The translations under genes and the position numbers were made by a program. From Candidatus Baltobacteraceae bacterium (GTDB taxonomy: Bacteria; Vulcanimicrobiota; Vulcanimicrobiia; Vulcanimicrobiales; Vulcanimicrobiaceae): DNA of 64,000 nucleotides. Location: contig DATBTN010000045.1 in the NCBI GenBank assembly GCA_036559195.1, positions 1 to 64,000 on the forward strand, given 5' to 3'. The stretch's first letter is position 1. Each line of letters begins with the position of its first letter. The notes under the pieces were generated by a model that saw only the letters and a program-made list of their open reading frames with translations, searched no databases and was not told the DNA's origin. Shown here one piece after another: positions 1 to 64,000 of this stretch.

Positions 1-408
1 GGTCAAACGCACGAAACGCGTGCGCTGCGGCTCGCCGACGTTCTGCCAGTACTGCAACGCCATCTTCAAAGCGACTTCGATCGCGCTCGCGCCGTCGCCG
101 GAAAAGAACGCGTAGTCCATGCGCGCAAGCGCCGTCAGCCGTCGCGCCAATTCCTCGGCAACGGGGTTCGTAGCACCAAGCAGCGTCGCATGATCCAGCC
201 TGGCGGCCTGCTCCGCGATCGCGCCGACGATTGCCGGATGCCCGTGACCGTGAATCGTCGTCCAGATCGAGCTGACCGCGTCGAATACGCGGCGGCCCCG
301 CGAGTCGTGCAGATAGCAGCCGTCGCCGCGCACGAAGGTTCGCTCGGCCCGGTCGAACATTCGCATCTGAGTAAACGGCAGCCACAGCCGGCTCGCATCG
401 GTGGTCAC
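1..408 (-). CDS. bioA: Adenosylmethionine-8-amino-7-oxononanoate aminotransferase, N-terminal part (C terminus beyond window)
   Basis: PLP-dependent class III aminotransferase of biotin synthesis, converting KAPA to DAPA. Only the first 136 codons are present; the gene runs off the left edge. The visible part carries LWLPFTQM (residues 8-15), TTIHGHGHP, HATLLGATN and FFSGDGASAIEVALKMA, which match the Bacillus-type BioA N terminus (PFTQM, FYSDSGAEA..LKMA). Start chosen is GTG at 408, because it gives the usual short N terminus before PFTQM; there is no clear Shine-Dalgarno. It lies 47 nt downstream of the HNH gene on the same strand. Other class III aminotransferases are possible, but the PFTQM start and the ALKMALQYW segment favour BioA. 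Confidence 0.85.
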   Translation of the reverse strand, partial: MTTDASRLWLPFTQMRMFDRAERTFVRGDGCYLHDSRGRRVFDAVSSIWTTIHGHGHPAIVGAIAEQAARLDHATLLGATNPVAEELARRLTALARMDYAFFSGDGASAIEVALKMALQYWQNVGEPQRTRFVRLT

Positions 409-455
409 GGTAAGCGGAGATTAGGCCAATCGGGAGCGCGGACCTCGAAGGGAGG

Positions 456-983
456 CTATTCTATGCGTTCCTCGATCGAAACGTTGTAGAGGAACAAGAA
501 CTTGCACCACTCGCCGGGCAGCGTGTTGCGCTTGATTTGGATCCACGGAATGTACTTCGGCTGCCGCGGCTTGCGCCGCAGTTTCATGTTCGCGTCGTCC
601 GGCGTGCGGTTGTTTTTGCGATTGTTGCAGCGCATGCAGGCGCAGACGAGGTTTTCCCACGTCGACGGGCCGCCCTTACTTTTTGGGACGATGTGATCGA
701 CGGTCATCAGGCGATCCCCGTGCAGCCCGCAATACTGACAGACGTGATCGTCGCGGATGAGGATGTTCTTCTTCGTGAGCGCGACGCGCTGCATGGGCCG
801 TTTGATGTAATAAAGCATGCGGATGATCGAAGGCATGCGCATCTCGAAGGTCGCCGACGAGATGATCCGGTCGCGCCCGTGTACCAGCTCCGCCTTGCCC
901 GCGAAAAGCAAGCGCACGGCGCGCTGGAAGCTCGTGATGTTGAGCGCCTCGTACGTGAAGTTCAGGACGAGAACTTCGCTCAC
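456..983 (-). CDS. HNH endonuclease domain protein
   Basis: A protein of 175 aa with an N-terminal segment (VLVLNFTYEALN, then a basic helix region) followed by an HNH/zinc module: C82-x2-C85, the DH pair at 96-97, N111, and C116-x2-C119. Spacing and order match the small HNH family found in many bacteria as a stand-alone gene; its substrate is not established. GTG at 983 is chosen because the conserved VLVLN..YEALN block starts right after it. Longer in-frame extensions to about 1520 would run antisense through pdxT and lack conserved features. It sits between the pdxST terminator and bioA. Confidence 0.8.
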   Translation of the reverse strand: MSEVLVLNFTYEALNITSFQRAVRLLFAGKAELVHGRDRIISSATFEMRMPSIIRMLYYIKRPMQRVALTKKNILIRDDHVCQYCGLHGDRLMTVDHIVPKSKGGPSTWENLVCACMRCNNRKNNRTPDDANMKLRRKPRQPKYIPWIQIKRNTLPGEWCKFLFLYNVSIEERIE

Positions 984-1010
984 GCCGCTCGTTCCCGCCC
1001 GCAGAACGCC

Positions 1011-1041
1011 GTAAAAACGCAAACGGGGCCCAAAGGCCCCG
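1011..1041 (-). terminator. Rho-independent terminator after pdxST
   Basis: On the minus strand a perfect 7-bp GC stem (CGGGGCC / GGCCCCG, loop TTTG) is followed directly by a T-rich tract (TTTGCGTTTTT). It lies about 92 nt after the pdxT stop and ahead of the HNH gene start, so it should separate these two units. Confidence 0.8.
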
Positions 1042-1132
1042 CGATGTTCACGTTGGTGAGCAACGGTTCGGTCGTCGTAAGAACCCCAGCCCTCGCATGA
1101 GGGGCGGCCTGCGAACTCATCGTGCGAAAGAC

Positions 1133-1753
1133 TTATGCGACGCTGCGTTCCTTCCCTGGCTCGCCCCGCGTCGCTTTTCGCACCATTTCGAGGAAGTAGG
1201 CGTGAACCCGGATGTCCCCGGTCAATTCCGGGTGGAACGCGGTGCCGAGCACGTTGCCGGCTCGCACCATCACGCCGTGACCGTCGCGTTGCGCGAGTTG
1301 CTCGACGCCCGCGCCGAGACGCTCGACCCAGGGCGCGCGGATGAAGACCGCCGGAAACGGCTCGCCGCCGAGAACGGGAATCGCGAGCGGAACTTCGGCC
1401 GAATCGTTCTGGCGGCCGAATGCGTTGCGCCGAACCGAGATATCGATGAGGTCGAGCGTCGGCTGCTCGAGTCCGGCGACATCGTGCGCGACGACGATCA
1501 TCCCCATGCACGTGCCCCAAAGCGGCATTCCGTCGCGCACGCGGCGCCGGATCGGATCGCCAAGATCGAAGCGGGCGAGCAGTTTCATCACCGTGGTGGA
1601 CTCGCCGCCGGGAACGATCAGACCATCGATGCGTTCCAGATCGGTCAGCGTTTTTACGGCGACGGTCGCCGCGCCGGCACGCCGCGTTGCGGCGACATGT
1701 TCGACCACGTCGCCCTGCAGCGCGAGAACACCGATGAGGAGCGGCCGGTCCAA
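1133..1753 (-). CDS. pdxT: Pyridoxal 5'-phosphate synthase glutaminase subunit
   Basis: Class I glutamine amidotransferase that releases ammonia from glutamine and passes it to PdxS for PLP synthesis. 206 aa, the usual size. Visible motifs: the IGVLALQGD start, PGGES at about 48-52, the nucleophile elbow GTCMGM with Cys82, and the C-terminal catalytic pair in FHPELTGD. It starts 3 nt after the pdxS stop, giving a two-gene operon that ends at the terminator near 1030. ATG start with normal length. Confidence 0.96.
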   Translation of the reverse strand: MDRPLLIGVLALQGDVVEHVAATRRAGAATVAVKTLTDLERIDGLIVPGGESTTVMKLLARFDLGDPIRRRVRDGMPLWGTCMGMIVVAHDVAGLEQPTLDLIDISVRRNAFGRQNDSAEVPLAIPVLGGEPFPAVFIRAPWVERLGAGVEQLAQRDGHGVMVRAGNVLGTAFHPELTGDIRVHAYFLEMVRKATRGEPGKERSVA

Positions 1754-1756
1754 GCG

Positions 1757-2689
1757 CTAGTTGCCTCGCGGCGCCAGCAGTTCGGACTCCGGCAGCTTGC
1801 GCAGGTCGATGCCTTCCATGGCCTGCGAATCTTTGCCGAGCGATCGGCTCGCCGCGACGATCACGGCGGGATCGGCGAAGTGCGTGGTCGCATCGACGAT
1901 CGCTTTCGCGAACGCCTTGGGGTTGTTGGATTTGAAGATGCCGCTTCCGACGAAGATGCCTTCGGCTCCGAGCTGCATCATGAGCGCCGCATCCGCCGGC
2001 GTCGAGACGCCGCCCGCGCAGAACAGCACGACGGGCAGCTTCCCATCGCGCGCGATTGCCTGCACCAGTTCGAGCGGCGCGCCTAAATCACGCGCGCGGG
2101 CGACGAGTTCTTCCTTCGGCGCGACCGAGAGTTCGCGAATCGCATCGGTAATCGCGCGAATGTGGCGCACGGCTTCAACGATGTTGCCGCTTCCGGCTTC
2201 GCCTTTGCTGCGGATCATGGCCGCGCCCTCCGCGATGCGCCGCAGCGCCTCGCCGAGATCGCGCGCGCCGCAGACGAACGGCGTGGTGTAATCGTGTTTG
2301 TCGCAGTGATACTTGTCGTCGGCCGGCGTCAGCACTTCGGATTCGTCGATGAAATCGACGCCGAGTGCCTGCAGCGCCTGCGCCTCGGCGAAGTGACCGA
2401 TGCGAACTTTCGCCATCACCGGAATCGTGACGGCGTCCATAATCGACCGCACCAGCTCGAGGTTGCTCATGCGTGCTACGCCGCCCATGGCGCGAATATC
2501 GGCGGGGATTCGCTCGAGGGCCATCACGGCGACGGCACCCGCCTCCTGCGCGACGACGGCTTGTTCGGGGGTCACGACGTCCATGATGACGCCGCCCTTA
2601 AGCATCTGCGCGAGCCCGCGCTTTACGGTGATCGTTCCGGTATCAGCCACGATGGTCTCCCAGGGAGGACTCGGCGTTGTCGAATCCAT
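1757..2689 (-). CDS. pdxS: Pyridoxal 5'-phosphate synthase lyase subunit
   Basis: The PLP-forming (beta/alpha)8 barrel that condenses ribose 5-phosphate, glyceraldehyde 3-phosphate and ammonia; it assembles as a dodecamer with PdxT. Conserved: [12 protein letters not shown] (sugar-binding Asp), [13 protein letters not shown] (first catalytic Lys), [11 protein letters not shown] (second Lys), and the VGSGIFKS phosphate loop. ATG at 2689 gives 310 aa. An alternative ATG at 2731 is disfavoured because it lies inside the likely promoter (2706-2735). First gene of the pdxST operon. Confidence 0.96.
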
Positions 2690-2705
2690 TGCACTCTTTG
2701 TCCCT

Positions 2706-2735
2706 ATTCTACCAGGAGAGTTATGGGCCAACCAA
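2706..2735 (-). promoter_or_regulatory. Likely sigma70-type promoter for pdxST
   Basis: On the minus strand TTGGTT (2735-2730) and TAGAAT (2711-2706) are separated by 18 nt. The predicted start of transcription would be about 10 nt before the pdxS ATG at 2689, so the leader is very short. Sequence match only. Confidence 0.5.
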
Positions 2736-2753
2736 TGGGAACATTAAGAACGC

Positions 2754-3221
2754 TTACGGTTGCGGCGAGATGCTGGGGCCGGGGACGGGCGTTGGCGGGG
2801 TCCCCGAGGCCGCGGTCTGGGGCGTGGGCGTCGGCAGCGGCGCTAGGCGCCGCCAAATCGGCAGGTTTGGATTGGGGGTCGGAGTCGGCGTCGCGAGCAC
2901 CGGCTTGGGCGTTTCGGTCACCTTCGGGTTCGGTCGCGGCGGCGCGGTCGGAAGCGGGACGGGCGGCACGCGGGGATCGGGAAACGCCGGATCCCCGGCG
3001 GCGGTGAGCACCTGCGAGCGCTTCCAATCCGGGCCGTACGGCGCGTTGCTTTGTTGCGGGGCAGGCGTTACCGTAACCGGCACGATGTTCGAAAGGCGCT
3101 TCTCGGTCACTTGGCCGATCACGCGGTTGCCCATCCGCTCGCCGAGGGCGATCGCGATGACCAGCACGAGGATGCCAACGGCCAGGACGAGGGTAACGAA
3201 ACGCTTCGACGGATCCAACAC
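2754..3221 (-). CDS. Membrane-anchored proline-rich protein of unknown function
   Basis: 155 aa. One hydrophobic helix near the N terminus (about residues 9-26), then an extracytoplasmic segment rich in Pro and Thr with PTPTP-type repeats, as in surface or cell-wall-spanning linkers. No catalytic motif. It lies between pdxS and the glycosidase-like gene, all on the minus strand, with 47 nt to the downstream side of the latter. Function not recognised. Confidence 0.6.
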   Translation of the reverse strand: MLDPSKRFVTLVLAVGILVLVIAIALGERMGNRVIGQVTEKRLSNIVPVTVTPAPQQSNAPYGPDWKRSQVLTAAGDPAFPDPRVPPVPLPTAPPRPNPKVTETPKPVLATPTPTPNPNLPIWRRLAPLPTPTPQTAASGTPPTPVPGPSISPQP

Positions 3222-3268
3222 CGCAGTCTAGTAGGGCGGCGTCCCGCTCCGGTCCTGTTTCCCCGGCC

Positions 3269-5710
3269 TCAAACCGGCGCCAGCTGGGGAGCGATGTCGC
3301 GGGCAGCGGCTCGTGCTTGGCGGTCGGCCGGGGTGCCGACGATCGGCAGTTCGCGCAGTTCGCCCGCCGCGAGATGCGCCCGTTCGGTGACGCCCCGAAA
3401 CTCGATCGAAACGTTGCGAATCGCATCGTTCATGTTGCAGAGAAAGACGCGTACCGAGCCGCGTTCGTCCTCGAACGCGACGGCGCCGACTTCCACGGGC
3501 GAGGTGGTAACCTCGTCGCTGACGTCGCGCCCGGCGTGGATGCACACGAACGGTTCCTCCGCCGAAAGTTCGGGCATGTCGCCGTAGATCACGTTTTTTA
3601 GCAGATCGATCACGTAGGTGCAGCGCCGGCCGCCCCAATGCACGCGTGCGGCCGCGACCCAGTTCCATCCGCGCGGATGGAGCGGCACGAGATGCGGCCG
3701 TCCGCTCGTGCGATAACCGTCGAGACCGCCGACGGTCTCCGCGACGCCCCAGAGATACTTCGCGCCCGTCCAAGGCGAGAGGTACATGCCGCGATTGGTC
3801 AGCGAGCCGCCGTCGAACCACTCGCCGAACTCGCCGGGAACCGTGTTGCGCGCGCTCCCGCCCTCCATCGTATCGTAGATCGCTTCGAGCCAATGCACGG
3901 CCTCGTTCGTCATCCCGTTGCGCGCGAGCGCGACGACGAACCAGAGCGTGAGATCCGGCCAGACCCCGCCGAGCAGCCCGAACCCGTGCGACGGAAAATA
4001 CCACGAGTCCGCGGTCGAGACCGTGCGCAAGCCGACCGGCGTTACGAAATCCGCCTCGCTCAACCGTCGCAGGATCGCGCGCCGCTGCTCGGCGTCGGCG
4101 ACGTTGAAGAGCACCGGAAAAATCTCATCGGCCGTGAAGTTATCTTGGTAATTTTGATCCTGATCGTAGTTCATAACGAAGGCGCCGGTGTCTTCGTTAA
4201 ACAGCGATTGCATCATCGCTTCGCGCAACGCTTGGCCTTCGTTTGAGTAGCGCTGCCAGCGCTCGTTATCGCCCACGACCGCGGCGAGCATCGCCGCGGA
4301 CTCGAGCGCGAAGACGCCTTCGGCGTTGATCTCGGTCACCGCTCCGTCGAGCGTGTAATACGGAATGATGTTGCGCCACGAACTGATGCCGAACATATCG
4401 ACGCCGCCCGCGCGGCAGAACAGCAGCCCCTTCTCGTCTTTTTGCGTGAGCATGTAATCCGCGATCTTGCAAATCAGCGGGAACGAGTCGCGAACCCACT
4501 GCTCGTCCATCGTCGCGTTATAGTGATGGAGCATGGCGATGAGATGCAGCGGCGTATCGTCGTTGATGTTCAAATCGTAGGAGGTCTTGAACGCGTTGAC
4601 GCCCCGCACGTACTCGATCATTTGGCCGCTCTCTTCCACGAAGCGATTGAATACTTCGATCGCGTCGCGGCTGAATTTCGGCAAGAAGTAATCGTAACCG
4701 TGAACGAACCACGACGTATCTCGCGAAACCAGAATATCCGAGGGCGGCGAGTTGGTCGAACCCCAGCCGTTGGGGTACTCCTTGATCACGCGCAGCATGT
4801 TGGCTTTCGCCCACACCACCCCGCGGCTCACGGATGGCGAGGGCGTCATAAAGCGCGCGTCGGCGAGCTTTCCCGCGAAATAGCGCTGCGTCTCGTGAAG
4901 CGCTTTGGGATCGTGCAGCAACTGCTCGAGCGCCGGACGCGATGCTTCGCGGCCGTCTTTATGAAAGACCACCGCCAAGCGCAGCGATTCGCGCGAACCC
5001 GGAGCGATCGTAATGCGATATTCGAACGCGCCGAAGATTCGCCGGCTCACGCATTCGGCCAGCGCCGGCGTTACCTCATCGAGATGTTCCTCCGGGCGAA
5101 GCGATCCGGTGCGCATGCTGTGAAGCATCACTTGTTCGCGCAATCCCACGATGCCGGCATGCGGCTCGCGCGATCCGCCCCACCAGCGTTCGGCGCCGCT
5201 CTGCTGGTTTTTCGAACGGATGAACGAGCCTTCCACGGTCGCGCTGACTTCGTGCTCGGGTTCGCCGTAAAACCGCTGCCCCACCAACAGAGCCCACGGA
5301 AAAACCGCGACTTCGACCGCGTCGCGGCCCGGATTGTACAGCGTTACGTCGACGACGAAGCTGACCGTCCGATCGTGTTTGGGCCCGTGGGGCACGAAGA
5401 ACGCCTCGGTGACGTGCACGCGGTCCTCGAGCGTGAATTCCGAGATCTGCGCGTACGGCAGGAACGTAAACTCGCGCTCGATTTGATGCGGAAAATAGGT
5501 CTTCTTGACGTCCCGCAAGCGATAGGCGATCTGATGGGTGCCGAAGATGATCTGGTCGGTATCGGCATCCCAGAGCCCGCGAACGCCGCCTTTGGCGGTC
5601 GATTGCGCGAACGATTTGAAATTTCCGAGCAACAGGCCATAAGGCGTCTCGCCTTCCGGTAAGACGTAAGCGCAAAACTCGTTGTGCTGCGCGTCGTAGC
5701 TCGATCGCAT
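3269..5710 (-). CDS. Glycogen-debranching-like (alpha/alpha)6 glycoside hydrolase family protein
   Basis: About 813 aa. The N-terminal third looks like a beta-sandwich with terms common in carbohydrate-active enzymes (GVRGLWDADTDQIIFG, TVSFVVDVTLYNPG). The middle holds an (alpha/alpha)6-type region with SRDTSWFVHGYDYF, YDLNINDDTPLHL and GGVWPDLTLWF, and there is a short beta-rich tail. This layout fits amylo-1,6-glucosidase or GH-glucan phosphorylase relatives; the substrate cannot be read. No signal peptide, so probably cytoplasmic. ATG at 5710 is preceded by a purine-rich GAGAGAGAG; the longer start at 5797 would overlap the divergent ispE region. Confidence 0.7.
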   Translation of the reverse strand: MRSSYDAQHNEFCAYVLPEGETPYGLLLGNFKSFAQSTAKGGVRGLWDADTDQIIFGTHQIAYRLRDVKKTYFPHQIEREFTFLPYAQISEFTLEDRVHVTEAFFVPHGPKHDRTVSFVVDVTLYNPGRDAVEVAVFPWALLVGQRFYGEPEHEVSATVEGSFIRSKNQQSGAERWWGGSREPHAGIVGLREQVMLHSMRTGSLRPEEHLDEVTPALAECVSRRIFGAFEYRITIAPGSRESLRLAVVFHKDGREASRPALEQLLHDPKALHETQRYFAGKLADARFMTPSPSVSRGVVWAKANMLRVIKEYPNGWGSTNSPPSDILVSRDTSWFVHGYDYFLPKFSRDAIEVFNRFVEESGQMIEYVRGVNAFKTSYDLNINDDTPLHLIAMLHHYNATMDEQWVRDSFPLICKIADYMLTQKDEKGLLFCRAGGVDMFGISSWRNIIPYYTLDGAVTEINAEGVFALESAAMLAAVVGDNERWQRYSNEGQALREAMMQSLFNEDTGAFVMNYDQDQNYQDNFTADEIFPVLFNVADAEQRRAILRRLSEADFVTPVGLRTVSTADSWYFPSHGFGLLGGVWPDLTLWFVVALARNGMTNEAVHWLEAIYDTMEGGSARNTVPGEFGEWFDGGSLTNRGMYLSPWTGAKYLWGVAETVGGLDGYRTSGRPHLVPLHPRGWNWVAAARVHWGGRRCTYVIDLLKNVIYGDMPELSAEEPFVCIHAGRDVSDEVTTSPVEVGAVAFEDERGSVRVFLCNMNDAIRNVSIEFRGVTERAHLAAGELRELPIVGTPADRQARAAARDIAPQLAPV

Positions 5711-5802
5711 GAACTCTCTCTCTACGCCCCTGGTCGTTGATAACCCCTGTGAGGGCTCGGCGTACAAGGGTAACGGCTTACGAGCCGCGCACGTCACCGC
5801 CC

Positions 5803-6684
5803 ATGACCGCTCCCTTGCTGCTGCGCGCGCCGGCGAAACTGAATCTGACGCTCGAAGTCCTGAGCCGCCGCGGCGACGGCTTGCATGCGTTGCGCAGCGT
5901 CATGGTGCCGATCGATCTCTACGATGAGATCGAGATCGACCGCACCCGGCCCGCGTTCGCGTTCTCGTGCGACGACCCGTCGCTCGCATCCGGGAATTTG
6001 GTCGAACGCGCCTTCGCCGCACTCGACCTTGCGCAGAGCGGTTACGGCGTTCACCTGCGCAAGCGGATCCCGACCGGTGCCGGCATGGGCGGTGGATCGA
6101 GCGACGCCGCCGCCATTTTGCTCGCCGCGCAAAACGGCGCGTTCGGCGCCGTCGGCGAGCGCGACTACCTTTCCATCGCCCGGTCGCTGGGCTCCGACGT
6201 GCCGTTCTTTCTGGTTCAAACCGGCGCGCTCGTTGAAGGCACGGGGGAGCGCATAACCGCCGCGGGCGCGCTGCCACCGTGGCATGCCGTCGTCGTCGCG
6301 CCGCCGGTCGCGGTTTCAACCGCAGCGGCGTACGCCGCGCTCGATGCGAGCGAACGCCCGACTCGGACGCGCAATACCTCGAGCAGCCTGGCGGTGCTGG
6401 CCGCGCTGCAGAGCGCGCAGTTCGAGCGCGCCGTCGAACTGCTGCACAACGATTTCGAAACGGCAATCGCGGGGCGATCGCCGGAGATAACGTCGGCTCT
6501 CGATGCTTTGCGGCGAGCCGGCGCCTCGCGCGCGCTGCTCACGGGTTCGGGTTCCTGCGTGTTCGCACTGACGCGCACGGCCGAAGATGCCGCCGCCGTG
6601 GCCGCGCGAATCGACTTGCCGAAAACGTACGGCGTTCATCGCGCGGCATTTGCCGCCGGTTCCGCGTGGCGGACCGCCGCGTGA
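5803..6684 (+). CDS. ispE: 4-diphosphocytidyl-2-C-methyl-D-erythritol kinase
   Basis: GHMP-family kinase of the MEP (non-mevalonate) isoprenoid pathway, phosphorylating CDP-ME. 293 aa. Motifs: LLLRAPAKLNLTLEV at the N terminus, the GHMP ATP loop PTGAGMGGGSSDAAA (about 99-113), LGSDVPFF, and LLTGSGSCVFAL near the C terminus. ATG at 5803 gives the family-typical MTAPLLLRAPAKLN start; the upstream in-frame ATG at 5737 adds an unconserved extension. Its stop overlaps the next gene's GTG (GTGA), so the two are translationally coupled. Confidence 0.95.
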   Translation: MTAPLLLRAPAKLNLTLEVLSRRGDGLHALRSVMVPIDLYDEIEIDRTRPAFAFSCDDPSLASGNLVERAFAALDLAQSGYGVHLRKRIPTGAGMGGGSSDAAAILLAAQNGAFGAVGERDYLSIARSLGSDVPFFLVQTGALVEGTGERITAAGALPPWHAVVVAPPVAVSTAAAYAALDASERPTRTRNTSSSLAVLAALQSAQFERAVELLHNDFETAIAGRSPEITSALDALRRAGASRALLTGSGSCVFALTRTAEDAAAVAARIDLPKTYGVHRAAFAAGSAWRTAA

Positions 6685-7448
6685 AGATCACGACCGTCGT
6701 CCTCGCCGGCGGCCCTCCGGACGAACTCGCCGCGCACACACCCGGCGCCCCCAACAAAGCGTTTATCGATATCGCGGGCGTGCCGCTGGTCGCCCGCACG
6801 CTGCAGGCCCTGCGCGCGACGCCGCAGGTCGGGCGCATCATCGTGGTGGCTCCGCCGCAGGCGCACGGCAGCCGAGCGCTCGAGCTAGCCGACGAGTGCC
6901 GTGCCGACGGCCGGAAGATTCGCGACAGCCTCGCGAGCGGTTTGCGCGACCTGCCGCCCGACGACGACGTGCTCGTGAGCACCTCGGACTTGCCGGTTCT
7001 CACCCCCGAAGCGATCGCCGACTTTATCGCGCGCGCGCGCGCGGCGAACGCCGATATCACCTACGGTTGTCTGGAAAAGCGCACGCATGCGGCGCGCTTT
7101 CCCGAAGTGCCGCACACGTGGGCGCGGCTGCGCGACGGCACGTACTGCGGCGGCGGCTTCGTTACGATCAAGCCGCGCGCCTATCCGGCACTCGCGTCGT
7201 TTATCGAGCGGCTCGGTCACGCCCGAAAGAACCCGCTGCAGCTCGCCTCGCTCTTCGGCTGGGACGTCCTGGCGAAATTTGCGGTTCGCCGTCTCTCGAT
7301 CGCCGACGCCGAACGGCGCGCGTCGCGGCTCGTCGGCGCGCCGGTCCGCGCGGTGGTCTCGCCCTATGCCGAGACCGCCGTAAACGTCGATCGCCTCAGC
7401 GACATCGCGCTGGCAGAACGGCTCATTGCGGCGAACGCCAGCGTTTGA
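6681..7448 (+). CDS. NTP-transferase (MobA-like) domain protein
   Basis: 255 aa with the glycosyl/nucleotidyl-transferase A fold: VVLAGG-x14-NKAFIDIAGVPLV (modified G-rich loop plus Lys), VLVSTSDLPVLTP (metal-binding Asp), and CGGGFVTIKP. The family transfers NMP to a phosphorylated substrate; here the acceptor is unknown. The P-loop replaces the usual GxGxRM with a longer PPDELAAHTPGAPNK stretch. It is coupled to ispE by a GTGA overlap, so an isoprenoid-linked or cofactor role (such as an IspD- or MobA-like step) is a reasonable inference, not shown. It overlaps ubiX tail-to-tail by 26 nt. Confidence 0.75.
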   Translation: MKITTVVLAGGPPDELAAHTPGAPNKAFIDIAGVPLVARTLQALRATPQVGRIIVVAPPQAHGSRALELADECRADGRKIRDSLASGLRDLPPDDDVLVSTSDLPVLTPEAIADFIARARAANADITYGCLEKRTHAARFPEVPHTWARLRDGTYCGGGFVTIKPRAYPALASFIERLGHARKNPLQLASLFGWDVLAKFAVRRLSIADAERRASRLVGAPVRAVVSPYAETAVNVDRLSDIALAERLIAANASV

Positions 7449-7989
7449 AGAGATCGTTGGCGATACCGAATTGATCGAGCGCTTTGCCCACGGTGTGCGC
7501 CACGATGTCGTCGACGCTTTGAGGTTTAGCATACATCGCCGGAATCGGCGGCAGCAGCACGGCGCCCATCTCGGCGAGTTGGGTGAGCGTGCGAAGGTGT
7601 CCGAGATGCAGCGGCGTTTCGCGAACGACGAGCACGAGTTTACGCCGCTCCTTTAAGCAAACGTCGGCGGCCCGTACCAAGAGGTTCGAGTTGAGTGAGT
7701 GGGCGATCGCCGCCGCGCTCTTGATCGAACACGGAATCACGAGCATCCCGTCGGTGAGAAAGGAACCGCTCGAAATCGATGCGGCCAGATCGTCGTCCGA
7801 GTACACGACGTCGGCCAGCGCCTCGAAATCGGCCGCGGTCTTGTCCATTTCGAGTTCTATCGTTTGCTTGGCTTGCCCGCTGAGCACGAGATGGGTCTCG
7901 ATCTCGTCGATCTCGCGCAACGCGCGTAGTGCGGCGTAGCCGTAAAGACTCCCGCTGGCGCCGCTGATACCGATAACGATCCGTCGCAT
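7423..7989 (-). CDS. ubiX: Flavin prenyltransferase
   Basis: Makes prenylated FMN for UbiD-type decarboxylases. 188 aa. Motifs: GISGASGSLYGY at residues 7-18 (FMN-binding start), IPCSIKSAAAIAHS, LVLVVRETPLHLGHL, and a PPIPAMY segment with the Tyr of the active site. No ubiD is visible in this window. Single gene, convergent with the nucleotidyltransferase. Confidence 0.93.
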   Translation of the reverse strand: MRRIVIGISGASGSLYGYAALRALREIDEIETHLVLSGQAKQTIELEMDKTAADFEALADVVYSDDDLAASISSGSFLTDGMLVIPCSIKSAAAIAHSLNSNLLVRAADVCLKERRKLVLVVRETPLHLGHLRTLTQLAEMGAVLLPPIPAMYAKPQSVDDIVAHTVGKALDQFGIANDLFKRWRSPQ

Positions 7990-8047
7990 GCGACGCCGTT
8001 ACACGCGACGAGCAGGGGCGCCTCCGTAAGTCTCCCAAAGAGGCAGC

Positions 8048-9316
8048 GTGGCTTCTCCGGAACTTCGTGCCTTCGTCGCGGCTGGACTTGCGTGGCAACG
8101 CGATCGCAGCGATCGGCACGCGCGGCGACTACTTCGTTCGCCCTTCTCCGGCGTACCGCACGAAATCGCAACGGCGTACGTAACGCTTGCGGCGCGCGAC
8201 GGGTCGCTGCTCGATTCGCTCGCTCGCGAGCGTTTAGCCGTCGGCGGCGACGCGCGCGAAGCACTCTTTGCGTTTCGGGAGAAACTCGATCGCGTCGCGG
8301 GCGCAGGCGACGACGCAGCCGCCGTCATCGCGCGCGAGTTCGATCTTGCGACCGAGAGCGACGCCGGCCCGCGCGCCGCGGAAGGCTTCGCGCTGGCGGA
8401 TCCGGTCGCGCCGGAACCGGAGAGCGGAATGCGTACGCGTCACTCGCACTTTAGCGCATCCTCGCTCAATACGTTCGCCGAATGCCCGCGCAAGTGGTAC
8501 TACCGGTATCTCTGCGCGGCCGTTGAGGACCGGGGTTCGTCGGCCTCATTTTACGGAACCGCCTTTCACGCCGCCCTCGAGGCGCTCCACCTCGAATTTC
8601 CGCATCCGAGCGATACCGGTGCCGAAGAGTTGCGCCGCAAGATCCAGGGGTATGTCAACGCCGCTTTCGATCGATTCAAGAATCGATTCGAGACGCCGGT
8701 CGAATACGAGCTACAGCGCCGGCGCGCGCAACGCACCGCGCTGCGCTACGTCGAGTGGATCGTCGCCGAAGCCGGCCGCGCACCGTTTACCGTAGTCGGC
8801 AACGAGCTGGGGGCCGAGCTCGAACTCGAGGGCTTCAATTTCATCGGGTACATCGACCGGCTCGACCGCGACGATCGCACCGGGAACGTTGCGGTCATCG
8901 ACTACAAAACCGGCGCGATCGCGACGAGCGCCGCCGAATACCGCGAAAAAGTGCGGCACTTCAAAGACTTTCAACTGCCGTTCTATTACTGGGCCCGCAC
9001 GGCGCAGGGCGATCGCGTCACGCGCCTCGCACTCGTTCCGCTCAAAGACGCACTCCTGGACGTGCGCCCGATCTCGCTCGAAGTCGTGCCGGTGGCACTC
9101 GGCGAGAACGCGCGCTCGAGCAGCCCGACCGGCCTCATTTCGATCGGCGAGTTAGAGCGCGCGCGCGCGCGCATGATCGAGCTCTGTCGCGAACTCACCG
9201 CCGGGGAGATCACGCGCTTCGCGGTCACGGCCGATCCCGAAACGTGTACGTACTGCGTCTACAAGGACGCCTGCATCGATCGTCCGGCACCGCACGAAGA
9301 AAAGTTCGGGCGATGA
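8048..9316 (+). CDS. PD-(D/E)XK nuclease with AddB/RecB-like Fe-S cluster motif
   Basis: 422 aa. An N-terminal helical region of about 130 aa of unknown function precedes a RecB-family nuclease: SASSLNTFAECPRKWYYRY with Cys146, GYIDRLDR and VIDYKTG (the D..D-x-K core), QLPFYYWA (QxxxY motif), and the C-terminal C400-x2-C403-x5-C409. Cys146 plus the three late Cys form the 4Fe-4S signature of AddB-type nucleases. The stop overlaps the helicase start (ATGA), so nuclease and helicase are made together and probably form one DNA-end-processing enzyme. Role in recombination repair is inferred. Confidence 0.85.
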   Translation: MASPELRAFVAAGLAWQRDRSDRHARRLLRSPFSGVPHEIATAYVTLAARDGSLLDSLARERLAVGGDAREALFAFREKLDRVAGAGDDAAAVIAREFDLATESDAGPRAAEGFALADPVAPEPESGMRTRHSHFSASSLNTFAECPRKWYYRYLCAAVEDRGSSASFYGTAFHAALEALHLEFPHPSDTGAEELRRKIQGYVNAAFDRFKNRFETPVEYELQRRRAQRTALRYVEWIVAEAGRAPFTVVGNELGAELELEGFNFIGYIDRLDRDDRTGNVAVIDYKTGAIATSAAEYREKVRHFKDFQLPFYYWARTAQGDRVTRLALVPLKDALLDVRPISLEVVPVALGENARSSSPTGLISIGELERARARMIELCRELTAGEITRFAVTADPETCTYCVYKDACIDRPAPHEEKFGR

Positions 9317-11517
9317 GTACCATCATCGCGGGCCCCGCCGGCAGCGGCAAATCGACGGAACTCGCTCGACGCATTCGGGCGGCTCGGCTGGAAGGTTCGG
9401 CGCCGATCGTCCTCGGCTCGTCGGAACCCTCGCTCGAGGCTCTGCGGGAAAAACTCGACGGCGACGCCGCGCACGCCGAGACCATCGACCGCTTCGCGCT
9501 GCGTCTCTTGCGCGACGCCCCGTCGAGCGGGCTCGAGCGCCCCCTGGAGCTAATCGACGACGTTGCGGCCGCGGTGATTTTCGAACGCGCGGCGGCTCCG
9601 CTGCTCACGCTCGAATGGGCCGAGTTCGTCGAGGCTCAGGTCGATCCCGAGGTGCCCGGATTGCGCGCGCCGTCGCGTTTTCTCGAGGCGGCGTTTCGCC
9701 TGATCCGCAAATTGCGTTCCGCGCAGATCGCGCCCGACGCGTTTCTGCAGAGCGCCCTCACGGGTGCCGCCGCGTTCTACGCGCAACCGCCGAATCTCGC
9801 GCACCCCGATCTGCTCTTCTACACCAAGGACAGCTATCGCGATTCGCTCGACGTATCGGCGGCGGAGCTGCAGCGTCAGTATCGTCGCGAAATCGATCTC
9901 GCCAAGATCCTCGCCAAACTTTATGCTTCCTATCTCGATTTGCTCGTCTCACACGGATGTTTGACCGCCCGCGACGCCGTCGCGGAGGCGACGCGGGTGC
10001 TGCACGAACGGCCCGCCGAAGCCGCGGCGGTTCGCGAACGTTACCCCGTCGCGTTCGTCGACGACGCACAAGATTTGAGCCTCGGTGAGCTCGAACTGCT
10101 CAAAGCCGTCTACGGCGACGGGCTCGACGGCGTCACGCTCGCGGGCGATGCGAACTCGGCAACCGAACGCTTTCGCGGCGCGCGTCCCGATCGCGTCTTT
10201 GCCGTTGCGGGCGAACGCGTCGACCTCGTGGATCAGCATCGCAGCCCCTTCGCGCTCGAGTTGGCGGCAAACCATTTGGCGGGAAGCGCGGCGCGCGTGC
10301 CGATTTCGGCGTCGGCCGAAGTGGGACTCTCGCTCTTTCGCGCGGCGACCCGGCGCGCCGAGACGCAGTACATCAGCGAATACGCGATCGAACTACTCGC
10401 GGCCGGCGCAGCGCACGACGACATCGTCATCCTCTTTCGCTCGGTCGCAAACGTTCGCGCGTACGAAGAGGCGCTGCTCGATCGAAACGTCTGCGTTGAG
10501 ATCGTCGGCGATCTCAATTTGTTCCTCCAGCCGGCCGCGCTCGACGCGCTCGCGCTCTTGTGGAACGTGCACGATCCGTATCGTCACGATCTGCTGCTGC
10601 GTACGCTCTCGGGCCCGGCATTCGCTCTCTCCGATGCGTCGCTCTACACGCTCTGTAACGAACCGCCCGACGCGCAGGCGATGCTCTTTGAATCCGAGCA
10701 GCCCGAAAGTACCCGCGCGGGCCGCTGGGACGCCAAGCGCGATCTGCGGCTCGGATGGAACGTGACGCGCGGCGACCAGGACGCACAGTTGACCGTGCCG
10801 GCGCGCGAACGGCTTCTGCGCTTTCGCGCGCTGCGCACGTCGTGGGTTCGCGCTTCACGCTCGCTCTCGCTGCCCGATCTCGCACGCGCGATCTGGGACG
10901 AAGGTTTGGCACGCGCCGGCGATGCCGGGTCGGCGCGAGCGGATCGCCAGCAGCGCGTTCTGCGGCGTTTGCTCGACCGGATCGACGCATTTGCGGGATC
11001 CCATCCCGACGCGTCGCTCGGCGAGTTTCTCGAGTACGCCGACGCGCGGGCGCAGAGCGATCTAGAGGCCTGCGAGTCGTCAACCGGGCCTGGCGCGGTC
11101 CGAATCATGAGCATCGATGCCGCGCGCGGTCACGAATTCGACCACGTCGTCCTGCCGAACGTTCGGGCCGGCGCGTTTCCACGCTGGTACGCGCCGGATG
11201 CGTTCCTCTACAGTCCGAGCCTGGGAATGATCGCGAAAGAAAACGCCGGCGATGCGGTGGCGGCGCGCACCGCGAAGTTCACGTATTACATGTTCCGCAC
11301 CAAAGCTCGCGAGCAGTACAACAAGGAAGAGCGTCGCGCGTTCGTCTACGCGCTGCGGCGCGCGCGGCGTACGGCGCTCGTCACGTCGAGCGAACGATCC
11401 ACTCGCGGGATCACGGCCCCCGAATTCTTGACGGAACTTCAGAAGGCGGCCATCCCCGGAGCGATCGACCGTTCGGATCGCTGGCGCCCCGCTCGCACGG
11501 TCTATTCGGTTGGATAA
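9313..11517 (+). CDS. UvrD/Rep-like (superfamily 1) helicase partner of the nuclease
   Basis: 734 aa. Motif I GPAGSGKST (residues 7-15), a shortened region before motif II VAFVDDAQD (about 250), motif III-like LAGDAN, motif IV-like DQHRSPF, and late motifs MSIDAARGHEFDHVVLPN and ALRRARRTALVTSS (motifs V and VI). This is the pattern of an SF1A DNA translocase such as AddA/AdnB, but at about 730 aa it is shorter than AddA and has no fused nuclease. In motif II the usual DE is DD. Coupled to the upstream nuclease by ATGA. The following acetyltransferase starts 3 nt later. Confidence 0.85.
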   Translation: MSTIIAGPAGSGKSTELARRIRAARLEGSAPIVLGSSEPSLEALREKLDGDAAHAETIDRFALRLLRDAPSSGLERPLELIDDVAAAVIFERAAAPLLTLEWAEFVEAQVDPEVPGLRAPSRFLEAAFRLIRKLRSAQIAPDAFLQSALTGAAAFYAQPPNLAHPDLLFYTKDSYRDSLDVSAAELQRQYRREIDLAKILAKLYASYLDLLVSHGCLTARDAVAEATRVLHERPAEAAAVRERYPVAFVDDAQDLSLGELELLKAVYGDGLDGVTLAGDANSATERFRGARPDRVFAVAGERVDLVDQHRSPFALELAANHLAGSAARVPISASAEVGLSLFRAATRRAETQYISEYAIELLAAGAAHDDIVILFRSVANVRAYEEALLDRNVCVEIVGDLNLFLQPAALDALALLWNVHDPYRHDLLLRTLSGPAFALSDASLYTLCNEPPDAQAMLFESEQPESTRAGRWDAKRDLRLGWNVTRGDQDAQLTVPARERLLRFRALRTSWVRASRSLSLPDLARAIWDEGLARAGDAGSARADRQQRVLRRLLDRIDAFAGSHPDASLGEFLEYADARAQSDLEACESSTGPGAVRIMSIDAARGHEFDHVVLPNVRAGAFPRWYAPDAFLYSPSLGMIAKENAGDAVAARTAKFTYYMFRTKAREQYNKEERRAFVYALRRARRTALVTSSERSTRGITAPEFLTELQKAAIPGAIDRSDRWRPARTVYSVG

Positions 11518-11520
11518 GCA

Positions 11521-12480
11521 GTGAAACTACAGGAGATCCCGGCCGCTTCCTACGCGGAGCGCGTTTTGCCGCAGACGGCGGAGTTGTGGGCGAACGGGCG
11601 CAGTCACGACGCGTACATCGCGCAAACGCTCGAGATTGCCGGCTCGACATACGGCAAGCGCTCGTACCGAACGTTTGGGTTGTACGATGGCGAACGGCTG
11701 CTGGCATCCTTCAAGCGGTACGATCGCGTCGTACGCTTGGAGAATCAGCGGTTACACGCCGTCGGCATCGGTGCGGTCTTCACGCCCCCGCCCGAACGCG
11801 GCCGGGGTTTCGCGAGCGCGATGCTCGCGCTCGCGCTCGACGAGGCCCGGTCGGCGGGAGTAGACTTCGCCTATCTCTTTTCCGATATTCATCCGCAATT
11901 CTATAAGGCGATCGGATTCGTCGAGCTTCCATCGCGCTCGATATCCGTTCGTTCCGACGCTCTCGACGGCGGCCGGATCGAGGTAACCGCCGCCGGAGAT
12001 CGGGATTGGACGGGCGTGCGCAAGTGTTTCGAGGAGCAAGCGCAGCGCCGTGCGTGGGGTTTCGAACGTTCGCCGATCGTGTGGGATTGGGTTCGAATGC
12101 GTATTCGACACGGATCCGAGCATGCCACCGGAGCGCCGACCAATCTCGTCGTTCATCGTAACCGCCGCGTCGTCGCTTACGTGCTCGGGCAACGCGAACC
12201 GGTTCGCGATTGCTACGTCGTCGATGAGTTCGGATTTGCCGACGACGACGCAAAAGCGATGATCCCGCGCTTGCTGCGCGGCGCCGCGGGCGATTTGCGG
12301 CGCATCACCGGCTGGCTGCCTCCCGAAATAACGCGCGACCTGCTCCCGCGTGGATCCGTCCGCAAGCGAACCGACGCGATTTGGATGGCGGCACCGCTTA
12401 CAACGCCCGGTGCCACCTTCGTGCGCCTAGCCCAAGTGCCGGCCGCAAGCGACGGCGTTTGGAGCACGGACCACATCTAG
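11521..12480 (+). CDS. GNAT family N-acetyltransferase (Eis-like two-domain arrangement)
   Basis: 319 aa, GTG start. The first half has a GNAT fold with the CoA loop region ERGRGFASAML (about 98-108) and the FSDIHPQFYKAIGF motif typical of acetyltransferases with a following second domain. The second half looks like a degenerate second GNAT plus a small C-terminal beta domain, as in Eis-like proteins. The acceptor is unknown. It begins 3 nt after the helicase stop, so it is probably co-transcribed with the nuclease/helicase pair, and it overlaps dinB tail-to-tail by 4 nt. Confidence 0.75.
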   Translation: MKLQEIPAASYAERVLPQTAELWANGRSHDAYIAQTLEIAGSTYGKRSYRTFGLYDGERLLASFKRYDRVVRLENQRLHAVGIGAVFTPPPERGRGFASAMLALALDEARSAGVDFAYLFSDIHPQFYKAIGFVELPSRSISVRSDALDGGRIEVTAAGDRDWTGVRKCFEEQAQRRAWGFERSPIVWDWVRMRIRHGSEHATGAPTNLVVHRNRRVVAYVLGQREPVRDCYVVDEFGFADDDAKAMIPRLLRGAAGDLRRITGWLPPEITRDLLPRGSVRKRTDAIWMAAPLTTPGATFVRLAQVPAASDGVWSTDHI

Positions 12481-13523
12481 GTCTCGAACAGGCTAGCCTG
12501 TTGAGGTCCTCCGAGTTCGAGTGAGGCGGCGCGAGTACCGATCAGCCGCACCGGGGAGCGACGCAAATTCGCTCGGTCGAGGCAGTACGCGGCAGCCGCG
12601 AAGATGCGCTCGGCATCCATCGTCGGCTCGGCTAAGTTCGTCTGCCGGCCGAGAATGGCGAAGTCGCCCGTTTTTATTTTGATGCCGATCGTGCGCGCGC
12701 AGAGTCCGTCTCGCGCGAGTTTCTCGGCGAGTTCGTTCGACTGCACGCGCAGAATATCGAGCAGCACGCGCTCGTCGCGCACGTCGTATTCGAAGGTCTC
12801 TTCGGTCGAGATCGATTTCGTCTCGCGCTCGGACTCGACGCGGCGCGGATCGATACCGCGCGCGAGTTGGCGCAGCTCCGCACCCCAGTTTCCGAAAATC
12901 GCGCGCGCCTGCAGTTCGTCGAGCGCGGCGACGTCACCGATCGTTGCGATGCCGCGTCGCGCGAGTCGCGCTTGCGTCTTCGGTCCGACGCCCCACAGGC
13001 GGCCGACCGGCAGCCCGGCAAGAAACGCCTCTTCTTCGCCGGGCGCGAGCGCTTGCAGCCCGTTGGGTTTTGCCGAATCCGAGAGAATCTTGGCGACCAT
13101 CTTGCCGCTGGCAACGCCGGCGCTTACGGTAAGGCCGGTTTCGTTCAGCACCTCGGCGCGAACCACGCGCGCTAACTCGATGGCCTCGTTTAGCGGCATC
13201 GCACCGAAGTCGATGAAGGCTTCGTCGAACGAAAGCCCCTCGACGGCGTGGCCCCGGCGCCGAAAGATCGCAAAGATGTCGTGGGAGGCGGCGCGATATT
13301 TCGCCATATTCGGCGCTACGACCACGAGTTGCGGGCACGCTGTCAGCGCCTTGTACAGTGGGAGCGCCGAACGCACGCCAAACGGTCGCGCTTCGTAGGA
13401 CGCCGTCAACACGACGGCCCGCCGGCTGCTCCCGGCGACCGCCATCGGTTTCCCGCGCAGCGTGGGATCGTCGCGAATCTCCACGCTAGCGTAAAAAGCA
13501 TCGACATCAAAATGCGCGATCAC
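12477..13523 (-). CDS. dinB: DNA polymerase IV (Y family)
   Basis: Translesion polymerase. 348 aa. Catalytic sites: HFDVDAFYASVE at the N terminus (first metal Asp) and LSFDEAFIDF (second Asp-Glu pair). Helix-hairpin-helix region WGVGPKTQARL, a little-finger domain after it, and a C-terminal QASLFET which matches the QxxLF beta-clamp binding motif. ATG start and family-typical length. Upstream sits a repeat array, so its promoter region is partly occupied by repeats. Confidence 0.95.
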   Translation of the reverse strand: MIAHFDVDAFYASVEIRDDPTLRGKPMAVAGSSRRAVVLTASYEARPFGVRSALPLYKALTACPQLVVVAPNMAKYRAASHDIFAIFRRRGHAVEGLSFDEAFIDFGAMPLNEAIELARVVRAEVLNETGLTVSAGVASGKMVAKILSDSAKPNGLQALAPGEEEAFLAGLPVGRLWGVGPKTQARLARRGIATIGDVAALDELQARAIFGNWGAELRQLARGIDPRRVESERETKSISTEETFEYDVRDERVLLDILRVQSNELAEKLARDGLCARTIGIKIKTGDFAILGRQTNLAEPTMDAERIFAAAAYCLDRANLRRSPVRLIGTRAASLELGGPQQASLFET

Positions 13524-13546
13524 ATACGCCTCTGATCACGACGTGC

Positions 13547-13802
13547 ATCCTTCGACAAGCTCAGGATGACAAGGGGGTTCTTTTTTTTTGTCATGCTGAG
13601 CCTGTCGAAGCATGAGCCTGTCGAAGCATGAGCCTGTCGAAGCATGAGCCTGTCGAAGCATGAGCCTGTCGAAGCATGAGCTTTGTCGTCCTTCGACAGG
13701 CTCAGGATGACAAGGGGGTTCTTTTTTTTTGTCATGCTGAGCCTGTCGAAGCATGAGCTTGTCGAAGCATGAGCTTGTCGAAGCATGAGCTTTGTCGAAG
13801 CC
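13547..13802. repeat. Repeat array: inverted pairs plus 16-bp tandem units
   Basis: Two copies of an inverted pair, CTTCGACARGCTCAGGATGAC ... GTCATGCTGAGCCTGTCGAAG (about 22-bp arms with one mismatch), each enclosing AAGGGGGTTCT and a run of T. Between and after them a 16-bp unit, CATGAGCYTGTCGAAG, is repeated at least five times and then three times. This fills the whole gap between dinB and nfo. It is not coding. The same core recurs near 26.5, 52 and 58.7 kb. Confidence 0.9.
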
Positions 13803-13820
13803 GTGCGTGGGTGCATTTTT

Positions 13821-14672
13821 TTACACGGGGGCGCCGGCTCCGGTGAAGATGGCTTTGATGGTTTCCATGTTGCGCAGGTCGTCGGCTTCTTCGCCTGGGG
13901 TTTCGAGAATCGCGGTTTTTTCGCGCAGTTCGGTGCGGGTTGCGAGCGCGCGAAATCCCTCGAAACCGATGAGGCCTTCGCCGATGTGGTGATGGCGGTC
14001 GCGATTTCCGCCGAGCGGAATCTCCGTGTCGTTAAAGTGAAACATGTGGAGCCGGTCGAGCCCGATCGCTTCGGCGGCTTCGTCGATGAAGGCGTCGACG
14101 CCGCGCTGCGAGTTAATTTCGTATCCCGCCGCCCACGCGTGGGCCGTGTCGAGACATACGCCGAGTTGCGGGTGATCGAGCGTTTTAACGAATCGGCCCA
14201 ACTCTTCGAGCGTGCCGCCGCAGAGCGTGCCCGCACCGGCGGAGTTTTCCATCACGAGATAGACGTTCGGAGGAATGCCCTCGAGCGCGGCTTCGAGCAG
14301 CCGGCAAGCGGCGGCGAATCCCTCGCTGCGATCGCGCTTGCCGTACGATCCGAGATGGGTGTTGACGTAGCGAATGCCGGCGATCCCGGCAACTTCGATA
14401 TCGTGTTTGAGCAATCGCAGCGACCCCTCGCAGATTTTTGGATCTTCGCTCGCGAGGTTGATCAGATAGGGCGTGTGGATGACGCACGGATCGATGCCCG
14501 CGGCGATTCGCAGCGTTTTGAACGCTTCGAGCGACGGGCGATCCGGCGCCGAGGTGCGGTAACTGCGCGGGTTGCTCGAGAAAATCTGCAGCGCCGTACA
14601 GCCAACGCGTTTGGCGTAGTCGATTGCGGCAGCATAGCCGCCGGAAACGCGCACGTGCACGCCGAGCCGCAT
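13821..14672 (-). CDS. nfo: Endonuclease IV (AP endonuclease)
   Basis: Zinc-dependent AP endonuclease of base excision repair. 283 aa. Conserved order: LGVHVRVSGGY, QIFSSNPRSY, IHTPYLINLAS, NTHLGSYG, VMENSAGAG (metal Glu), GVCLDTAHAWAAGY (Asp/His), MFHFNDTEIPLGGNRDRHHHIGEG (contains several metal His), and ILETPG near the end. ATG start and full family length. It lies upstream of the repeat array and dinB on the same strand. Confidence 0.94.
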   Translation of the reverse strand: MRLGVHVRVSGGYAAAIDYAKRVGCTALQIFSSNPRSYRTSAPDRPSLEAFKTLRIAAGIDPCVIHTPYLINLASEDPKICEGSLRLLKHDIEVAGIAGIRYVNTHLGSYGKRDRSEGFAAACRLLEAALEGIPPNVYLVMENSAGAGTLCGGTLEELGRFVKTLDHPQLGVCLDTAHAWAAGYEINSQRGVDAFIDEAAEAIGLDRLHMFHFNDTEIPLGGNRDRHHHIGEGLIGFEGFRALATRTELREKTAILETPGEEADDLRNMETIKAIFTGAGAPV

Positions 14673-14777
14673 CTTAAAACTTCTTTCCGAGATAGAGGTA
14701 CTGCATGTAAGCTAGCGGTATCGCGCCGCCAGTACGATTAGCCGCGTATGCGTCGGCCAGCGGAGAAAAGTCCGGCG

Positions 14778-15431
14778 TCATTGCTGGCTCGTTGGTTCTT
14801 CCGCCGTCTCGGTAGGGGGGGCGTCGGAATCGGCCGGAACGTTCGCCGTAATGTTCGCCGTCAGCAGGTCGAGTTCGAGGGGCTGCCCTTGTTCGAGTTC
14901 CATTTCGGGGAGATCGTCGAGCGAGCGCAGTCCGAAGGACTCGAGAAACTCCGGCGTCGTCTTGTAGAGCATCGGGCGGCCGACCACGTCTTTGCGGCCG
15001 GCTTCGGCAAGCAAGACCCGATCGAGCAGCGTCGAGACCACGCTATCGGAGGCCACTCCGCGAATCGCTTCGATCTCGCTCTTGGTAACGGGCTGCATGT
15101 ACGCGACGATCGCGAGCGTTTCGAGCGCGGGCGTCGAGAGATTGCTTTTCGGGGGCAGCAAGTACGCCTCGACCGCCTCGCGCGCGAGCGGAGCGCTAGC
15201 GAAACGGTAGCCGCCCGCGATCTCGCGCAGCACGATGCCGCGATCCGCGTACTCCAATTCGATGCGCTGCAGGGTCGTCGCGATCTCGACTTCGGTCGCG
15301 TGCGTCAGTTTGGCGAGTTGTTTGATCGTGAGCGACTCGCTCGCGACGAAGAGCAGAGCCTCGATGGGGCGCTGCAGCCGCAGCACGGTCTCTTCGGTCT
15401 CATGCTGCTCTTGCGTTTCGGTTATCTGCAC
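14778..15431 (-). CDS. scpB: Segregation and condensation protein B
   Basis: Kleisin-interacting winged-helix subunit of the SMC-ScpAB condensin. 217 aa. Visible: IEALLFVASESLTIKQLA (first winged helix), ALETLAIVAYMQPVTKSEIEAIRG (second), GRPMLYKTTPEFLESFGL. The Glu-rich C-terminal tail is variable in the family. Starts 3 nt after the scpA stop. Confidence 0.95.
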   Translation of the reverse strand: MQITETQEQHETEETVLRLQRPIEALLFVASESLTIKQLAKLTHATEVEIATTLQRIELEYADRGIVLREIAGGYRFASAPLAREAVEAYLLPPKSNLSTPALETLAIVAYMQPVTKSEIEAIRGVASDSVVSTLLDRVLLAEAGRKDVVGRPMLYKTTPEFLESFGLRSLDDLPEMELEQGQPLELDLLTANITANVPADSDAPPTETAEEPTSQQ

Positions 15432-15434
15432 GTG

Positions 15435-16226
15435 TTACGTCCCAGCGGCGGCGGCGGCGGTGATCGGGAAAAGGCGGATGTCGTCGAACAGGTCGGGCTG
15501 CTCGTAACCGACGCGATGCCGCCGAATCAGTTCGAGAATCGCTAGAAACGTCACGATGATCGATTCGCGCGACATCCCAAGCTCTTTGCAGATCTCGCTG
15601 AAGAGCGCCTCGCCGTGTTCGCGAACGTGGCGCATGATGTAGTCCATGGAAGCCATTAGCGAAACCCGCTCGCGCGCGATCGTACGTTTCTCCGGGCGCG
15701 CGGCGCGCAACATCGCCAGAAAGGCTTTCGTCAGCTTATCCGGTTCGATGCGATAGCGTTGATGCATCTCGCCGATCGGATCGCCCGCGTCGCGATAGTA
15801 GAACGATGCGGCTTCCAACTGCCGGTTGCGCAGTTCCTGACCGACTTCGCGATACTTCGAATAGGCGATGAGCCGCTGGCGCAGGCGCTCTTCGACCTGT
15901 TCGGGCGATTCGTCATCGTCCTCTTGGAATTCGCTCGGTATCGGCGGCAGCAGCGCCTTCGACTTGAGAAAGAGCAGCGTCGCGGCAATGACTAGATACT
16001 CGGCAGCAACCTCGACGTCGAGCTCTTCCATCATCGAGATGTACGAGAGATATTGCGCCGCAACGGTCGCGAGCGGCACGGTCGCGATGTCGAGCTCGCG
16101 CTCCTTGACCAAATGCAGCAGCAGATCGAGCGGGCCGTCGAAGATCTCAAACGAAATGCGCAGCTTGCCCGCGTCCGCATCCGGCAAAGCCGGCTGCGTC
16201 TGCGCGATTACCCCGGTGGTGCTCAA
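15435..16226 (-). CDS. scpA: Segregation and condensation protein A (kleisin)
   Basis: Bridges SMC heads in condensin. 263 aa. N-terminal FEIFDGPLDLLLHLVKERELDI (kleisin SMC-neck part), middle EYLVIAATLLFLKSKALLPP and an acidic linker, and a C-terminal winged helix with SMDYIMRHVREHGEALFSEI. Start overlaps the nudix stop (ATGA), and scpB follows directly, giving the operon nudix-scpA-scpB. Confidence 0.95.
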   Translation of the reverse strand: MSTTGVIAQTQPALPDADAGKLRISFEIFDGPLDLLLHLVKERELDIATVPLATVAAQYLSYISMMEELDVEVAAEYLVIAATLLFLKSKALLPPIPSEFQEDDDESPEQVEERLRQRLIAYSKYREVGQELRNRQLEAASFYYRDAGDPIGEMHQRYRIEPDKLTKAFLAMLRAARPEKRTIARERVSLMASMDYIMRHVREHGEALFSEICKELGMSRESIIVTFLAILELIRRHRVGYEQPDLFDDIRLFPITAAAAAGT

Positions 16227-16702
16227 GAGCTTCTCTGGTCCGCCGTTCTCGCGACGAGCGGCACGTCGCCGAAGGCCGCGGGATTCGCGACCAGCGCGTC
16301 GAGCGCCATGTCGATCAGGCGTTTCTCGTTGACGTATTTCAGCGCTCGCTTCGCAGCTGCGATGTCGAACCAGCGTGCCTCGTCGACTTCGTGGTCGTGG
16401 TTAGCGGTGTCGCCCGAGAGATAGCGCATCAAGTAGAAGGTGACCGATTTCTTATGCTTCGCGCGACCGATGTAAAACCAGTACGAGATGTCGTTGAGCT
16501 TGGTGATGAGCTCGGCCCAGCAACCGGTCTCCTCGCGGACCTCGCGCAGTGCCGCCTGTTCGTGCGATTCGCGCGCCTCGAGATGCCCCTTCGGCAACGT
16601 CCAAATACGCGGCGAACCCCGCCCGATAAGCAGCGCGTCGTAGGACGACTCGCGTCGGCGAAGGACGAGTCCTCCGGCCGAAACCTCGTATTTGATCCGC
16701 AT
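16223..16702 (-). CDS. NUDIX hydrolase
   Basis: 159 aa. Nudix box from GHLEARESHE through AALREVREETG (about residues 39-61), with the catalytic REVREE core. The flanks VSAGGLVLRR and WTLPKGHLE are as in diadenosine polyphosphate or general nucleotide hydrolases of the MutT/Ap4A type. First gene of the scpAB operon. A weak hairpin (16727-16746) sits in the leader just before the start. The exact substrate cannot be read. Confidence 0.88.
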   Translation of the reverse strand: MRIKYEVSAGGLVLRRRESSYDALLIGRGSPRIWTLPKGHLEARESHEQAALREVREETGCWAELITKLNDISYWFYIGRAKHKKSVTFYLMRYLSGDTANHDHEVDEARWFDIAAAKRALKYVNEKRLIDMALDALVANPAAFGDVPLVARTADQRSS

Positions 16703-16761
16703 CGTTTTGCCCCTGAAGGACTGGAAAGGCGCCCCGTTTGGGTCGCCTTCTGATTACTGTA

Positions 16762-16767
16762 ATTATA
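16762..16767 (-). promoter_or_regulatory. Consensus -10 box (TATAAT) for the nudix-scpAB operon
   Basis: A perfect TATAAT on the minus strand, about 60 nt ahead of the nudix ATG, in the gap after gcvPB. No convincing -35 was found at 16-18 nt. Position and direction fit a promoter for the operon. Confidence 0.5.
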
Positions 16768-16812
16768 GCGGACCCCACCAAGAAGAGCCTGCTGGGAGGA
16801 GTATCCTTCTTC

Positions 16813-18318
16813 CTAGGACGAGGCTTCCCAGCGGAGGTCCGGCTGGCGGGCTGCCCGGGTCTCGTCGAGGCGGCCGACGACCGTATTGATCGGGGCGTCG
16901 AGGATCGACTGCGGGTTGGTCTTGGCCTCTTCAACGATCTCCCGCAAGGCGCTAATGAACTGGTCGAGCGTCTCCTTGGACTCGGTCTCGGTCGGCTCGA
17001 TCATCAGACATTCGGGCACGATGAGGGGGAAGTACATCGTCGGTGCCATGAAGCCCCGGTCGAGCAGCGCCTTAGCGATGTCGAGTGCCTTGACGCCGGT
17101 CGCCTTCTTGAGTTCTTGCGCCGAGGCGACGAACTCGTGCCGGCAAATCTCGTCGTAAGGGGTCTCCAAGAAGTCGCGGACGTTCACGCGGATGTAGTTC
17201 GCGTTGAGCACTGCGAGCTGCGAGACTTTGGTGAGGCCTTCGGCGCCGTTTGCGTAAATGTAGGCGAGCGCGCGAACCGCGTGGGCGAAGTTCGACCAAA
17301 AAGAACGCATCGGACCGATCGACTTAGGCCGATCGAAGTCGAGCCGGAAGGCGAGTTGGTCGCTCGGCGCCGTCTTGGGGTCGCCGTTGGATCGCTTGGC
17401 GGCTACCACGTAGGGCGTCGGCAGATACTCGACGAGATGCTTGGCGACGCCGACCGGACCGTGCCCGGCCCCACCGCCGCCGTGCGGGATGGTAAACGTT
17501 TTGTGCAGATTGAGATGCATGAGGTCGAAGCCCATGTCGCCGGGGCGCGCGTTACCCATGAGCGCGTTGGCATTCGCTCCGTCGTAGTACATCAAGCCGC
17601 CGACCGCGTGAACCGCCTGCGCGATCTCGCGAATGTGGTCTTCAAAAAGTCCGAGCGTGTTCGGATTAGTCATCATGCAGACCGCGGTGTCCGGACCGAT
17701 GGCCTTCTTCAACTCGTCGACGCTCACGCGCCCGCGCTCGTCGCTCTTTAGCGAGATCACTTTGAATCCGCACATCGCCGCCGAGGCCGGGTTGGTACCG
17801 TGCGCGGTGTCGGGGACGATCACCTTATCGCGCGCGATCTCGCCGCGCTCTCTAAAGTACTTCTTCGCGATGAGCAGCGCCGCGAGCTCCGCGTGCGCGC
17901 CGGCTGCGGGATTGAGCGAAAACGCCGCCATGCCGAAGAGCGAGCACAGACTGTGTTCGAGCTCCCACATGATCTGCAGCGCACCCTGCGCCAGTTCGTC
18001 GGGCGTCCACGGGTGCAGGTCGCGCAGCCCCGGCAGGTTCGCCATCGCGTCGTTGACGCGCGGATTGTACTTCATCGTGCACGACCCGAGCGGATAGAAG
18101 CCTAGATCGATGCCGAACGTGCGCTGCGAGAGTCGCGTAAAATGCCGCACGACGTCCAACTCGCTATTATCGGGAAGCGGCAACTCGTCGCGCAGCAGAT
18201 TCGCCGGCAGAAAATCGCTCAGCGGATCGCCGGGATCGACGTAGGCATTCGCGCGCCCTTCCTGGCCGAGTTCGAAAATGACCGGAGTGGCGGTGTGATC
18301 AGACGCGAGCCGGGACAT
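16813..18318 (-). CDS. gcvPB: Glycine dehydrogenase (decarboxylating) subunit 2
   Basis: C-terminal half of the split P protein of the glycine cleavage system; it carries the PLP lysine. 501 aa. Motifs: GFYPLGSCTMKYNPR, HGTNPASAAMCG, MMTNPNTLGLFE, YYDGANANALMG, and the PLP lysine in LNLHKTFTIPHGGGG. Overlaps gcvPA by 20 nt. Last gene of the glycine cleavage operon. Confidence 0.97.
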   Translation of the reverse strand: MSRLASDHTATPVIFELGQEGRANAYVDPGDPLSDFLPANLLRDELPLPDNSELDVVRHFTRLSQRTFGIDLGFYPLGSCTMKYNPRVNDAMANLPGLRDLHPWTPDELAQGALQIMWELEHSLCSLFGMAAFSLNPAAGAHAELAALLIAKKYFRERGEIARDKVIVPDTAHGTNPASAAMCGFKVISLKSDERGRVSVDELKKAIGPDTAVCMMTNPNTLGLFEDHIREIAQAVHAVGGLMYYDGANANALMGNARPGDMGFDLMHLNLHKTFTIPHGGGGAGHGPVGVAKHLVEYLPTPYVVAAKRSNGDPKTAPSDQLAFRLDFDRPKSIGPMRSFWSNFAHAVRALAYIYANGAEGLTKVSQLAVLNANYIRVNVRDFLETPYDEICRHEFVASAQELKKATGVKALDIAKALLDRGFMAPTMYFPLIVPECLMIEPTETESKETLDQFISALREIVEEAKTNPQSILDAPINTVVGRLDETRAARQPDLRWEASS

Positions 18319-19663
18319 TGACGACCTCTTTAAGTGCGGTGCAGAGCGCTTCGATATCGGCCGACGTCGTGAGTTCGGTCGCCGTCATCAAAATGTGGTT
18401 CGAGAATTCCGGATAGAACCGGCCGAGATCGATGCCGCCGAGAATGCCGCGCGCTTGCAGTTTCGCGAGAACCTCCTTTGCCGGCTGGTGCACGTCGACG
18501 GCGACTTCGTTAAAAAACGGCGCCTGGAACGCGAGCGTGCAGCCCTCGATCGAACTGACCCGGGTGGCGAGTTCGCGCGAGCGCTTGAGATTGGCGGACG
18601 CGACGTCGCGCAACCCGGTCTTGCCCAAGAACGCGAGATACATCGTCGCGATTAGCGCGCAGTGCGCTTGATTGGTGCAAATATTGCTGGTTGCCCGTTC
18701 GCGCCGAATGTGCTGCTCGCGGGCTTGAAGCGTCAGCACGAATGCGTCGTTGCCGGCATTATCGAGCGTCTTGCCGACGAGTCGCCCCGGAATGCGGCGC
18801 ATGTGCTCTTTACTCGCGGCGATGAAACCCACGTACGGGCCGCCGTACGCGACCGCGACGCCGAAGCTCTGCGCCTCGCCCGCGACGATCTGCGCGCCCC
18901 ACGACGCGGGCGTTTGCAGGGCGGCGAGGGCCAGCGCTTCGGCGACGACGCCGATGAGGACCGTGCCGCTCGCTCCGATCGATGCCGCGATTTCGGGTGC
19001 GGGCACGTCGACGTTCCCGAAGAAATTCGGTGATTGGATGGCCACGCACGCGTACTCTTTGGTCGCGAGCCGCGCGTGCAGATCGCTCAGGTCGGTCGTG
19101 CCGTCGGGTGCGATCGGCAGCTCGTCCAATTGCAAGTCCAGGCCGTCGCAATACGTCTTGAGCACCTGAAGGTAGTTCGGGTTGATCGCACGCGAGACGA
19201 GAACTCTCTTGCGACCGTTGGCATTGATCGCCATGATCGCCGCCTCGGCAAGCGCGGTCGCCCCGTCGTATACCGACGCGTTGGCGATATCCAAACCGGT
19301 GAGCAGGCAAATGTAGGTTTGCCACTCGTAGATGGCTTGCAGGTATCCCTGCGACACCTCGGCTTGGTACGGCGTATACGACGTGAGAAACTCGCCGCGC
19401 ATCGCGAGCGACATGATCGCCGGCGGTGCGTAGTGACGATAACTTCCGCCACCGAGAAACGACACGTAGTCGACGCCGGCGTTCTTCTTCGCGAAATGCT
19501 CGAAGCGGCGCGTGATGTCCACTTCGGCGAGGGCCGGAACGATATCGAGCGGCTCCCGCAGCGTCACGTTGTCGGGGACCTTCACGAGTTCTTCGAGCGA
19601 GCCGACGCCGATGGCCGCAAGCATGTGCGCGATATCGGCTTTGGTGTGCGGATAATAGGGCAT
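18299..19663 (-). CDS. gcvPA: Glycine dehydrogenase (decarboxylating) subunit 1
   Basis: N-terminal half of the split P protein. 454 aa. Motifs: MPYYPHT at the start, FLGGGSYRHYAPPAI, TSYTPYQAEVSQG, VYDGATALAEA, and TSNICTNQA near residue 345. Works with GcvPB to decarboxylate glycine and load aminomethyl on GcvH. It lies 6 nt after gcvH. Confidence 0.97.
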   Translation of the reverse strand: MPYYPHTKADIAHMLAAIGVGSLEELVKVPDNVTLREPLDIVPALAEVDITRRFEHFAKKNAGVDYVSFLGGGSYRHYAPPAIMSLAMRGEFLTSYTPYQAEVSQGYLQAIYEWQTYICLLTGLDIANASVYDGATALAEAAIMAINANGRKRVLVSRAINPNYLQVLKTYCDGLDLQLDELPIAPDGTTDLSDLHARLATKEYACVAIQSPNFFGNVDVPAPEIAASIGASGTVLIGVVAEALALAALQTPASWGAQIVAGEAQSFGVAVAYGGPYVGFIAASKEHMRRIPGRLVGKTLDNAGNDAFVLTLQAREQHIRRERATSNICTNQAHCALIATMYLAFLGKTGLRDVASANLKRSRELATRVSSIEGCTLAFQAPFFNEVAVDVHQPAKEVLAKLQARGILGGIDLGRFYPEFSNHILMTATELTTSADIEALCTALKEVVNVPARV

Positions 19664-19669
19664 GGTTGG

Positions 19670-20050
19670 CTACTCTGCGATCTCTTTCTCGTAGTCGGCG
19701 GGTGCGAGCAGGTTGTTACGCTGCGCGGTATCGGAGAGCTTCACTTTGAAGAGCCAACCGCCGGCGTACGGTTCGCGATTGACGAGCGCCGGATCGTTCT
19801 CGAGTCCGCCGTTGATCTCGGTCACTTCACCGCCGATGGGCGTGAAGAGATCGGAGACGGCCTTAACCGATTCCACGACGCCGACGTTGCCGAATTGCGC
19901 GATCGTCGCGCCGACGCGCGGGAGTTCCACGTAAACGATGTCGCCCAGCGAGTTCTGCGCGTAATCGGTAATTCCGACCGTCGCAACGTCGCCATTGAGT
20001 TTTACCCACTCGTGTTCTTTGCTGTATAAGAGGTCTTGCGGCTGCGCCAC
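19670..20050 (-). CDS. gcvH: Glycine cleavage system H protein
   Basis: Lipoyl carrier that shuttles the aminomethyl group between P, T and L proteins. 126 aa. YSKEHEWVKLNGD start, GITDYAQNSLGDIVYVELP, and the lipoylated lysine in VESVKAVSDL (about residue 66), followed by VNREPYAGGWLFKVK. Located between gcvT and gcvPA, 33 nt after gcvT. Confidence 0.97.
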   Translation of the reverse strand: MAQPQDLLYSKEHEWVKLNGDVATVGITDYAQNSLGDIVYVELPRVGATIAQFGNVGVVESVKAVSDLFTPIGGEVTEINGGLENDPALVNREPYAGGWLFKVKLSDTAQRNNLLAPADYEKEIAE

Positions 20051-20083
20051 TGCGGTTTTAGTCTCCTTTGCTGCGGTGCGTAC

Positions 20084-21193
20084 TTAAGAGGAACGCTTGT
20101 AAAACGGTAACGAGACGACGGTCGCGTCGTGGCGAGTCCCGCGAATCTCGACCGCCAGCAGCGTGCCGGGGGTTGCGGCTTCTTTTTCCACGAGCACCGT
20201 CGCGACGTTCTGATTCTGGAGCGAGGGTGCCGTAGAACCGCTGCGAACTTCGCCGACCTCCCGGTCGCCGAGAAAGACCTTGTAGCCGGCGCGCGCCGGG
20301 GTGCGCCCCGCCATTACGATCCCGGCGATGCGAGCGAACGTATCGCCCTCGCTCTGCGCCTGCAAGGCTCGCTTGCCGAGGAACTCGGGCTTGGTCAATT
20401 TGACGGCCCAATTCATCCCAGCTTGAATCGGCGTGATCGTCTCGGTCATCTCGTGGCCGTAGAGCGGCATGCCGGCTTCGAGGCGCAGCACGTCGCGCGC
20501 GCCCAAACCAACCGGTTCGAGACCGGCGGCGCGATTGTCCGCGAGCAGCTTCGACCAGATTTCCGCCGCATCGGTACCGTCCACAAAAAGTTCGAAGCCG
20601 TCTTCTCCCGTGTAACCGGTCCGCGCGATCACCGCGTGCTTGCCGTAAACGGAGCCTTCCGCGCAGAAATAATACTTCAAGCTCGCGATGTCGACGTCGG
20701 TATGGGGCGCGAGCATTTCGAGCGACTTGGGACCTTGCAGCGCGATGAGCGCGTTGCTGCCGTGAAGGTTGGTCAGTTTGACGCCCGAGTCGCCGAGGTG
20801 CGCGTTGATGTGTTCCCACATTTTCGGCGCGTTGCTGGCATTGACGACCAGCAGCCAGCGGCCTTCGAGGCGGTAGAAGATCACGTCGTCGTGCGCGCCG
20901 CCCTCGGCGTTGGTGAAAATATTGTAGCGGGCCTGCAGCGGTTTGATCGTCGCGACGTTATTGACGGTGAGCTTATCCGCCCAAGCGCCGACGTTCTCGC
21001 CCTGCAGAATAAACTGCCCCATGTGCGAGAGATCGAAGAGCCCGGCCCGGTGCCGGACGGCGTCGTGTTCGCGCAGGATGCTCGTGTACTGCACCGGCAT
21101 CTCGAATCCGCCGAACGGAATCATCCGCGCGCCCAGGCGCACGTGCTCGTCGTAGAGCGCGGTGCGCTTTACATCGTTAGAGGTCGTCGTCAT
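20084..21193 (-). CDS. gcvT: Aminomethyltransferase (glycine cleavage T protein)
   Basis: Transfers the C1 unit from aminomethyl-GcvH to tetrahydrofolate. 369 aa. ALYDEHVRLGARMIPFGGFEMPVQ at the N terminus (folate-binding Asp nearby), DLSHMGQF, ALQGPKS, ARTGYTGEDGFE and GLGARDVLRLEAGMPLYGHE are all diagnostic. ATG at 21193 is chosen because this N terminus is family-typical and overlaps the thioesterase stop by ATGA. No glycine-riboswitch-like leader was recognised upstream of the operon. Confidence 0.97.
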   Translation of the reverse strand: MTTTSNDVKRTALYDEHVRLGARMIPFGGFEMPVQYTSILREHDAVRHRAGLFDLSHMGQFILQGENVGAWADKLTVNNVATIKPLQARYNIFTNAEGGAHDDVIFYRLEGRWLLVVNASNAPKMWEHINAHLGDSGVKLTNLHGSNALIALQGPKSLEMLAPHTDVDIASLKYYFCAEGSVYGKHAVIARTGYTGEDGFELFVDGTDAAEIWSKLLADNRAAGLEPVGLGARDVLRLEAGMPLYGHEMTETITPIQAGMNWAVKLTKPEFLGKRALQAQSEGDTFARIAGIVMAGRTPARAGYKVFLGDREVGEVRSGSTAPSLQNQNVATVLVEKEAATPGTLLAVEIRGTRHDATVVSLPFYKRSS

Positions 21194-21624
21194 GACTGCT
21201 TTGGCTTTTCTTGCGGATAGGAGTTGAGAAAGTTCAACGTTGCGTGCGCCACGATTATATCGCCGCTGCGAACGTAGACCTCGCCGTAAACGATGCGCCG
21301 GCCGGACTTGAGGACCTTCGCCTCGGCGATGAGGTCGTGCGGAGGCACCGCCGGGGCCAGAAAGTTGCATTGGAGCGAGACGGTGGTCGTGTCCTGTTCG
21401 CGGCCGTAGAGCGAGGCAAGCGCGAGATAGAAGACGGTGTCGCACAGGCTGACGATGGCGCCGCCATGGACGGCGCCGGTGCCGTTGGAGATCTGCGGGC
21501 GATAGGGCATGCGCATGACGGCGCGGCCGCCCTCGACGCTGACCAAATGCAAATCGAGAAGCTCGACGAAGTGCGACTTCTCCTTATCCCACTGCCGGCG
21601 CGCCGACTCTTGATCGATCGTCAT
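21190..21624 (-). CDS. PaaI-family hotdog thioesterase
   Basis: 144 aa. Hotdog fold with NGTGAVHGGAIVSLCDTVFYLA (catalytic Gly/Asp region) and TVSLQCNFLAPA. The family hydrolyses acyl-CoA thioesters; the natural substrate here is unknown. First gene of the glycine cleavage operon, coupled to gcvT by ATGA. ATG at 21624 follows GTGAGG, a plausible ribosome-binding site; a GTG at 21633 is an alternative. A functional link to glycine cleavage is not known. Confidence 0.85.
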   Translation of the reverse strand: MTIDQESARRQWDKEKSHFVELLDLHLVSVEGGRAVMRMPYRPQISNGTGAVHGGAIVSLCDTVFYLALASLYGREQDTTTVSLQCNFLAPAVPPHDLIAEAKVLKSGRRIVYGEVYVRSGDIIVAHATLNFLNSYPQEKPKQS

Positions 21625-21726
21625 GGGCCTCACAATCCTAGGTGATGGCCTCGCCTTCGTCTAGTGCTTTTGTGAGGCCCCCCGAACGGCGAAAGAGGTC
21701 GAGCGGTCCCTCGCGAAAAGGGCTCG

Positions 21727-22380
21727 ATGTTTACTTCACGCACGCAACGTACCGTCCTAACGCTCGCAGCGGTTGCCGCGCTCGCGTCCGGCCTCGCAGG
21801 CTGCGGCCGCCACTCCGACGTCACGACCCAAAGCGCCGGTTCGAACGCCGCACCCGGCACCTCCGGCGGCCCCGTCCTCGTCGCCGCCGGGACCGATTTT
21901 TACGGTAAACTTCAGCAGCCGATCGGCACCAAGACGAGTAAGGACGGCGACGCCTTTGCGCTCGCTCAGACCGACACGCTTCTTCATAAGAACCCCGCGC
22001 TGCACGGCGCGACGATCGACGGACATCTGGAAAACGTGCACGCGGCCGGACCGCTGCACAATCCGGCGATGACCATCGTTTTCGACGACATCCGGATGCC
22101 CGACGGCACGAAAGCGCTGGTTAACGTGCAACTCGTCTCGTTCAAAAACTTCGAACCCAAGAGCCATCATCTGCGAACGCTCGGCATGATGGTCGGGGGC
22201 GCGATCGCCGGTCACGAAATTGCCAAACACACCGGCAAATCGCACGGCGGCCTGATGGGTGCCGTCGGCGGCTACGCCGTCTCGCAGACGCTCAAGACCG
22301 ATATCGCCGTTCCGACGGGAACGGTCATCGAAGTACGATTCAAGCAGCCGGTTACGGCGCAGGCGGGCTCTTCGCAGTAA
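21727..22380 (+). CDS. Lipoprotein of unknown function
   Basis: 217 aa. Signal peptide with lipobox LAGC (Cys26), then a linker rich in Ser/Gly/Thr and a beta-rich domain (VLVAAGTDFYGKLQQPIG, TIVFDDIRMPDGTKALV). A glycine-rich hydrophobic patch, GMMVGGAIAGHEIA, and GGLMGAVGGYAVS resemble the glycine-zipper type seen in outer-membrane or surface lipoproteins. Divergent from the glycine cleavage operon; overlaps the SDR gene tail-to-tail by 29 nt. Function not recognised. Confidence 0.75.
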   Translation: MFTSRTQRTVLTLAAVAALASGLAGCGRHSDVTTQSAGSNAAPGTSGGPVLVAAGTDFYGKLQQPIGTKTSKDGDAFALAQTDTLLHKNPALHGATIDGHLENVHAAGPLHNPAMTIVFDDIRMPDGTKALVNVQLVSFKNFEPKSHHLRTLGMMVGGAIAGHEIAKHTGKSHGGLMGAVGGYAVSQTLKTDIAVPTGTVIEVRFKQPVTAQAGSSQ

Positions 22381-23170
22381 GGGCGTCGAGGGCGCGGCGG
22401 AAGTTCAAGCTTCCGCCGTGCACCGCCATCCCGCCGTCCACGGTCAAGGTACTGCCGCTGATCCAGCGCGCTTCATCGGAGCAAAGCCAGAGCGCGGCGC
22501 GCGTTACGTCCTCAGGTTCGCCGAGGCGACCGAGCGGAATCATTTTCACGAGCTGCTTCTCCACGTCGCCGACGCTCCACAGGTTTTTGTCCGTTCCTTC
22601 GGTGTGGATCGGTCCAGGCGCGAGCGCGTTGGCGCGGATGCCGTAACGGCCCCACTCGCCGGCGAGCGTCTGCGTCATGTTGAGCACGCCCGCCTTCGCC
22701 GCAGCCGAGTGCACGGCTCCCGGCTCGCCGGTCCACGCGTAGGTAGCGATGATGTTGAGAATGCTGCCTTTACCGGCTCGCAGCGCGTCGAAAGCCGCAC
22801 GCGTACAATTGAACGTTCCGAGCAGCACGATATCGACGACCGACTTGAAGCCGTTGGGTGAAAGCTGCTCGGACTCCTTAACGAAATTGCCGGCCGCATT
22901 GTTGACCAGGACGTCGAGACTGCCGGTACGCCGTACGATTTCGGCGATCGTGTCGCCGACTCGCGCGGCGTCGCGCACGTCACAACTCAGTCCGAAGGCC
23001 GTACCGCCCTCGCTTTCGATCAGGCGCGAGGTCTCGTCGACGGCTTCTTGACGTCGCCCGATCGTGCAGACGGTCGCGCCCTCGCGCGCGAAACCGCGAG
23101 CCATCGAGCGGCCGAGGCCCGATCCGCCGCCGGTTACCAGCACGGTCTTGCCGGCATAGCGCTGCGTCAG
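22352..23170 (-). CDS. SDR oxidoreductase, 2,4-dienoyl-CoA reductase type; probable CTG start
   Basis: About 272 aa. Rossmann loop TGGGSGLGRSMARGF, CDVRD, NNAAGNF, then an active site with VHSAAAKAG where other SDRs have YxxxK, and EWGRYGIRANALAPGPI. The missing Tyr and the preceding YAWTGEPG are as in 2,4-dienoyl-CoA reductases (family knowledge). Start: the first strand needs residues before GTG 23143, and an in-frame CTG at 23170 overlaps the speE TGA (CTGA), with GGAG 7 nt upstream. GTG at 23143 is the alternative. Last gene of the speD-speE unit; link to polyamines unclear. Confidence 0.8.
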   Translation of the reverse strand: MTQRYAGKTVLVTGGGSGLGRSMARGFAREGATVCTIGRRQEAVDETSRLIESEGGTAFGLSCDVRDAARVGDTIAEIVRRTGSLDVLVNNAAGNFVKESEQLSPNGFKSVVDIVLLGTFNCTRAAFDALRAGKGSILNIIATYAWTGEPGAVHSAAAKAGVLNMTQTLAGEWGRYGIRANALAPGPIHTEGTDKNLWSVGDVEKQLVKMIPLGRLGEPEDVTRAALWLCSDEARWISGSTLTVDGGMAVHGGSLNFRRALDALTAKSPPAP

Positions 23171-24054
23171 AACGTATCTCCGTGCTTTGCGAGTTCGCGC
23201 CGGAGGTAGAGCGGCAAGGCAAAAATGCGCCGGTGCGTCTGACCGTCGTAAAAGAAGTTCTCGCCGTGCAATTGCGCGCAGTATGCGTCCACCGCCGCCT
23301 CATCGAGCGTTGCGACATCGACGCGATCGCTGCAGGCTAGGAACGCCCAATCGTTATCGAACGCCGGCACGTGTGCGTAAAAGGACGCGACGTGCTTGTA
23401 GTACGTCCGCAGCGTGCGCGCCATTTTGGCGTGCAGCGACATGTTGTGGAAGCCCGCGGTACTCGCTTGCAGCACGTAGATGCCGCCATCGGTCAGGCGC
23501 GCCTTGATGTTGCGGAATACTTCGTCGCAAAAGAGCGGGTTGCTCGGCGAATCCTCGAGCGGCTCGGTGAGATCGGAGACGATCGCGCCGTAGCGGTCGC
23601 GGTCTTCGGCGAGAAACTTTAGCGCGTCGCCGACGATCACGCGCGCGCGCGGATTCTCGAACGCACCGGCGGACCATTCCGGCAGATACTTTTTGGAGAG
23701 TTCGACGACTTGACCGTCGATATCGACCATCGTGACGCGTCCGACATCGGGATGGCGCAGCGCCTCGCGCAGCGTCGCACCCTCGCCGCCGCCGAGTATA
23801 AGGACTTCGGAGCGGTCGGCCGCAGCCGCGAGCGCCGGGTGAACGAGCGATTCGTGATAGATCTTTTCGTCGTTTTGCGAACTCTGCGTGTCGCCGTCGA
23901 GGATCAGCATCTTCCCAAGCACGGGCGTCTTGATAACGCCGATACTCTGATACGGCGAGCGCCCGGCATAGTAGACTTCTTCGATCGCGTGGTGATGCTG
24001 CTCGGTCGCGGAAAACTCCTCGACGTACCACTGCCAGTGTTCGGTTTTCGGCAT
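23167..24054 (-). CDS. speE: Spermidine synthase
   Basis: Aminopropyltransferase using decarboxylated SAM. About 295 aa. Motifs: VYYAGRSPYQSI, LILDGDTQSSQNDEKIYHESLVHPA (putrescine/dcSAM site), ILGGGEGATLREAL (nucleotide-binding loop), VDIDGQVVELSKKYLP, and SDLTEPLEDSP. The decarboxylase SpeD lies just upstream on the same strand, 74 nt before this start. ATG at 24054 chosen as the family-typical N terminus. Confidence 0.94.
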   Translation of the reverse strand: MPKTEHWQWYVEEFSATEQHHHAIEEVYYAGRSPYQSIGVIKTPVLGKMLILDGDTQSSQNDEKIYHESLVHPALAAAADRSEVLILGGGEGATLREALRHPDVGRVTMVDIDGQVVELSKKYLPEWSAGAFENPRARVIVGDALKFLAEDRDRYGAIVSDLTEPLEDSPSNPLFCDEVFRNIKARLTDGGIYVLQASTAGFHNMSLHAKMARTLRTYYKHVASFYAHVPAFDNDWAFLACSDRVDVATLDEAAVDAYCAQLHGENFFYDGQTHRRIFALPLYLRRELAKHGDTF

Positions 24055-24128
24055 ACGCCCCAATCTAGTGCTAGGAAAAGGACGCTTCCTTTCGGATGCG
24101 CCCTTGAGGTCTTAAAAGTCGAGGAGAG

Positions 24129-24617
24129 TTAGGCGGTTAGCGCGCGGTCCTCGTTCTCTACCGTCACGACGTGCGTGAAGTGATCGTTGGTCGCGGCTAC
24201 ACCGCGCTTGATTTCGGTCGTTTGCAGACTCTTCGCGCCAAAAGCTTTGGCGGCGTAGTCGCAAGCAAGCCACGGGTCGGTATGGTCGCCGCACGTGTAG
24301 AAATCCATGGCCGCGTAGCCGGTCTCCGGCCACGTGTGGATCGAAATGTGCGATTCGGCCAGGACAACTACGCCCGAGACGCCCTGGGGCTGGAAGCGAT
24401 GGAAAGCGACTTCCATAATGGTCGCTCTGGACTCGCGGGCCGCCTGCATCAGCGTGGCGCGAACGCCGTCAACGTCGGTTAGGGTGTCCGAGTTACACCC
24501 CGAGAGTTCACACACGATGTGCGTTCCGAGTGCCTTCAATTTTTGTATTTTCTCCTGGACTTCGGGGGAAATCCCACCTCCGGACCTCGTCGGCTGGCGC
24601 CTGCAGTGCAGTTTCAC
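24129..24617 (-). CDS. speD: S-adenosylmethionine decarboxylase proenzyme
   Basis: Self-cleaving pyruvoyl enzyme that makes decarboxylated SAM for SpeE. 162 aa. The processing site is in LAESHISIHTWPE, where cleavage before Ser yields the pyruvoyl group; YAAMDFYTCGDH follows (catalytic Cys). The core starts at about LGTHIVCELSGC; the first 30 residues form an extension not typical of the short SpeD1 type. GTG start at 24617; start uncertain. Head of the speD-speE-SDR unit. Confidence 0.92.
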   Translation of the reverse strand: MKLHCRRQPTRSGGGISPEVQEKIQKLKALGTHIVCELSGCNSDTLTDVDGVRATLMQAARESRATIMEVAFHRFQPQGVSGVVVLAESHISIHTWPETGYAAMDFYTCGDHTDPWLACDYAAKAFGAKSLQTTEIKRGVAATNDHFTHVVTVENEDRALTA

Positions 24618-24742
24618 GTCCCCGACCTATCGACGAACTCTTACCGGCGCTTGTTCGGTGCGCGTGCGATTCGTCGCGATGGCGCGTAAGGGCGCGCCCA
24701 CCCATGAACCGTGGACCCCGTTTGGGGTCCGGCGACCATGAT

Positions 24743-24803
24743 ACCCCGTGAGGGGGACGGTGTAAAGCACTCTTCGTGCTTTACACCGTCTCCCTCACGG
24801 GGT
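24743..24803. repeat. 28-bp inverted repeat (27/28), 5-nt loop
   Basis: Arms ACCCCGTGAGG.. to ..TAAAGCAC and its reverse complement, with a single G/A mismatch at the 13th position and loop TCTTC. It would fold into a very stable hairpin on either strand. No T tract follows on either side, which argues against a standard terminator. Confidence 0.9.
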
Positions 24804-24968
24804 GGTTTAACAGGCGCCTCCGCGCTGCGCGCTCCGCGCCCCCCGGCGGCGGAGCCGCCGGGGGCCCCGCCTTCGGCGCCCGCGGTTAGCTTGGTGACCC
24901 GCTGGTACGGAACGAAACGATTGGGGTTTCCGGGGGTTTATGGATAATGAAGATCTGACTTAACTATC

Positions 24969-24997
24969 TTGACTATGGTGGGGGTGGGACGTAACCT
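24969..24997 (+). promoter_or_regulatory. Likely promoter of sufB
   Basis: TTGACT (24969-24974), a 17-nt spacer and TAACCT (24992-24997). The leader from about 25004 to 25045 contains the short hairpin GGGC TTC GCCC. Position and direction fit sufB. Confidence 0.6.
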
Positions 24998-25045
24998 AAA
25001 GGTTGGGCTTCGCCCGCTGCTAGTAAGAGGAAGTATCGCATCCGT

Positions 25046-26467
25046 ATGGCCACTGAGCTAAAAACGACCCCTGAGGCGCTAGTTGACGATTATCGTCACG
25101 GCTTCCACGACACTGAAGAGAATTACGTCTTCAAGTCGGGCAAGGGTCTGACGCGGGAGATCGTCGAGCGCATCAGCGCGATGAAGGACGAGCCCGAGTG
25201 GATGCGCGCGTTCCGACTCAAGGCCTTCGATATTTTCCAAAGCAAGCCGATGCCGACGTGGGGCGACACCAAGCTCCTTTCCGAAATCGACTTCGCGGAT
25301 ATTCACTATTTCGTCAAATCCACCGATCAGACCGAACGCTCGTGGGACGACGTGCCCGACGACATCAAAAAAACGTTCGATCGTCTCGGCATTCCGGAAG
25401 CCGAGCGCAAGTTTCTTTCCGGCGTCTCCGCTCAGTACGAATCGGAAGTCGTCTATCATAGCGTGAGCAAGGAGCTCGAGGAGAGCGGCGTGCTCTTCTG
25501 CGATATGGATACGGCCGTTAAGACCTATCCGGATATCGTCCAGAAGTATTTCGCAACCATCATTCCGATCGGCGACAACAAGTTTTCGGCGCTCAACTCG
25601 GCCGTCTGGTCGGGCGGATCGTTCATCTACGTGCCCGAGGGCGTCGAAGTGAAGATGCCGCTTCAGGCATACTTCCGCATTAACGCGGAGAACATGGGCC
25701 AGTTCGAACGCACCTTGATCATCGCCGACAAGGGTTCGAAGGTTCATTACATCGAGGGCTGCACGGCACCGAAGTTTTCGACTAGCTCGCTGCACAGCGC
25801 CGTCGTCGAACTCGTCGCCATGGAAGGCGCGTCGATCCGCTACTCGACGATTCAAAATTGGTATCGCAACATCTACAACCTCGTAACCAAACGCGCGATC
25901 GCACACAAGAACGCCACGGTCGAATGGGTCGACGGAAACATCGGCTCGAAGCTCACGATGAAATATCCCTCGATCTATCTGATGGGCGAAGGCGCGCGCG
26001 GCGAAGTCCTCTCGATGGCGTTCGCCGGCGAAGGCCAGCATCAAGACGCCGGCGCCAAGGTCATCCACGCGGCGCCGAACACGACGTCGGTCGTCACGAA
26101 TAAGTCCGTCAGCGCGCACGGCGGCAAGACGACGTACCGCGGCCTGGTAGAAATATTCCCCGGCGCGGTTGGGGCGAAGACGCGCGTGAAATGCGACGCG
26201 CTGATTATGGACGAGCAGTCGGCGAGCGACACGAAGCCGACCATGAAGATCCACGAGCAGCGCTCGACCGTCGAGCACGAAGCCAGCGTCAGCAAGATCG
26301 GCGAGGAACAGCTGTTCTACGCGATGAGCCGCGGCCTAAGCGAAGCCGACGCCACCGCCATGATCGTCAACGGATTCTTCGACTTCTTCGTCAAGGAACT
26401 CCCAATGGAATACGCCGTCGAACTCAACCGCCTAGTAAAAATGGAAATGGAAGGCTCCGTCGGCTAG
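25046..26467 (+). CDS. sufB: Fe-S cluster assembly scaffold SufB
   Basis: Scaffold protein of the SUF system. 473 aa. Conserved features: [45 protein letters not shown], the cluster-region [33 protein letters not shown], and the late [20 protein letters not shown]. Normal length. Preceded by AGAGGAAG about 16 nt before ATG. sufC, sufD and sufS are not next to it; a repeat array follows, then a Rieske protein. Confidence 0.96.
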
Positions 26468-26479
26468 AGCCAACTCGTA

Positions 26480-26750
26480 ACCCGCTCGTGCTTCGACAAG
26501 CTCAGCATGACAAGGCTTATCCCCTTGCTTAAACCCGCTCGTGCTTCGACAAGCTCAACATGACAAAGCACGCTTGTCATCCTGAGCCTGTCGAAGGACG
26601 GTGCCTGTCGAAGGACGGAGCCTGTCGAAGGACCGAGCCCATCGCAGGACGCGAGCCTCTCGAAGCGCGACCTCATTGCTTCGTAGCCCGCTCGTGCTTC
26701 GACAAGCTCAGCATGACAAGGCATACCCCTTGCTTAAACCGCTCGTCGAA
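26480..26750. repeat. Repeat array, second locus
   Basis: Copies of the same core in both orientations: three GCTTCGACAAGCTCARCATGACA (minus sense) and one GTCATCCTGAGCCTGTCGAAGGA, the last followed by decaying units of about 17 bp (GCCTGTCGAAGGACGGA and variants to about 26675). The 20-bp context CAAGG..CCCCTTGCTTAAAC occurs twice. It fills the gap between sufB and the Rieske gene. Confidence 0.85.
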
Positions 26751-26809
26751 AGGCGCGGCAAAAGAGTTGGTGAGAGGCTCGGGATGGCGGGCTGGCTAAT
26801 GCGCGTCGC

Positions 26810-27112
26810 ATGAGTGATGCGGTGGCGAAGAAGTCCGAGATCGCGCCGGGGACGACCAAGCGCGTCGTCGTCGATGGGGCAGAAGTGATGCTGTGCAACG
26901 TCGATGGCGAGATGTATGCCATCGAAGACGTTTGCACGCACGACGGGGGATCGCTCGATCAGGGCATTCTCGAAGGCGCGTGCATCGAATGTCCGCGGCA
27001 CGGAGCGCGATTCGACGTGCGGACCGGCGCGGCGCTAACGCTCCCGGCCGTACTGCCGGTTGAATCCTACACCGTCCGCGTGGTCGGCGACGACGTTTTT
27101 ATCGAGCGCTAG
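26810..27112 (+). CDS. Rieske [2Fe-2S] ferredoxin-like protein
   Basis: 100 aa. Cluster ligands in CTHDGGSLDQG (Cys-x-His) and CPRHGARFDVRTG (Cys-x2-His). Stand-alone Rieske ferredoxins of this size supply electrons to dioxygenases, and in several phyla lie in suf operons. Here it is in the same direction as sufB, though separated by repeats. The penicillin-acylase gene begins 3 nt after its stop. Confidence 0.92.
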   Translation: MSDAVAKKSEIAPGTTKRVVVDGAEVMLCNVDGEMYAIEDVCTHDGGSLDQGILEGACIECPRHGARFDVRTGAALTLPAVLPVESYTVRVVGDDVFIER

Positions 27113-27115
27113 CGC

Positions 27116-29284
27116 GTGATCAAACGCGTTCTGCGCGTTCTGGCCGCCGTCGTTGTAATCGTCGTTCTCGCCGCCGCGTTCTATATCGGCAACGTCTTCG
27201 CCGGCCTGCGCGCTGCCTCGACGACCGCGGGCGAACGTGCCGGACTCGGCGTTCGGGCGCCGGTCGAAATCGTGCGCGACGCGCGTTACGTGCCGCACGT
27301 TCGAGCCCAAAACGTGCACGATCTCTTCTTCGCTCAAGGCTATGCCGAGGGCTCGGACCGGCTCTTTCAAATGGATCTCGTGCGGCGATTCGTTTACGGG
27401 CGGCTGGCCGAAGTTCTGGGTAAACCGCTTTTGAAGGCCGACGAGCGCTCGCGCGTCGTCGACGTGCGCGGAATCGTAGCGCGCGAATGGCAGCACGTCG
27501 CTCCCGATCGGCGCGCGATGCTGCAGGCGTTTAGCGACGGCGTAAACGCCGCGATGCGCACGCAACCCAGGCCGCCGGAGTTTCGCATCCTGCTTTACTC
27601 GCCCGACGCGTGGACGCCGCAGGACTCGCTTGCGGTCGGATTCGCCACCGTACTCGATCTCACCGACACCTGGAACGACGTGCTGGCGCGCAGCCGCGCC
27701 TGGAACGCTAGCGCGAAGCCGCCCCACGCCGTTTACAACGCGGCATATCCGCTCACCGACTGGAAGTACGACGTCCCAATAGCCGGACGCGACGCCGCCC
27801 AACCTCCGCCGAATGCGACGCGTCTCGATTCTGCAAGCGCGGCGATGCGAATACCGGAGCGTCCTCCGATCGGCAGCAACGAATGGGCCGCGGGCGGCGC
27901 GCACACCCGCACGGGACGCGCGTTGCTGGCGAACGACCCGCATTTGAGTCTCTCGATTCCCGGCATTTGGTATCTCGTCGATTTGCAGGCGCCCGGCTTT
28001 CACGCAGCCGGCGCGTCGATCGCCGGAACGCCGGGCATTATTCTCGGCCACAACGATCGCATCGCCTGGGGCGCAACTAACGGCACCGTTGCGGCGCTCA
28101 GCGTTTTTGCGGCCCCCGCTTCGCTGCCCGCGCGCTATTGGGTGACCGAACGTTTTCACGTGCGGTTCGGCGGCGACGTCACGCACCGGTACTATCGAGC
28201 GCCCCACGTATTCGGCGTAGCGGACTCAACGAGACCGGGCACGATCGCGCTCGTTCGTTGGGATGCGTACGATAAACCGCAGTCGCCGGTAGCCGCATTT
28301 CTGTCGCTCGACGGCGCAACCTCGATCCGCAGCGCGCTGCGCGCGTTAGCGCACTACCCCGGTCCGACGCAAAACTTCGTGCTCGCCGGCACCGACGGCA
28401 CGGCCGCCTATCACCTCGCCGGCGCCATCCCGAACGATCCCGCATGGGCCCGTTACGAGCATCCGGCGCGCGATCTGCAGCATTCGTACGCGACGATTCC
28501 GTTCGATCGGCTCCCCTCGGTACGAGCATCGCGCGACGCCGTCGTCTTCACGGCGAACAACAAGATGTACGGCGCCGGCTATCCGTATCGTTTGAGTGCG
28601 ACGTTCAGCGCGCCGTACCGCGCCTATCGCATTCATCAGCTGTTGACCGCCAAGAAACGTTACGACGTTGCATACTTTACCCGGATGCAGCTCGATACGT
28701 ATTCGCCGGCGGAGCTCGAGTTCGCGCGAGATCTCCTTCGGCAAACCGGAGCGCTGCCCGCACTCGGGGCGCGGGAACGCGATCTGCTCGCGCACTGGGA
28801 CGGGCGGTACGATCCCGGATCGCGCGCGGCGCCCGTCGTGCACGCACTGCGTACCGCGTCGCTCGCGTCGGTTCCGACCTTTACCGCCGAGTTAGACGCG
28901 TTGCGTCATGGAACGGTAACGCATTTCGCCGATCCGCCGTTTGCGCGCGGCACGTGGGGCTCGCTCGCCGCCATGACGATCGAACACCAGCTCTCGGGCC
29001 TCGGCTTGACGCTGCTCGACGGCGTAACGCTGCCCGGCGACGGCGACAACTATACGATTCACGTGCAAACGCCCGGATTCTCGCAAAGTTTTCGCGCGGT
29101 CTGGGATGTCGGCAACTGGGACGCGGGCGGGATCGTGATTCCGAGCGGCGAGTCGGGCGAACCCGGCTCCGGGCACTACACCGATCTGAGCGCGGCGTGG
29201 GTCGCGGGGCGCTTGGAACCGCTGCCGTATTCGCGCCGCGCGGTCGACGCGGCCGCGCGCGAACGGCTGACGCTCGTCCCCTGA
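27116..29284 (+). CDS. Penicillin-acylase family N-terminal nucleophile hydrolase
   Basis: 722 aa, GTG start. N-terminal hydrophobic helix (about 5-27: signal or anchor). Alpha-chain part with FAQGYAEGSDRLFQMDL; the autocleavage site is RPPIGSNEWAAGG, where Ser becomes the N-terminal nucleophile; then LLANDPHLSLSIPGIWYL and GHNDRIAWGATNG, both diagnostic. Substrate may be an acylated amide such as a homoserine lactone or beta-lactam side chain; not determinable. Convergent overlap of 109 nt with the GT39 gene. Confidence 0.92.
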   Translation: MIKRVLRVLAAVVVIVVLAAAFYIGNVFAGLRAASTTAGERAGLGVRAPVEIVRDARYVPHVRAQNVHDLFFAQGYAEGSDRLFQMDLVRRFVYGRLAEVLGKPLLKADERSRVVDVRGIVAREWQHVAPDRRAMLQAFSDGVNAAMRTQPRPPEFRILLYSPDAWTPQDSLAVGFATVLDLTDTWNDVLARSRAWNASAKPPHAVYNAAYPLTDWKYDVPIAGRDAAQPPPNATRLDSASAAMRIPERPPIGSNEWAAGGAHTRTGRALLANDPHLSLSIPGIWYLVDLQAPGFHAAGASIAGTPGIILGHNDRIAWGATNGTVAALSVFAAPASLPARYWVTERFHVRFGGDVTHRYYRAPHVFGVADSTRPGTIALVRWDAYDKPQSPVAAFLSLDGATSIRSALRALAHYPGPTQNFVLAGTDGTAAYHLAGAIPNDPAWARYEHPARDLQHSYATIPFDRLPSVRASRDAVVFTANNKMYGAGYPYRLSATFSAPYRAYRIHQLLTAKKRYDVAYFTRMQLDTYSPAELEFARDLLRQTGALPALGARERDLLAHWDGRYDPGSRAAPVVHALRTASLASVPTFTAELDALRHGTVTHFADPPFARGTWGSLAAMTIEHQLSGLGLTLLDGVTLPGDGDNYTIHVQTPGFSQSFRAVWDVGNWDAGGIVIPSGESGEPGSGHYTDLSAAWVAGRLEPLPYSRRAVDAAARERLTLVP

Positions 29285-30777
29285 CGCCACTGCAAGATCG
29301 ACAGGCCGTCCGGGCGCATGCCGTCACACCACGTTGTAAAATACTGCCGCGCGGGGATCGTCACGTCGGAGGCGCCCGCATACGTGTACGATAGCGTTGG
29401 CCCCGGCTCGACGCGCGCGCACGCAAGCTCGAGCTGGCGCGCAAAATCGGGGCGCCCGGCGCCGGCCTCGGGATGGCTCGGAATCGGAAAGAGCGGCGTT
29501 TTATCCACGAAAAGCGCGCGGCCGGGGCGCGCGTTCGCATCGTACCAGCGGCGCGCTTCTTCACCTTGCGGATCGTAACCGATGACGACCGGCGCGATGC
29601 CTCCGTAAAAATCCAACTCCGATGAAAACCCATAACCGTCGGTCATCACGATCGCACCCTCGCGCGCCGCGATTCGCGCGACATCGCGAGACAGCGCCGG
29701 ATACGTGAAGACTTCGAACGGTCCGTCGTCGTGCAGGCGAAGTCCGAAGTGGCGGGCGCCGGCATAGACGCCGCCGGGCGCGAGTACCGCGGCGAAGAGG
29801 ATCGTCGAGAGCACGATCGCCGGTACGGACGCGGAAATCGCCCAACGGCGCCGCGCGGCCGGCGCGAGTTCGACGTACGCAACGCCCATCGCAACGCAGA
29901 GCGAGACGAACGGGCCGAAGAACCAATAGACCTCGATCGGCTCGCGAACCGCGAGCAGCGTCAACACGATCGAAAGCGGCAGCGCCGTCCACGCGATCAG
30001 CACTTGTCTGCGGCGAACCGCGAGAAGTATGGCCGCCACATAGAGCCCCGGCGAGTACGCGAAGGCGTTGATGACGTGCAAGAGCAGCGGACGTGTGAGC
30101 TGCACGTGCGGTGCGTGGCGCCCGATCAGCGCGAAGACGAACGTACTCCACCCGTTAGCCGCATTCCACGCGAGAAACGGAGCGACGCAGATCGCGAAGG
30201 CGCCGAGCGTCCACCACATTCCCCCGCGCCACGCCCAGCGGCGCTTGGGTGCGAGCGCGAACGCAATCACCCCGGCGAGCAAGGCGAGGCCGAAGATTCG
30301 CGCGAGCAGCGTGCAGCCAAGCGCGATACCCAGCAACACGAACCAGCGCGACCCGCGGTTTTCAAACGCGCGTACCGCGAGATAGATCGCGAGCGCCCAG
30401 AAGGCTAAGTACGGACCGTCGGGCGTAGCGATGCCGAACGCGATGAACAGCATGGGCGTGAGCGCCACGGCCGCCGCCGCAATCGCTCCCGCGAGACGAT
30501 CGCCGCATAGACGCGTTGCGGCTGCGCCTGCAAACACCGCCGTTACGAGGCCGCACAGCACGAATGGAATGCGTACGGCAAACGGCGTCTGGCCGAGCCA
30601 GGCGAAAAGCGCGATCGCGTAAGCAACGCCCGGCGGATGATCGATGTAGCCGAGCGCGAGGTGACGGCTCCACTCCCAATAGTAGGCTTCGTCACCGGTA
30701 AGCGGAATGCGCGCGGCGGCAATCGCTCGCAAGAGCGTCACCGCGACGACGACGCCCCACAGCCAAACCGTGCGCAT
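29176..30777 (-). CDS. GT39-type (PMT/ArnT-like) membrane glycosyltransferase
   Basis: 533 aa, about 10-12 hydrophobic helices. First loop PLTGDEAYYWEWS (catalytic Asp-Glu region), GYIDHPPGVAYA, and ATPDGPYLAFWALA. These are typical of polyprenol-phosphate-sugar-using transferases. The acceptor is unknown. The long C-terminal soluble tail overlaps the acylase gene by 109 nt; a shorter true C terminus cannot be excluded but the frame stays open. Confidence 0.85.
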   Translation of the reverse strand: MRTVWLWGVVVAVTLLRAIAAARIPLTGDEAYYWEWSRHLALGYIDHPPGVAYAIALFAWLGQTPFAVRIPFVLCGLVTAVFAGAAATRLCGDRLAGAIAAAAVALTPMLFIAFGIATPDGPYLAFWALAIYLAVRAFENRGSRWFVLLGIALGCTLLARIFGLALLAGVIAFALAPKRRWAWRGGMWWTLGAFAICVAPFLAWNAANGWSTFVFALIGRHAPHVQLTRPLLLHVINAFAYSPGLYVAAILLAVRRRQVLIAWTALPLSIVLTLLAVREPIEVYWFFGPFVSLCVAMGVAYVELAPAARRRWAISASVPAIVLSTILFAAVLAPGGVYAGARHFGLRLHDDGPFEVFTYPALSRDVARIAAREGAIVMTDGYGFSSELDFYGGIAPVVIGYDPQGEEARRWYDANARPGRALFVDKTPLFPIPSHPEAGAGRPDFARQLELACARVEPGPTLSYTYAGASDVTIPARQYFTTWCDGMRPDGLSILQWRQGTSVSRSRAAASTARREYGSGSKRPATHAALRSV

Positions 30778-30819
30778 AGCTCGTTCGAGTTTAGGGATTC
30801 TTCGGAAAAGTCCCGCGCG

Positions 30820-31560
30820 TTACGCGTACCTCGCGCGCTCGTCGCGACGATATCCCGCTGCCGCCATCGCTCCAAATAGTACGGCGTAGATCCCCAAAAC
30901 CGTCAGAGCGTGATTCGGATGACGCGAGCCGGTTATGCTCCAGAGCAATTCGCCGAATTGGCGCGTCGGCAAATACGGCGAGACGATCTGCGCGAAGTGC
31001 GGCAAGAAGGCGGGTGGCATCCACAACCCGCCGGCAAACGAAAGCAGCAGATAGAGGACGTTGGCGATCGGCACGGCCGCTCGACCGTTCGTCCAATAGC
31101 CGATCGTCAATCCGAAGAGTACGAACGGAACGCCGCCGGCCAGCGCGAAGGCGGCTAGTTCGAACCAACCGGCGGTCGAGAGCGCGGCGGGCGTTCGCGA
31201 AACCGCGAGCAGGACGACGAGCGCCGCGGAGATCGCGCCAAAGACCAGCGCGCAGACGAGCCGTGCTCCAAAACGCGCCGCGAGCGGAGCGGGGAGCGTT
31301 CGCAGATATCGCTCCCACGGCTGCGCGCGCTCGGCCGAGACGCCGACTCCGAATTGAAAGAGCGTTACTCCTATTACCGCGAAGGCGACGAATGAAAGCA
31401 TCTCTCCGGTCGCGATCTCGCGCGTATGCGCCCACGGCATTGCGAAGAGTAGAAAGAAGAGCGCCGGAAAGGTCAGCGTCGGAACGATAAACGCCGGAAT
31501 TCGCAGCAACTCAAGCAGTCGCGCGCGCACGTGCGCGCCGAACATATCCAAGAATCTCAC
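30820..31560 (-). CDS. ABC-2 type transporter permease
   Basis: 246 aa with about six hydrophobic segments and a short C terminus. PTLTFPALFFLLFAMPWA and MLSFVAFAVIGVTLFQFGVGVS are as in ABC-2 export permeases (drug or lipid export). Its start overlaps the ATPase stop (ATGA), so it is the last gene of the four-gene operon starting at 33224. The GT39 gene follows with a 42-nt gap. Confidence 0.88.
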   Translation of the reverse strand: MRFLDMFGAHVRARLLELLRIPAFIVPTLTFPALFFLLFAMPWAHTREIATGEMLSFVAFAVIGVTLFQFGVGVSAERAQPWERYLRTLPAPLAARFGARLVCALVFGAISAALVVLLAVSRTPAALSTAGWFELAAFALAGGVPFVLFGLTIGYWTNGRAAVPIANVLYLLLSFAGGLWMPPAFLPHFAQIVSPYLPTRQFGELLWSITGSRHPNHALTVLGIYAVLFGAMAAAGYRRDERARYA

Positions 31561-32381
31561 GCCGCACCTCCGGTAACTTGCAGGAACGCATCCTCGAGCG
31601 AGGACTCTTCGATGCGTAAATTACGAAACTCGACGCCGTCGCGCACCAGCGCGCGCACGACGCGATCGGTGTCCGATCCGGGGACCTCCACGCGCCGACC
31701 GTCGAGATCGTAGGCGACGCGACGCGTTCCGAGCCGGGCGCGCAGTTCCGCGGGCGAGGCGTCGAAGGCGATTTGTCCGCGATTGAACACGAGCACGCGC
31801 GAGGCCAGCAGTTCGGCCTCTTCTATGTAGTGCGTGCTTAGAAGCACGGTCCCGCCGCCGGCGGCATACTCGCGTACGAACGACCAAATGCGATGCCTCG
31901 ATTCGACATCGAGACCGGTCGTGGGCTCGTCGAGGACGATCAGCTCGGGGTTTCCGATAAACGCAAGTGCCAACGCGAGCCGCCGCGATTCTCCCCCGGA
32001 GAGGCCGCCGGCCTGACGGCGCGCGAGCGATTCCAGATCGAAGGCGCCGAGGGTCGAAAGTACCCCGGCGGGATTAGGAAATTGCGCGGCGACGAATTCG
32101 GCAATTTCGACGACGCGCAGCGTTTCGGGAAAGCTGCTCTGCTGCGGCGTCGCTCCAAGTCGCCGGCGCACGGCGAGATCGCGCGGGTCGGCGTCGAACA
32201 ATCGCGCCGTCCCGCTCGTGGGCGACCGTAATCCGAGCAGCATTTCAAGCGTGGTCGTCTTGCCCGCACCGTTGGGCCCGAGCACGGCGACGACCTCGCC
32301 GCGGCCGATGTCAAACGACACGTCGTCCACGGCTTTGTTCGCCCTATAGCGTTTACAGAGTCGTTGCGCGCGCACGATCAT
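31557..32381 (-). CDS. ABC transporter ATP-binding protein (ABC-2 partner)
   Basis: 274 aa. Walker A GPNGAGKTT, signature LSGGESRRL, Walker B LIVLDEPTTGLD, and the H-loop STHYIEEAE. The C-terminal extension after about 220 is like that in drug/daunorubicin-type exporters. The start overlaps the regulator stop (ATGA). Confidence 0.95.
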   Translation of the reverse strand: MIVRAQRLCKRYRANKAVDDVSFDIGRGEVVAVLGPNGAGKTTTLEMLLGLRSPTSGTARLFDADPRDLAVRRRLGATPQQSSFPETLRVVEIAEFVAAQFPNPAGVLSTLGAFDLESLARRQAGGLSGGESRRLALALAFIGNPELIVLDEPTTGLDVESRHRIWSFVREYAAGGGTVLLSTHYIEEAELLASRVLVFNRGQIAFDASPAELRARLGTRRVAYDLDGRRVEVPGSDTDRVVRALVRDGVEFRNLRIEESSLEDAFLQVTGGAA

Positions 32382-32659
32382 GACGAGGCACCTTTCAAAA
32401 GGAATTGCATCTCTTCGACGTGCTTGACGAACGCCGCGCGCCCGGCCGGCGTCAGGCGATAACGCGTCTGTGGGCGGCGATCCACGAAGCTTTTCTCCTC
32501 GGCGACGTACCCGGCGTCGACCAGCTTTCCGAGATGCGCGCCGAGATTGCCGTTGGTCGTTTGCGTCGCGCGCTGCAGTTCGCTAAACGCAATCCACTCC
32601 GCCGCGAGCAACTCCGCGATCACGCCTAGGCGGATCTTGGAAAGCAGCAGTTCATCCAT
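32378..32659 (-). CDS. Winged-helix transcriptional regulator (MarR/ArsR-like)
   Basis: 93 aa, one winged helix: IRLGVIAELLAAEWIAFSELQRATQTTNGNLGAHLGKLVDAGYVAEEK matches the small winged-helix family whose members control a neighbouring transporter. It sits inside the ABC operon, so it probably controls the promoter with the palindrome at 33280-33293. Ligand unknown. Overlaps the upstream membrane gene by 8 nt. Confidence 0.85.
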   Translation of the reverse strand: MDELLLSKIRLGVIAELLAAEWIAFSELQRATQTTNGNLGAHLGKLVDAGYVAEEKSFVDRRPQTRYRLTPAGRAAFVKHVEEMQFLLKGASS

Positions 32660-33224
32660 CGCGCCGTTGGAGTTCGAAAGCGACCCCGGCGCCGGCGTAA
32701 CCGACGATGTCGCCGATTGCGAGGACGATGCCGGTCGTATGCGGCGTATAGTTGGCCACGATGACGGAGGCCAGTAAAACCACGCCGCCGGCCAGAGCGT
32801 AACGCTGGCCCTGTGCGCCGATGAAGAGCAAGGGAATGGCGATACAGATCGACCAGATCGCGGACATCGCCCAGTGCGTAAAGATGTTGGGCGCTCCGAC
32901 CTCGGCGACGAAGGCGGCGGCGAGGCTAATCCAAAGGATCCGAATGAACTGCAGCTCCGTGACGTTGAGGCGGCCGCTCTTCTGATAGCGCCGCACGTAG
33001 GCGATGCTTATAACGATGGCGGCCAGGTAGAGACCGCCGTCCAGGACCGTCTGCCAGAGCTGCCACGCCCCGGCATTAACCGCCATCTGGGCCGTGAGAT
33101 TGAGAATGGCCGCCACGACGCCCCACAGGATAAAGAGCGTGCCGCGAGTCTGGATCGCCCGGTTGGCTTGAGCGAGAATGCGATCCACCATCTCCAAGTG
33201 GTCGCGTACTTCGGTAGGCTCCAT
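32652..33224 (-). CDS. Membrane protein of unknown function (first gene of ABC operon)
   Basis: 190 aa, cytoplasmic N terminus (EPTEVRDHLEMVDRILAQANRAIQTRG), then about five hydrophobic helices. Its place before the regulator and ABC genes suggests a sensor or transporter accessory. ATG at 33224 follows GAGGACGCA. Similar leader genes next to winged-helix regulators are common in high-GC uncultured bacteria, but I do not recognise a named family. Confidence 0.7.
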   Translation of the reverse strand: MEPTEVRDHLEMVDRILAQANRAIQTRGTLFILWGVVAAILNLTAQMAVNAGAWQLWQTVLDGGLYLAAIVISIAYVRRYQKSGRLNVTELQFIRILWISLAAAFVAEVGAPNIFTHWAMSAIWSICIAIPLLFIGAQGQRYALAGGVVLLASVIVANYTPHTTGIVLAIGDIVGYAGAGVAFELQRRDG

Positions 33225-33247
33225 TGCGTCCTCACATGACTTAGATT

Positions 33248-33300
33248 AGTCTATATTTCAGACTCATCTGCATTATATGCTTGCGAGCGCAAGTCGTCAA
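33248..33300 (-). promoter_or_regulatory. Promoter with palindromic operator for the membrane protein/regulator/ABC operon
   Basis: On the minus strand TTGACG (33300-33295), 17-nt spacer, TATAAT (33277-33272). The spacer contains the perfect palindrome CTTGCG-AG-CGCAAG (33280-33293). A second inverted repeat, AGTCT-N7-AGACT (33248-33264), lies at the transcription start. Both are well placed for repression by the winged-helix protein of this operon (inference). Confidence 0.7.
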
Positions 33301-33325
33301 GTCCTGGGGGAACCGGAGAATCGCG

Positions 33326-33355
33326 TTGACAGCGCGGGTGGCGGGGTGCTAATGT
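33326..33355 (+). promoter_or_regulatory. Promoter of rplU, with nearly leaderless start
   Basis: TTGACA (33326-33331), 18-nt spacer, TAATGT (33350-33355). The expected transcription start near 33362 is only a few nt before the rplU ATG at 33365, and no Shine-Dalgarno is present, so a leaderless message is likely. The -35 is 25 bp from that of the divergent ABC operon. Confidence 0.7.
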
Positions 33356-33364
33356 TCTCAAGTT

Positions 33365-33691
33365 ATGTACGCGATCATCGAGACCGGCGGTAAGCAGTAT
33401 AAGGTCTCCGAAGGCGACGTTATTACGTGCGACCTGTTGGAGAGTGAAGTCGGATCGGACGTAAAGTTCGAACGCATCGTCCTGGCGAGCAACGGCCGCA
33501 GCGACGACGATGCCGTGACGGTCGGCGCGCCGACGGTTAATGGCGCCGTCGTGACCGGCACCGTTCTGCATCAGGGCAAGGCCAAGAAAATCCTGGTTTT
33601 CAAGTATAAGCCGAAGAAGCGCGTCCGCAAGCTCATCGGCCACCGCCAGCGCTTCGCCCAGGTCAAGATCACGAAGATCGACCTCCCGTAG
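33365..33691 (+). CDS. rplU: 50S ribosomal protein L21
   Basis: 108 aa. MYAIIETGGKQYKVSEGD at the start, then VLASNG, FKYKPKKRVRKLIGHRQ and TKIDLP at the end: all typical. Next gene is prp. In most genomes rplU, prp and rpmA are contiguous; rpmA is not found here. Confidence 0.97.
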   Translation: MYAIIETGGKQYKVSEGDVITCDLLESEVGSDVKFERIVLASNGRSDDDAVTVGAPTVNGAVVTGTVLHQGKAKKILVFKYKPKKRVRKLIGHRQRFAQVKITKIDLP

Positions 33692-33699
33692 GGGACGTC

Positions 33700-34029
33700 G
33701 TGCTCGAGGTCACGTTTTGCAGAGACAGCCGGGATCGGCTGTCTTCTGTTTTTGCAAGCGGCCATGCCGAAGCGGCCGAACACGGCGAGGACGTCGTCTG
33801 TGCCGCCGTTTCCGCGATCCTGCAGGCGGCCCGGCTGGGCCTCGAAGCGCATGCGAAGGTGCCGGTCGATGCAACCATGAGTTCCGGGCGGATGTCGCTA
33901 GCATGGCCGGAGGCGGCCCGCGACGACCTCGCCCTTCAGGCGATCGTGGCGACGGCAGAACTCTCGATCCGTCAGATAGCGACCCAATACCCCGATCACG
34001 TTCGCGCCCAATCCCGGCTCGAGTCGTAA
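33700..34029 (+). CDS. prp: Ribosomal-processing cysteine protease Prp
   Basis: 109 aa. Catalytic His22 and Cys34 are in GHAEAAEHGEDVVCAAVSAI, the same numbering as in characterised Prp. In bacteria that have it, Prp removes an N-terminal extension from L27 during ribosome assembly. GTG start at 33700, 8 nt after rplU. A stand-alone presence without the L27 gene next to it is unusual. Confidence 0.9.
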   Translation: MLEVTFCRDSRDRLSSVFASGHAEAAEHGEDVVCAAVSAILQAARLGLEAHAKVPVDATMSSGRMSLAWPEAARDDLALQAIVATAELSIRQIATQYPDHVRAQSRLES

Positions 34030-34078
34030 CAACCTCGCCCGAAAGCGGGTAAGATCGGAGTAGCACGAAGGAGGCAGC

Positions 34079-34366
34079 ATGTCAGACTCATTCCGGTCGA
34101 CGCCGGAGAAACAATGGTCCGGTAGTAACGGCTACAAGGGCGCAAATGCGGAGAATTCAAGCGTGAGCTACGAAAATACTGAGAACGGTGCGAATACCGA
34201 GGTCGGCAAGACGCTGTTGGTGGGCGTGCTGGGAGGCATCCTCTCGGCGGCCGGTTATCTGGTCTACCAGCGCCTGCCCGACGAGCAGAAAGAACGTTTG
34301 CACGGACAAGTCAAAGGCGTGCTCCAGCAGCGTATCAACGAACTTCGACAGAATTTCAATATTTAA
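34079..34366 (+). CDS. Small single-span membrane protein (YtxH-like), unknown function
   Basis: 95 aa. Polar N terminus of about 40 aa rich in Asn/Ser/Glu, a hydrophobic helix LLVGVLGGILSAAGYLVY (about 45-63), then a charged amphipathic tail QQRINELRQ. The architecture resembles YtxH/YtxG-type proteins. Preceded by a strong AAGGAGG 7 nt before ATG. It takes the place where rpmA would be expected after prp; it is clearly not L27. Confidence 0.65.
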   Translation: MSDSFRSTPEKQWSGSNGYKGANAENSSVSYENTENGANTEVGKTLLVGVLGGILSAAGYLVYQRLPDEQKERLHGQVKGVLQQRINELRQNFNI

Positions 34367-34390
34367 AAATCGTCTCCGATAAAACCATAG

Positions 34391-34416
34391 AGAAAACGCC
34401 CGTCCGGGCGTTTTCT
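34391..34416 (+). terminator. Rho-independent terminator
   Basis: AAAACGCCCG-TC-CGGGCGTTTT followed by C and T residues, 24 nt after the small membrane protein stop. Ends the rplU-prp transcript. Confidence 0.9.
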
Positions 34417-34432
34417 TACTAGGGAGCTATGA

Positions 34433-35314
34433 ATGCGCGTAACGGTCGAGCAAATCGCCGACATGGCGTTAATCCGCGACGAGCCTCTCGCCTCGATGTT
34501 CACCTTGAGCCCGTTCGTTTGGAAACGCGAACGCGGATACGATCTGCTCGTTCGCGCCGTCAACCGCTCGGAGATCGCAACTCAAAAAGTGGCGCGCATC
34601 TACTACGGCCACTCGCAAGACGGTATCGTCTTTACGATGGACGAGGCGCCGGCGCTCGCGCCGGGTCCGCAGCCCGAAGACCGCGACGGATGCGAAGATC
34701 CAACTGCCGACTACGACGCCGGAACGCTCTACGTATACTACACGGGTTGGAATCAAGCATTGCTCGCGGGGCAACTGATGCTCGCCGTCGGCCCCGACGG
34801 CCGCCATTTGCAAAAGCGCGGCGTTTCGATTCCGTGGACGCAAGAGCGCAAGAACCCCAAAGAGGCAACGCTCGTGCGCGCCGGCGACGGCACGTGGAGA
34901 CTCTTTTTTGAATATGCGGCAGGCGAGGCATCGAAGATCGGCATCGCCCGCTCGAAGCGCGTCGACGGACCGTGGGAGATTCAGCCGGACCTCTTCTCCG
35001 CCCGCCCGGACCTGTGGGATCGGTGGCATTTGAGCACCGGGCCGATCGAACAAGTCAACGGGGTTCCGACGATGTTCTATAACGGCGCCACCCACGACGC
35101 GAAGTGGCGTATCGGCTGGATCACATTCGACGACGACTACACCCGCGTCGTCGACCGGTGCGTCGATCCCGTGATCGTGCCCCCGCCGCCGGATATCAAC
35201 GACACCGATATCGCATTCGCTGCCTCGGCGCTCGAAATGAACGCCGGAACCGTTTGGCTCTACTATTCGATCAGCGACCAGTATATGAAGCGGGCGACGC
35301 TGCGCGTCTCGTAA
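34433..35314 (+). CDS. GH130-like beta-propeller glycosidase/phosphorylase
   Basis: 293 aa, soluble, built of short repeats typical of the five-bladed propeller: YYGHSQDGIVF, the family mark CEDPTADYDAGTLYVYYTG (EDPR-like in GH130), KEATLVR..WRLFFEY, and GPIEQVNGVPTMFYNGA. GH130 enzymes act on beta-mannosides. Whether this one keeps the key acids is not checked; Arg of EDPR is Thr here. The start may be GTG/ATG nearby; GTG-free ATG at 34433 is taken. Confidence 0.65.
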   Translation: MRVTVEQIADMALIRDEPLASMFTLSPFVWKRERGYDLLVRAVNRSEIATQKVARIYYGHSQDGIVFTMDEAPALAPGPQPEDRDGCEDPTADYDAGTLYVYYTGWNQALLAGQLMLAVGPDGRHLQKRGVSIPWTQERKNPKEATLVRAGDGTWRLFFEYAAGEASKIGIARSKRVDGPWEIQPDLFSARPDLWDRWHLSTGPIEQVNGVPTMFYNGATHDAKWRIGWITFDDDYTRVVDRCVDPVIVPPPPDINDTDIAFAASALEMNAGTVWLYYSISDQYMKRATLRVS

Positions 35315-35356
35315 CGACCTGGCGCGCAGGCGCGGCGGCGGGGCACTTGCCGATGC

Positions 35357-35902
35357 GTGCCGCTTTCGCTTCTTCGCACGCTCGCGTTGTTCGTAGTCGT
35401 GCTGTACGTGCCGGCGTTACCCGCTCGCGCGAGTTCTATCTCGGTGCGCTACGCGCGCGCCTTGTGCGCGTTCAACCCGCAGCTCGACTCGCGCGAGTCG
35501 TCGGCTCTGGCCGAACGCGTGATCGCCGAAGCCGATACCCAAGGTTTGGACGCCCGGCTGCTAGTGGCCGTTATCGCGGTCGAGTCCGCGTGGCATCCAC
35601 ACGCGCGTTCCCCGGCCGGGGCGATCGGTCTCGGGCAATTGATGCCCGCAACCGCGGCCGGCCTCGGGGTCGATCCCCAGGACCCGCTTGCGAACATTCA
35701 CGGCGTTGCCGCCCACCTGCGCGGGCTGCTCGACCGGTACGCACGCACCGGCAGCCAATCGCGCTACGTGCTCGCGATCGCCGCGTATAACGCGGGCGCC
35801 GGAGCGGTCGAACGATACGGCGGCGTTCCGCCATATCCCGAAACTCGCGCTTACGTCGGACGCGTCATTCGGTTGTGGCGGCGTTTGGCGGGGGCGCCGT
35901 AG
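35357..35902 (+). CDS. Secreted lytic transglycosylase (SLT domain)
   Basis: 181 aa. Signal peptide (about 1-25), then an SLT fold: VIAVESAWHPHARSPAGAIGLGQLMPATA (catalytic Glu) and IAAYNAGAGAVERYGG. Cleaves peptidoglycan. GTG start at 35357. Convergent with tatA, overlapping by 38 nt. Confidence 0.92.
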   Translation: MPLSLLRTLALFVVVLYVPALPARASSISVRYARALCAFNPQLDSRESSALAERVIAEADTQGLDARLLVAVIAVESAWHPHARSPAGAIGLGQLMPATAAGLGVDPQDPLANIHGVAAHLRGLLDRYARTGSQSRYVLAIAAYNAGAGAVERYGGVPPYPETRAYVGRVIRLWRRLAGAP

Positions 35903-36182
35903 GCGCCTCGGTCGCGACCGGAGCGGCCGGCACGTTCTCGGATGACGCCTCCGAGGGCATCGGCGGTTCGTCGTCGCGGTCCTCCGGCGGTTCGTAGTGC
36001 TGCGCCGGCGTCGGCTCGTTGACGTCGGCGGCACGTTCCATCTCTCGGATGAACGTTTGCGAGGTCGCCTGCACCTCGCGCGTCACCCGGCCGACGGTCT
36101 TCATGATGCCGGGCAGTTTTTCGGGCCCGAAGAGCAATAACGCGAGGACCCCGAGGATCCCCATTTCCGGTACTGAGAACAT
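35865..36182 (-). CDS. tatA: Sec-independent translocase TatA/TatB-family protein
   Basis: 105 aa. Short N-terminal helix after MFSVPEMGILGVLALLLFGPEKLP with the Phe-Gly-Pro hinge, then an amphipathic helix IMKTVGRVTREVQATSQTFIRE and an acidic/Pro/Ala-rich tail. TatA and TatB cannot be separated with confidence. No tatC in the window. Confidence 0.88.
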   Translation of the reverse strand: MFSVPEMGILGVLALLLFGPEKLPGIMKTVGRVTREVQATSQTFIREMERAADVNEPTPAQHYEPPEDRDDEPPMPSEASSENVPAAPVATEAPTAPPPNAATTE

Positions 36183-36241
36183 GCGGTGCCCTCCATTCGG
36201 CAGGGCTCTCCTCCGGCCCCGTGCAAGCTTGGGGTCCGCCC

Positions 36242-36718
36242 GTGAAGATTATCTACACGCGGGGCAACCGGACGGAAACGCTCGCTTCGCTTGCAACGTT
36301 GCGCAAGATTCTCAACCGGTTCGTTTCGCATCGCGTCTTCTATGAGGTCTCGAGCCGCAACAAGCGCGGGCACGAGTTCTATTCTGCTAAAAACATTTTC
36401 GTGGTCGGATCGATCGAAGTCGTCAACCGCGACTATCTCACGATCACCGTTTTCGACGCGCACAATCCCACGCACTCAATCGAGATCCTCAATCCGGCGA
36501 TGATGCGTATCTACGATGAGATGCCCGGTAAGGGTTTCGCCGTTTCGTTTATCAGCGAGAGCGAGGGCGGCGTTGAATCGCGTTGCTACATACGGGATGA
36601 AGGCGAGGACGGCGACGGCGCGCTGCAAAAGACCGCGCTCGAAAAAATCACGCTTCCGCAGCTCTTCGAGTACCTTGAAGAAATTACGTCCGTCGAAACG
36701 AGCTGCTCGAAGCCGTAG
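36242..36718 (+). CDS. Conserved-looking protein of unknown function
   Basis: About 158 aa, soluble, with alternating beta strands and acidic helices; IFVVGSIEVVNRDYLTITVFD and PGKGFAVSFISESEGG are recognisable strands. C-terminal ITLPQLFEYLEEI helix. GTG at 36242 is taken because the longer start adds only unconserved residues; the neighbouring VOC gene starts 2 nt after its stop, so they are likely co-transcribed. Function not recognised. Confidence 0.6.
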   Translation: MKIIYTRGNRTETLASLATLRKILNRFVSHRVFYEVSSRNKRGHEFYSAKNIFVVGSIEVVNRDYLTITVFDAHNPTHSIEILNPAMMRIYDEMPGKGFAVSFISESEGGVESRCYIRDEGEDGDGALQKTALEKITLPQLFEYLEEITSVETSCSKP

Positions 36719-36720
36719 CC

Positions 36721-37128
36721 GTGCGCCTTCTTAGTCACATCGATCTCCGCGTTCGAGACGGGGCCCGCGCGCTGGCATTCTACGACACGTTGCTCGCCGA
36801 GTTCGGATTTCTCCGCGTGACCGAGCCCCCGTTCACCGCCGTAGAGCCAACCTGGCGGCGCGAGCGCTGGGAAGCCAACGACGAGTTCTTCGGATTCATC
36901 GTCGACCCCGAGTTCGTGCCGAACCAGAACCGCATCGCCTTTCACGCCTCGTCACGCGACCAGGTCGATCGCGTTACGGACGCCGCGCGAAAAGCAAACG
37001 CGCGCGACATCGACGGACCGGAAGATTACGGCGGCTACTACGCCTCGTTTTTCGAAGACCCCGATGGCAATCGGCTCGAAGTCTGCTTCCTGACCAAGCA
37101 CGGAGGCCTTCCCGGTAACGCCATCTAA
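36721..37128 (+). CDS. VOC-family (glyoxalase/bleomycin-resistance fold) protein
   Basis: 135 aa. HIDLRVRDGARALAFYDTLL start, WEANDEFFGFIVD, RIAFHASSRDQVDRVTDAA, and YASFFEDPDGNRLEVCF with the metal-binding Glu. Two betaalphabetabetabeta modules. Substrate unknown. GTG start right behind the preceding gene. Confidence 0.85.
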   Translation: MRLLSHIDLRVRDGARALAFYDTLLAEFGFLRVTEPPFTAVEPTWRRERWEANDEFFGFIVDPEFVPNQNRIAFHASSRDQVDRVTDAARKANARDIDGPEDYGGYYASFFEDPDGNRLEVCFLTKHGGLPGNAI

Positions 37129-37226
37129 ATCGCCGCCACCCCTTGTGAGCCTTCGTTATCATGGCGAGCCTTCGTTGTCATGGCGAGCCTTCGTTGGTGG
37201 TGTTGTTTGACGAACGGGTGGAGCGT

Positions 37227-37535
37227 ATGACGATTACGTTGTTATCGTTCGACGGTTGCCCGCACGTTGAATCGACGCTGACGCGAATACGCGCGGCGCT
37301 GAGGGCCGAAGGCGTGCACGCAACGATCGAGCGCGTCGAAGTCGATTCTCCCGAAGAGGCGGTTCGGCACGGATTCCTCGGATCGCCCTCGGTGCGCGTA
37401 AACGGACGCGATATCGAACCCGGGGCCGACGCGCGTCTGGAGTACGGGCTCGCGTGCAGAACGTACGCTTCGCCCGGCGGGATCGAAGGCACACCGTCGC
37501 ACGACCTCATCCGCGCCGCCCTGCAAGGCTCCTAG
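37227..37535 (+). CDS. Small thioredoxin-fold protein
   Basis: 102 aa. SFDGCPHVESTLTRIRAALRAEG looks like a betaalphabeta thioredoxin start with one Cys in place of CxxC; GSPSVRVNGRDIEPG is the cis-Pro loop. Similar short proteins are related to the alkylmercury-lyase/thioredoxin superfamily, but the second Cys is only in ACRTYAS. ATG at 37227 is chosen; upstream are three 20-bp direct repeats (GAGCCTTCGTT). Function uncertain. Confidence 0.6.
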   Translation: MTITLLSFDGCPHVESTLTRIRAALRAEGVHATIERVEVDSPEEAVRHGFLGSPSVRVNGRDIEPGADARLEYGLACRTYASPGGIEGTPSHDLIRAALQGS

Positions 37536-38032
37536 AGTTTGTAGATGGCGTCGATGAGGGCGCCGGGCTCGACGCGAATCGTCGAGAGCACGCCGGGCTG
37601 ACGGACGGCTTCGGCGGCGAGACCCAGCGCCAGTTGTTTGGGGTTGTAGCGATCTTCGACGCGGCGCGACCCTTCCAGAAAGATGCTCAACGAATCGCGA
37701 TTGAGCCAGACCGTATCGCGGCCGTCAGGCGTTTTGAACGCGATCGTGTCGTAGCGAACGAGCGCGGCCTGCTCCTCGTTGCCGATGCGCTCGTCGGGCA
37801 TTCGCGAAACGCCGCTCAAGTCGATCTCCGACGGCTCGATCGCTTCCAAACGATCGCGATCGACGACCGGTGCGAGCACGGGTCCCACGCTCGGATCGTC
37901 CAAGAGCGCGAGCAAGAGCGCGCGCGGCGTGATGAAACGTTCGCGCGCGGCGAGCGTGTTGCGGGCCGCAACTCGCATGACGGCAAGCAGCTCTTCGGCA
38001 AGCGGAATCTGACCTTGTTCGTACACCGTCAT
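37532..38032 (-). CDS. Clp-N-like domain protein, unknown function
   Basis: 166 aa. RVAARNTLAARERFITPRALLLALLDDPSVGPVL resembles the repeats of the Clp N-terminal substrate-binding domain, without an ATPase. The C-terminal part has no known motif. It overlaps the TPR gene by ATGA (38029-38032) and the thioredoxin-like gene tail-to-tail by 4 nt. Function not recognised. Confidence 0.6.
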   Translation of the reverse strand: MTVYEQGQIPLAEELLAVMRVAARNTLAARERFITPRALLLALLDDPSVGPVLAPVVDRDRLEAIEPSEIDLSGVSRMPDERIGNEEQAALVRYDTIAFKTPDGRDTVWLNRDSLSIFLEGSRRVEDRYNPKQLALGLAAEAVRQPGVLSTIRVEPGALIDAIYKL

Positions 38033-38511
38033 TTGCTACGCCTCGGAAAGACGCGTCCCTCCAAGCGGCTCGCCAGTTTCAGCTCGCGCACCGATTCGCT
38101 CGTTCGTCCCAGGCGCTTAAAAGCAATGCCGAGGTTCAAATGCGCGACCGGGTACTGCTCGTCGGCAAGGATGGCGGATTGGTAGTGCGACACCGCGTCG
38201 TCGAGATCGCCATCTTCCAAACACAGATTGCCGACGTTCACGAGTGCGGGCGCGTATCGCGGCTGCAGATCGAGCGCGGCTTGAAACGCGGCGAGGGCAT
38301 CGTCGCGGCGACGCAGGTTGACGAGCGCGATGCCGCGCTTGTTGTGCACCTTCGCGCGTTCGGCCGGCGGTAGCGCGGGGCCGGCCAGAATGGCATCGAA
38401 ACGTGCGAGGGCATCGTCGTACGCGCCGCCTTCGAGCGCGACGATCGCGCGCTCGTACGGCGGCAGCGAGTCCGGACGAAAAAGAGCTTTGAACTTCGAT
38501 AAGTTGAACAC
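38029..38511 (-). CDS. TPR repeat protein
   Basis: 160 aa. About three tetratricopeptide repeats: GIALVNLRRRDDALAAFQAALD, VGNLCLEDGDLDDAVSHYQSAI, and LGIAFKRLGRTSESVRELKLA. No membrane segment. GTG at 38511 is chosen because it gives the short FNLSKF N terminus and does not run into trmD; the longer open frame is antisense to trmD. Its start codon lies only 9 nt from that of trmD on the opposite strand. Confidence 0.75.
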   Translation of the reverse strand: MFNLSKFKALFRPDSLPPYERAIVALEGGAYDDALARFDAILAGPALPPAERAKVHNKRGIALVNLRRRDDALAAFQAALDLQPRYAPALVNVGNLCLEDGDLDDAVSHYQSAILADEQYPVAHLNLGIAFKRLGRTSESVRELKLASRLEGRVFPRRSK

Positions 38512-38520
38512 TGCAGCGGT

Positions 38521-39210
38521 ATGTTCACGATCGACGTCCTCACGCTCTTCCCGGAGATGTTTGCGCCTTTTGTCGGACTCTCGATCGTGGGTCGCGCCGT
38601 CGAGGCCGGCATTGTGGACGTGCGCTACCACCACGTCCTCGACGCGGTCGACGGCCTCGCGCGGGCCGACGACCTGCCGTTTGGCGGCGGAGCCGGGCTG
38701 GTCATGAGAATCGAGCCGATCGCCGTAAGTCTGGATCGGATCTTGGCCCAGGCGACCCCGGGGGAGCGCCGGGTCATCGCGGTCACTACGCCGAGCGGCA
38801 GCCCGTTCCGCCAAGAGACCGCGCGACGCTTCGCGGGGGAGCTGGACCGTCTCGTTCTGATCTGCGGCCACTACGAGGGCATCGACGATCGCTTGGGCGA
38901 GCTCTATCCGATCGAGGAGTACTCGCTGGGCGATTTCGTGCTCACCGGCGGCGAGATTCCGGCACTCGCCATGATGGACGCAACCGTCCGCCTGCTCGAG
39001 GGGACGCTTCACCCCGACTCGGCCTCGGAGGAATCGTTCATGGACGGCCGGCTCGACTACCCCAGCTACACGCGACCGGCGGTCTTTCGCGGGGTCGCCG
39101 TCCCCGAGGTCCTGCTCTCGGGAAATCACGCGGCAATCGCGGCCTGGCGGCGCGAGGCCTCGCGCGCTCGAACCCGGGCGCGGCGGCCGGATCTGAAGAA
39201 CGGCCAGTAA
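38521..39210 (+). CDS. trmD: tRNA (guanine37-N1)-methyltransferase
   Basis: SPOUT methyltransferase. 229 aa. FTIDVLTLFPEMF start, LPFGGGAGLVMR, ICGHYEGIDDR, YSLGDFVLTGGEIPA, and the late YPSYTRPA and LLSGNHAAIAAWRR: all diagnostic of the trefoil-knot TrmD. rpsP and rimM, usually before trmD, are absent; the divergent TPR gene is there instead. rplS follows. Confidence 0.97.
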   Translation: MFTIDVLTLFPEMFAPFVGLSIVGRAVEAGIVDVRYHHVLDAVDGLARADDLPFGGGAGLVMRIEPIAVSLDRILAQATPGERRVIAVTTPSGSPFRQETARRFAGELDRLVLICGHYEGIDDRLGELYPIEEYSLGDFVLTGGEIPALAMMDATVRLLEGTLHPDSASEESFMDGRLDYPSYTRPAVFRGVAVPEVLLSGNHAAIAAWRREASRARTRARRPDLKNGQ

Positions 39211-39221
39211 CACCTCCGCGG

Positions 39222-39250
39222 TTGCGTGCACGTACCGGCCGTGCTAGAAT
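39222..39250 (+). promoter_or_regulatory. Promoter of rplS
   Basis: TTGCGT (39222-39227), 17-nt spacer, TAGAAT (39245-39250). Gives rplS its own 60-nt leader with AGAGAG before the ATG, separate from trmD. Confidence 0.6.
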
Positions 39251-39315
39251 CCGAGGGTTGCCTTGGGCCCTGCCCACTGGCGTGTTCAATATCGCATTCA
39301 TAAAAGAGAGCTGTC

Positions 39316-39666
39316 ATGAACGTCATCGATGTCCTGAACCAAGAGCAGAAAAAAGAGAGCGTCCCGGATTTTCGTTCCGGCGACTCCGTTAAAGTCTACT
39401 CGAAGGTCGTCGAGGGCGGCAAAGAGCGTACGCAGATGTTCGAAGGCGTCGTGACGGTTCGCAAGGGCGGCGGCGCGCAAGAGGCCATTACGGTCCGGCG
39501 GGTCGCGCACGGCGTCGGCGTCGAGAAGACGTTCCTGCTTCACAGCCCGCGCGTCGAGCGCGTCGAAGTGAGCAAGCGCGGCATCGTCCGCCGCAGCCGC
39601 CTGTACTACTTGAGCACCAAGATCGGTAAAGCGGCGCGCATCAAAGAGAAGAAAGCTGTCCGCTAG
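39316..39666 (+). CDS. rplS: 50S ribosomal protein L19
   Basis: 116 aa. [66 protein letters not shown]. Usual length and order. The first signal peptidase begins right after it. Confidence 0.97.
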
Positions 39667-39775
39667 CACTCTGACGCCTCTACAACTTCTGGGGCTCATC
39701 GGCGTCTTCGCGATCGCGCGGATCGCTCTGAGCCTGAGGCCCCTTGCGGCCGGGGCAACGAAAGCGACGGCCGTC

Positions 39776-40420
39776 ATGGCGGTACGCGAGTACCTCGACG
39801 CCTTCATCCTCGCCGGCCTCGTCGCACTCTTCCTTATCACGTTCGTACTGCGCGCGTACTTCATCCCCTCGGGATCGATGTTGCCCACGCTGCAGATCCA
39901 CGACGTACTACTCGTCAACGAATTCGGCTATCGCTTTCACGGACCGCGTGACGGAGATATCGTCGTTTTTAAACCGCCGGTTCCGTCGCCCGACGATTTC
40001 ATCAAACGTGTGGTGGCCGCCCCGGGCGACACCTTGCGCGTGCAAGGCGGCACCGTGTATGTCAACGGCCAGGCGACGCGCGAGCCGTACGTCGCCCAGC
40101 GCCCGGCGTACGATCTCGTCGTGAAGAATTACGGCATCTACGTCGACGACGGCGGGAACGGCGATCTCGAACCGCTCGACCCCGCGCAAGCCGACGTGCC
40201 CCCCCGTTCGATGTGGCAAGCGCCCGACCGCATCCCGAACGGCTTCTACTTCGTCATGGGCGACAACCGCAATCAGTCGGACGACTCCCACATCTGGGGC
40301 TTCGCGCAGCTCAAAGGCACGTTTGTGGCCGGGCAACTCGCCCACACCGCAACGGCCGAATTTAGCGGACGCGCGTTTCTCCTGTTTTGGCCCCTCGCCC
40401 GCCTGCGCATTCTACAGTAA
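39776..40420 (+). CDS. lepB: Signal peptidase I, copy 1 (N terminus may begin at about 39671)
   Basis: Cleaves signal peptides of exported proteins. Catalytic Ser in PSGSMLPTL (Ser34) and Lys in DDFIKRVVAAPGD (Lys77), then MGDNRNQSDDSHIWGF. The frame is open upstream, and codons 39671-39773 (LTPLQLLGLIGVFAIARIALSL) match the N terminus of copy 2, but no ATG/GTG/TTG is there, only CTG at 39671. From ATG: 214 aa. Followed at 12 nt by copy 2. Confidence 0.92.
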   Translation: MAVREYLDAFILAGLVALFLITFVLRAYFIPSGSMLPTLQIHDVLLVNEFGYRFHGPRDGDIVVFKPPVPSPDDFIKRVVAAPGDTLRVQGGTVYVNGQATREPYVAQRPAYDLVVKNYGIYVDDGGNGDLEPLDPAQADVPPRSMWQAPDRIPNGFYFVMGDNRNQSDDSHIWGFAQLKGTFVAGQLAHTATAEFSGRAFLLFWPLARLRILQ

Positions 40421-40431
40421 GCGAGCCACCG

Positions 40432-41190
40432 TTGTTAGGATCGATCGCCGTCACTCCAGTCGAACTGCTCGTGCTCGTCGCGATTTTCATCGTCGCCCGA
40501 ATCGTGTTGAGTATCCAGCCGGTCAAAGCGAATTCAAACGGCAAATCGACGGCGTTCGCGCGGGAGTATCTCGATCCGTTCATCCTGGCCGGGCTCGCGG
40601 CGTTCTTGCTGATCACGTTCGTCGCTCGAACGTACTATATTCCGTCGGGCTCGATGATCCCGACCTTGCAGATCGGCGACGTGCTCCTGGTCAACAAGTT
40701 CGAATATCGCTTTCATAAACCGCACGACGGCGACGTGGTCGTTTTTCCGCCCCCGATTCCTTCGCCGGACGACTTCATCAAGCGCGTCATCGCAAGCCCG
40801 GGAGACTCGCTGCATATTGCGGGCGGCATCGTTTACGTGAACGGCAAAGCGCTCAAAGAGCCGTACATCAAGGAGCCGCCCGATTACAATCTCGTGGTGA
40901 AGAATTATGAGGTCTACGTCGACAACGGCGCGGGATTCCAGCCGCTCGACCCGACGCAGGCAAACATTCCGCCAAAGTCCGCCTGGAGCGCGCCCGATCG
41001 TTTGCCGAAGAATTGCTTCTTCATGATGGGCGACAATCGCAACGATTCGGAAGACTCGCATATCTGGGGATTCGCCCAGGACACGGGGTCGTTTGCAACC
41101 GGTCCGCGAGCGGGCCAAGCCGCCGGATTCACCGGACGGGCGTTCGTAATCTTCTGGCCGCTGCGCGACGCGAAGATTCTGTGGCGGTAG
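40432..41190 (+). CDS. lepB: Signal peptidase I, copy 2
   Basis: 252 aa, TTG start (40432); a TTG at 40387 is an alternative but overlaps copy 1. N-terminal helix VTPVELLVLVAIFIVARIVLSI, second helix FILAGLAAFLLITFVA, YYIPSGSMIPTLQIGDVLLVNKFEYRF, DDFIKRVIASPGDSL with catalytic Lys, and MGDNRNDSEDSHIWGF. Very close to copy 1 through the full length, so a recent tandem duplication. 18 nt before copy 3. Confidence 0.94.
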   Translation: MLGSIAVTPVELLVLVAIFIVARIVLSIQPVKANSNGKSTAFAREYLDPFILAGLAAFLLITFVARTYYIPSGSMIPTLQIGDVLLVNKFEYRFHKPHDGDVVVFPPPIPSPDDFIKRVIASPGDSLHIAGGIVYVNGKALKEPYIKEPPDYNLVVKNYEVYVDNGAGFQPLDPTQANIPPKSAWSAPDRLPKNCFFMMGDNRNDSEDSHIWGFAQDTGSFATGPRAGQAAGFTGRAFVIFWPLRDAKILWR

Positions 41191-41208
41191 CGACGAAGCA
41201 CTAACGCC

Positions 41209-41718
41209 GTGCCCCGGCAAATGCACTGGCGCTCGGCCGCAAGCGTAACGCTGCAAATCGCCGTCCTCGGCTTGCTCGTGCTTGCATTCTTCATGCGAAC
41301 CCCGCAAGTCTCGGGGCTATCGATGTCACCCCACATTGCCTCGGGCGAGTTCGTTTTGATCAACACGGTGGCGTATCGCATGCACGCACCCAAGCGCGGC
41401 GAGATCATCGCCTTTCACCATGACGGGCCGACGCCCGAGATCTTCATCAAACGAATCATCGGCTTGCCCGGCGATACCGTGAGCGTGGATCGCGGCGCGG
41501 TGCTCGTCGACGGCCGCCCGCTTTCCGAGCCGTACGTCCGCTATCCCGACGACCGGAGCTTTCCGGCCGTCACCGTCCCCGCGGGCTCTCTCTACGTGCT
41601 CGGCGACAACCGAGCCGACAGCGACGACTCGCGATTTTGGGGCTTCGTTGCCGAAAACCAAGTTATCGGCGAAGCGGTCGCGGGTATCTGGCCGCTCGCA
41701 AACATCGGAGCCCTGTGA
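41209..41718 (+). CDS. lepB: Signal peptidase I, copy 3 (divergent, shorter)
   Basis: 169 aa, GTG start. One N-terminal helix, then PQVSGLSMSPHIASGEFVLINTV (Ser), EIFIKRIIGLPGDTVSV (Lys), LGDNRADSDDSRFWGF. It lacks the insertion found between the two catalytic regions of copies 1 and 2 and is closer to the Gram-positive short type. Its TGA overlaps the GTG of rbgA. Confidence 0.93.
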   Translation: MPRQMHWRSAASVTLQIAVLGLLVLAFFMRTPQVSGLSMSPHIASGEFVLINTVAYRMHAPKRGEIIAFHHDGPTPEIFIKRIIGLPGDTVSVDRGAVLVDGRPLSEPYVRYPDDRSFPAVTVPAGSLYVLGDNRADSDDSRFWGFVAENQVIGEAVAGIWPLANIGAL

Positions 41719-42512
41719 ACGGTACGGAGTTCGAGCAGGTCGTCCAGTGGTATCCAGGCCACATGGTCGCGGCGATGCGCCGGATCGACGACTACATGAA
41801 ATTGATCGACATCGTTATCGAAGTCGTCGATGCGCGCGTGCCCTTTAGCGGCGGCAACCCGATGCTCGATACCATCGCCGGCCAGCGAGCGCGCCTGCTC
41901 GTTCTCAATCGCGAGGATCTGGCGGACCCGCAGATCACGGCCCGCTGGCTCGAGACGCTCGGCGCGCGCCGCCGCGTGATCGCCGTGAACGGCCGCGATC
42001 AGCAAAGCGTCGCCAAGGCCATGGTTCAACTCGCCGCACTATCGCCTTCGGGGCTCGGCACGCAGCGCGCGATGGTCGTCGGCCTTCCCAACTCCGGAAA
42101 ATCTTCGGTCATCAACGGGCTGTTGCGCCGCGCCGCCGCCAAAACGGAAGATCGCGCGGGCGTCACCCGCCAGCTTCAATGGTTTCGCGTTGCGCCGCTG
42201 CTCGAGCTGATGGATACGCCGGGAATTCTCGTGCCGAAGATTCCCACGCACGAAGCGCAGTGGAAGCTCGCGCTCGTCGGGGCGGTGCCGCGCGAGCGTT
42301 ACGATCCCGAGGATATCGTGGGACGGTTTTACGCCTGGTTACGCGATCAGAGCGACGGCCGCACGACGACTCCGGACCTCGAAACGTTCGCCAAGGCGCG
42401 CGGGTTCATGCGCCGCGGCGGCCACGCGGATCTGCACAACGCCGCGCAGTCGTACATCAAAGACTTCAACGACGGCAAATTCGGCCGCGTGAGCCTCGAG
42501 CAACCGCAGTGA
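41715..42512 (+). CDS. rbgA: Ribosome biogenesis GTPase RbgA/YlqF
   Basis: Circularly permuted GTPase needed for 50S maturation. 265 aa. WYPGHMVAAMRRIDDYMKLIDIVIEVVDARVPFSG, G4 NRED, G1 GLPNSGKSS, G3 MDTPGIL. GTG start (GTGA overlap with copy 3 of lepB). Coupled to rnhB by another GTGA. Confidence 0.96.
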   Translation: MNGTEFEQVVQWYPGHMVAAMRRIDDYMKLIDIVIEVVDARVPFSGGNPMLDTIAGQRARLLVLNREDLADPQITARWLETLGARRRVIAVNGRDQQSVAKAMVQLAALSPSGLGTQRAMVVGLPNSGKSSVINGLLRRAAAKTEDRAGVTRQLQWFRVAPLLELMDTPGILVPKIPTHEAQWKLALVGAVPRERYDPEDIVGRFYAWLRDQSDGRTTTPDLETFAKARGFMRRGGHADLHNAAQSYIKDFNDGKFGRVSLEQPQ

Positions 42513-43201
42513 CGCCCAAAGAGCGCAAATCGCGCAACGCCTACGAGCGGGAACGCCGACGCCTGCACCGCATCCACGCGTTCGAGAACGCGGCCCGCTC
42601 GCGCGGCTTCGTGCAGATCGGCGGCGTCGACGAAGTCGGCCGCGGTCCGCTCGCGGGCCCGGTGGTCGCGGCCTGCGTGGTCGCGTGCGAGCCGCTCATG
42701 CTGCGCGGCCTCAACGACTCGAAGCAAGTTCGGCCGGAACTTCGCGAGGAGCTCTCGGAGCAGATTCGTGCCCGCGCGACCGCCTGGGCGATTGGCTTGG
42801 CCACCGTCGAGGAGATCGACCGGCTGAACATCTATTGGGCGAGCGTGCTGGCGATGGAGCGCGCGATCGCACAATTGAGCGTGGCGCCGGAGTATCTGAT
42901 CACCGACGCGGTGCGCATCAAGTCGTTCGAGCGCCCCCAGGAGCCGCTCATCAGGGGCGACGCCCGCAGCGCGATCGTCGCGGCGGCCTCGATCGTCGCG
43001 AAGGTCCATCGGGACCGTCTGCTCGTGGAACTCGGCGCAATCGACCCGCGCTACGGATTTGCCGAACATAAAGGATATGCCACTCCCGCGCACATCGCCG
43101 CCCTCAAACTGCACGGACCCTCGCCGGCTCATCGCTCGGGGTTTTGGCGCGTCCGCGAGGCCCAGCTCGAATTGGACCTGGCAGCCGATGGCCCGCGATA
43201 A
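42509..43201 (+). CDS. rnhB: Ribonuclease HII
   Basis: Removes ribonucleotides from DNA/RNA hybrids. 230 aa. GGVDEVGRGPLAGPVVAACV (active-site Asp-Glu), NDSKQV, LITDAVRI (Asp), AAASIVAKVHRDRL, YGFAEHKGYAT. N-terminal 30 aa are extra, basic and probably disordered. GTG start overlaps the rbgA stop; its 3' end overlaps yraN by 14 nt. Confidence 0.96.
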   Translation: MTPKERKSRNAYERERRRLHRIHAFENAARSRGFVQIGGVDEVGRGPLAGPVVAACVVACEPLMLRGLNDSKQVRPELREELSEQIRARATAWAIGLATVEEIDRLNIYWASVLAMERAIAQLSVAPEYLITDAVRIKSFERPQEPLIRGDARSAIVAAASIVAKVHRDRLLVELGAIDPRYGFAEHKGYATPAHIAALKLHGPSPAHRSGFWRVREAQLELDLAADGPR

Positions 43202-43529
43202 TGGTGCCAAGGGGCGCGATTGCGAGGCGCGCGCGGCGAGCTTTCTCGAGCGATCGGGCTATCGCGTGATGCAGCGAAACGTTCGCCTGCCCGGCGGCGA
43301 GATCGATTTGATCTGCCAAGATGGTGAGATCCTCGTCTTCGTCGAGGTCAAGTCGCGGACCACGAGCCGCTTCGGCTCGGCCTTTTCCGCGGTCGACGCC
43401 CGAAAACGCTCGAAGCTGCGCAGGCTCGCGGCCGATTACGTGCAAATCGTCGCTCCGAACGCCCGCGTCCGCTTCGACGTCGTGGCCGAAGATGGGGACC
43501 GCATGACGCTACATCGGAACGCTTTTTAG
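43188..43529 (+). CDS. yraN: YraN family (UPF0102) endonuclease-like protein
   Basis: 113 aa. GAKGRDCEARAASFLERSGYRVMQRNVR, GEIDLICQDGEILVFVEVKSRTTSRFGSA (the D-x8-E-x-K nuclease-like core), and KRSKLRRLAADYVQ. Same RNase HII-yraN neighbourhood as in many genomes. The ATG at 43188 overlaps rnhB; the kinase GTG overlaps its TAG. Confidence 0.94.
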   Translation: MARDNGAKGRDCEARAASFLERSGYRVMQRNVRLPGGEIDLICQDGEILVFVEVKSRTTSRFGSAFSAVDARKRSKLRRLAADYVQIVAPNARVRFDVVAEDGDRMTLHRNAF

Positions 43530-44785
43530 TGGATAGTTTTATCGGCCGCGTCCTGGGCGGCCGCTACGAGGTGCAGGAGCTCATCGGTCGCGGCGGCACG
43601 GCCGACACGTACCGGGGTCTCGATAAAACGCTGGGCCGCGAAGTCGCGGTCAAGGTGCTGATCGATCGCTCCGACGACGTAAACTCGCGCTTCCTGCACG
43701 AAGCGCAGTCGATGGCCGCACTCAATCATCCCAAGATCGTTTCGGTCTACGACGTTGGCGAAGACGGCGGCATTGCGTTTATCGTCATGGAGCTGGTTCG
43801 CGGCAAAACGCTGCGCGAGCTCGAAGGCGGCTCGCTCTCCTACAAGACCGCGCTCTCGTACCTTACCGACGTGCTCGAGGCGCTCGATTACGCGCACACG
43901 CAGTCGACGATTCATCGCGATATCAAGCCTTCGAACATCATGACCGTTGAAGACGGCGCGTACGTCAAGCTGATGGATTTCGGCCTGGCCCGGCGCACGA
44001 GCGACATGACGCAAACGACCCGCACCGGACAGATTGTGGGCACGATCGCCTACCTCGCACCCGAGCGCTTCTTGAGCAAACCGGCGGATATTCGCAGCGA
44101 TCTCTACTCCGTCGGCATCGTCATGTACGAAATCTTCACCGGGATCGTGCCGTTCCGTAACGATCGCGACGATCTGGTGGCCACGATTTTCTCGCACGTG
44201 CACGACTCGCCGACGCCGCCCCACGAAATCAACCGCAACATTCCCGAGCATCTCGAACGCGTCATCCTTCGTTCGATCGACAAAGATCCCGGAAAGCGCC
44301 ACCAAACCGCCCGCGATTTCATCCGCGACCTGCAGTCGCTGATGGCTCCCGCGCCGGCGCAAACCGGCGTCAAACCGCGGGCGAACGCGGCGGTCGATCC
44401 GTCGTCGGATCCCGGACTGCGCAGCGCGCTCGATCGCGCGCTCGCGAGTTCGCGCAATCGCAACGACGCTTACGAAGCCGTACTCAAGGGCATGCTCGCC
44501 ACGCGACGGCGCCGGTACGACGAAGCCAAAACGAGTTTTCTCTCGGCGCTACACGAGTTGCACGCCATCGACAATCAGCTCGAATACGCCAAGACCGCGC
44601 TCAAGTACGGGACGATGATTTTGCAAAAAGCGTCGGATGGGATGCGCGAACGCGAAGAGCTGCGTGACGGCGTGCACAAACTCAACGAAGCGCTCGAAGT
44701 CTTTCGCCACCACGAACTAGCCGAGCAGATGGGCGAGACCGAGTACCTGATCCACGCGCTCGAACGTACCGCAGTCGGCTATTAG
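43529..44785 (+). CDS. Serine/threonine protein kinase (Hanks type)
   Basis: 418 aa. Gly loop GRGGTADTYRG, VAVKVL (ATP Lys), catalytic HRDIKPSN, DFGLA, APERFL, and DLYSVGIVMYEIFTG: complete. C-terminal about 140 aa, after a Pro/Ala linker, form helices that look TPR-like (RRRYDEAKTSFLSALHEL). No transmembrane helix and no PASTA, so cytoplasmic and not PknB-like. GTG start. No phosphatase is next to it. Confidence 0.94.
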   Translation: MDSFIGRVLGGRYEVQELIGRGGTADTYRGLDKTLGREVAVKVLIDRSDDVNSRFLHEAQSMAALNHPKIVSVYDVGEDGGIAFIVMELVRGKTLRELEGGSLSYKTALSYLTDVLEALDYAHTQSTIHRDIKPSNIMTVEDGAYVKLMDFGLARRTSDMTQTTRTGQIVGTIAYLAPERFLSKPADIRSDLYSVGIVMYEIFTGIVPFRNDRDDLVATIFSHVHDSPTPPHEINRNIPEHLERVILRSIDKDPGKRHQTARDFIRDLQSLMAPAPAQTGVKPRANAAVDPSSDPGLRSALDRALASSRNRNDAYEAVLKGMLATRRRRYDEAKTSFLSALHELHAIDNQLEYAKTALKYGTMILQKASDGMREREELRDGVHKLNEALEVFRHHELAEQMGETEYLIHALERTAVGY

Positions 44786-44792
44786 CCCCATC

Positions 44793-45419
44793 GTGCATCA
44801 GCTCGCCATCCCGGTTGCGGTTCTGGCCGTTCTTGGGCTCGTCGCGATCGCCGCACTCGCGTGGTCGCGGGGACGGCGGCCGCGTACGCTGGCCGACATC
44901 GCCGCGCGCGAAGCGGAGCAAACCTTCAAGGAACGGCTCGGCACGGTCATCGTCGTTTTTTCCAGCGAGATCCGCTCCGAGCACATGATGGTACTCGCGG
45001 CCCGCGTGGCTCGCGGGCAGAACTCCGAACTGCTGGTGGCCTACGTCGTCGAAGTTCCGTTCGCGCTGCCGAGCGACGCGACGATGGAAGACCAGGACCG
45101 AATCGGAAGTGCGATTCTCGCAAGCGCTCGCGCGATCGGGAAGAAAGCGGGCGTCGACGTGCGGACCGAGATCGTCCGCGGCCGCCAAACCCCGCAGGCC
45201 GTACTCGACCTGGCGAAACGCGAGAAGGCCGATCTCATCATCATGGGCTCCTATCGCGAAGGCCGCTACACCGGCGCGCCGCTGGGACGTTCGATCGAAA
45301 CCATCGCCGCCGACGCAAAGTGCGACGTCATCATCGGCGTCGAAGGCAAGCACGGAACGCTCTTGGTCGACGAACTCAATCGTCCGAGCGGAACTCCCAG
45401 CCGCCGCGAGAACGTGTAG
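44793..45419 (+). CDS. Membrane-anchored universal stress protein
   Basis: 208 aa, GTG start. N-terminal helix (about 4-23), a basic stretch, then a Usp fold: VIVVFSSEIRSEHMM, ADLIIMGSYREGRYTGAPLGRSIETIAADA (the G-x2-G-x9-G-type nucleotide loop, in modified form) and CDVIIGVE. A membrane anchor on Usp is uncommon; with the kinase 7 nt before it, a linked signalling pair is possible. Confidence 0.8.
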   Translation: MHQLAIPVAVLAVLGLVAIAALAWSRGRRPRTLADIAAREAEQTFKERLGTVIVVFSSEIRSEHMMVLAARVARGQNSELLVAYVVEVPFALPSDATMEDQDRIGSAILASARAIGKKAGVDVRTEIVRGRQTPQAVLDLAKREKADLIIMGSYREGRYTGAPLGRSIETIAADAKCDVIIGVEGKHGTLLVDELNRPSGTPSRRENV

Positions 45420-45445
45420 CGCCAACTACTCGCACCGGAGGCAGC

Positions 45446-46123
45446 ATGAACGCTCAACGCACGCGCTTTTTTTCGCTCACCCTCGGATTCGCAGCGCTCG
45501 CTCTCATACTCGCACACGGCGCCCTGCGAGCGGCACCGGTGCCGGCCCTCGCGGCGTTCGACGATGCCTTCGCGAAAGTTCACGATTACACGGTCACTCT
45601 GCGGGCGCACGAAGTGAGCGGTTCGCGCACGCAAGACCGCGTCTATCACTACTGGTATCGCAAACCCAACGATGCCAAAATCGAGATCGCATCGGGCGAG
45701 GGCGCCGGCGGCGGCGGCGTTTGGACCGGCGGCGACCAGGTGAGCGGCCATCAAGGCGGCTTTCTGATCAGCAAGTTCCACCTCAAAGTCGGCCTGCACG
45801 ACGGCCGCGCCGTTTCATTGCGCGGCTATACGATTCCCGATGGCCTTTTTCCGAACGAAGTTGAGAAGTATCGCACGATCAAAGGTCAGCTCAGCGAGGG
45901 CGCCGGGCCAACGGTCGACGGTCAAGCGACCGACGCCGTTACGCTCAACGTCGCGGACCCGGCTGCCGTCGGCGGCGTCACGCGCATGGTGCTCGATCTT
46001 TCGAAGGCCACGCACATGCCCGTGCGGCAGATCCGCTATCAAGGCGACCAAATCGTTGCCGACGAGATTTGGAGCGAACTGAAAACCAACGTCGGGCTTA
46101 GCGAGCGCGACTTTCCGTTCTAA
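45446..46123 (+). CDS. Secreted LolA-like/outer-membrane lipoprotein-sorting-like protein
   Basis: 225 aa. Signal peptide (about 1-27), then a beta-rich fold: DYTVTLRAHEVSG, YHYWYRKPNDAKIEIASGEG, DQVSGHQGGFLISKFHLKVG, MVLDLSKATHMPVRQIRY. Reminiscent of LolA/DUF1571 proteins, but too divergent to name. ATG at 45446 is preceded by GGAGG. Convergent with the small gene at 46098 (26-nt overlap). Confidence 0.65.
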   Translation: MNAQRTRFFSLTLGFAALALILAHGALRAAPVPALAAFDDAFAKVHDYTVTLRAHEVSGSRTQDRVYHYWYRKPNDAKIEIASGEGAGGGGVWTGGDQVSGHQGGFLISKFHLKVGLHDGRAVSLRGYTIPDGLFPNEVEKYRTIKGQLSEGAGPTVDGQATDAVTLNVADPAAVGGVTRMVLDLSKATHMPVRQIRYQGDQIVADEIWSELKTNVGLSERDFPF

Positions 46124-46364
46124 CGGGCGCGGCGTCGGGCAACTCGGGTGCGATCATCTCCGATGACGCCTCGAGTTGCTCGAGCACGGCGTCTTCGTGC
46201 CGCCCGTCGTCGCCCAGACGGCGCAGAATCACTTCGTAGCGACCCGATGCGTCGCGCGCGAAGTTGATCGGCTCCCAGCCCTCTTCGCTCAGCTTGCCGA
46301 GTTCGCTTTCGATCTGCGTCGCCCCGCGCATGGCGCGGACGGTATACCGGTAGACGATTCCCAT
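46098..46364 (-). CDS. Small cytoplasmic protein of unknown function
   Basis: 88 aa. YRYTVRAMRGATQIESELGKLSEEGWEPINFAR resembles the DUF4177 pattern (W-E-P-hydrophobic). ATG at 46364 has AGGAG 6 nt upstream. It lies 9 nt after rbsC on the same strand, so it may be part of the sugar importer operon, but there is no known link. Confidence 0.6.
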   Translation of the reverse strand: MGIVYRYTVRAMRGATQIESELGKLSEEGWEPINFARDASGRYEVILRRLGDDGRHEDAVLEQLEASSEMIAPELPDAAPVRTESRAR

Positions 46365-46373
46365 TCGCAACTC

Positions 46374-47417
46374 CTAGCGAGTGAGGTAGCGCTTGCGCAG
46401 TTCGTCGAGAACGACCGCGAGCACGATGACCGCGCCGAGCACGACGTCCTGCGTGTAGGATTCGATGTTGAGCAGGTTCATGACGTTGTAGAGAATGCCG
46501 ATCAAGAACGCACCGAAAAACGTGCCGACGATGCTGCCGCGGCCGCCCATGAGACTGCTTCCTCCCACGACGACGGCGGCGATCGCTTGCAGTTCGAAAC
46601 CGTTTCCGGTCTGCGGCGAGCCCGACGAAAAGAGCGCCATGTATAAGAACCCGACGATCGCCGCGGCGACGCCGCTGATCACGTAGACGAGCGTTTTCGT
46701 GCGCGCGACGTTGACGCCGGCCAAACGCGCGGCTTCCTCGTTGCCGCCGATGGCGAAGACGTAGCGCCCGAAGCGCGTGCGCATCAACAGGATCGAGCAC
46801 GCGATCACGATGACGATCATCCAGACGATCGGAATCGGAATCCCCGGCAGGCCGAGGATGCTGTGCAGGTGCAGAAAATAGCCGATACCGGTATTGGTGA
46901 AATCCGGCGAGTTTAGCGGAATCGGCCGGCCGTGCGAGATCTTAAACGCCAGGCCGCGCGCCATCAGCATCATCGCAAGCGTCGTGATGAACGGCGGAAG
47001 GTTCAGTTTGACGACCGGCACGGCGTTCACGAAGCCGGCCAGGCCGCCCACGATACAACCGACGAGTAGCGTGAGCGCGATGAGCGGGAATCCGCCGATG
47101 TGCAGCGTGTTGGCAAAGAGCGCCATCGTAACGCCGGTGAGCGAAACGAGCGATCCGACCGAGAGGTCGATCCCGGCCGTGATGATGACGAACGTCTGCC
47201 CGACGCCCAAGATGCAGTTGTACGTGATCTGCCGTAGGACGCGAACGATGTTCGACGGTTCGAGAAACGACCCGTGCGCGCCCATATTGATGATGACCGC
47301 GACGATTGCGACGCCGACGATGGCGATCGCGACGCGCATCCAATACGCGCGCGCCTTCTTTGCGGCTGCGTCTTTCGCGCTCTGGGTGAGCTGTGCTTTA
47401 ATCTCGGCGTCGGCCAT
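46374..47417 (-). CDS. rbsC: Ribose-type ABC transporter permease
   Basis: 347 aa, about 8-10 helices. TFVIITAGIDLSVGSLVSLTGVTMALF, LPPFITTLAMMLMARGLAF, YVFAIGGNEEAARLAGVNV and AIAAVVVGGSSLMGGRGSI are the BPD_transp_2 signature. The operon is rbsB-rbsA-rbsC. Which sugar is not fixed by sequence. Confidence 0.93.
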   Translation of the reverse strand: MADAEIKAQLTQSAKDAAAKKARAYWMRVAIAIVGVAIVAVIINMGAHGSFLEPSNIVRVLRQITYNCILGVGQTFVIITAGIDLSVGSLVSLTGVTMALFANTLHIGGFPLIALTLLVGCIVGGLAGFVNAVPVVKLNLPPFITTLAMMLMARGLAFKISHGRPIPLNSPDFTNTGIGYFLHLHSILGLPGIPIPIVWMIVIVIACSILLMRTRFGRYVFAIGGNEEAARLAGVNVARTKTLVYVISGVAAAIVGFLYMALFSSGSPQTGNGFELQAIAAVVVGGSSLMGGRGSIVGTFFGAFLIGILYNVMNLLNIESYTQDVVLGAVIVLAVVLDELRKRYLTR

Positions 47418-48895
47418 CAGGCGGCAGCCCCCGTGGCGGCCGCGATGACGCGATCCGGCGTCGCATCCGCGCGCGCAAACTCCGTAACGATTCGGCCGCC
47501 GCGCACGACCAGGATGCGATGGGACATGCCCAGGACCTCGGGCAATTCGCTGCTCACCATAACGATCGCGGCTCCGTTCTCCGCCAATTTGACCATGAGG
47601 GTATAGATCTCGGCCTTCGCGCCGATGTCGATTCCGCGCGTCGGCTCGTCGAAGAGAAAGACGTTAGCGCCGCCGATCAGCCACTTCGCGAGCACGACCT
47701 TCTGTTGATTGCCGCCCGAAAGATTGCGCGCGATCTGCCGCGAGTTCGGCGTGCGAATCCGCAGTTCGGCGATGTACTGGGCGGCGGCATCTTCTTCTTT
47801 CTTGGCATCGAGCAGATGCTCGCGATTGACGAACTGCGCGAGATGGGCGAGCGTGATGTTCTCGCCCACGCTCATCCCGAGTACCAGCCCCTGACCTTTT
47901 CGATCTTCGGTAATGAACGCGATGCCCGCGCGAATCGAATCGCTCGGTGCGAGAATCTTCACGCGCGAACCGCGCACGTCGATCTCGCCGCTCTGCGGCA
48001 TATCGGCGCCCGCAATCGCCCGGCAGATCTCCGTTCGGCCGGCGCCCACCAACCCCGCAAGTCCCACGATCTCGCCGCGCCGCACGTCGAAGGAGATGTC
48101 GTGGATCGCCGGGTCGCGCGTGAGATGTTTGACCGAGAGCGCGACCGGCGCGTCGGGCGCGACCGCCGGCAGGTCGGGAAAGTGATTCTCCACCGAACGC
48201 CCGACCATCGCGCGCACGATCTCGTCGGGCGGAAAATCCTTGGTCGCGCGCGTCTCGATCGCCTTACCGTCGCGCAAAACCGTCACCCGATCGGAGATTT
48301 TGGGCAGCTCTTCCATACGATGCGAGATGTAGATGATGCCGGCACCGCGCGCTTTGAGCTTGGCGATCACGGCGAAGAGCGCGTCGATCTCGCGATCGGT
48401 CAGCGCGGCGCTCGGCTCGTCCATCACGATGATGCGGGCTTTTTTCGCCAGAACTTTTGCGATCTCGATCATCTGCTGCTGCGCGACGGCAAGCCGCGCC
48501 GTTTCCACGTTGAGCGGCAGCGTGATGCCGAGTTCGGCGAACACCGCAGCCGCACGCTCGCGCGCGGCGCGTTCGTCGAGCAGAATGCCGCGCAGCGGTT
48601 CGTCGCCGAGGACGATGTTATCGATCGCATCGAGCGCCGGCACGAGATTGAATTCCTGATAGATCATCCCAACGCCGAGCCGCTCGGCCGTACGCGGCGA
48701 GTCGATGGTCACCTCGGCGCCGTCGATGAGAATCTGCCCGCGGTCGGCGGGCTGCGCGCCGGCGAGAATCTTCATCAGCGTCGATTTGCCGGCGCCGTTT
48801 TCACCGACGAGCGCGAGCACCTCGCCGGCGTAGAGATCGAGCGTGACGCCGTCCAATGCGCGCACACCGGGAAACGATTTCCCGATGTCGCGCAT
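47417..48895 (-). CDS. rbsA: Ribose-type ABC transporter ATP-binding protein (double)
   Basis: 492 aa, two ABC domains. First: GENGAGKSTLMK, LAVAQQQMIEIAKVL and IIVMDEPSAALT. Second: GLVGAGRTEICRA, LSGGNQQKVVLAKWL and FLFDEPTRGID. Family proteins begin with about six residues (LLELRGI) ahead of the SFPG block; here those residues are in frame upstream of ATG 48895 with only CTG at 48916 before the rbsB stop, so the start may be CTG. rbsC starts within the last base of the stop. Confidence 0.93.
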   Translation of the reverse strand: MRDIGKSFPGVRALDGVTLDLYAGEVLALVGENGAGKSTLMKILAGAQPADRGQILIDGAEVTIDSPRTAERLGVGMIYQEFNLVPALDAIDNIVLGDEPLRGILLDERAARERAAAVFAELGITLPLNVETARLAVAQQQMIEIAKVLAKKARIIVMDEPSAALTDREIDALFAVIAKLKARGAGIIYISHRMEELPKISDRVTVLRDGKAIETRATKDFPPDEIVRAMVGRSVENHFPDLPAVAPDAPVALSVKHLTRDPAIHDISFDVRRGEIVGLAGLVGAGRTEICRAIAGADMPQSGEIDVRGSRVKILAPSDSIRAGIAFITEDRKGQGLVLGMSVGENITLAHLAQFVNREHLLDAKKEEDAAAQYIAELRIRTPNSRQIARNLSGGNQQKVVLAKWLIGGANVFLFDEPTRGIDIGAKAEIYTLMVKLAENGAAIVMVSSELPEVLGMSHRILVVRGGRIVTEFARADATPDRVIAAATGAAA

Positions 48896-48922
48896 CTCGA
48901 GTAGCGGGGTGCTCAGGGTCGT

Positions 48923-49879
48923 CTACTGAGCGTTGGCTTTGGTGTAGGTCCCGACCGGAATACCGGTCGTCACCGGCACTTTCGCACCCGTAAAGTAGGC
49001 GTGAATCGCGTCGATCGTCTTGGCGCCGATTTGATCGGGATGCTGGATCGCATCGCCGTACATGTCGCCGCTCTTGATCGCCGCCCGCGCCTCGGGCGAT
49101 GCATCGAATCCAACCACGGCGATTCCCGTTGCGCCGGCGGCTTTAATGGCGGTTACGGCACCGAGCGCCGAATCGTCGTTCACGCCGAAGACGCCTTTGA
49201 GATTCTTATGCGCCTGCAGAATGTCGCCCATGTCGCTATTGGCTTTCGATCGCGTTCCGCCGGCATCGACGTCGGCCACGATCTTCACGCTCGGACAATT
49301 CTGCGCGAGCGCAGCCTTGAAGCCTTTAACGCGATCCTGAACGCTCGTGACCTCGGGCTCGTCCAAGATCGCCACGTTGCCCGATTTGACGGCCTGGCAG
49401 ATCAGCTTGCCGGCCTGCGCGCCGCCCTGCACGTTGTCGGAGGCGACGTGCGCGATGACTTTGCCTTGATTGCTCGTATTCGCGATATCGGCCGTAAAGA
49501 CCGGAATCTTCGCATTGTTCGCCTCGACGATGGCGCTGCCGATAGCTTTTGAATCGTACGGCGTCAACACGATCGCGTCGACCTTTTTGGAGATGAAGTC
49601 CTCGACTTGCGCCTGCTGTTTTGCGCTATCGCGATTGGCGTCCACGAAGGTGATGGCATAACCGTATTTGGCCGCCTCGGATTTCATGCCGGCTTCCATA
49701 TCCTGGTAGAACTGCGCCTCGAGGTTTTGAATCGAAACGCCGATCGTCTTCGACGCGTGGCCGGAGCCCGCGGTCGTCGTGGTGCTGGTGGTCGACGAAC
49801 TCGACGATCCTGAGTTGGAACACGCGGCCAGCAACGCCGCCAGGGCGGCGGCCGCGATGAGCGGACGGGGGGTCTTCAA
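48923..49879 (-). CDS. rbsB: Ribose-type ABC transporter substrate-binding lipoprotein
   Basis: 318 aa, TTG start at 49879 with GGAGGAG 8 nt upstream; this gives a clean lipoprotein signal peptide with lipobox LAAC (Cys20) and a Ser/Thr-rich linker. IGVSIQNLEAQFYQDMEAG, DAIVLTPYDSKAIG, HVASDNVQGGAQAG, GVFGVNDDSALGAV and VVGFDASPEARAAI are of the periplasmic binding protein 1 (sugar) family. An ATG at 49903 is the alternative but adds a non-signal segment. Confidence 0.92.
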   Translation of the reverse strand: MKTPRPLIAAAALAALLAACSNSGSSSSSTTSTTTTAGSGHASKTIGVSIQNLEAQFYQDMEAGMKSEAAKYGYAITFVDANRDSAKQQAQVEDFISKKVDAIVLTPYDSKAIGSAIVEANNAKIPVFTADIANTSNQGKVIAHVASDNVQGGAQAGKLICQAVKSGNVAILDEPEVTSVQDRVKGFKAALAQNCPSVKIVADVDAGGTRSKANSDMGDILQAHKNLKGVFGVNDDSALGAVTAIKAAGATGIAVVGFDASPEARAAIKSGDMYGDAIQHPDQIGAKTIDAIHAYFTGAKVPVTTGIPVGTYTKANAQ

Positions 49880-49940
49880 GAGTGCATCTCCTCCAAAAAG
49901 CATGGGCTCCAGGTTACCTATGGCGCTCGCCCGCGCCTTC

Positions 49941-49986
49941 GTTCTCCACAAGAGCAAGCGTCCCAGCTGTGCAACCTGTGGAGAAC
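49941..49986. promoter_or_regulatory. 10-bp inverted repeat between symporter and rbsB
   Basis: GTTCTCCACA (49941-49950) and TGTGGAGAAC (49977-49986), perfect arms with a 26-nt spacer, placed after the symporter stop and 62 nt upstream of rbsB. No T tract. It may be a paired operator for the sugar operon. Confidence 0.5.
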
Positions 49987-49998
49987 TTTCGACTACGT

Positions 49999-51801
49999 TT
50001 AGGCGGCCGGCTCCTCCGAGGCCCCGAACATCCGCGCCGTAAGCGGAACGAGCCACGCGACCGCGATGACGAAGGCGACCGTAAAGACCAGGCCTTGGAC
50101 GACGTGGCCGTAGACGTATGCGCCGGCGCCGAAGAGCGCGCTGTAGACGGCAACCAGACCGAGGATCCAGGCGAGGAACGCGTTCGGTAGGCTGTCGGGC
50201 GATGCCGCGAGCCCCGACTCCTCGCGAACGGCGCGCCAGCCGGGCCCGCTCGGCCGCACTTTGGCGTAGAAGGCCACGAGCGTCGCGCGGTCGACCGGCG
50301 GCGTGGCGTAGGTCACGACGAGCCAGGCGACGGTGGTGATTGCGACCGTCCAGATCAGCGAGATCGAGGTATCGACCGGATGGCCCGTCTTTGCGAGGAT
50401 CAGGAAGAACAACGAAACGATAAACGGCACGACCATCGCGGTGATCTCGGTCCACGCGTTGATGCGCCACCAAAACCAGCGCAGCAGATAGACCAGCCCC
50501 GATCCCGCACCGACCGAGAGCATCAGGGCGAACGCGTCCTTCGCGGTGTTGAGCAGAAACGTTAGCCCGAACGCGCAGATCATGATGATCACCGTGACGA
50601 TGCGTCCCATCAGCACGTAGTGTTTCTCGCTGCGCTCCGGACTAACGAAACGGCGGTAAAAGTCGTGCACGAGATACGACGTGCCCCAGTTGAGATGCGT
50701 TTCGAGCGTAGAACGATAGGCCGCAAAGAGCCCGGCGACCATCAAGCCCGCGAAACCGGCCGGCATAAAAGTGAGCATCGCCGGATACGCGATGTCGTCG
50801 CCGATGAGGTTGTGCTGCACGTACGGAAAACGCGCTTGAATGTCGCCGAGCGTGGGAAACACGATCATCGACGCGAGCGCCACCACGACCCACGGCCACG
50901 GCCGCAACGCGTAATGCATGGCCGAAAAGAAGAGCGTTCCGAAGACCGAATCGCGCTCCGTCTTCGCCGAGAGCATGCGCTGCGCGACGTAACTGCCGCC
51001 GCCCGGCTCGGAGCCGGGATACCAGACCGACCACCACTGCACCGTGAGCGGAATGATGAAGACCGCGACGGCCGTCGGCCAATCGTTGAAGTTCGGCAGC
51101 ACGCCGAGCACGTTGGTGTGCGTGTGCGGAACGTTGGTGTGCATCATTTTCGCGAAGAGCCCGTGCAGGCCGCCGACGCCCGGCGCGCGCACGGCGAAGA
51201 ACGCCGCCGCGAACGCGCTGAAGATCGTGATGAAGAACTGGATCGTGTCGGTTACCATGACGCCCCATAGGCCCGACATTGAGGCGAAGATTACCGGAAA
51301 GAGCGCGGCCACGAGCAACGTCGTCACTTCGTTGACGCCAAAGAGCACGTTGGAAATCTTCACCGCAGCGAGGCTGACGCTCGCGATGATCACGCAGTTA
51401 AAGAACAAGCCGAGGTAGACGGCGCGAAATCCGCGCACGAGCGTGGCCGTCTTTCCCGAGTAGCGTTGTTCGTAAAATTCGAGATCGGTGAGCACGCCGC
51501 TTCGCCGCCACAGCCGCGCATAAAAAAAGACCGTCGCCATGCCGGTGAGCAAAAACGCCCACCACTGCCAGTTCGACGCGACGCCGCCGGTTCGCACGAA
51601 GTTCGTCACGAGATTCGGCGTGTCGGTAGAGAACGTCGTCGCGACGAGCGAGATGCCGATCAGCCACCACGGCGCCTGCCGCCCGGCCGCGAAGAACTCG
51701 GTCGTATTTTTCCCGGCTCGCCGCGCCAGAAGAATAGCCGGCACGAACATAATGCCGACGGAGACGACGATGATAATCCAGTCGAGAGCAGTCAGATGCA
51801 T
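49999..51801 (-). CDS. Sodium/solute symporter (SSS family)
   Basis: 600 aa, about 14 hydrophobic helices. FFAAGRQAPWWLIGISLVATTFSTDTPN (SSS first motif), GMATVFFYARLWRRSG, TVQWWSVWYPGSEPGGGSYVAQRML (helix 6-type region), and the SGLVYLLRWFWWRINAW segment. Solute is probably a sugar or organic solute, given the ABC importer next to it. ATG at 51801 chosen, typical MHLTALDW start. Upstream is a repeat array. Confidence 0.9.
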   Translation of the reverse strand: MHLTALDWIIIVVSVGIMFVPAILLARRAGKNTTEFFAAGRQAPWWLIGISLVATTFSTDTPNLVTNFVRTGGVASNWQWWAFLLTGMATVFFYARLWRRSGVLTDLEFYEQRYSGKTATLVRGFRAVYLGLFFNCVIIASVSLAAVKISNVLFGVNEVTTLLVAALFPVIFASMSGLWGVMVTDTIQFFITIFSAFAAAFFAVRAPGVGGLHGLFAKMMHTNVPHTHTNVLGVLPNFNDWPTAVAVFIIPLTVQWWSVWYPGSEPGGGSYVAQRMLSAKTERDSVFGTLFFSAMHYALRPWPWVVVALASMIVFPTLGDIQARFPYVQHNLIGDDIAYPAMLTFMPAGFAGLMVAGLFAAYRSTLETHLNWGTSYLVHDFYRRFVSPERSEKHYVLMGRIVTVIIMICAFGLTFLLNTAKDAFALMLSVGAGSGLVYLLRWFWWRINAWTEITAMVVPFIVSLFFLILAKTGHPVDTSISLIWTVAITTVAWLVVTYATPPVDRATLVAFYAKVRPSGPGWRAVREESGLAASPDSLPNAFLAWILGLVAVYSALFGAGAYVYGHVVQGLVFTVAFVIAVAWLVPLTARMFGASEEPAA

Positions 51802-51884
51802 GCAGCGTGCGCTCCTACAGATGAAGACCGCGAAGAGTTTTCCCCCCCTGTCATCCTGAGCCTGTCGAAGGGCTGAGCCCGCGG

Positions 51885-52033
51885 GCTTGGGTGGGAGGAC
51901 GGGGTCGTTGCGGCGGGACGCCCGCTTTTTCGCATCCTGCGAAAAAGCTGCTCCCTTCGTCGTCGCTCCCGCCATCCTGGCTCCGCTCCTCCCTCAGAGG
52001 CCCGACACAACGACCCCGTCCCCCCACCCAAGC
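51885..52033. repeat. 149-bp nested palindromic element
   Basis: Outer arms 51885-51910 and 52008-52033 are 26-bp inverted repeats with one mismatch. Inside is a second perfect hairpin GCTTTTTCGCA-TCC-TGCGAAAAAGC (51924-51948). The unit is flanked on both sides by direct copies of the repeat core. It looks like a non-autonomous palindromic insertion element; no transposase. Confidence 0.85.
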
Positions 52034-52104
52034 AGCTTTGTCATCCTGAGCCTGTCGAAGGATGAGCTTGTCGAGCAGATCGCGTCGATGCGTCACGCAA
52101 CTTT

Positions 52105-52500
52105 GTCATGCTGAGCTTGTCGAAGCACGGAGCTCGTCAATGCGTCACGCGACTTTTGTCATGCTGAGCTTGTCGAAGCACGCTGCTCGTCGATGCGTCA
52201 CGCGACTTTGTCATGCTGAGCTTGTCGAAGCACGCACCTCGTCGATGCGTCACGCAACTTTGTCATGCTGAGCTTGTCGAAGCACGGAGCTCGTTAATGC
52301 GTCACGCGACTTTGTCGTGCTGAGCTTGTCGAAGCACGCAGCTCGTCGATGCGGCACACGACTTTGTCATGCTGAGCTTGTCGAAGCACGCTGCTCGTCG
52401 ATGCGTCACGCGCCTTTGTCATGCTGAGCTTGTCGAAGCACGGTTCCTGTCGATGCGGCCATGCGACTTTGTCATCCTGAGCTTGTCGAAGGATGAGTTT
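52105..52500. repeat. Tandem array with 52-bp period, about 8 units
   Basis: GTCATGCTGAGCTTGTCGAAGC starts at 52105, 52158, 52210, 52262, 52314, 52366, 52418 and 52471: spacings 53, 52, 52, 52, 52, 52, 53. The 28 bp between cores (with CTCGTCGATGCGTCACGCGAC) are also conserved, so the whole 52 bp is the unit. The array decays at the last unit. Confidence 0.93.
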
Positions 52501-52562
52501 GTCGAAGCGTGGAGCTTGTTTTTATGGCAAGTTTTTAAGGCTCGTTCTAGAACATCCGCGCC

Positions 52563-53405
52563 ATGAATCGTGTGGCATTTCTTTCCGGTGCGGCTTCGCT
52601 TGCCGTGGCGCCGATTTCTCTGAAGACTCCGCTGACTAAGCTGGAGGCGCGGTACGGCGGGCGGCTTGGGGTTTTCGCTGTGAATTCTGCGAACGGCGCG
52701 CGTGTGGAGCATCGCTCGGGCGAACGCTTTCCGATGTGCAGCACGTTCAAGGTGCTCCTGGTTGGCGCGGTGTTATCGCGTGTCGATTCGGGTGGCGAGC
52801 ACTTGGAACGGCATGTCGGCTACGGCAATGCGGATCTGCTGGCGTATGCTCCGGTAACCAGGGCCCACGTTCGTCTCGGTTCCATGACCGTGCAAGCTCT
52901 TTGCAGAGCGGCCGTCGAGTACAGCGATAACACCGCTGCGAATTTGCTGCTGCGTGCGCTCGGCGGTCCCGACCGCGTTACGGCGTACGCGCGAACGCTC
53001 GGCGATTCGCTGACGCGATTGGATCGAAACGAACCGGGCCTGAACACGGCCATCCCCGGCGACCAACGCGATACGACGACCCCCGCCGCGATGCTCGCGA
53101 ACCTGCGGAAGCTGTTGACGGGAAGCGTTCTCTCGCCGTCGTCGCGTCGAGAATTGGAGTCGTGGATGATCGGCTGCAAGACGGGTACCGATTGCATCCG
53201 CGCCGGCGTTCCAGCCCACTGGCGGGTTGGCGACAAAACGGGTTCGGGAGCGCACGCGACGCGCAACGATATCGCCGTTCTCTACCCGCCCGGCCGCTCG
53301 CCGATTTTCGTGACCGCATATTACACGGCGTCGTCGGCATCGGAGGGCGCGCGCGCCGATATACTAGCCGAGGTTGGCCGCGTCGTCAGTTCCGCATTTG
53401 CTTAA
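52563..53405 (+). CDS. Class A beta-lactamase
   Basis: 280 aa, probable signal peptide (1-21). Serine beta-lactamase fold: MCSTFK (nucleophile Ser60, Lys63), SDN (121-123), ExxLN as EPGLN (Glu157, Asn161), and DKTGSG (225-227). All four class A motifs intact, so probably active. Cys before the nucleophile matches carbapenemase-type class A enzymes, but the partner Cys after KTG is absent. Located directly after the repeat array; no partner regulator (ampR/blaI) nearby. Confidence 0.94.
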   Translation: MNRVAFLSGAASLAVAPISLKTPLTKLEARYGGRLGVFAVNSANGARVEHRSGERFPMCSTFKVLLVGAVLSRVDSGGEHLERHVGYGNADLLAYAPVTRAHVRLGSMTVQALCRAAVEYSDNTAANLLLRALGGPDRVTAYARTLGDSLTRLDRNEPGLNTAIPGDQRDTTTPAAMLANLRKLLTGSVLSPSSRRELESWMIGCKTGTDCIRAGVPAHWRVGDKTGSGAHATRNDIAVLYPPGRSPIFVTAYYTASSASEGARADILAEVGRVVSSAFA

Positions 53406-53693
53406 GCGACAACGCCGGCGACCCGCGCAAGTACGCCTCGAAAATACATGTAGCGGTAGCCGGTGCGCTTCGCAAACTTCGACGAGCGCGGCAGATGCCT
53501 TACCGTAAACGTGCGCTTGCCACTTCATCTCCGAGAAGGGGCGAAGTTATCCGCAGCGCCGTTCGGGTCGCCGGCCGTCGCGACCCACGGCAGGCGGTCT
53601 CCGGCACGCACGCGCCCCGCATGGCCGCGAACTTGTCGAGCGCCCCTAGCCGCCGGGCGTTCCGGACGCAGTAGCATGCCAGGGAGGTCAGCG

Positions 53694-55232
53694 TTGCTCT
53701 CACTTGCATTCTCGGCCGCGATGCTCGGAATCGAAGGCTACGTCGTTCGCGTCGAAGCGGACAGTGCGCCCGGTTCCCCGGCTCTCACGATCATCGGATT
53801 ACCCGATCGCGCGCTCGTCGAAGCGCGCGAACGCGTTCGCGCGGCGATCTTCAATTCCGGCTTCAGCTACCCCGCGGGACGGCTGCTCGTCAATCTTTCG
53901 CCGGCCGACGTGCGTAAGGAAGGGCCGTCGTTCGATCTGCCGATCGCGTTAGCGCTGCTCGCGATCGACGAGCAGATCGATCGACTCGCGCTGCAGAGCT
54001 TTGCCGCACTTGGCGAACTCGCTCTCGACGGCACGTTACGCAGCATCACCGGCATCCTGCCGATGGTGTTGGGGGCGCGCAACGCCGGGTTCACCAAGCT
54101 CATCGTGCCGGAGGATAACGCCGCGGAGGCCGCCTTGATCGACGGCATCGAACTTTACGCGATCGATTCGCTGCAGGCGGCCGTAGCCGTCGTTCTCGGC
54201 AACGGAACGAAATGGCGAACTCGGACCACTACGCCCGATCTCTCGCCAACCGACGAGCTAGTCCACGGCGATTTTGCCGACGTGCGCGGGCAGCACGGCG
54301 CAAAGCGCGCCCTCGAGATCGCGGCCGCCGGCGGACACAACGTGCTTTTCGTAGGACCGCCCGGCTGCGGAAAGACGATGCTCGCAAGGCGTCTGCCGTC
54401 GATTCTGCCACCGATGTCGGCCGGCGAAGCGCTCGACGTTACGAAGATTTACTCCGTGGCGGGTTTGCTCGGCAGCGAACTCGGCATCGCACGCGCGCGG
54501 CCGTTCCGATCGCCGCACCACACCATTAGCCAGACCGCTCTGGTCGGCGGCGGCAGTCTCGCGAAACCCGGCGAGATCAGCCTCGCGCATCATGGCGTGC
54601 TTTTTCTCGACGAGCTTCCGGAGTTCTCGCGTACCGCGATTGAAGTGTTGCGACAGCCGCTCGAAGAGGGCTCGGTGACGATTGCGCGTGCCGCCGGCAC
54701 GTTCACGTACCCGTCAAGCTTCATGCTAGTGGCGTCGATGAATCCATGCCCGTGCGGTTATCGGGGCACGCGTACCGGCAACTGCCGCTGCGACGATGCC
54801 GCGGTTGCAAAGTACGTGGCAAAGCTTTCCGGCCCGCTGCTCGATCGCATCGATCTGCAGGTGGATGTCGCGCGCGTTGCGTTCGACGACATGGTGCGCA
54901 ACGAGCATGCAGAGCGCTCCCGAACGATTCGCGAACGAGTTATCGCCGCCCGCGCCCGCCAAACCCACCGCTTCGGTTCGACCGCGATCTCGTGCAACGC
55001 GGAGATCCCGGCCAACGCTGTGCGTCGGCTCTGCCAACTCGATGACGAAGCGATGCGGCTGCTCGCACACGCAAGCGCGAAGCGGCAGTTCTCCGCGCGG
55101 GCACTCGACCGCATCGCACGAGCCGCCCGAACGATCGCCGACCTCGCCGCCAGCGACGCAATTCGTACCGAACACGTCGCCGAAGCGATCCAATACCGCA
55201 GCCTCGAACGTCTCGATGGCCGCGCGGCGTAG
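53694..55232 (+). CDS. comM: Mg-chelatase-like competence/recombination protein ComM/YifB
   Basis: 512 aa. LLSLAFSAAMLGIEGYVVRVEAD start, LTIIGLPDRALVEARERVRAAIFNSGF, AAA+ Walker A GPPGCGKTML, MNPCPCGYRG with zinc-like Cys, ARQTHRFGS. ComM is a hexameric branch-migration helicase acting in transformation. TTG at 53694 has AGGGAGG 6 nt upstream and gives the family-typical N terminus; earlier in-frame starts add unconserved residues. Its last 174 codons are duplicated 0.9 kb downstream. Confidence 0.94.
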   Translation: MLSLAFSAAMLGIEGYVVRVEADSAPGSPALTIIGLPDRALVEARERVRAAIFNSGFSYPAGRLLVNLSPADVRKEGPSFDLPIALALLAIDEQIDRLALQSFAALGELALDGTLRSITGILPMVLGARNAGFTKLIVPEDNAAEAALIDGIELYAIDSLQAAVAVVLGNGTKWRTRTTTPDLSPTDELVHGDFADVRGQHGAKRALEIAAAGGHNVLFVGPPGCGKTMLARRLPSILPPMSAGEALDVTKIYSVAGLLGSELGIARARPFRSPHHTISQTALVGGGSLAKPGEISLAHHGVLFLDELPEFSRTAIEVLRQPLEEGSVTIARAAGTFTYPSSFMLVASMNPCPCGYRGTRTGNCRCDDAAVAKYVAKLSGPLLDRIDLQVDVARVAFDDMVRNEHAERSRTIRERVIAARARQTHRFGSTAISCNAEIPANAVRRLCQLDDEAMRLLAHASAKRQFSARALDRIARAARTIADLAASDAIRTEHVAEAIQYRSLERLDGRAA

Positions 55233-55501
55233 ACGATTGATGCAATCCGCAATGTATGTGCGTCGCCATAGTAATCACGGAACGGCTAAATTTCGCGCCC
55301 AGAACTATGCTAGGAAATCAGGTAGCAAGTTGGTCCACGAAACTGGACCGGGGCTCATTACCACGCTTACCCCCCCCCGCGCCGTTTGGTTGCCATCACC
55401 GATGTTGCCGGGCGTGAAGCCGCGTGTCCATGACCTTTGCGCGTCAATCGACGCCGCCATAACCAGGCGACACACCCGCACTGTCCGGGAATATGCTGTT
55501 T

Positions 55502-55918
55502 CTAGTTGGAAGGCGATGCAATTCTTACGATAACGTCCGTTGCGTTCGCGCGAGCCGAACCGCTCTTACCGTATTCGACCCGGTACAGGTCTATGCGCAC
55601 TAGATGGCTCGGGCCGAGAAATGAAGGGGGCAGCGAGTCGCAAACCTTAAAACGCCGTTCGAAGGAGCTTGCTAGATTTCGAGGACAAAAATAGGGCTCG
55701 CCGTCCAAGAGTAGGGGGTAAGCCAGGAGCAAAATGCCGGCATCGGCGGATTGATCCTTTGGAACAAATTCGGCGGTAGCGGCTGGAAAATCGTTGGTCT
55801 TTTCGGTCAAAACAATGTAATTTTTGAGATAGCCCGTGACTTGAGTAATTTGCGCTCCCGGTGGCCTGCGGTAATCGGAATATAACGCGCGGCCGTGAAT
55901 CTCGTATCCGGCTCCCAA
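55502..55918 (-). CDS. Protein of unknown function, possibly secreted and truncated
   Basis: About 138 aa from TTG 55918. A beta-rich fragment (IHGRALYSDYRRPPGAQITQ, YIVLTEKTNDFPAA, RVEYGKSGSARANATDVIVRI). The frame stays open upstream to about 56055 and encodes a good signal-peptide-like stretch (ALIIALFAGSAPLAS), but no ATG/GTG/TTG precedes it, so the gene may be damaged or begin at a rare codon. G+C is lower than its neighbours. Lies inside the insert between comM and its copy. Confidence 0.45.
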   Translation of the reverse strand: MGAGYEIHGRALYSDYRRPPGAQITQVTGYLKNYIVLTEKTNDFPAATAEFVPKDQSADAGILLLAYPLLLDGEPYFCPRNLASSFERRFKVCDSLPPSFLGPSHLVRIDLYRVEYGKSGSARANATDVIVRIASPSN

Positions 55919-56168
55919 AATATCGCGGGCCGAGTGGCACCGTGTGCCAGGCGGAGGAAGTGGCGCAATTACACAGGGACCAGCCGTCGCTGTCGGCCGC
56001 GTTGCCGGCGTAGGCGAAGCCAGCGGCGCCGAACCCGCGAATAATGCAATAATTAATGCGCTAACGTGAGGGCTAAATTGTATGTCGCACCTGTGCCAAT
56101 TGCGTTCGCGGTCGCTGCCACGTAACCCGGATACGATGGGAAGCTCGTGACGCAGTTACTTCCATATG

Positions 56169-56637
56169 ACCCGTCAAGCTTCATGCTGGTGGCGGCGCTG
56201 AACCCCCTGCCCGTCCGGTTATCGCGGCAGCGGTCCGTGAGACGAACCTGCGGTTGCAAAGTACGTGGCGAAACTCTCCGGCCCGCTGCTCGATCGCATC
56301 GATTTGCAAGTGGATGTCGCACGCGTTGCGTTCGACGACATGGTGCATCGCCGCCCGCGCCCGCCAAACCGACCGCTTCGGTTCGACCGCGATTTCCTGC
56401 AACGCGGAGATCCCGGCCAACGCCGTGCGCCGGCTCTGCCAACTCGATGACGAAGCGATGCGGCTGCTCGCACACGCAAGGGCGAAGCGGCAGTTCTCCG
56501 CGCGGGCACTCGACCGCATCGCACGAGCCGCCCGAACGATCGCCGACCTCGCTTCGAGCGATTCGATTCGCACCGAACACGTCGCCGAAGCGATCCAATA
56601 CCGCAGCCTCGAACGTCTCGATGGCCGCGCGGCGTGA
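56169..56637 (+). pseudogene. Truncated, frameshifted duplicate of the comM 3' end
   Basis: Matches 54711-55232 almost base for base at both ends (ACCCGTCAAGCTTCATGCT at the left, the CGTCTCGATGGCCGCGCGGCGT tail at the right). A 12-nt-shorter segment around the Cys region and a loss of about 44 nt after GACGACATGGTGC break the frame. Stop TGA at 56635. It begins without start or 5' half, so it is not expressed as a ComM. Confidence 0.92.
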
Positions 56638-56665
56638 GCCATGCACGGTGCGGTTTTGCCCTGCG

Positions 56666-57319
56666 CTAGCTCGTCGACGCCTTTGCCGGGGCGATAACTG
56701 TGGCCGAATGCGTTTCGGCCAGCGCACTTCTAATTGCGGTCATCCATGGCGCGGCACGCTCAATTCGCTTGTTCGCATCGCGATTAGAGGACGGGTGAGC
56801 GACGAGCACTTTGGGCCTGCCGTGCCAGCTGGCCAATGCGACGTTTGCAAAGTTGCCGCACATTATCACAAGCGATGGATTGATAATTGAGACTTGCTTG
56901 TCGAAGAACTCCATGCACTGCGCGGTGAAGTTCTCACCGCCGAAGCTAGCCATCTCTCCGTTCGCCTTGCCCGGCCTTGCCCCCATGTAAACGTTGGTCA
57001 CAAATGCTTCATCGCGTGGGATACCTGCGCCGTCGATGTAGGTGTAGAGAGTCAACCAAAAGGCGCTCTTATAGTTTTCCGGTTTGTTTAGATCGTCGCT
57101 GCCATCGTAGTTGTGCAAGACGAACATAACTTTGCGTTCACCTGGCTTACCATCGAGAAAGCCCGAGCCACCGGGAAAGGCGCTTACGTTACTGGTGATT
57201 TCGCGCACCGGAACTAATGCGCCGTAGTCGTTGACGATTTGGTCGCGAGCTTCAATGAGCTCCTCGTGTTGGTTCAAAACGAGCGATCTCCATCCGGTCC
57301 TGAGTGAGGGTGCGCTCAT
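56666..57319 (-). CDS. Uracil-DNA-glycosylase-superfamily-like protein (tentative)
   Basis: About 217 aa from ATG 57319 (AAGGTAAG upstream). MFVLHNYDG, FVTNVYMGARPGKANG, IINPSLVIMCGNFANVAL and VLVAHPSSNRD follow the layout of UDG-fold proteins (G-x-RPG-like loop early, HPS loop late). The canonical acid-base residues are not clear. A longer start at 57430 is possible. The G+C is lower than core genes, fitting recent acquisition in the comM-adjacent accessory region. Confidence 0.5.
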   Translation of the reverse strand: MSAPSLRTGWRSLVLNQHEELIEARDQIVNDYGALVPVREITSNVSAFPGGSGFLDGKPGERKVMFVLHNYDGSDDLNKPENYKSAFWLTLYTYIDGAGIPRDEAFVTNVYMGARPGKANGEMASFGGENFTAQCMEFFDKQVSIINPSLVIMCGNFANVALASWHGRPKVLVAHPSSNRDANKRIERAAPWMTAIRSALAETHSATVIAPAKASTS

Positions 57320-57516
57320 CTTACCTTCGGTCAACGCCTCCTCAGAAGTTAACCTCTTTCTTTTGGCGTTGGAACTATTTAGGATGGCGACGACCGACGC
57401 GGCTAATCCGCGTGCGCCGTCCGCTCGCAAACGCCCGAGGCACGATCTTCCGCTACATGACTCCGCAAACGTTCGTGCGATCGTCCTCGGGCGTTATGTC
57501 CACCTCGCTCTAGAGC

Positions 57517-58080
57517 TTAGCTCGCTTTCGCGCAGGTTGTCTTAACGTTTACGAGGCGCCCCGACGGTTCCGTGAAGGTCGACATCGATTCGGTTTTCGA
57601 ATCGCTTACTTTGGTCAGCGTTGTTGGATTGTTCATGGCCGTATTATTGGTTTTGGGGTACGCCATGTCTGTCCACACGATCGAATTGCCTTGCCAGCCC
57701 GGCGACGTGCTCATATCGTAGCCGCCCGTCTCGTCGGTGCTCAAATCTACCCAGCGCGCCGTCGACGCGTCGTACGTCATGCTATCCTGCCCGACGAACT
57801 CTTGCGGTATCCACGATGCTTTGTGAACGGTCGTGCGAGTGACCAGCCAGTGGCCGTCGGGTGACATCGCCGCGGTAGATGTCGTCGTATATGGGCCAGG
57901 CCGCCGCGAGCTCAATACGCTGCAGTCCCATGTTCCCGAAAGAAATTGCATTGTCGAAAAGTCCGGCTTCGCCGGAAGCGGAACGGGGGTGCTTTCAACG
58001 GTCGGCGTTTGGGCGATAGCAACGGCGGTCGCTGCGACGAGAGCGAACGCGAAAGCCGCTGCCGTGCGAAGAATATGCAT
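57517..58080 (-). CDS. Secreted protein of unknown function (DUF1579-like)
   Basis: 187 aa. Signal peptide (about 1-23) ending in AIAQ, then a lipocalin-like beta fold: MQFLSGTWDCS, YTTTSTAAMSPDGHWLVTRTTV, GQDSMTYDASTARWVDLSTDE, SIVWTDMAYP. Similar to the THAP4-/DUF1579-like beta-barrels. ATG at 58080 has GGAGG 8 nt upstream, with a perfect palindrome in the leader. Confidence 0.7.
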   Translation of the reverse strand: MHILRTAAAFAFALVAATAVAIAQTPTVESTPVPLPAKPDFSTMQFLSGTWDCSVLSSRRPGPYTTTSTAAMSPDGHWLVTRTTVHKASWIPQEFVGQDSMTYDASTARWVDLSTDETGGYDMSTSPGWQGNSIVWTDMAYPKTNNTAMNNPTTLTKVSDSKTESMSTFTEPSGRLVNVKTTCAKAS

Positions 58081-58091
58081 ACGGGGCCTCC

Positions 58092-58119
58092 AAGTGCCTA
58101 CGGAAATTCGTAGGCACTT
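58092..58119 (-). promoter_or_regulatory. Perfect 11-bp palindrome in the leader of the secreted protein gene
   Basis: AAGTGCCTACG-GAAATT-CGTAGGCACTT lies between a TATACT-like -10 (on the minus strand, 58120-58125) and the GGAGG before the start. It could be an operator at the transcription start or a leader hairpin; the same region has no T tract. Confidence 0.65.
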
Positions 58120-58237
58120 AGTATACCGACTGCAATCGTTCGGCGAGCATATCTTTGGACGCAGGTACGATAGGTATTTTCTCACCCATCGTGCGCCCCG
58201 CAAGGAGGCGCCGACAGCGGCGTGAATCCCGCCATCT

Positions 58238-58621
58238 ATGAGCGAACATCCCGTCAAAATCACAGGCATGGATTTGAGCGGCTATATGGTCAAGGATGCG
58301 CCCCGCGCGATCGCCTTCTATCGCGACGTGCTCGGCCTCGAACCGGTGATGGTTTATCCCGGCGATCGCGGAGCGGAATACGAGCTTCCCGATGGAACCA
58401 CGTTCGGACTATGGGGCGGGGGCGCCGCCGTGATGCCGTTCCAGCCGAGCAACGGCATTCTCTTCGCAGTCGACGATCTCGGCGCCGCCGTTGACGCCGT
58501 CAAGGCTCGCGGAATACCAGTGCAAATGGAACACGAAACCCCCGTCTGCTCCATGGCGATGATCACCGACACCGAAGGCAACACCATCACCCTGCACAAG
58601 CGCAAAACAAACGCCACCTGA
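58238..58621 (+). CDS. VOC-family (glyoxalase-like) protein
   Basis: 127 aa. DLSGYMVKDAPRAIAFYRDVLGLEPV at the start, ELPDGTTFGLWG, GILFAVDDLGAAVDAVKARGI, and MITDTEGNTITLHKR at the end. Typical two-module VOC fold. Substrate unknown. Divergent from the secreted-protein gene. Confidence 0.88.
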   Translation: MSEHPVKITGMDLSGYMVKDAPRAIAFYRDVLGLEPVMVYPGDRGAEYELPDGTTFGLWGGGAAVMPFQPSNGILFAVDDLGAAVDAVKARGIPVQMEHETPVCSMAMITDTEGNTITLHKRKTNAT

Positions 58622-58667
58622 GACGCAGCGCGTGCCGCCCCACTCGTGCGCGTGCCGCTCGCCCGTG

Positions 58668-59110
58668 CTTCGACAGGCTCAGCATGACAAGTACTCCTCT
58701 CGCCTCATTGTCATCCTGAGCTTGTCGAAGGACGCGCGTGCCGCCAACTCGTGCTTCGACAGGCTCAGCATGACAAGGTGCGTTCTCTCGCCCCATAGTC
58801 GTCATGACAAGTACGTTCTCGCCTCATCGTAACCGTTTGTCATCCTGAGCTTGTCGAAGGACACGCGTGCCGCCAACTCGTGCTTCGACAGGCTCAGCAT
58901 GACAAGGTAACCTTCTCTCGACCCACTGTCATCATGACAAGTACGTTCTCGCCTCATCGTAACCGTTTGTCATCCTGAGCTTGTCGAAGGACGCGCGTGC
59001 CGCCAACTCATGCTTCGACAGGCTCAGCATGACAAGGTGCGTTCTCTCGCCCCATTGTCATCATGACAAGTACGTTCTCGCCTCATCGTAACCGTTGTCA
59101 ACGGTAACGT
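58668..59110. repeat. Tandem array with about 130-bp period, three units
   Basis: GTCATCCTGAGCTTGTCGAAGGAC begins at 58710, 58839 and 58969 (spacings 129 and 130). Each unit also contains the reverse-sense copy GTGCTTCGACAGGCTCAGCATGAC, a GTCATSATGACAAGTACGTTCTC segment, and TCGCCTCATCGTAACCG. Fills the gap between the VOC gene and the antiporter gene; no coding potential. Confidence 0.92.
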
Positions 59111-59157
59111 TTTCTCGTCTCATTGTTGCGCGTTGTCGTGGCAAAGCGTCGGGGCGG

Positions 59158-60894
59158 CTACCTTGCGATCGTTGCGCGTTGGGCGCTTACTAACTCGTCG
59201 ATTCGGTTGCGCTCGATGCCTAGTTCGCTTAAGAGTGCTTCGGCGATGCCGAATGCGCCTTCGGCTTCGGGTACCATTGCGTCGCTCGCTCCGGCGGCCC
59301 GCAGCGTGCGAATGTCGCGTACGCGGGAGGCGCGCGAGATGATGCGCACGCCGGTTTGGTGGGTTAGGCGCTTGACCATGGCGAGGTTTGCTGCCGTATC
59401 GGGAATCGTCGTCAGCACGATCTTGGTCGACGCCGCGATCGCGCGCTCCACGACGCGCGGATCGGCTCCGTCACCGTATTGCGCGTCGGCGCCTTCGCGC
59501 TGCGCGAGATGCACGAGATCCACGTCGAGTTCGATCACCCCAAACGCGATGCCGGCGCGCCTGCACACCGCCGCGGCCGTTCGGCCGACGCGCCCGTATC
59601 CCACGATCAGCACGGCCGGCTCCGTCGCAAACGGCGTTACCGGCGTACTCGAAGCCGCATCCATCGATCGCCGGCGCGGCGCGACGATGCGCGTGGCGAT
59701 CGCGGCCACGACGATCGAAAGCATCGTGGCACCGATTGCGGTGCCGAGTTCGGTTGCGTCTAAACGCTTCGCGAGGTAGCTATCGTTCGCGAGCACCACG
59801 TTGAATTCACCGAGCGGGACGAGTGCGATACCGAGCGCGAGCGCCGTACCGCGCGGCTGGCCAACCAGCCGGCTCAACCCAAACCATCCGGCGAAGCGCA
59901 CGAGCGCGAGCACGCCGCCGATCGCGAGAACGAGCGGCCAGTGGGCGAGCATCGAGGTTACGTCCACGAGCATGCCAATCGAAACGAAGAACAACATAAC
60001 AAAAAGTTCGCGAAACGGGGCGACGATCGACTGCACCATCCGGCTCCCCGCGGCCTCCGAGGTCACCGCACCGGCAACGAACGCTCCAAATTCAAACGAG
60101 AGCCCTGCGAGATGCCCGATCCAGGCGGCGACCAGCGCAACCGCGGTGGAAAAAGCGATCAGCGCGTCGGCCGGTGCACGGCGTAAAAACGCGACGACGA
60201 TTCGATGCAGCACCGTCGCGCCCAACACCAGCGCCACGACGACGAAGAGCGCCGCTTTGAGCAACGGTATCAGAACCCCCAGCGGCGTGAGGCCTTGCGC
60301 GGGTTCCGTTGTGATCACGAGCAGCGCGATGGCGACTAGATCCTGTGCGACGAGCAACGCGATCGCCGCGTGTCCGGGGCGTTTGTCGAGCAAGCCGAAG
60401 ATCTGTAAGAGCGCCACGCCGATCGCCGTACTCGAGAGCGTGAACGCGAGTGCCAGCGTGATCGGATGAACCAGTCCGAACGTCACGCCCAGACGCCAGG
60501 TTACGACGCCGAAGAGGAACATCAACACGAGGTTGCCGATCATCGGCACCACCCCGACCGCGCGCAGCTCGCGCGCCGAAAACCCTAGCCCCAGACTGAA
60601 GAGCAAGAGGATCAGGCCGAGCTCGCTCAATCCGCCGAGCGATCCGCCGCTCGTGCGCGCACCGTGCACGAACGGACCGATTGCGATACCGGCGACCAGA
60701 TATCCGAGAATCGGCGTGATGCGGGCGGCGCGCGCGAGCGCGCCCAGAACGCTCGCCGCAACGAGCGCGATCGTGAGGTCGGCTAGGAACGTAACCGTTG
60801 CGTGTTCGATCTTTCGAGCATACCATACGGCAGCAGATCTTCGTACGTGCCGCTCGTTTGATCGCGGAACCCGTCGCGATAGCGTCCCTCGCAC
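59158..60894 (-). CDS. CPA2-type cation/proton antiporter with RCK domain (KefB/C-like); start uncertain
   Basis: 12-13 hydrophobic helices from FLADLTIALVAASVLGALA, FTLSSTAIGVALLQIFG, FEFGAFVAGAVTS, then an RCK N-terminal nucleotide fold AVLIVGYGRVGRTAAA (GxGxxG) and a small C-terminal part. About 578 aa from the nearest GTG (60894), but this adds 28 unconserved residues and overlaps the GNAT gene by 112 nt. No ATG/GTG/TTG is nearer to the first helix, so the real start is probably near 60810 at a rare codon. Confidence 0.85.
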   Translation of the reverse strand: MRGTLSRRVPRSNERHVRRSAAVWYARKIEHATVTFLADLTIALVAASVLGALARAARITPILGYLVAGIAIGPFVHGARTSGGSLGGLSELGLILLLFSLGLGFSARELRAVGVVPMIGNLVLMFLFGVVTWRLGVTFGLVHPITLALAFTLSSTAIGVALLQIFGLLDKRPGHAAIALLVAQDLVAIALLVITTEPAQGLTPLGVLIPLLKAALFVVVALVLGATVLHRIVVAFLRRAPADALIAFSTAVALVAAWIGHLAGLSFEFGAFVAGAVTSEAAGSRMVQSIVAPFRELFVMLFFVSIGMLVDVTSMLAHWPLVLAIGGVLALVRFAGWFGLSRLVGQPRGTALALGIALVPLGEFNVVLANDSYLAKRLDATELGTAIGATMLSIVVAAIATRIVAPRRRSMDAASSTPVTPFATEPAVLIVGYGRVGRTAAAVCRRAGIAFGVIELDVDLVHLAQREGADAQYGDGADPRVVERAIAASTKIVLTTIPDTAANLAMVKRLTHQTGVRIISRASRVRDIRTLRAAGASDAMVPEAEGAFGIAEALLSELGIERNRIDELVSAQRATIAR

Positions 60895-61271
60895 TCGAAC
60901 CCCAGACGTTCGAGCAGCGCGCGCGTCACGGCGTTGCTCGCACGCACCTCGGCGAAAATGCGGTGCGCCCGCAGTTCGTCGAAGGCGTGGCGCAATCCCC
61001 AATCGAGTGCGAACCGCCCCAAACCGCGGCGGGGTTCGCGCGCGATCAGAATGCTGAACTCAACCAGCCATTCGTAATTCTTGAGCAAGAAATGGCCCGC
61101 CGGTTCGCCGTCGTCCTCGATGATGTAGCTCTCGTTGTTCGGGTCGTCGAGCGCGGCTTCCACCATCTCGGCACCCGGTGCGTTGAGCACCGCCGCGGCG
61201 TGCGGCATCGCGAAAAGCTCGACGATGAACGGAATATCTTCTTCGTCGGCCTCGCGGATCGTGAAACTCAC
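60783..61271 (-). CDS. GNAT family N-acetyltransferase
   Basis: 162 aa. FTIREADEEDIPFI start, EPAGHFLLKN, ILIAREPRRGLGRFALDWGLRHAF (CoA loop), HRIFAEVRASNAVTRALLERLGFECEG: RimJ/RimL-type layout. GTG start overlaps the hemQ stop (GTGA). Acceptor unknown. Confidence 0.9.
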   Translation of the reverse strand: MSFTIREADEEDIPFIVELFAMPHAAAVLNAPGAEMVEAALDDPNNESYIIEDDGEPAGHFLLKNYEWLVEFSILIAREPRRGLGRFALDWGLRHAFDELRAHRIFAEVRASNAVTRALLERLGFECEGRYRDGFRDQTSGTYEDLLPYGMLERSNTQRLRS

Positions 61272-62122
61272 GCCGGCGTCGGTACGTGCAGCGCCGGGAC
61301 GGCGCTCCCATCGAGATACGTGGCTAATTGATCGAGCGAGAACTGCACGCCCGTATAGAACTCGCCGAAGGCCGCGTACTTGGCGCTCGCCTCGTCGAAG
61401 CGCATTTCGTAGATCAAACGCTTGAACGTCAGCGGATCGTCGGCATAAAGATCCACGCCCCACTCGTAATCGTCGAAGCCGATCGAGCCGGAGATCACCT
61501 GGGTGACGAGCCCGTGAAACGAGCGGCCGATCTTTCCGTGTTCGAGCATCAACGCCGCCCGCTGTTCGAACGGCAGCATGTACCAGTTCACGTCTTCGCC
61601 GCGCTTCTTGTCCATCGGATAGAAGCAGACGTAGCGACGCTGCGGCACGGGCGCCCAGAGCCGCCCGGCGTTACGCGGATTGCGCTCCTGCTCCGCGAGC
61701 AGTTCGTCGAACGCGCCGTTCCATTCGGGCGAAAACGGTTTGAGTGCGCGCTCGCGCAGCGTCTCGTGAATCTTTCCGGTCGCTTCGTAGAGCCCGAGTT
61801 CGAGCACCGACACGTACGACGTAGCCGGCGCGAGAAATGCGGCGATGCGCAGCTTATCGACGGTCGTTTGCGCGGCGGCGAGACCCTCGAAGGTCTTGCT
61901 GTAATGCGTGAGCATGAGATCGGCTTTGTGCCCGATCAGCTGCGCGCAACTCACGTCGGCGTTTTCGTCGCCCTTGAGCGTTTGCAGCGCCGCTTCGGCT
62001 TCGCGAGCGATCTCGTCGCGCAGCGCCGGCGCGAGCGCGTCCCACGCGGGGCGATCGAAAGCGAACATGCGGTGGAGAATCCACCAGCCTTCGAGCGATT
62101 CGGGAACGGCGGGATGACGCAT
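61268..62122 (-). CDS. hemQ: Coproheme decarboxylase (HemQ/chlorite-dismutase-like)
   Basis: 284 aa. Cld fold: YVCFYPMDKKRGEDVNWYMLPFEQRAALMLEHGKIGRSF with the proximal His in EHGKIGR, then GSIGFDDYEWGVDLYADDPLTFKRLIYEMRFDEASAKYAAFGEFYTG. Converts coproheme to heme b in the coproporphyrin-dependent pathway of Gram-positive-like bacteria. The other heme genes are not in the window. Confidence 0.94.
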   Translation of the reverse strand: MRHPAVPESLEGWWILHRMFAFDRPAWDALAPALRDEIAREAEAALQTLKGDENADVSCAQLIGHKADLMLTHYSKTFEGLAAAQTTVDKLRIAAFLAPATSYVSVLELGLYEATGKIHETLRERALKPFSPEWNGAFDELLAEQERNPRNAGRLWAPVPQRRYVCFYPMDKKRGEDVNWYMLPFEQRAALMLEHGKIGRSFHGLVTQVISGSIGFDDYEWGVDLYADDPLTFKRLIYEMRFDEASAKYAAFGEFYTGVQFSLDQLATYLDGSAVPALHVPTPA

Positions 62123-62130
62123 GACGGTTC

Positions 62131-63105
62131 TTAGCTCCTCGCGAGCGCGCGTACGCGCTTGACCTCGGCCTGCACCTCGGTGTCGAGCGTATCAGGCTGC
62201 TCGCGATATTTCGCCCACAATTGTGGCATGTGCGCGATATCGTCGAGTACGCGCGCGTAGACCGCGTTGACCGGCGTCGGAACGCCGGCTTCGCGACCGG
62301 CTGCCGCCACCGCACCGTTGAGCACGTCCACCTCGGTTTGCGCCTTGCCGGCGCGCAGGTCGAGCAGCAGCGAGGGCGGCTTCGTGCCGCGCGCCCCCGC
62401 GATGCGGCTGGCGAGCAGCGTGCGCGCGATGGGACTGGGCAGCGTGGCGATGCCCTGCAGCACGCGCAGCGGATACCGCGGAAGATCGATCGGCGCGATC
62501 GAGAGTTTGGCCATCACCGCGCGCACTTCGCGAATGGCGCGAATCTCGAGCGTGAAGACGTGATCGAAATGCACCAGCCGGTTCGGCAGAACGTTGAGGA
62601 TGGCGCAACTCGCGTTGGCCACGACGTTGAGCGCGAGCTTCGACCATTTCAGCGCGCGCCAATCCTCCACGACCTTGACGTTGATTCCGGTGCTTTGGAA
62701 CGTCGCGACCAGCCAGTTGTAGGCGGAGCGCCCCATCGGCGCAAACGCGATTCCGCCTTCTTTGGTGGCGTGACTCATGCCGTCGCGGTCGCGATCGACG
62801 GGCACCGTCAGCGCGCACGCCACCACGTTGTCGACGCCGAAGGCGAGTCCGAGTTTTTCTTCGTTCCCGACGCCGTTTTGCGGGCTCACGAAGACGCACT
62901 TCTCCGGATACGGAATCGCCTTGCGCAGCGTTTCGATCGCGCCGTCGGTATCGTAGGCTTTTACGGCCACGATTGCGACGTCGGCGTCTACCGGCGTCAC
63001 ATCGTTCAACTCGCGCGGCGCGTAGGTCACCTTCACGTCGATGGATTCAAGCAAGTCGCCGAGGTAGGTGCCAACGGCGCCCTTGCCCACGATGTAGACG
63101 TTCAT
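62131..63105 (-). CDS. 2-dehydropantoate 2-reductase family protein
   Basis: 324 aa. [17 protein letters not shown] (Rossmann), [27 protein letters not shown], and [16 protein letters not shown] with the catalytic Lys. PanE-like (ApbA) ketopantoate reductase; whether it acts in CoA synthesis here is not proven. Starts just past dut (4-nt overlap). Confidence 0.88.
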
Positions 63106-63569
63106 GCGACGCCAGTACTTCCGAAGCCGCCGTCCGCGCGGCTCGTTTCGGGCAGTTCGGCGACCACGCTAAAATGCGCGTGCGAAACCGGAGCGACGAC
63201 CAGTTGCGCGATGCGGTCGCCGCGGCGCACGACGAACGGCTCCGTGCCGAGGTTCGCGAGAATGACGTTTACGGGTCCGCGATAATCCGCATCGATCGTC
63301 CCCGGTGTATTCAGGCACGTCACGCCGTTGCGCAACGCGAGGCCGCTGCGCGGGCGTATCTGCGCCTCGTAGCCGTGCGGCAATGCGATTGCAAAGCCGG
63401 TCGGAATCATCGCGCGCCCGCCGGGCAGCAGCGTTAAATCGTCCGCGACGGCGGCGCAGAGATCGGCGCCGGCGGCTTGCGCGGTCATGTAGGTCGGGAG
63501 CGGGAGGCCGTCGCCCTCAGGCAAGCGTTTGAGCGCTACCGCAATCGGAGCTTGTGTCACCAGGCTCAT
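63102..63569 (-). CDS. dut: dUTP diphosphatase
   Basis: 155 aa, homotrimeric dUTPase. Five motifs: [43 protein letters not shown], and [10 protein letters not shown]. Overlaps nrdR by ATGA and panE-like by 4 nt. Confidence 0.96.
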
Positions 63570-64000
63570 TTTGCAAGCAGCGTAGCCAACTCTTCTTGGA
63601 AGCTCTCCACATCGCGAAACTGCCGATAGACGCTTGCGAACCGAATGTACGCGACCTTGTCGAGGCCCTTGAGCGCTTCCATCAGCTTCTCGCCCACCAG
63701 CGTCGAGGGCACTTCGCTCTCGCCGCGCGCGAAGAGATCGCGCTCGAGATCGGCCGCGACCGCCTCCATCTGGCTCTCGGAGACCGGGCGTTTCTCACAC
63801 GACCGGCGCAAGCCCGAAAGAATCTTCTCGCGGTTGTATTGCTCGCGACGCCCGTCTTTTTTCACGACGAAGAGACGCGGCGCTTCCATCCGCTCGTAGG
63901 TGGTAAAGCGGTGCTTGCAGCGCGGGTCGAGGCATTCGCGGCGCCGGCGGACGACGTTCTCGTCATCGCGCGAATCGACGACGCGCGTCTCACTCTTGCG
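63566..64000 (-). CDS. nrdR: Ribonucleotide reductase repressor NrdR (5' end beyond window)
   Basis: The first CxxC of the zinc ribbon lies outside. Visible: [67 protein letters not shown] and the ATP-cone. The second zinc pair is C-x4-C (CLDPRC) instead of the usual C-x2-C. Acts on NrdR boxes in nrd promoters; none is in this window. Confidence 0.93.

Follow-up and report, generated by a model that had tools for sequence, protein, structure and literature searches.

Separation of rpmA from rplU and prp across the Vulcanimicrobiota, with a conserved gene for a predicted membrane protein in the rpmA slot and a conserved hairpin in the start of prp

Introduction

The closest described counterpart of the locus considered here is the rplU-ysxB(prp)-rpmA operon of the Firmicutes, which combines the genes for ribosomal proteins L21 and L27 with that for Prp, the cysteine protease responsible for L27 maturation (MEROPS C108 in S. 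aureus; PMC9405229). The published cleavage site reads MLxx(D/N)LQ(F/L)F'A(S/H)KK, and the list of phyla with a long L27 given in the same work does not include the Vulcanimicrobiota (PMC9405229).

The window analysed in this study, a 64,000-nucleotide stretch from a Candidatus Baltobacteraceae bacterium, carries a coupled rplU-prp pair. An initial annotation, made from the letters alone, saw no rpmA behind it and noted in its place a small membrane protein whose gene has its own strong ribosome-binding site and lies ahead of a terminator. L27 was proposed to be encoded elsewhere, possibly through a split of the operon; an assembly error, or an L27 without extension that would leave Prp with another target, were named as findings that would speak against this proposal.

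Results

Organization of the window locus

The coordinates and description of the coupled pair proved correct. rplU (33365-33691, plus strand; PF00829, E 3e-36; TIGR00061, E 8e-31) is followed by prp (33700-34029, plus strand; PF04327, E 4e-20), whose GTG start codon lies 8 nt past the rplU stop codon, and no L27 motif was found near prp at this locus. The Prp profile match spans the whole protein (72.3 bits versus a cut-off of 27; PF04327, MEROPS C108); His22 and Cys34, previously described as intact, indeed align with those of the S. aureus Prp structure 4PEO, and the GH...C pattern of the dyad recurs in all 126 Prps of the phylum. The next open reading frame (34079-34366, plus strand) encodes, as annotated, a small membrane protein of 95 residues with one hydrophobic helix, hereafter SM; it has a strong ribosome-binding site (GAAGGAGG), and 3' of it lies a terminator-like hairpin (34391-34416, plus strand) that is bidirectional, with a T-run on both strands. 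Past this terminator, positions 34433-35314 hold a glycoside phosphorylase/hydrolase gene (GH130/GH43-like) whose matches fall below Pfam cut-offs.

L27 is encoded elsewhere throughout the phylum

L27 is encoded elsewhere, as anticipated: the sole rpmA of the assembly (2.48 Mb, 80 contigs) is found on another contig (G000:C49:22969-23205, minus strand), where it is followed by obgE. The synteny comparison that had been recommended, a search for L27 and Prp in 117 genomes of the class and a further 32 genomes of the phylum (Vulcanimicrobiota, formerly Candidatus Eremiobacterota), yielded 126 prp and 129 rpmA loci and supports the proposed split, which turned out to be phylum-wide with SM as the conserved occupant of the rpmA slot. 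None of the 126 prp loci has an L27 motif or rpmA beside prp, and none of the 129 rpmA loci has rplU or prp beside rpmA; instead, obgE lies at most 400 nt behind rpmA in 120 of the 129. Wherever prp and rpmA share a contig they are at least 103 kb apart, the distance seen in genome G121, and in the one-contig genome G104 their positions are 0.60 Mb (prp) and 3.43 Mb (rpmA). Outside the phylum, Prp was detected in 10 of 143 sampled genomes, and the order rplU-prp-rpmA is present in each of these 10 Prp-bearing genomes, on which the outside comparison rests.

The L27 of the window's genome begins MFQFDLQLF'ASKKG (MFQFDLQLFASKKGAGS) and thus bears a 9-residue extension, so that the Prp motif sought at this N terminus is present. 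Its sequence MFQFDLQLFASKK fits the long-L27 motif xx(D/N)LQ(F/L)F'A(S/H)KK, and its sole departure from the full published site (PMC9405229) is F rather than L at position 2. Such an extension is encoded in 127 of the 129 rpmA loci (126 identified by script and one, L068, by eye). The fragmentation of the window's genome into 80 contigs and the short L27 of some Prp-bearing bacteria (PMC9405229) had made it conceivable that rpmA was missing through an assembly error, or that Prp served another target than an extension-less L27. This reading has practically no probability left and is already refuted: rpmA has been located and has a promoter, neighbours and an extension of its own; the split is repeated in the one-contig genome and at all 126 prp loci; and the extension in 127 of 129 rpmA loci led us to reject an extension-less L27 and, with it, another Prp target.

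The two extension-less genes belong to genomes G123 and G124 of family f6 (98% and 97% complete), where L27 starts M-AHKKG and prp is absent. As far as gene content can tell, Prp goes with the L27 tail, because in this family both are gone; being a single evolutionary event in one lineage, the co-loss is supportive of a coupling between Prp and the extension, short of proving it. True loss of prp was also considered for G011, G112, G115, G016 and others and was rejected; in these prp-less genomes outside f6 the absence extends to rplU and SM and thus probably reflects assembly gaps. In G131, rplU lies at a contig edge.

By comparison with S. aureus, Prp of these bacteria would cut L27 between Phe9 and Ala10, its substrate being made from a distant locus, and we infer such cleavage for the phylum. 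Extension variants of the type DLTRF'A and (D/N)LQRF'A were observed at rpmA loci L066-L090 (other classes) and in family f3, and the specificity of Prp may have shifted along with these P2/P3 changes. Eleven Prps from a few genera (L172, L175-L184) have a His-Cys stretch 3 residues longer (GHVELPETSSDEFSLVC). The prp of G057 (L144) carries an in-frame TAG within the hairpin region described below, which is either an error of sequencing or the mark of a broken gene.

Separate promoters of rplU and rpmA

The window's rplU is preceded by a promoter (about 33326-33364, plus strand) made up of TTGACA, an 18-nt spacer and TAATGT, the only site of this geometry found in a scan of the window. Because the distance from TAATGT to the ATG is 9 nt and no ribosome-binding site is present at this ATG, the rplU transcript is probably leaderless. 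In the window's family, f1, a -10 box is placed 8-10 nt upstream of the ATG in 79 of 80 scorable rplU and 86 of 86 rpmA genes (for rpmA, as at L001 1760-1810, minus strand), nearly all of them devoid of a ribosome-binding site, a combination suggestive of leaderless transcripts for both genes; this arrangement is found in none of the f2, f3 or other-class genes, most of which have a ribosome-binding site. The f1 boxes provide each half of the split operon with its own promoter. Since the rpmA box sits 8-10 nt before exactly the ATG that opens the extension, the latter is very likely translated in the window's family.

A conserved hairpin within the start of prp

A scan for terminators identified a terminator-like stem at 33722-33745 which, with its T-run, occupies positions 33722-33757 (plus strand), that is, approximately codons 8-16 of prp. 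A single match of this kind does not exceed what chance predicts for the window, and its conservation was therefore tested. The perfect 10-bp stem was found in 52 of 88 prp genes of the window's order (families f1 and f2), being absent from about 40% of them, whereas randomisation of synonymous codons produced a mean of 0.37 perfect stems, with a maximum of 2 over 300 trials. In an alignment limited to sequences with at least 8 of the 10 pairs, a choice that favours inner pairs, 7 of 12 pairs show compensatory changes (31 cells versus 10.4 in shuffles), and sliding the stem partners abolishes the signal. The two outermost pairs, which lie outside that selection, are likewise changed on both sides (8 cells), with fewer than 60% of sequences pairing there. 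Together these comparisons demonstrate, for f1 and f2, a conservation of the prp hairpin beyond the protein constraint. Rfam returned no match for 33200-34500.

The hairpin has the sequence features of an intrinsic terminator, namely a stable G+C-rich stem conserved by compensation and a T-run, which follows 42 of the 52 perfect stems and is weak in the other 10. It may thus partly terminate transcription from the strong rplU promoter, yielding much L21 and little Prp and SM, and we infer attenuation at the prp start from these features. Ribosomal protein operons are often autoregulated, and the element could alternatively be a translational operator or protein-binding RNA, for instance one serving L21 autoregulation. 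We regard this alternative as rather unlikely: it would account for a stem more constant than its T-run and for a core palindrome that occurs at one site in the genome, but a freely varying 4-nt loop on a covarying stem is more in keeping with a terminator than with a site bound in a sequence-specific manner, and a T-run does lie behind most stems. The single occurrence of the palindrome also led us to reject a genome-wide repeat.

The hairpin is absent from f3 and from the other classes although these also have the split, which places its origin after the split. Attenuation at the start of prp, which can spare L27 only because rpmA has left, would accordingly be a consequence and not a cause of the older split.

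SM, the predicted membrane protein in the rpmA slot

In 122 of 126 loci, SM lies behind prp in the same orientation, with genes beyond it that vary by lineage (lspA, ileS, a transglycosylase and others). It persists where prp is lost. The exceptions to the prp-SM order are G134, in which no SM was detected; L165, where the locus runs to the contig end; G002, where SM lies ~3 kb further with prp intact; and G127, where prp and SM share one open frame (L097 1180-1809). The constant position behind prp in spite of changing downstream genes, and the shared frame of G127, would be expected if SM served Prp as a dedicated partner or anchored it in the membrane, and had come to occupy the rpmA slot because it works with the protease. 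However, within the G127 frame SM has an in-frame ATG of its own with a strong ribosome-binding site before it, which led us to downgrade this apparent fusion as evidence; G002 keeps its prp at a distance from SM; and in f6, where prp and the L27 extension are gone, rplU is directly followed by SM. The loss of prp with SM remaining behind rplU speaks against a role as dedicated Prp partner, which we regard as improbable. The retention of rplU-SM in f6 makes SM separable from Prp and, judging from gene order, SM travels with rplU and not with the protease; it would then be a membrane protein co-expressed with L21. That SM is itself cut by Prp was rejected, the cleavage motif being absent from 122 SM sequences.

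SM sequences diverge to 12% identity but keep a layout in which a variable N-terminal part is followed by one membrane helix and, at the C-terminus, by a charged helix. In the AlphaFold2 model, which is of moderate confidence (mean pLDDT 63), a disordered N-terminal part precedes helices 38-65 and 68-92, the C-terminal one being amphipathic. No Pfam or NCBIfam family matches the window's SM at cut-off, relatives of SM give only scattered matches with E 0.001 or worse, and no solved structure related by sequence was found. This divergence, the lack of a known family and the gene's own ribosome-binding site are compatible with SM being an unrelated gene carried along by operon inertia and unconnected to ribosome biogenesis, a reading that we consider less likely than not, given that the adjacency of SM and rplU is kept across families with different other neighbours and after loss of prp. 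SM is predicted to be located in the membrane. Charge is more positive past the membrane helix in 100 of 120 SMs, a bias that suggests a cytoplasmic C-terminus; the open frame of G127 would argue for the opposite topology. Outside the phylum, an SM match was found in 1 of 143 genomes (G238), away from rplU. SM is also encoded in two Rhodospirillales-titled records (L287, L300), whose titles look mislabelled, as their contigs agree in length with those of G080 and G075 of the window's own family.

Discussion

We consider it probable that the locus reflects the splitting of an operon long ago, with Prp/L27 maturation of the ordinary kind, separately driven L21 and L27, and attenuated prp-SM transcription. 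An ancestral rplU-prp-rpmA-obgE unit would have split before the sampled Vulcanimicrobiota lineages diverged, giving rise to rplU-prp-SM and rpmA-obgE units, each with its own promoter. More tentatively, rplU transcripts in the window's order may be terminated in the prp coding start by the embedded conserved terminator, leading to low levels of Prp and of a new L21-linked SM family; SM may link the making of 50S subunits to the membrane.

L27 and Prp are here ordinary representatives of a known pathway. Their presence extends putatively cleavable L27 to the Vulcanimicrobiota, outside the phyla listed in PMC9405229, and suggests that Prp keeps its substrate though the genes have parted, a coupling that the natural co-loss tests. 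A conserved membrane protein, so far without a name, travels with rplU, and a conserved element lies in the prp coding start; Vulcanimicrobium is the one cultured genus. The component parts are of known kinds. A literature search of incomplete coverage found no description of the split throughout the phylum, of the SM family or of the hairpin within prp, all of which appear undescribed.

YqjD/ElaB-type and TatA-like proteins combine one short glycine-rich membrane helix with a charged or amphipathic helix beside it. SM resembles them in adjoining such helices and differs in the order of its parts and in matching no profile at curated cut-off. The prp hairpin, for its part, is comparable to the intrinsic terminators and attenuators of ribosomal protein operons in its G+C-rich stem, short loop and T-run, and in its position between a ribosomal protein gene and a gene in low demand; unlike these, it lies inside the downstream coding start, under protein and RNA constraint at once, and matches no Rfam family. 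As to the operon, the Vulcanimicrobiota share with the Firmicutes the coupling of rplU and prp, the catalytic dyad and a long L27 with an extension ending LF'A(S/H)KK, and they differ from them in the separate rpmA-obgE unit, with rpmA directly behind prp in 0 of 126 loci, in the presence of SM in the rpmA slot, in the hairpin inside prp (window's order) and, in some lineages, in the cleavage motif variants DLTRF and (D/N)LQRF.
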